A program made the position numbers and the translations under genes. From Rhodanobacter sp. (GTDB taxonomy: Bacteria; Pseudomonadota; Gammaproteobacteria; Xanthomonadales; Rhodanobacteraceae): a stretch of 11,409 bases of DNA. The stretch is taken from assembly GCA_026193555.1 (NCBI GenBank), contig JAPHUU010000305.1, positions 1 to 11,409 of the forward strand, read 5' to 3'. Of the stretch, positions 1 through 11,409 are shown piece after piece (positions within the stretch are counted from its first letter, which is position 1; the number at the start of each line of letters is the position of its first letter). The notes beneath the pieces are model-generated. The model ran no database searches. It saw only the letters and a list, made by a program, of their open reading frames with translations, and had not been told where the DNA came from.

Positions 1-188
1 GAGCGGCGAGCGGCGATGAAGCGTTGCCTTGCAGGCAGCATCATGATCGCGGCACTTCCGGACGGCAATTGCATGGCACGGGACCGGCTCCTCGGCATGG
101 GGCCGTCGTGTCGCCGCGTGAACCACGCACCAGGCCCCTGAACTCGCGATGCCAGTGGACAAAGCCGCAGGTCAAGGCCCCGGCGAAC
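1..188. other. Left-edge stretch without a supportable gene
   Basis: This is the sequence downstream of the last operon gene, fdsD. I see no convincing coding sequence. A plus-strand frame is open from the window edge to a stop at 139-141, but its composition (Arg/Cys/Met-rich, no recognisable motif) does not look like a protein end. The first 14 bases are the heptamer GAGCGGC repeated twice. On the minus strand just after the fdsD stop, GCCGGGG can pair imperfectly with CCTGCGGC and is followed by only a few T residues. That is too weak to call a terminator, so the operon end is undefined here. Confidence 0.5.
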
Positions 189-416
189 TTACTTTGAAAC
201 GTCCGGCACACTCAAACCGGCAACCGCTTCCCTGGCCAGCGGGTTCAGCCCCTCGCCATCGCCAGTGAGGTGGGCCTTCAGTTGCCGCCGCATCACCGGA
301 TCCCAGAACCTGGTCAGGTGATCGCGCACACCCTCGACGGCGGTGGCGTGATCGGGCTCGACCGCGAAATAGGCGGCGATGTCGTTGGCCATGGTGACGA
401 GTCGTTCGATGTTCAT
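189..416 (-). CDS. fdsD: Formate dehydrogenase delta subunit FdsD
   Basis: This is a 75-residue protein of the small NAD-dependent formate dehydrogenase delta-subunit family. Seen: an N-terminus MNIERLVTMANDIAAYF, a central RDHLTRFWDPVMRRQL and a C-terminal LNPLAREAVAGL, all typical of the family. It has no cysteines, membrane segment or signal peptide, so it binds no Fe-S cluster and is cytosolic. Known for the family: FdsD is needed for a fully active enzyme and is thought to help cofactor insertion or complex stability together with the FdhD-type protein encoded upstream. The ATG at 416 forms an ATGA overlap with the fdhD stop (413-416), which argues for translational coupling. An in-frame ATG at 431 would add MARSD and overlap fdhD by 19 bp; I prefer 416 because of the tight overlap and the usual family N-terminus. 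It is the last gene of the operon. Confidence 0.9.
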   Translation of the reverse strand: MNIERLVTMANDIAAYFAVEPDHATAVEGVRDHLTRFWDPVMRRQLKAHLTGDGEGLNPLAREAVAGLSVPDVSK

Positions 417-1240
417 GTCGGATCTTGCCATGGTTCGGGAAGCAGGCGCTGTGGATGGGAGTAGACGTTGTGGCTACCGGGGCGTGTGAAGCCGACCAGG
501 GTGACGCCGGCGCTGTGCGCCAGCTCGATCGCCAGCGCGGTCGGCGCCGAGATCGCGGCCAGCACGGTGATGCCGGCACCGGCGGCCTTGGTCACCATCT
601 CGTAGCTGGCGCGGCTGGTGACCACCGCCATGCCATCGTTGGCGTCGAGCCCGCTGCAGTGCATCGCGCCGATCAGCTTGTCCAGCGCGTTGTGGCGGCC
701 CACGTCCTCGCGCACCAGCGTGACATGCCCGTGGCGGTCGGCCCAGGCGGCAGCATGCACGGCACCGGTAGCGGCGTTCATCGGCTGCCGTGTCTGCAGT
801 TCGGCCAGTGCCTGATCGATGGCCTCGTGCGTAACCCGTGACCCCGCACCGACGGGAGGGTTGTGCCGGATCGCCTGTTCCAGCTCGCGGGTGCCGCAGA
901 TGCCGCAACCGCTGCGGCCGGGCAGCCGGCGTTCGTGTGCGCGATCCAGATGCGCGCCGTGGGTGTCCTCGGCAACCTGCAAGGCCAGTTCGATGCCTTC
1001 CAGCAGCGCGCATGCCTGCACACCCAGCAGCTGCGCCGGCTCGCCAATCAAGCCTTCGCTGAGAGCGAACCCCAGCGCGAAATCCTCCAGGTCGTGCGGG
1101 GTCGCCATCATCACGGCAAAGCTCACCCCGTTGCAGACGACCGCCACCGGCACTTCCTCGGCCACGCAATCGTCCTCGTGGGTCGACTTGCCCTGCCGCC
1201 AGCGATCGATCGGGCGCGAGACAAATCCGTCCTGCGCCAT
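413..1240 (-). CDS. fdhD: Formate dehydrogenase accessory sulfurtransferase FdhD (FdsC)
   Basis: This 275-residue protein matches the FdhD family. FdhD passes sulfur from a cysteine desulfurase to the Mo-bisPGD cofactor before insertion into formate dehydrogenase. Seen: the essential Cys-X-X-Cys loop as G-C112-G-I-C115-G, the conserved GRHNALDK block (residues 181-188), and TSRASYEMVTKAA near residues 208-220 followed by an AAISAPTALAIELA segment. In Cupriavidus-type clusters the gene at this position is called fdsC; the order fdsA-fdsC-fdsD is kept here. The start is uncertain. An ATG at 1240 leaves 7 bp after the fdsA stop, while an in-frame TTG at 1261 would add seven residues and overlap fdsA by 14 bp. 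Neither has a strong Shine-Dalgarno sequence, so translation is probably coupled to fdsA. I chose the ATG. Confidence 0.93.
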   Translation of the reverse strand: MAQDGFVSRPIDRWRQGKSTHEDDCVAEEVPVAVVCNGVSFAVMMATPHDLEDFALGFALSEGLIGEPAQLLGVQACALLEGIELALQVAEDTHGAHLDRAHERRLPGRSGCGICGTRELEQAIRHNPPVGAGSRVTHEAIDQALAELQTRQPMNAATGAVHAAAWADRHGHVTLVREDVGRHNALDKLIGAMHCSGLDANDGMAVVTSRASYEMVTKAAGAGITVLAAISAPTALAIELAHSAGVTLVGFTRPGSHNVYSHPQRLLPEPWQDPT

Positions 1241-1247
1241 CGCCAGC

Positions 1248-4187
1248 TCATGCTTGATCAAGTGAGTCGGCCGACTGCGCCTGATCCAGCAGTTCCTGCT
1301 GTTGCTCGGAGAAGGCGTGGAAGCGCTTCTGCCAGTCCGAAGGCTGGTTGACCCGGGTGACCTGCACCGCGGTGACCTTGTACTCGGGGCAGTTGGTGGC
1401 CCAGTCCGAGTTCTCGGTGGTGATCACGTTGGCGCCGGAGCCGGGGAAGTGGAAGGTGGTGTAGACCACGCCCGGCTGCATGCGCTCGGAGATCATCGCG
1501 CGCAGCACGGTGTCGCCCGAACGACTGCGCACGCCGGCCCAGTCGCCGTCGCTGATGCCGCGCTCCTCGGCATCGTGCGGGTGGATCTCCAGCCGGTCCT
1601 CGTCGTGCCACATCACGTTGGCGGTGCGCCGGGTCTGTGCGCCGACGTTGTACTGGCTGAGGATGCGCCCGGTGGTGAGGATCAGCGGGTGCTCGGCGTT
1701 GACCTTTTCCGAGGTCGGTATGTATTCGGTCAGCATGAAGCGACCCTTGCCGCGCACGAACTCGCCCACGTGCATCACCGGAGTGCCGTCGGGGTGTTCC
1801 TCGTTGCAAGGCCACTGGATCGAGCCGAGCCGGTCGATCTTGTCGAAGCTGACACCATGGAACGTCGGTGTCAGCCGCGCGATCTCGTCCATGATTTCCG
1901 AAGCGTGGCTGTACTGCATCGGGTAGCCCATCGCCTGCGCCAGCTTCTGGGTGATCTCCCAGTCGGCGTAACCGGCCTTGGGCGCCATCACCTTGCGCAC
2001 GCGCGAGATGCGTCGTTCGGCGTTGGTGAAGGTGCCATCCTTTTCCAGGAACGAGCTGCCGGGAAGGAATACATGGGCGTATTTGGCCGTCTCGTTGAGG
2101 AACAGATCCTGCACCACGATGCATTCCATCGCGCTCAACGCGGCGGTGACATGCCGGGTGTCCGGATCGGACTGGGCGATGTCCTCGCCCTCGACGTACA
2201 GGCCGCGGAAGCTGCCGTCCAGCGCCGCCTCGAACATGTTGGGAATGCGCAGGCCCGGCTCGTCAAGAAGAGGCACGCCCCAGTCCTTCTCGAACAGTGC
2301 GCGGGTAGCGGGATCGCTGACGTGCCGGTAGCCGGGAAATTCGTGCGGGAACGAGCCCATGTCGCACGAACCCTGCACGTTGTTCTGGCCGCGCATCGGA
2401 TTCACGCCGACGCCTTCACGGCCGATGTTGCCGGTGGCCATGGCCAGGTTGGCGATGGCCATCACGGCGGTCGAACCCTGCGCGTGCTCGGTCACGCCCA
2501 GCCCGTAGTAGATCGCGCCGTTGCCGCCGCTGGCATAAAGCCGGGCCGCACCGCGCGCCAGCGCGGCCGGTACGCCGGTCTGCGATTCCATCGCCTCCGG
2601 ACTGTATTTGTCCTGGGCGACGAAAGCGCGCCATTTGGCGAACGCCTCCGGTTCGCAGCGCCTTGCCACGAAGTCCTCCTCGACCAGGCCTTCGGTCACG
2701 ATCACGTGCGCCAGCGTGTCGAGCACCGCCACGTTGGTGCCGGGCTTGAGCATGAGGTGGTAGTCGGCCTGGATATGCGGTGTGCGCACCAAGTCGATCC
2801 GGCGCGGGTCGATCACGATCAGCTTGGCGCCGGCGCGCAGGCGCTGTTTCATCTGCGAGCCGAACACCGGATGCGCGTCGGTCGGATTGGCGCCGATCAC
2901 CAGCACCACGTCGGTCTGCTCGATCGAGTCGAAATCCTGGGTGCCGGCCGATTCGCCGAGGGTGGACTTGAGGCCGTAGCCGGTGGGCGAGTGGCAGACG
3001 CGGGCACAGGTATCGACGTTGTTGTTGCCGAAGCCGGCGCGCACCAGCTTCTGCACCAGGTAGGTCTCCTCGTTGGAGCAGCGCGAAGAGGTGATGCCGC
3101 CGACCGCATGCTTGCCGTGAGTCGACTGGATGCGCTTGAACTCGCTGGCGACATGGGTGAACGCCTCGTCCCAGCTCACCACCCGCCACGGATCGGAAAT
3201 CTTCGCCCGGATCATCGGCGTGGTGATGCGGTCCGGATGGCTGGCATATCCGATCGCGAAACGGCCCTTGACGCAGGAGTGACCATGGTTCGCGTGGCCG
3301 TCCTTGTTCGGCACCATGCGCACGATTTCCTCGCCCTTCATTTCGGCGCGGAAGCTGCAGCCCACGCCGCAGTAGGCGCACGTGGTGAGCACGCTGTGCT
3401 CGGCCTGGCCCTTGTCGATCAGGGTGTTTTCGGACAGCGTGGCGGTGGGGCAGGCCTGCACGCAGGCGCCGCAGGAGACGCATTCGGAATCGAGGAAGCG
3501 GTTGTCCTGGCTGGCCGCCACCTTGGATTCGAAGCCGCGGCCCTGGATGGTCAGCGCGAAGGTGCCCTGCACCTCGTCGCATGCACGCACGCAACGCGAG
3601 CAGACGATGCACTTGGACGGGTCGAAGGTGAAGTAGGGGTTGGAAGTGTCCTTCGGCGTGAAGTGTGGATTGGGCTCTTGGTGAGGAGTGCGGCCATGGA
3701 TGGCCGCTTTTTGATCTTCGCGAGCAGGGATGCTCGCATAAACATGATTGGCGCCGTCATAGCCGTAACGCACCTCGCGCAGGCCGACCACGCCCGCCAT
3801 GTCCTGCAGTTCGCAGTGGCCGTTGGCGGGGCAGGTAAGGCAGTCCAGCGGATGATCGGAAATGTAGAGTTCCATCACGCCACGGCGAAGATCGGCGAGC
3901 CGCGGGGTCTGCGTGCTGACCTTCATGCCGGCCGTGACCGGTGTGGTGCACGAGGCCGGGTAACCCTTGCGGCCCTCGATCTCGACCAGGCACAGGCGGC
4001 AGGAGCCGAATGCGTCAAGCATCTCGCTGGCACACAACTTGGGGATGCTGATACCGGCCTGTGCCGCGGCGCGCATCACCGAGGTGCCGGCGGGTACACA
4101 CACGGCCTTGCCGTCGATCTGCAGTTCGATCGTGGTCGGCGAGCTGACCTTCGGAGTGCCGTAGTCGATCTCGACGATGGACAACAT
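1248..4187 (-). CDS. fdsA: NAD-dependent formate dehydrogenase catalytic alpha subunit FdsA
   Basis: This 979-residue molybdoenzyme oxidises formate to CO2 in the cytosol. Seen, in order: an N-terminal [2Fe-2S] domain (C52, C63, C66, C80); a His-Cys3 [4Fe-4S] site (H112, C116, C119, C125); a two-cluster ferredoxin domain (C193, C196, C199, C203 and C236, C239, C242, C246); then the Mo-bisPGD domain with its own [4Fe-4S] site (C270, C273, C277, C305). The Mo ligand is Cys398 in ARVCHSPT, so this is a cysteine rather than a selenocysteine enzyme. His399 follows it, and Arg599 in MRGQNN matches the active-site arginine. The start is supported by an AGGAGGT ribosome site at 4196-4202, 8 bases ahead of the ATG and fused to the fdsB stop. 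The protein is about 20 residues longer than the Rhodobacter and Cupriavidus homologues as I remember them. The extra length maps to a palindromic repeat at residues about 147-176 (see repeat entry). Confidence 0.97.
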   Translation of the reverse strand: MLSIVEIDYGTPKVSSPTTIELQIDGKAVCVPAGTSVMRAAAQAGISIPKLCASEMLDAFGSCRLCLVEIEGRKGYPASCTTPVTAGMKVSTQTPRLADLRRGVMELYISDHPLDCLTCPANGHCELQDMAGVVGLREVRYGYDGANHVYASIPAREDQKAAIHGRTPHQEPNPHFTPKDTSNPYFTFDPSKCIVCSRCVRACDEVQGTFALTIQGRGFESKVAASQDNRFLDSECVSCGACVQACPTATLSENTLIDKGQAEHSVLTTCAYCGVGCSFRAEMKGEEIVRMVPNKDGHANHGHSCVKGRFAIGYASHPDRITTPMIRAKISDPWRVVSWDEAFTHVASEFKRIQSTHGKHAVGGITSSRCSNEETYLVQKLVRAGFGNNNVDTCARVCHSPTGYGLKSTLGESAGTQDFDSIEQTDVVLVIGANPTDAHPVFGSQMKQRLRAGAKLIVIDPRRIDLVRTPHIQADYHLMLKPGTNVAVLDTLAHVIVTEGLVEEDFVARRCEPEAFAKWRAFVAQDKYSPEAMESQTGVPAALARGAARLYASGGNGAIYYGLGVTEHAQGSTAVMAIANLAMATGNIGREGVGVNPMRGQNNVQGSCDMGSFPHEFPGYRHVSDPATRALFEKDWGVPLLDEPGLRIPNMFEAALDGSFRGLYVEGEDIAQSDPDTRHVTAALSAMECIVVQDLFLNETAKYAHVFLPGSSFLEKDGTFTNAERRISRVRKVMAPKAGYADWEITQKLAQAMGYPMQYSHASEIMDEIARLTPTFHGVSFDKIDRLGSIQWPCNEEHPDGTPVMHVGEFVRGKGRFMLTEYIPTSEKVNAEHPLILTTGRILSQYNVGAQTRRTANVMWHDEDRLEIHPHDAEERGISDGDWAGVRSRSGDTVLRAMISERMQPGVVYTTFHFPGSGANVITTENSDWATNCPEYKVTAVQVTRVNQPSDWQKRFHAFSEQQQELLDQAQSADSLDQA
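3675..3750. repeat. Bipartite palindromic repeat embedded in frame in fdsA
   Basis: Two perfect hairpins lie side by side within fdsA. Hairpin 1 (3690-3707) has arms GCGGCCAT and ATGGCCGC and is followed on the plus strand by five T. Hairpin 2 (3720-3737) has arms GCGAGCA and TGCTCGC around a GGGA loop. A 12-base spacer separates them. On the fdsA strand the core starts exactly at codon 151 and reads ASIPAREDQKAAIHGRTPHQ. About 12 of the 26 codons from 151 to 176 end in A or T, against about 1 of the next 20. The flank CTCTTGGTGAGGAGTG (3675-3690) resembles the CTTGTAGGAGCG start I associate with REP-like repeats of xanthomonads and pseudomonads. The outer boundaries are approximate. The T run faces the antisense direction, so sense transcription should not be terminated. 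Confidence 0.78.
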
Positions 4188-4201
4188 GACGCATTACCTC
4201 C

Positions 4202-5761
4202 TCAGGTCGCGGCTTTCTCGGTCACGCCTGAAAAATCTTCGGGGAAATGGTTCAGCGCGCTCAGTACCGGGAACGGCGCCATGCCGCCGAGCGCGCACAA
4301 CGAGCCGTCCAGCATGGTCTGGCAAAGATCGCGAAGCAGCACTTCGCTGCGCTCGCGCTCGCTGCGATCGCCGGCCACAATGCGGTCGATCACCTCGACC
4401 CCGCGGGTCGAGCCGATGCGGCAGGGCGTGCACTTGCCGCAGGACTCGATGGCGCAGAATTCCATCGCGTAGCGTGCCTGCGCCGCCATATCGACGCTGT
4501 CGTCGAAGACCACCACGCCGCCATGGCCGAGCATGCCGCCGATCGCGATGAATGCCTCGTAGTCGATCGGCGTATCGAACTGCGACGCCGGCAGATAGGC
4601 ACCCAGCGGGCCACCCACCTGCGCCGCGCGTACCGGTCGACCGCTGGCGGTGCCGCCGCCGTAGTCGTCGATCAGCTCGCGCAGGGTCAGTCCGAACGCA
4701 CGCTCGACCAGAGCCGGACGCTTCAGATTGCCGGCCAGCTGGATCGGCAGCGTGCCGCGCGAGCGACCCATGCCGTAGTCGCGATAGAACGCCGCGCCGC
4801 GGTCCAGGATGATCGGCACCGAGGCCAGTGTCACCACATTATTGATCACGGTAGGTTGGCCGAACAGGCCTTCGATCGCGGGCAGCGGCGGCTTGAAGCG
4901 CACCTGGCCGCGCTTGCCCTCGAGCGACTCCAGCAGCGAGGTTTCCTCACCACAGATGTAGGCGCCGGCGGCCATGCGTACTTCCAGCCGGAACGCCTTG
5001 CCACTGCCTCGCACATCGCCGCCCAGATAACCCGCTGCTTCCGCGCTGGCAATCGCCGCCTCCAGCGCGCGCTGTGCATGCGGGTATTCGACACGCAGGT
5101 AGATGTAGCCGTGGGTCGCCCCGACCGCGAGGCCGGCAATCGTCATGCCCTCGATCAGCACGAACGGGTCGCCTTCCATGACCATGCGGTCGGCATAGGT
5201 GCCCGAATCGCCCTCGTCGGCGTTGCAGACGATGTATTTCTGCTCGGCCGGTGCGTCCAGGCAGGTCTTCCACTTGATGCCGGTGGGGAATGCCGCGCCA
5301 CCGCGCCCACGCAGGCCGGAGTCGGTAACCTGCTGCACGATCGCGGCGGCGTCCATGACCAGCGCGGCGTCGAGGCCGCGATAGCCGCCGTGCGCCCGGT
5401 AGTCGTCCAGGCTGCGCGGATCGACGATGCCGACACGGGCGAAGGTCAGCCGTTGCTGGCTCTTCAGGTACGGGATTTCCTCCGTCGGCCCCAGCGCCAG
5501 CGAGTGCTTGCCGCCGTTCAGGAAATCGGCATCGAACAGCGAGCCGACGTCCTCCGGCCGCACCGGCCCATAGGCGATCCGGCCCGCGGCAGTGGCCACT
5601 TCCACCAGCGGCTCCAGCCAGTACAGTCCACGCGAGCCATTGCGCACGAGGTTCACATCGATGCCGCGCCGTGCCGTTTCAGTGGCGATCAGGGCGGCCA
5701 CCGATTCGGCCCCCACCGACAGGGCGCCGGCATCGCCAGGAATGTAAACCGTGACGCTCAT
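4202..5761 (-). CDS. fdsB: NAD-dependent formate dehydrogenase beta subunit FdsB (NuoF-like, FMN/NAD-binding)
   Basis: This 519-residue diaphorase subunit takes electrons from FdsA, passes them to FMN and reduces NAD+. Seen: an N-terminal region of about 100 residues corresponding to the thioredoxin-like domain of FdsB; a glycine-rich FMN/NAD loop GRGGAAFPTG (152-161); NADEGDSGTYADRM (180-193), whose GDSGT form is typical of FdsB rather than respiratory NuoF; ICGEETSLLESLEGKRG (269-285); and a C-terminal [4Fe-4S] site C441-X2-C444-X2-C447 with C489. It is homologous to NuoF of complex I, but the neighbours and N-terminal domain place it in a soluble formate dehydrogenase. The ATG at 5761 shares an ATGA with the fdsG stop (5758-5761), so coupled translation is likely. 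A gap of 14 bp separates it from fdsA. Confidence 0.96.
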   Translation of the reverse strand: MSVTVYIPGDAGALSVGAESVAALIATETARRGIDVNLVRNGSRGLYWLEPLVEVATAAGRIAYGPVRPEDVGSLFDADFLNGGKHSLALGPTEEIPYLKSQQRLTFARVGIVDPRSLDDYRAHGGYRGLDAALVMDAAAIVQQVTDSGLRGRGGAAFPTGIKWKTCLDAPAEQKYIVCNADEGDSGTYADRMVMEGDPFVLIEGMTIAGLAVGATHGYIYLRVEYPHAQRALEAAIASAEAAGYLGGDVRGSGKAFRLEVRMAAGAYICGEETSLLESLEGKRGQVRFKPPLPAIEGLFGQPTVINNVVTLASVPIILDRGAAFYRDYGMGRSRGTLPIQLAGNLKRPALVERAFGLTLRELIDDYGGGTASGRPVRAAQVGGPLGAYLPASQFDTPIDYEAFIAIGGMLGHGGVVVFDDSVDMAAQARYAMEFCAIESCGKCTPCRIGSTRGVEVIDRIVAGDRSERERSEVLLRDLCQTMLDGSLCALGGMAPFPVLSALNHFPEDFSGVTEKAAT

Positions 5762-6258
5762 GTCTTCTCCGCGGCCAGCCACGCATCGAAGCGTGCGGGT
5801 GTCAGTCGGCCCACCAGTTCGTCATCCACCAGCATCGCCGGCGAGCAGGCGCAGTTACCCAGGCAGTAGACTGGTTCCAGCGTGTAGGCGCCGTCGGCGG
5901 TGGTCTGATGAAAATCTATGTCGAGCCGCTGTTTGACGTGTCTCTCAAGCGTCGCCCCACCCATCGCCTGACACGATTCGGCACGGCACAGATGGATCAC
6001 GTGCCGTCCGGGCGGCTTGCTGCGGAAGTAGTGATAGAAGCTGATCACGCCATGCACGTCCGCACGCGACAGGTTCAGCTCGCGGGCAATCAGCGGCACC
6101 GCATCGGGCGGGATGTAACCCAGTGCCTGCTGCACGCCATGCAGCACTGGCAGCAAGGCGCCCGGCAATTGCCTGAGACGCGTGGTGACTTCCAGCACCG
6201 CCGTACGGACCTCGTCGGGGAGGTCCGGCAGCAAGGTAATGTTGATGGCACCTTTCAT
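5758..6258 (-). CDS. fdsG: NAD-dependent formate dehydrogenase gamma subunit FdsG (NuoE-like)
   Basis: This 166-residue protein has a thioredoxin-like [2Fe-2S] fold as in NuoE. Seen: an N-terminal helical region with LPVLHGVQQALGYIPPDAV (36-54); VHGVISFYHYF (68-78), the usual family block; and four cluster ligands C91, C96, C132 and C136, with an extra Cys at 138. It pairs with FdsB to form the diaphorase module, where its cluster is the FMN-proximal side site. The ATG at 6258 has an AAGGTG ribosome site close upstream and lies 10 bp after the transporter stop. A TTG at 6300 would extend the frame into the transporter gene and add an arginine-rich leader not typical of the family, so it was not used. 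Confidence 0.95.
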   Translation of the reverse strand: MKGAINITLLPDLPDEVRTAVLEVTTRLRQLPGALLPVLHGVQQALGYIPPDAVPLIARELNLSRADVHGVISFYHYFRSKPPGRHVIHLCRAESCQAMGGATLERHVKQRLDIDFHQTTADGAYTLEPVYCLGNCACSPAMLVDDELVGRLTPARFDAWLAAEKT

Positions 6259-6268
6259 CCGTTCACCT

Positions 6269-7933
6269 TCAGAACAGCGCGGCGGCCTTCGCCAACGCAA
6301 TATACAACCCGATCAGGAACGGTACACCCACCGCCAACCAGGCCAGCATGCCGGTGATGCCGAAGCTGCCGCGTGCGGCCAGCTGAGCACCGGCCGTCAC
6401 GTGCGGCGCCTCGTGCTGCAATGAACGTTCCTGCGCCAGCTCCTCGTCGGTCATGAAGTTCGATGCCTTCACCGGCCGGATCAATGCATTGCAGATCAGG
6501 CCCAGCAACAGCAGGAAGGCCATGATGTACAGCGTGCGGTCGTACACCAGGTTCTTTGCCACGCCGGCGTCGAGCTGGGCCTGACGGATCGCCGCGATCG
6601 CGAACGGGCCGATGATGCCCGCGGCAGACCATGCCGTCAGCAGCCGGCCGTGGATCGCCCCGACCATCTGCGTACCGAACAGATCGGCCAGATACGCCGG
6701 TACGGTCGAGAAGCCGCCGCCATACATGCTCAGGATGATGCAAATTGAGACCACGAACATGCCGGCCATGCCCAGATGACCCCAGGTCGGCAGCAGGCAG
6801 TAGACGATGATGCCGAGGATGAAAAACGTGTGGTAGGTGTTCTTGCGGCCGATCCGGTCCGACAGCGAGGCCCAGAAGATGCGTCCGAGACTGTTGAACA
6901 GGCTGATCAGTCCGACCAGTCCGGCTGCAGCAGCGACGATCGCCGCCTTCTGTGCCGCGGTCAGCGCGGCCGCTGCCTCGGTCAGTCCGGCCAGCTTGCC
7001 GCCAAACACGTCCTGCAGCATCGGGCTGGCCATCGAGATCACCGCGATGCCGGCGGTGACGTTGAGAAACAGCACACCCCACACCAGCCAGAACTGCGGC
7101 GTCCTCCACACCCGGTCCAGATGCATGTGGCGGTGGGTGATCATTGCGGTGCCGTGTCTTTCTTCAGGCGGTGTCCAGCCGGTCGGGCGCCAACCGTTCG
7201 GCGGCACGCGAAAGCCGATCCCGCCGGCCGCCATCACGATCACATAGAGCACTCCCATCACCATCAGGGTCGGGGCGACGCCCTGGGTGCCGGTGGCGGA
7301 GAAGTGCTTCATCAACCACACGGCAAGCGGCGCACCGATCATCGCGCCGCCGCCGTAACCCATGATCGCGAACCCTGTCGCCATGCCGCGACGGTCCGGG
7401 AACCACTTGATCAGCGAGGAAACTGGTGTGATGTAGCCCAGCCCCTGACCGACGCCACCAAGTACGCCGCAGCCCAGATAGACCAGCCACAGCTGGTGCA
7501 TCGACACGCCGATGCCGCCGACCACCAGGCCGCCGCCCCAGCACAACGCAGCGATGACGCCTGCCTTGCGCGGGCCGGCGTGCTCCAGCCAGCCACCCCA
7601 CAGCGCCGCCGAAATGCCCAGCATCGCGATGAAGGTCTCGAAGATATGGGTGACCTGCGGCACCGTCCAGTTGCAGCTGGTGCTGGTCAGCGCCGCGAAG
7701 AAGCCGAGCTTGGCGCATACCATCGGGTCGGTAGTCCCCAGCAGCTTGCTCATCGGCAGCCAGAACACCGAAAAACCGTAGGCCATGCCGATGCACAGGT
7801 GAATCGCCAACGCTGCCGGTGGCACCAGCCAGCGGTTGAAGCGAGGCCCGGCGATGGTGCGTTGCCTGCTGAAGAATCCCGGCCAGGTCCCGGCCGCCGT
7901 GGTGGTGGTCACTGCCTCTGGTACTTCAGCCAT
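6269..7933 (-). CDS. OFA-family MFS transporter, probable formate/carboxylate carrier
   Basis: This 554-residue inner-membrane protein belongs to the major facilitator superfamily, oxalate/formate antiporter group. Seen: about twelve hydrophobic segments, roughly 38-58, 98-116, 124-144, 147-170, 186-207, 222-242, 281-302, 330-350, 367-382, 388-411, 428-450 and 466-484. There is an additional one near 526-549, beyond the usual twelve. The block WFPDRRGMATGFAIMGYGGG (177-196) is characteristic of OFA proteins, and SDRIGRKN (358-365) is the second MFS loop motif. Its place as first gene of the fds operon suggests it imports formate for oxidation, or exchanges it with another carboxylate. Substrate is inference; related OFA proteins carry oxalate, formate, pyruvate or unknown acids. 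The ATG at 7933 follows a GGGGAAG ribosome site that is part of an eight-G run. Confidence 0.88.
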   Translation of the reverse strand: MAEVPEAVTTTTAAGTWPGFFSRQRTIAGPRFNRWLVPPAALAIHLCIGMAYGFSVFWLPMSKLLGTTDPMVCAKLGFFAALTSTSCNWTVPQVTHIFETFIAMLGISAALWGGWLEHAGPRKAGVIAALCWGGGLVVGGIGVSMHQLWLVYLGCGVLGGVGQGLGYITPVSSLIKWFPDRRGMATGFAIMGYGGGAMIGAPLAVWLMKHFSATGTQGVAPTLMVMGVLYVIVMAAGGIGFRVPPNGWRPTGWTPPEERHGTAMITHRHMHLDRVWRTPQFWLVWGVLFLNVTAGIAVISMASPMLQDVFGGKLAGLTEAAAALTAAQKAAIVAAAAGLVGLISLFNSLGRIFWASLSDRIGRKNTYHTFFILGIIVYCLLPTWGHLGMAGMFVVSICIILSMYGGGFSTVPAYLADLFGTQMVGAIHGRLLTAWSAAGIIGPFAIAAIRQAQLDAGVAKNLVYDRTLYIMAFLLLLGLICNALIRPVKASNFMTDEELAQERSLQHEAPHVTAGAQLAARGSFGITGMLAWLAVGVPFLIGLYIALAKAAALF

Positions 7934-7979
7934 GAGTCTTCCCCCCCCTGTGATTTCCGAACGTGATGTTCGACCCCAG

Positions 7980-8033
7980 CGCCCGATGTAGACCATGCAG
8001 CGACGCTACGCTACTCGACCAAAGTCTAAGGTC
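7980..8033 (-). promoter_or_regulatory. Candidate activator-dependent promoter of the fds operon
   Basis: On the minus strand there is a dyad TTAGAC-N4-GTCGAG (8014-8029), nested with a second inverted pair GACC-N9-GGTC (8017-8033). A TCTACA hexamer at 7992-7987 could serve as a -10 element. It has no good -35 partner. If that hexamer is the -10, transcription starts near 7980, and the dyad centre (about 8021.5) falls at -41.5, the usual position for an activator overlapping the -35. The position arithmetic is seen; the promoter role is inference. I cannot name the regulator. Confidence 0.35.
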
Positions 8034-8057
8034 CGGGCTTGTGGCGTGCGGTTCGCC

Positions 8058-8115
8058 GGTCGGGATGCCATCATGAAATCGCCAGGCGCGGCGATCGGCT
8101 GTGCCGTAACCGACC
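8058..8115 (+). other. Possible structured leader upstream of moeA
   Basis: An outer six-base stem GGTCGG (8058-8063) / CCGACC (8110-8115) encloses a perfect six-base hairpin ATCGCC (8078-8083) / GGCGAT (8090-8095) with a six-base loop, plus short pairs GAT/ATC and GGC/GCC on either side. This would form a branched element about 100 bases before the moeA start. Short stems arise easily in GC-rich DNA and I cannot match it to the molybdenum-cofactor RNA motif, so this is only a candidate. The rest of 8034-8217 shows no protein-coding signal. Confidence 0.2.
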
Positions 8116-8217
8116 CACCGGGAGTTTCCTGCAGATGGTTATCCGGATGTCCGGTGTTGCGTACCGCCACCGATCTTGCGCCGCACTATTCGCCCCCTGG
8201 GCAGCGAGTTCCCGACG

Positions 8218-9498
8218 ATGATCGACTATGACACGGCCCTGCAACGCCTGCTGGCGCAGGCCCGACGGTTGCCAGCCGAATTGTCCGCGCTCGCGCAGGC
8301 AGCGGAGCGGATTCTCGCCGCTGACCTGATCAGCCCGATCGCGCTACCTTCGTTCGATCACGCCGCGATGGACGGCTATGCGCTGAGTGCCGGCGAAGCG
8401 CTCGCCGCTGGAACCGAGCATGCGGTGCGCGGCTCGCAGGCTGCCGGCGACGCTGCCCGCGGATCGCTCGGCGGCGCCTGGGAAATCATGACCGGCGCAC
8501 GGCTGCCTGACGGCCTCGATGCCGTCATCGCGGTGGAGCGCGCCGAGTTGATCGAAGCGAGGCCGGATGGCACCCCGTTGCGTATCCGGCTGCGCGAGCC
8601 ACTGGCCGCGGGCCGCAATGTGCGTCTGACCGGCTCCGATGTAGCCGCAGGCGAGGCCGTGCTCGGTGCCGGCACCCGCATCGAGTGCGCCCATCTGATG
8701 CTGCTGGCAGCACTGGGCGTGGCCCAGGTCGCCGTGGTCCGTCGTCCACGTATTGCCATCATCTGCACCGGCAAGGAACTGCAGGCGGATCTCGCACAGG
8801 CGCTGCGCCCCGGCCAGATCTACAACTCGAACGGTCCCTACCTGACTGCCGCGCTCGCTGCCCTGGGCGCCCACGTGTTGTCGTGTGACACCGTGGACGA
8901 TAGTGCGGTGACCTATGGAGCGGCACTGCGCCGTGCCATCGATGCCGACGCGGATCTGGTGATCAGTACCGGCGCCGTCTCGATGGGGCGCTACGACTTC
9001 GTGCCCGACACGCTGCGCCAATTCAACGCCGAACTGCTGTTCCACAAGGTGGCGATTCGCCCCGGTCGACCGCTGCTCGCCGCCAGGCTCGACCATGGGC
9101 CGCTGGTGGTGGCGTTGCCCGGCACGCCGATGGCGGTGGTGGCCGGCCTGCGCTTCTTCGTCACCCCGCTGCTGCGCGCGATGACCGGGCAGGGCGGCGA
9201 GCCACCGCTGCGCGCCATCCTCGATTCGCCGCAGCAACCGAAGGCCGGACTGCGGCATTTCCTGCGCGCCACCTTGCATCAGGACGCGGAAGGACAGTGG
9301 CACGCGGCTGTCCCCAGTCAGCAGCAGCCCTACCGCATCCAGCCCTTCGCCCAAGCTGACGCATGGGTGGTGCTGGGCGAGGACGCCGGTGACTGTGCGG
9401 CGGGCACCCGCGTCGAGGTAGTCGGTCTGGAGTGCGGCAGGTCGTTGAGCACCGGCAATGCACATCAAGCCCAAGCTGGTTGGCGAGGTAGCCCATGA
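8218..9498 (+). CDS. moeA: Molybdopterin molybdenumtransferase (MoeA family)
   Basis: This 426-residue protein matches MoeA, which inserts molybdate into adenylylated molybdopterin to make Moco; the E. coli protein has about 411 residues. Seen: FDHAAMDGYAL (46-56) with the active-site Asp52; WEIMTGARLPDG (88-99); CTGKELQ (183-189) retaining Glu187; STGAVSMGRYDFVPDTL (250-266) with Asp260; KVAIRPGRPL (277-286); and ALPGTPMAVVAG (299-310) with prolines 301 and 304. Several motifs differ from textbook MoeA (TGDEL, GGVSVG, GLPGNP), so it belongs to a variant subgroup. An ATG at 8218 gives the family N-terminus; a TTG at 8176 adds 14 unconserved residues. It is divergent from the formate dehydrogenase operon, whose enzyme needs this cofactor, and may be a dedicated insertase or the only housekeeping copy; the window cannot tell. 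Confidence 0.92.
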   Translation: MIDYDTALQRLLAQARRLPAELSALAQAAERILAADLISPIALPSFDHAAMDGYALSAGEALAAGTEHAVRGSQAAGDAARGSLGGAWEIMTGARLPDGLDAVIAVERAELIEARPDGTPLRIRLREPLAAGRNVRLTGSDVAAGEAVLGAGTRIECAHLMLLAALGVAQVAVVRRPRIAIICTGKELQADLAQALRPGQIYNSNGPYLTAALAALGAHVLSCDTVDDSAVTYGAALRRAIDADADLVISTGAVSMGRYDFVPDTLRQFNAELLFHKVAIRPGRPLLAARLDHGPLVVALPGTPMAVVAGLRFFVTPLLRAMTGQGGEPPLRAILDSPQQPKAGLRHFLRATLHQDAEGQWHAAVPSQQQPYRIQPFAQADAWVVLGEDAGDCAAGTRVEVVGLECGRSLSTGNAHQAQAGWRGSP

Positions 9499-9842
9499 AA
9501 TTGCAGATCGAAGGCCAGCAGCTGCGGGTGCGTATCAACGAGGACGAGCTGTCGCAACTGCTTGCCGGTGACGCGCTGGAAGCGGCTACCCGGTTCGCGC
9601 TGGCGTTTGCCATCCGCTTCACGCTGCGGCTGACTGCACAGGACGAAGCCGGGTTCTCGGGCGTGGCCGATGCCTGGCAGATCACCTTGCCCGACGTCGC
9701 CGTGCGCGAACATGCCGCGCGACTGCCCACCCGCGAAGGTTTGCGTTTTGTACTGACCGGCGAGCGCGCGCAGGACGCACTGGTGCTGCTGTTTGATGTG
9801 GATGTGCGGGACAGTGTCAGGCGACGCAGGCCCGAGCCGTAA
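9495..9842 (+). CDS. Uncharacterised 115-residue protein coupled to moeA
   Basis: I do not firmly recognise this protein. Its ATG lies in an ATGA overlap with the moeA stop (9495-9498) and has a GAGGTAG ribosome site, so it is very probably real and co-translated with moeA. Seen: an N-terminal strand-rich MKLQIEGQQLRVRINEDEL, a helix-like stretch about residues 20-45, a strand-rich FTLRLTAQDEAGFSG, and a C-terminal LVLLFDVDVRDS followed by a basic tail RRRRPEP. There are no cysteines, membrane segment or signal peptide, so it is probably cytosolic. The N-terminal pattern loosely recalls small DUF7009-type proteins, from memory and at low confidence. Coupling suggests a link to molybdenum cofactor or formate dehydrogenase maturation, but that is inference only. 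Confidence 0.8.
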   Translation: MKLQIEGQQLRVRINEDELSQLLAGDALEAATRFALAFAIRFTLRLTAQDEAGFSGVADAWQITLPDVAVREHAARLPTREGLRFVLTGERAQDALVLLFDVDVRDSVRRRRPEP

Positions 9843-9914
9843 ATTGCCAGCGAACCGGACGGTGCTTTCGGTCGACCGATGACCGCCAACCGCGCACACC
9901 TTCACGAGGCTCCC

Positions 9915-11408
9915 ATGTTCAAGGAATACACCCACTACGACGCCACCGGCCTGGCCGACCTGATCGCCCGCGGCGAGATCTCCGCCGCCGAGGCACTGGA
10001 GGCGGCGATCGCGCGGGCGGCGCAAGTGAATCCGCGACTGGCGGCGATCTGCATCCCGATGGAGCAGGTCGCGCGACAGCGGGTGCAGTCGCCGCTGCAG
10101 GGGCCATTTGCCGGCGTGCCGTTCCTGCTCAAGGACATCGGCCAGGACTACGCCGGTGTGCCCAGCACCTCGGGCAGCCGGGCACTGCGCGACTGGATAC
10201 CGGATCAGCACGCCGAGATTGTCAACCGCTTCCTTGCGGCCGGCCTGGTGGTTTTCGGCAAGACGGCCACGCCGGAATTCGCGTTGAAGGCCGAGACCTC
10301 GCCGTTGCTGTGGGGCCGCGCTACCCGCAATCCATGGGATATCGAGCGTACGCCGGGTGGTTCCTCCGGTGGCGCGGCAGCGGCGGTGGCCGCCGGCATC
10401 GTGCCGGCGGCAGGCGCATCGGATGGCGGCGGATCGATCCGCATCCCCTCCTCGTACTGCGGGTTGTTCGGGCTGCGCCCTTCGCGTGGCCGGGTGCCGA
10501 ACGGACCCGGCCACGGCGAGTTCTGGGACGGAGCCTCCAGCCAGCACGCGCTGACCCGCAGCGTGCGCGACTCGGCGCGTCTGCTCGATGCGATTGCCGG
10601 CGCCGACGCGGGGGCGCCATTCGCCATCGCCGCCCCGGAGCGTGCCTATGCCGAGGAAACAGCGCGCCCGCCGGGCCGACTGCGCATCGGCTACAGCACG
10701 CAGTCACCACTGGGTACGCCGGTACACCCCGAATATGTGCAGGCGGTGCTGCACACGGCCGCGCTGCTCGCCGATCTCGGTCACGATGTGACACCGGCGC
10801 AGCCGCAGCTCGATGGCCACGCGCTGGCGCGCAGCTTCGTCACCATGTACTTCGGCCAGACCGCGGCCAGCATCGCCCGCGCCCGTCGACTCACCGGTGC
10901 GGGTGCACGCGAGTTCGAACTGGAGACGCGCGTCCTCGCGCTGCTGGGCCGCACGCTGAGCGCCGGTGACTATGTGGATCAGCACCTGCACTGGAACGAG
11001 TACACCCGTGCGCTGGGACGCTTCCACCAGACCTTCGACCTCTACCTCACCCCGACCGCCGCGCAGCCGCCGAACCGCATCGGCGAACTGGCCACGCCGC
11101 CGCTGCAGCGTGCGCTGGCCGAGGTCGTGCTGGCCCTGGGCGCAGGACGCCTGCTGCTGAAAAGCGGCATGGTCGCTGAACTGGTGGAAACCAGCCTGCA
11201 GCGCGTGCCGTTCACCCAGCTGTCCAACCTCACCGGCACGCCGAGCATGTCGGTGCCGCTGCACTGGGCTGCGGCCGAGGCGGGTGGGGCAGAGCTGCCA
11301 TTCGGCGTGCAATTCGTCGGGCGTGTCGGTGACGAGGCGACCCTGTTTCGCCTCGCCGCGCAGTTGGAACAGGCGCGGCCGTGGGACAGGCGGCGTCCCG
11401 CGCTTTGA
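9915..11408 (+). CDS. Amidase signature family hydrolase
   Basis: This 497-residue serine amidase uses a Ser-cisSer-Lys triad. Seen: catalytic Lys73 in LLKDIG; the glycine/serine block GGSSGGAAAAVAAG (148-161) with cis-Ser150; and nucleophile Ser174 in SDGGGSIRIPSSYCGLFGLRP, where Ser174 lies 24 residues after Ser150 as in well-studied members. The C-terminal half has TPTAAQPP and QLSNLTGTPSMSVPL with PFGVQFVGR, typical of this family. No signal peptide is evident. It is complete: the TGA at 11406-11408 precedes the last base of the window. The ATG at 9915 has GAGG a few bases upstream; an ATG at 9879 would add 12 residues and is less well placed. The substrate cannot be deduced. A 72-bp gap separates it from the preceding gene, so it may have its own promoter, and a functional link to formate metabolism is not shown. 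Confidence 0.9.
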   Translation: MFKEYTHYDATGLADLIARGEISAAEALEAAIARAAQVNPRLAAICIPMEQVARQRVQSPLQGPFAGVPFLLKDIGQDYAGVPSTSGSRALRDWIPDQHAEIVNRFLAAGLVVFGKTATPEFALKAETSPLLWGRATRNPWDIERTPGGSSGGAAAAVAAGIVPAAGASDGGGSIRIPSSYCGLFGLRPSRGRVPNGPGHGEFWDGASSQHALTRSVRDSARLLDAIAGADAGAPFAIAAPERAYAEETARPPGRLRIGYSTQSPLGTPVHPEYVQAVLHTAALLADLGHDVTPAQPQLDGHALARSFVTMYFGQTAASIARARRLTGAGAREFELETRVLALLGRTLSAGDYVDQHLHWNEYTRALGRFHQTFDLYLTPTAAQPPNRIGELATPPLQRALAEVVLALGAGRLLLKSGMVAELVETSLQRVPFTQLSNLTGTPSMSVPLHWAAAEAGGAELPFGVQFVGRVGDEATLFRLAAQLEQARPWDRRRPAL

Positions 11409-11409
11409 C

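Follow-up and report, generated by a model that had tools for sequence, protein, structure and literature searches.

A palindromic repeat of the Rhodanobacteraceae read in frame within a variable linker of the formate dehydrogenase subunit FdsA

The closest described counterparts of the element reported here are the GTAG/CGTC REPs, which Di Nocera and colleagues (2013; PMC3733652) characterized as short, palindromic and mostly intergenic sequences, some of which lie in open reading frames. Dimers or groups, which code for 20-30 residues, make up more than half of the intragenic copies, and clusters encoding 43-82 residues are found in Thauera and R. conorii; many intragenic REPs reside in DNA-repair genes, and in recB of X. 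campestris and X. oryzae they occupy about one shared site (PMC3733652). The Rickettsia palindromic elements (RPEs) studied by Ogata, Claverie and colleagues are likewise palindromic, lie in frame in conserved genes and are tolerated there (PMC3733652, PMC2229807), and an active Rickettsia guanylate kinase that carries the insert is reported to have a changed substrate affinity (Delihas 2007, PMC2229807). Furthermore, the enterobacterial ERIC and YPAL repeats and the Correia MITEs of Neisseria are small mobile repeats that have become fused in frame to genes (PMC2229807). That intragenic REPs are translated, are frequent in repair genes, form in-gene arrays and share a recB site is already published (PMC3733652), and RPEs and MITE fusions are older reports (PMC2229807).

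The window that we analysed is the whole 11,409-nt stretch of contig JAPHUU010000305.1 from Rhodanobacter sp. It contains fdsA (1248..4187, minus strand), encoding the 979-residue alpha subunit of formate dehydrogenase, as identified by its Pfam domains and by a match to TIGR01591 above the cut-off of that model; the R. capsulatus FdsA (6tg9_A) aligns to the encoded protein over residues 8-958. Within fdsA lies a REP-like hairpin-pair repeat of the Rhodanobacteraceae (3675..3744, plus strand), with 94% identity (E 5e-24) to a 69-nt consensus that we built from the copies in the same genome. Hairpin 1 (3690..3707, plus strand; GCGGCCA-TGGA-TGGCCGC), supported by folding and stem covariation, and hairpin 2 (3720..3737, plus strand; GCGAGCA-GGGA-TGCTCGC) each have a 7-bp stem with perfect arms and a 4-nt loop; T5 follows hairpin 1, and the linker joining both hairpins is TTTTTGATCTTC. 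Compared with shuffled sequences, RNA folding of the 70-nt element gives z = -3.67 for the plus strand and -4.98 for the minus strand, and when up to three mismatches are allowed, a shuffled window contains the hairpin-1 pattern 0.13 times on average. A search of Rfam covering five sources returned three weak matches, every one outside the element, and a plasmid search returned a single 25-nt match (E 3).

Translation and codon analysis assign positions 3675..3740 (minus strand) to FdsA residues Y150-E171, that is, codons 150-171, which read YASIPAREDQKAAIHGRTPHQE in what we term frame A. GC3 is 0.50 in this 22-codon stretch and 0.87 in the remaining 957 codons of fdsA, and outside the insert no 22-codon stretch of the gene falls as low as 0.50. 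Residues 112-125 (3813..3854, minus strand), with His112, Cys116, Cys119 and Cys125, align with the ligands of the A4 [4Fe-4S] cluster of R. capsulatus FdsA (PMC7171172), and the ferredoxin-type domain (PF12838, PF22117) starts after the linker with residues 189-210 (3558..3623, minus strand), its first cysteine being C193. The preliminary description of this locus had reported two perfect hairpins with T5, an open sense frame and an abrupt excess of A/T-ending codons, placed in the linker between the His-Cys3 cluster and the first ferredoxin-type cluster. The hairpins are confirmed directly from the window sequence, the codon shift by GC3 and the placement by alignment and Pfam; the frame is indeed open, although it begins at codon 150 and not at codon 151 as had been proposed. 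We read the insert as a hydrophilic stretch of ~22 residues in a variable part of FdsA. AlphaFold predictions, with a mean pLDDT of 39.9 for the whole protein (29 sequences) and of 55.7 for its residues 1-265 (44 sequences), were too low in confidence for placing the loop. A possible PK haplotype was also seen downstream of the insert in FdsA.

Several lines of evidence identify the element as a dispersed repeat. A 76-nt query matches seven loci of its own genome (2.96 Mb in 465 contigs, 89.9% complete) at E<=3e-5, the window and six others, and in these loci the element is internal in fdsA and mutS and C-terminal in ilvE. A search of the genus with the consensus was positive in 45 of 45 genomes (own included), with 3-29 matches per genome, often among the best 20 candidates scored. 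In an order-wide sample, where at most the four best candidates per genome were scored, 23 of 200 genomes were positive, and every positive belongs to the host family, the soil-dwelling Rhodanobacteraceae, as judged by named loci; at least 11 genomes of that family had no match among those candidates. Named FdsA loci group the host beside Rhodanobacter and Dyella. The lineage-specific palindromic repeat that the preliminary description had proposed, with further copies in the host genome, is thus borne out by six additional own-genome loci, by every genus genome searched and by order-sample positives in the host family alone. Like REPs in general, the element is short, palindromic, dispersed, present in many copies and mainly extragenic.

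With the GTAG/CGTC REPs it shares short dispersed palindromes that are in part translated inside open reading frames, in-gene arrays and residence in repair genes. In contrast, the tag of the GTAG superfamily is not conserved here (AGAG 84, AAAG 21, ACAG 13, ATAG 12, GGAG 7, GTAG 1; n=156), the majority sequence of the copies has no CGTC tag next to either stem, as judged by eye, and the association with RAYT/Y1 tyrosine transposases that characterizes GTAG REPs was not seen in the 30 Y1_Tnp loci examined. Additionally, the targets here are mutS, recJ, fdsA, gcvP, ppsA and ilvE, both orientations are found in one loop, and some stem variants are private to a gene; the words 'mutS', 'Rhodanobacter' and 'Dyella' do not appear in the main text of PMC3733652. 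RPEs measure 105-146 bp and are found in Rickettsia, whereas the present element has ~69 bp and two separate hairpins and is found in Rhodanobacteraceae. It is, like them, inserted in frame in conserved protein genes and behaves in a similar way. ERIC, YPAL and Correia elements are units of 100-200 bp that form long stem-loops, and several of them have terminal inverted repeats, whereas here two hairpins stand in series. Among the papers listed by our searches, none deals in its title or abstract with this hairpin-pair family in Rhodanobacter or Dyella.

The FdsA linker, delimited by H148 and the D(E/T)S(N/T)PYF block, was compared in 81 distinct sequences, that of the window and those of 80 further loci, in which it varies from 5 to 91 residues: 25 linkers are short (5 residues) and 36 are of middle length (mostly 14-17). 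The linker of R. capsulatus FdsA, for which a structure is solved, is shorter than that of the window. Thirteen of the 81 linkers carry the element, 10 in the sense orientation (own, L027, L034, L036, L043, L057, L060, L064, L065 and L103) and three in the opposite one (L054, L055 and, by a weak match, L039). Two more (L029 and L059) resemble decayed copies, without a match at the DNA level, and in Dyella sp. EPa41 (L057) the gene holds four tandem in-frame units at a spacing of exactly 60 nt. Of 32 close relatives, 22 lack the insert. It does not leave the clean gap that had been anticipated: the alignment of relatives shows the element swapped in for about seven residues (e.g. KTKQGEA) of an older 17-residue linker, with a net gain of 14. 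The left end of the element (TTTATGCG) resembles the HVYA codons present in the element-free locus L042, a likeness that may possibly explain the use of this site.

A linker so variable in length invites the reading that chance palindromes arose in a stretch under low constraint, and five long linkers (18-32 residues; L056, L061, L084, L092 and L099) without any match to the element indicate that linkers have also grown by other routes. We nevertheless give this reading almost no credence for the window, given the DNA-level identity to a repeat dispersed in the same genome and genus and the near-identical element peptides in unrelated enzymes. It is further opposed by compensatory changes in the stems, the mark of selected nucleic-acid hairpins. 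Among copies away from the six target genes, stem 2 is 90.5% Watson-Crick paired (191 copies) versus 82.1% with the arms shuffled, a value that none of 1000 shuffles reaches, and stem 1 is 94.7% paired (197 copies) versus 91.1%, with a maximum of 91.7% in 500 shuffles, kinship among copies being ignored in both comparisons.

The element is found in frame in loops of MutS, RecJ, GcvP and PpsA and forms the C-terminal tail of IlvE. We scored codon usage in the 300-nt flanks of 185 distinct clusters (232 copies), most of them the best-scoring copies against the own-genome consensus, so that the share inside genes is not a genome-wide rate. By this score 21 of the 185 clusters are intragenic and keep the frame of both flanks (mutS 11, fdsA 3, recJ 3, gcvP 2, ppsA 2), 33 have the same best frame in both flanks and are not open throughout, 97 lie between flanks coding in differing frames or strands, 31 have one coding flank and three have none. 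The 164 clusters not scored as intragenic include the IlvE tails and one RecJ array, and the score under-calls, as it did not flag the threefold RecJ array of L222. The IlvE tail consists of the element in 11 loci read and, threefold, in L145, and the family model of IlvE stops before it. In MutS, for which 30 loci of the genus search were read, nine have the element (52-58 residues), as against a 42-residue loop in the other 21. We read 27 of 30 RecJ, 29 of 30 GcvP and 14 of 30 PpsA loci: RecJ carries the element in the opposite orientation in L348 and, with a DNA match that is weaker, in L349, and G220 has it threefold; GcvP has the full element in two of the 29 and a partial match in two more; and PpsA has it in three of the 14, with 50, 50 and 47 residues versus 29. 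A family-wide peptide search added further IlvE, MutS and RecJ cases, and a search with a doubled peptide matched in six of 197 family genomes. Long open frames were also observed outside the 30 loci of the peptide search (e.g. in G073 and G210), and in L426 and L431 the element lies inside open reading frames. The presence of the element in frame in loops or tails of several everyday enzymes indicates that such repeats can rewrite protein loops while the reading frame stays intact.

The frame in which the element is read is uniform for each orientation. In reverse orientation the consensus offers frame A (VYAIIPDREDQKAAIHGRTLHK), frame B (FMRSSLIAKIKKRPSMAALFTR) and a third frame with a stop; forward, it offers frame C (LVKSAAMDGRFLIFAIRDDRIN), frame D (SCEECGHGWPLFDLRDQG*SHK) and a third frame with stops. 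Among 183 copies not flagged as in-gene (IlvE tails included), frame A is open in 89%, B in 80%, C in 85% and D in 36%. Inside genes, frame A serves all 19 reverse clusters and frame D the two forward clusters; the IlvE tails are read in frame A, and the opposite-orientation FdsA and RecJ cases, judged by eye, in frame D. With genes counted once (5/5 A, 3/3 D), the chance of a single frame per orientation is ~0.02 each by arithmetic from the open-frame shares, on the assumption that open frames are used in proportion. Frames A and D score lower in hydropathy (-0.65 and -1.06) than B (+0.07) and C (+0.25). The GcvP loop of the own genome (L377) has the residues MDGR, encoded where a 13-nt stretch matches the forward element (E 0.024); should this be what is left of a copy, its frame would be C, a possible exception to this rule. 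Furthermore, tandem spacings within genes are multiples of three at all 10 junctions of five arrays (L057, L112, L145, L152 and L222), compared with 11 of 39 elsewhere, a count that omits one pair adjoining a ferredoxin-like gene (L007, spacing 44).

Did the fdsA copies descend from one ancient insertion, inherited and often lost or exchanged by homologous recombination, or from repeated insertion? A tree of 58 of the 81 FdsA rows, from which the linker had been cut out, requires at least 10 changes of state, and in it L027 (with element) and L042 (without) are a sister pair (SH-aLRT 99). A 32-row tree rejects a single clade of seven sense carriers (p-AU 7.5e-5), a group that was defined after inspection of the first tree. 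The stems tell of older residence. Stem 2 in the 191 copies elsewhere is mostly GATC/GATC (76) or GTTC/GAAC (53); the GAGC/GCTC stem of hairpin 2 in the window is found in six of 13 fdsA copies, two of which (L027 and L113) are the same DNA, and in 0 of 191 elsewhere. The four EPa41 units have GCGC/GCGC, which is absent from copies elsewhere, and GGTC/GACC occurs in 19 of 23 ilvE-labelled copies versus three of 191. Such private variants make the copies in both genes look old and gene-bound, old residents that were apparently inherited or exchanged more than freshly inserted, and they speak against the genomic pool as the source of many fresh insertions. Our first reading of the tree as ten independent insertions was dropped as a main claim once these variants were found. 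The fdsA stem of Dyella sedimenti is one base from the GAGC/GCTC variant.

A single ancient insertion would account for a GAGC/GCTC stem common to fdsA of Rhodanobacter-like, Oleiagrimonas and Dokdonella loci and for a left junction (HVYA or HVFA) that is identical in most aligned sense carriers. It has to contend with sense carriers that do not form a clade and with the opposite-orientation copies of L039, L054 and L055, which require separate insertion; moreover, element-free species keep outgroup-like loops, so simple deletion is insufficient and exchange is needed. We place a single origin just short of an even chance. The patchy distribution would reflect allele exchange, with separate insertions for the opposite-orientation cases.

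The preliminary description had further suggested that the element was exapted as a surface linker. Over 16 codons of the element, pN/pS is 1.26 in 134 copies elsewhere, 1.45 in 23 ilvE-labelled copies and 1.00 in 16 mutS copies; that is, the ilvE and mutS comparison with copies elsewhere gave no sign of general selection on the peptide and does not support exaptation. In fdsA, pN/pS is 0.52 in 12 labelled copies (the four EPa41 units and one opposite-orientation copy included) and 0.48 in the few single sense copies (n=7), below 0.79, the 2.5% bound for random 10-copy sets from elsewhere. These values suggest that the peptide is for the most part free of constraint; fdsA alone gives a hint of it, and its sense copies leave room for some constraint. 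A loop under selection in FdsA, acting in dimer contact, partner docking or stability, would also suit a linker that follows the A4 ligands, as the A4 cluster sits at the dimer interface in R. capsulatus (PMC7171172). We consider such a role improbable, because the fdsA ratio rests on 16 codons and few sequences, the ilvE and mutS copies are unconstrained, a sister species lacks the insert, and other lineages carry opposite-strand, fourfold and apparently decayed versions. In all likelihood the peptide rides along as a tolerated passenger and is not a functional part of FdsA.

We thus favor, with good confidence, the hypothesis that a repeat of the Rhodanobacteraceae lodged in the FdsA linker, is read in frame there, was filtered by selection and persists as a likely passenger. 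Read from the sequence are the identity of the repeat, its absence in close relatives, the open frame, the recurrence in loops, the single frame per orientation and the tandem multiples of three. Loop replacement with the frame kept and tandem growth are both seen as well. In the process that we propose, transposition or DNA exchange would insert copies into genes, selection would purge all except the frame-keeping copies that landed in a tolerant loop or tail, and some fdsA and ilvE copies would persist as resident alleles, inherited or exchanged between species and slowly decaying. No mobilizing enzyme was found. Y1 transposases occur in 36 of the 45 genus genomes, but in the 30 loci inspected, with up to ~1.5 kb per side, the best match to the element has E 0.17, so that none reaches E<0.1. 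The search for Y1_Tnp gave no match in G011, G028 and G029, three genomes rich in the element.

A wider proposal, which we put forward tentatively and hold somewhat less likely than its opposite, is that the element is a recurrent loop-replacement module: in six housekeeping enzymes it would overwrite the same variable loops or tails time and again, and in at least two of these enzymes it would do so in either orientation, with tandem growth that preserves the frame, private lineages resident in genes and alleles traded between species. In the free-living bacteria studied here, carriers coexist with sister species that lack the insert, the element occurs at one site in either orientation, its tandem copies number from one to four, and some versions are apparently decayed. 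With these states coexisting, the cost and fate of a repeat-derived loop could be measured directly on FdsA, MutS or RecJ. Once more, two of the target genes serve DNA repair, which is relevant to the published idea that inserts of this kind tune repair. If the loop-replacement proposal is true, palindromic repeats would keep supplying conserved enzymes with new loops.

Among the fdsA-flanking features in the window (189-1261 and 4202-7996, both minus strand, and 8176-9498, plus strand), the domain matches comprise Complex1_51K (fdsB-like), 2Fe-2S thioredoxin-like (fdsG-like) and MFS genes. Further genes of this operon context are presumably FdhD-like and MoeA-like, with a possible fdsD.

The RecJ loop of one genome holds three tandem in-frame copies of the element. 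Both orientations of the element occur in this loop (loci L222 of genome G220, L226, L313, L348 and L349). The GcvP loop varies strongly in length within the genus (L377-L380): the loops of L378 and L379 match part of the element only, the match in the host genome's own loop (L377) is limited to 13 nt, and comparison of the L380 loop with the element gave no match.

Contig C1 of genome G008 carries four full-length Y1 transposase matches with similar scores (1648764, 238641, 1767206 and 3876972). Around one of these, locus L244, no element was found within the inspected surroundings (up to about 1.5 kb on each side, E<0.1).

In many Rhodanobacteraceae a REP-encoded tail forms the C-terminal end of IlvE (L003, about 1500-1594; also L127, L145, L158, L176, L182, L186, L188, L191, L192, L193 and L284), directly ahead of the next gene, which we take to be leuC; the L145 tail is a threefold element. 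Across several genomes the element also occupies the same ribosomal-operon gaps, at about 1490-1560 in L134, L136, L150, L151, L157 and L183 and at about 1499-1567 in L203 and L207. Of the genes following these gaps, one begins MAKPVKTKKKIKRVVTDAVAH and is presumably rpsK, and another begins MARYRGATCKLARREGADLSLKS and is assumed to be rpsD.
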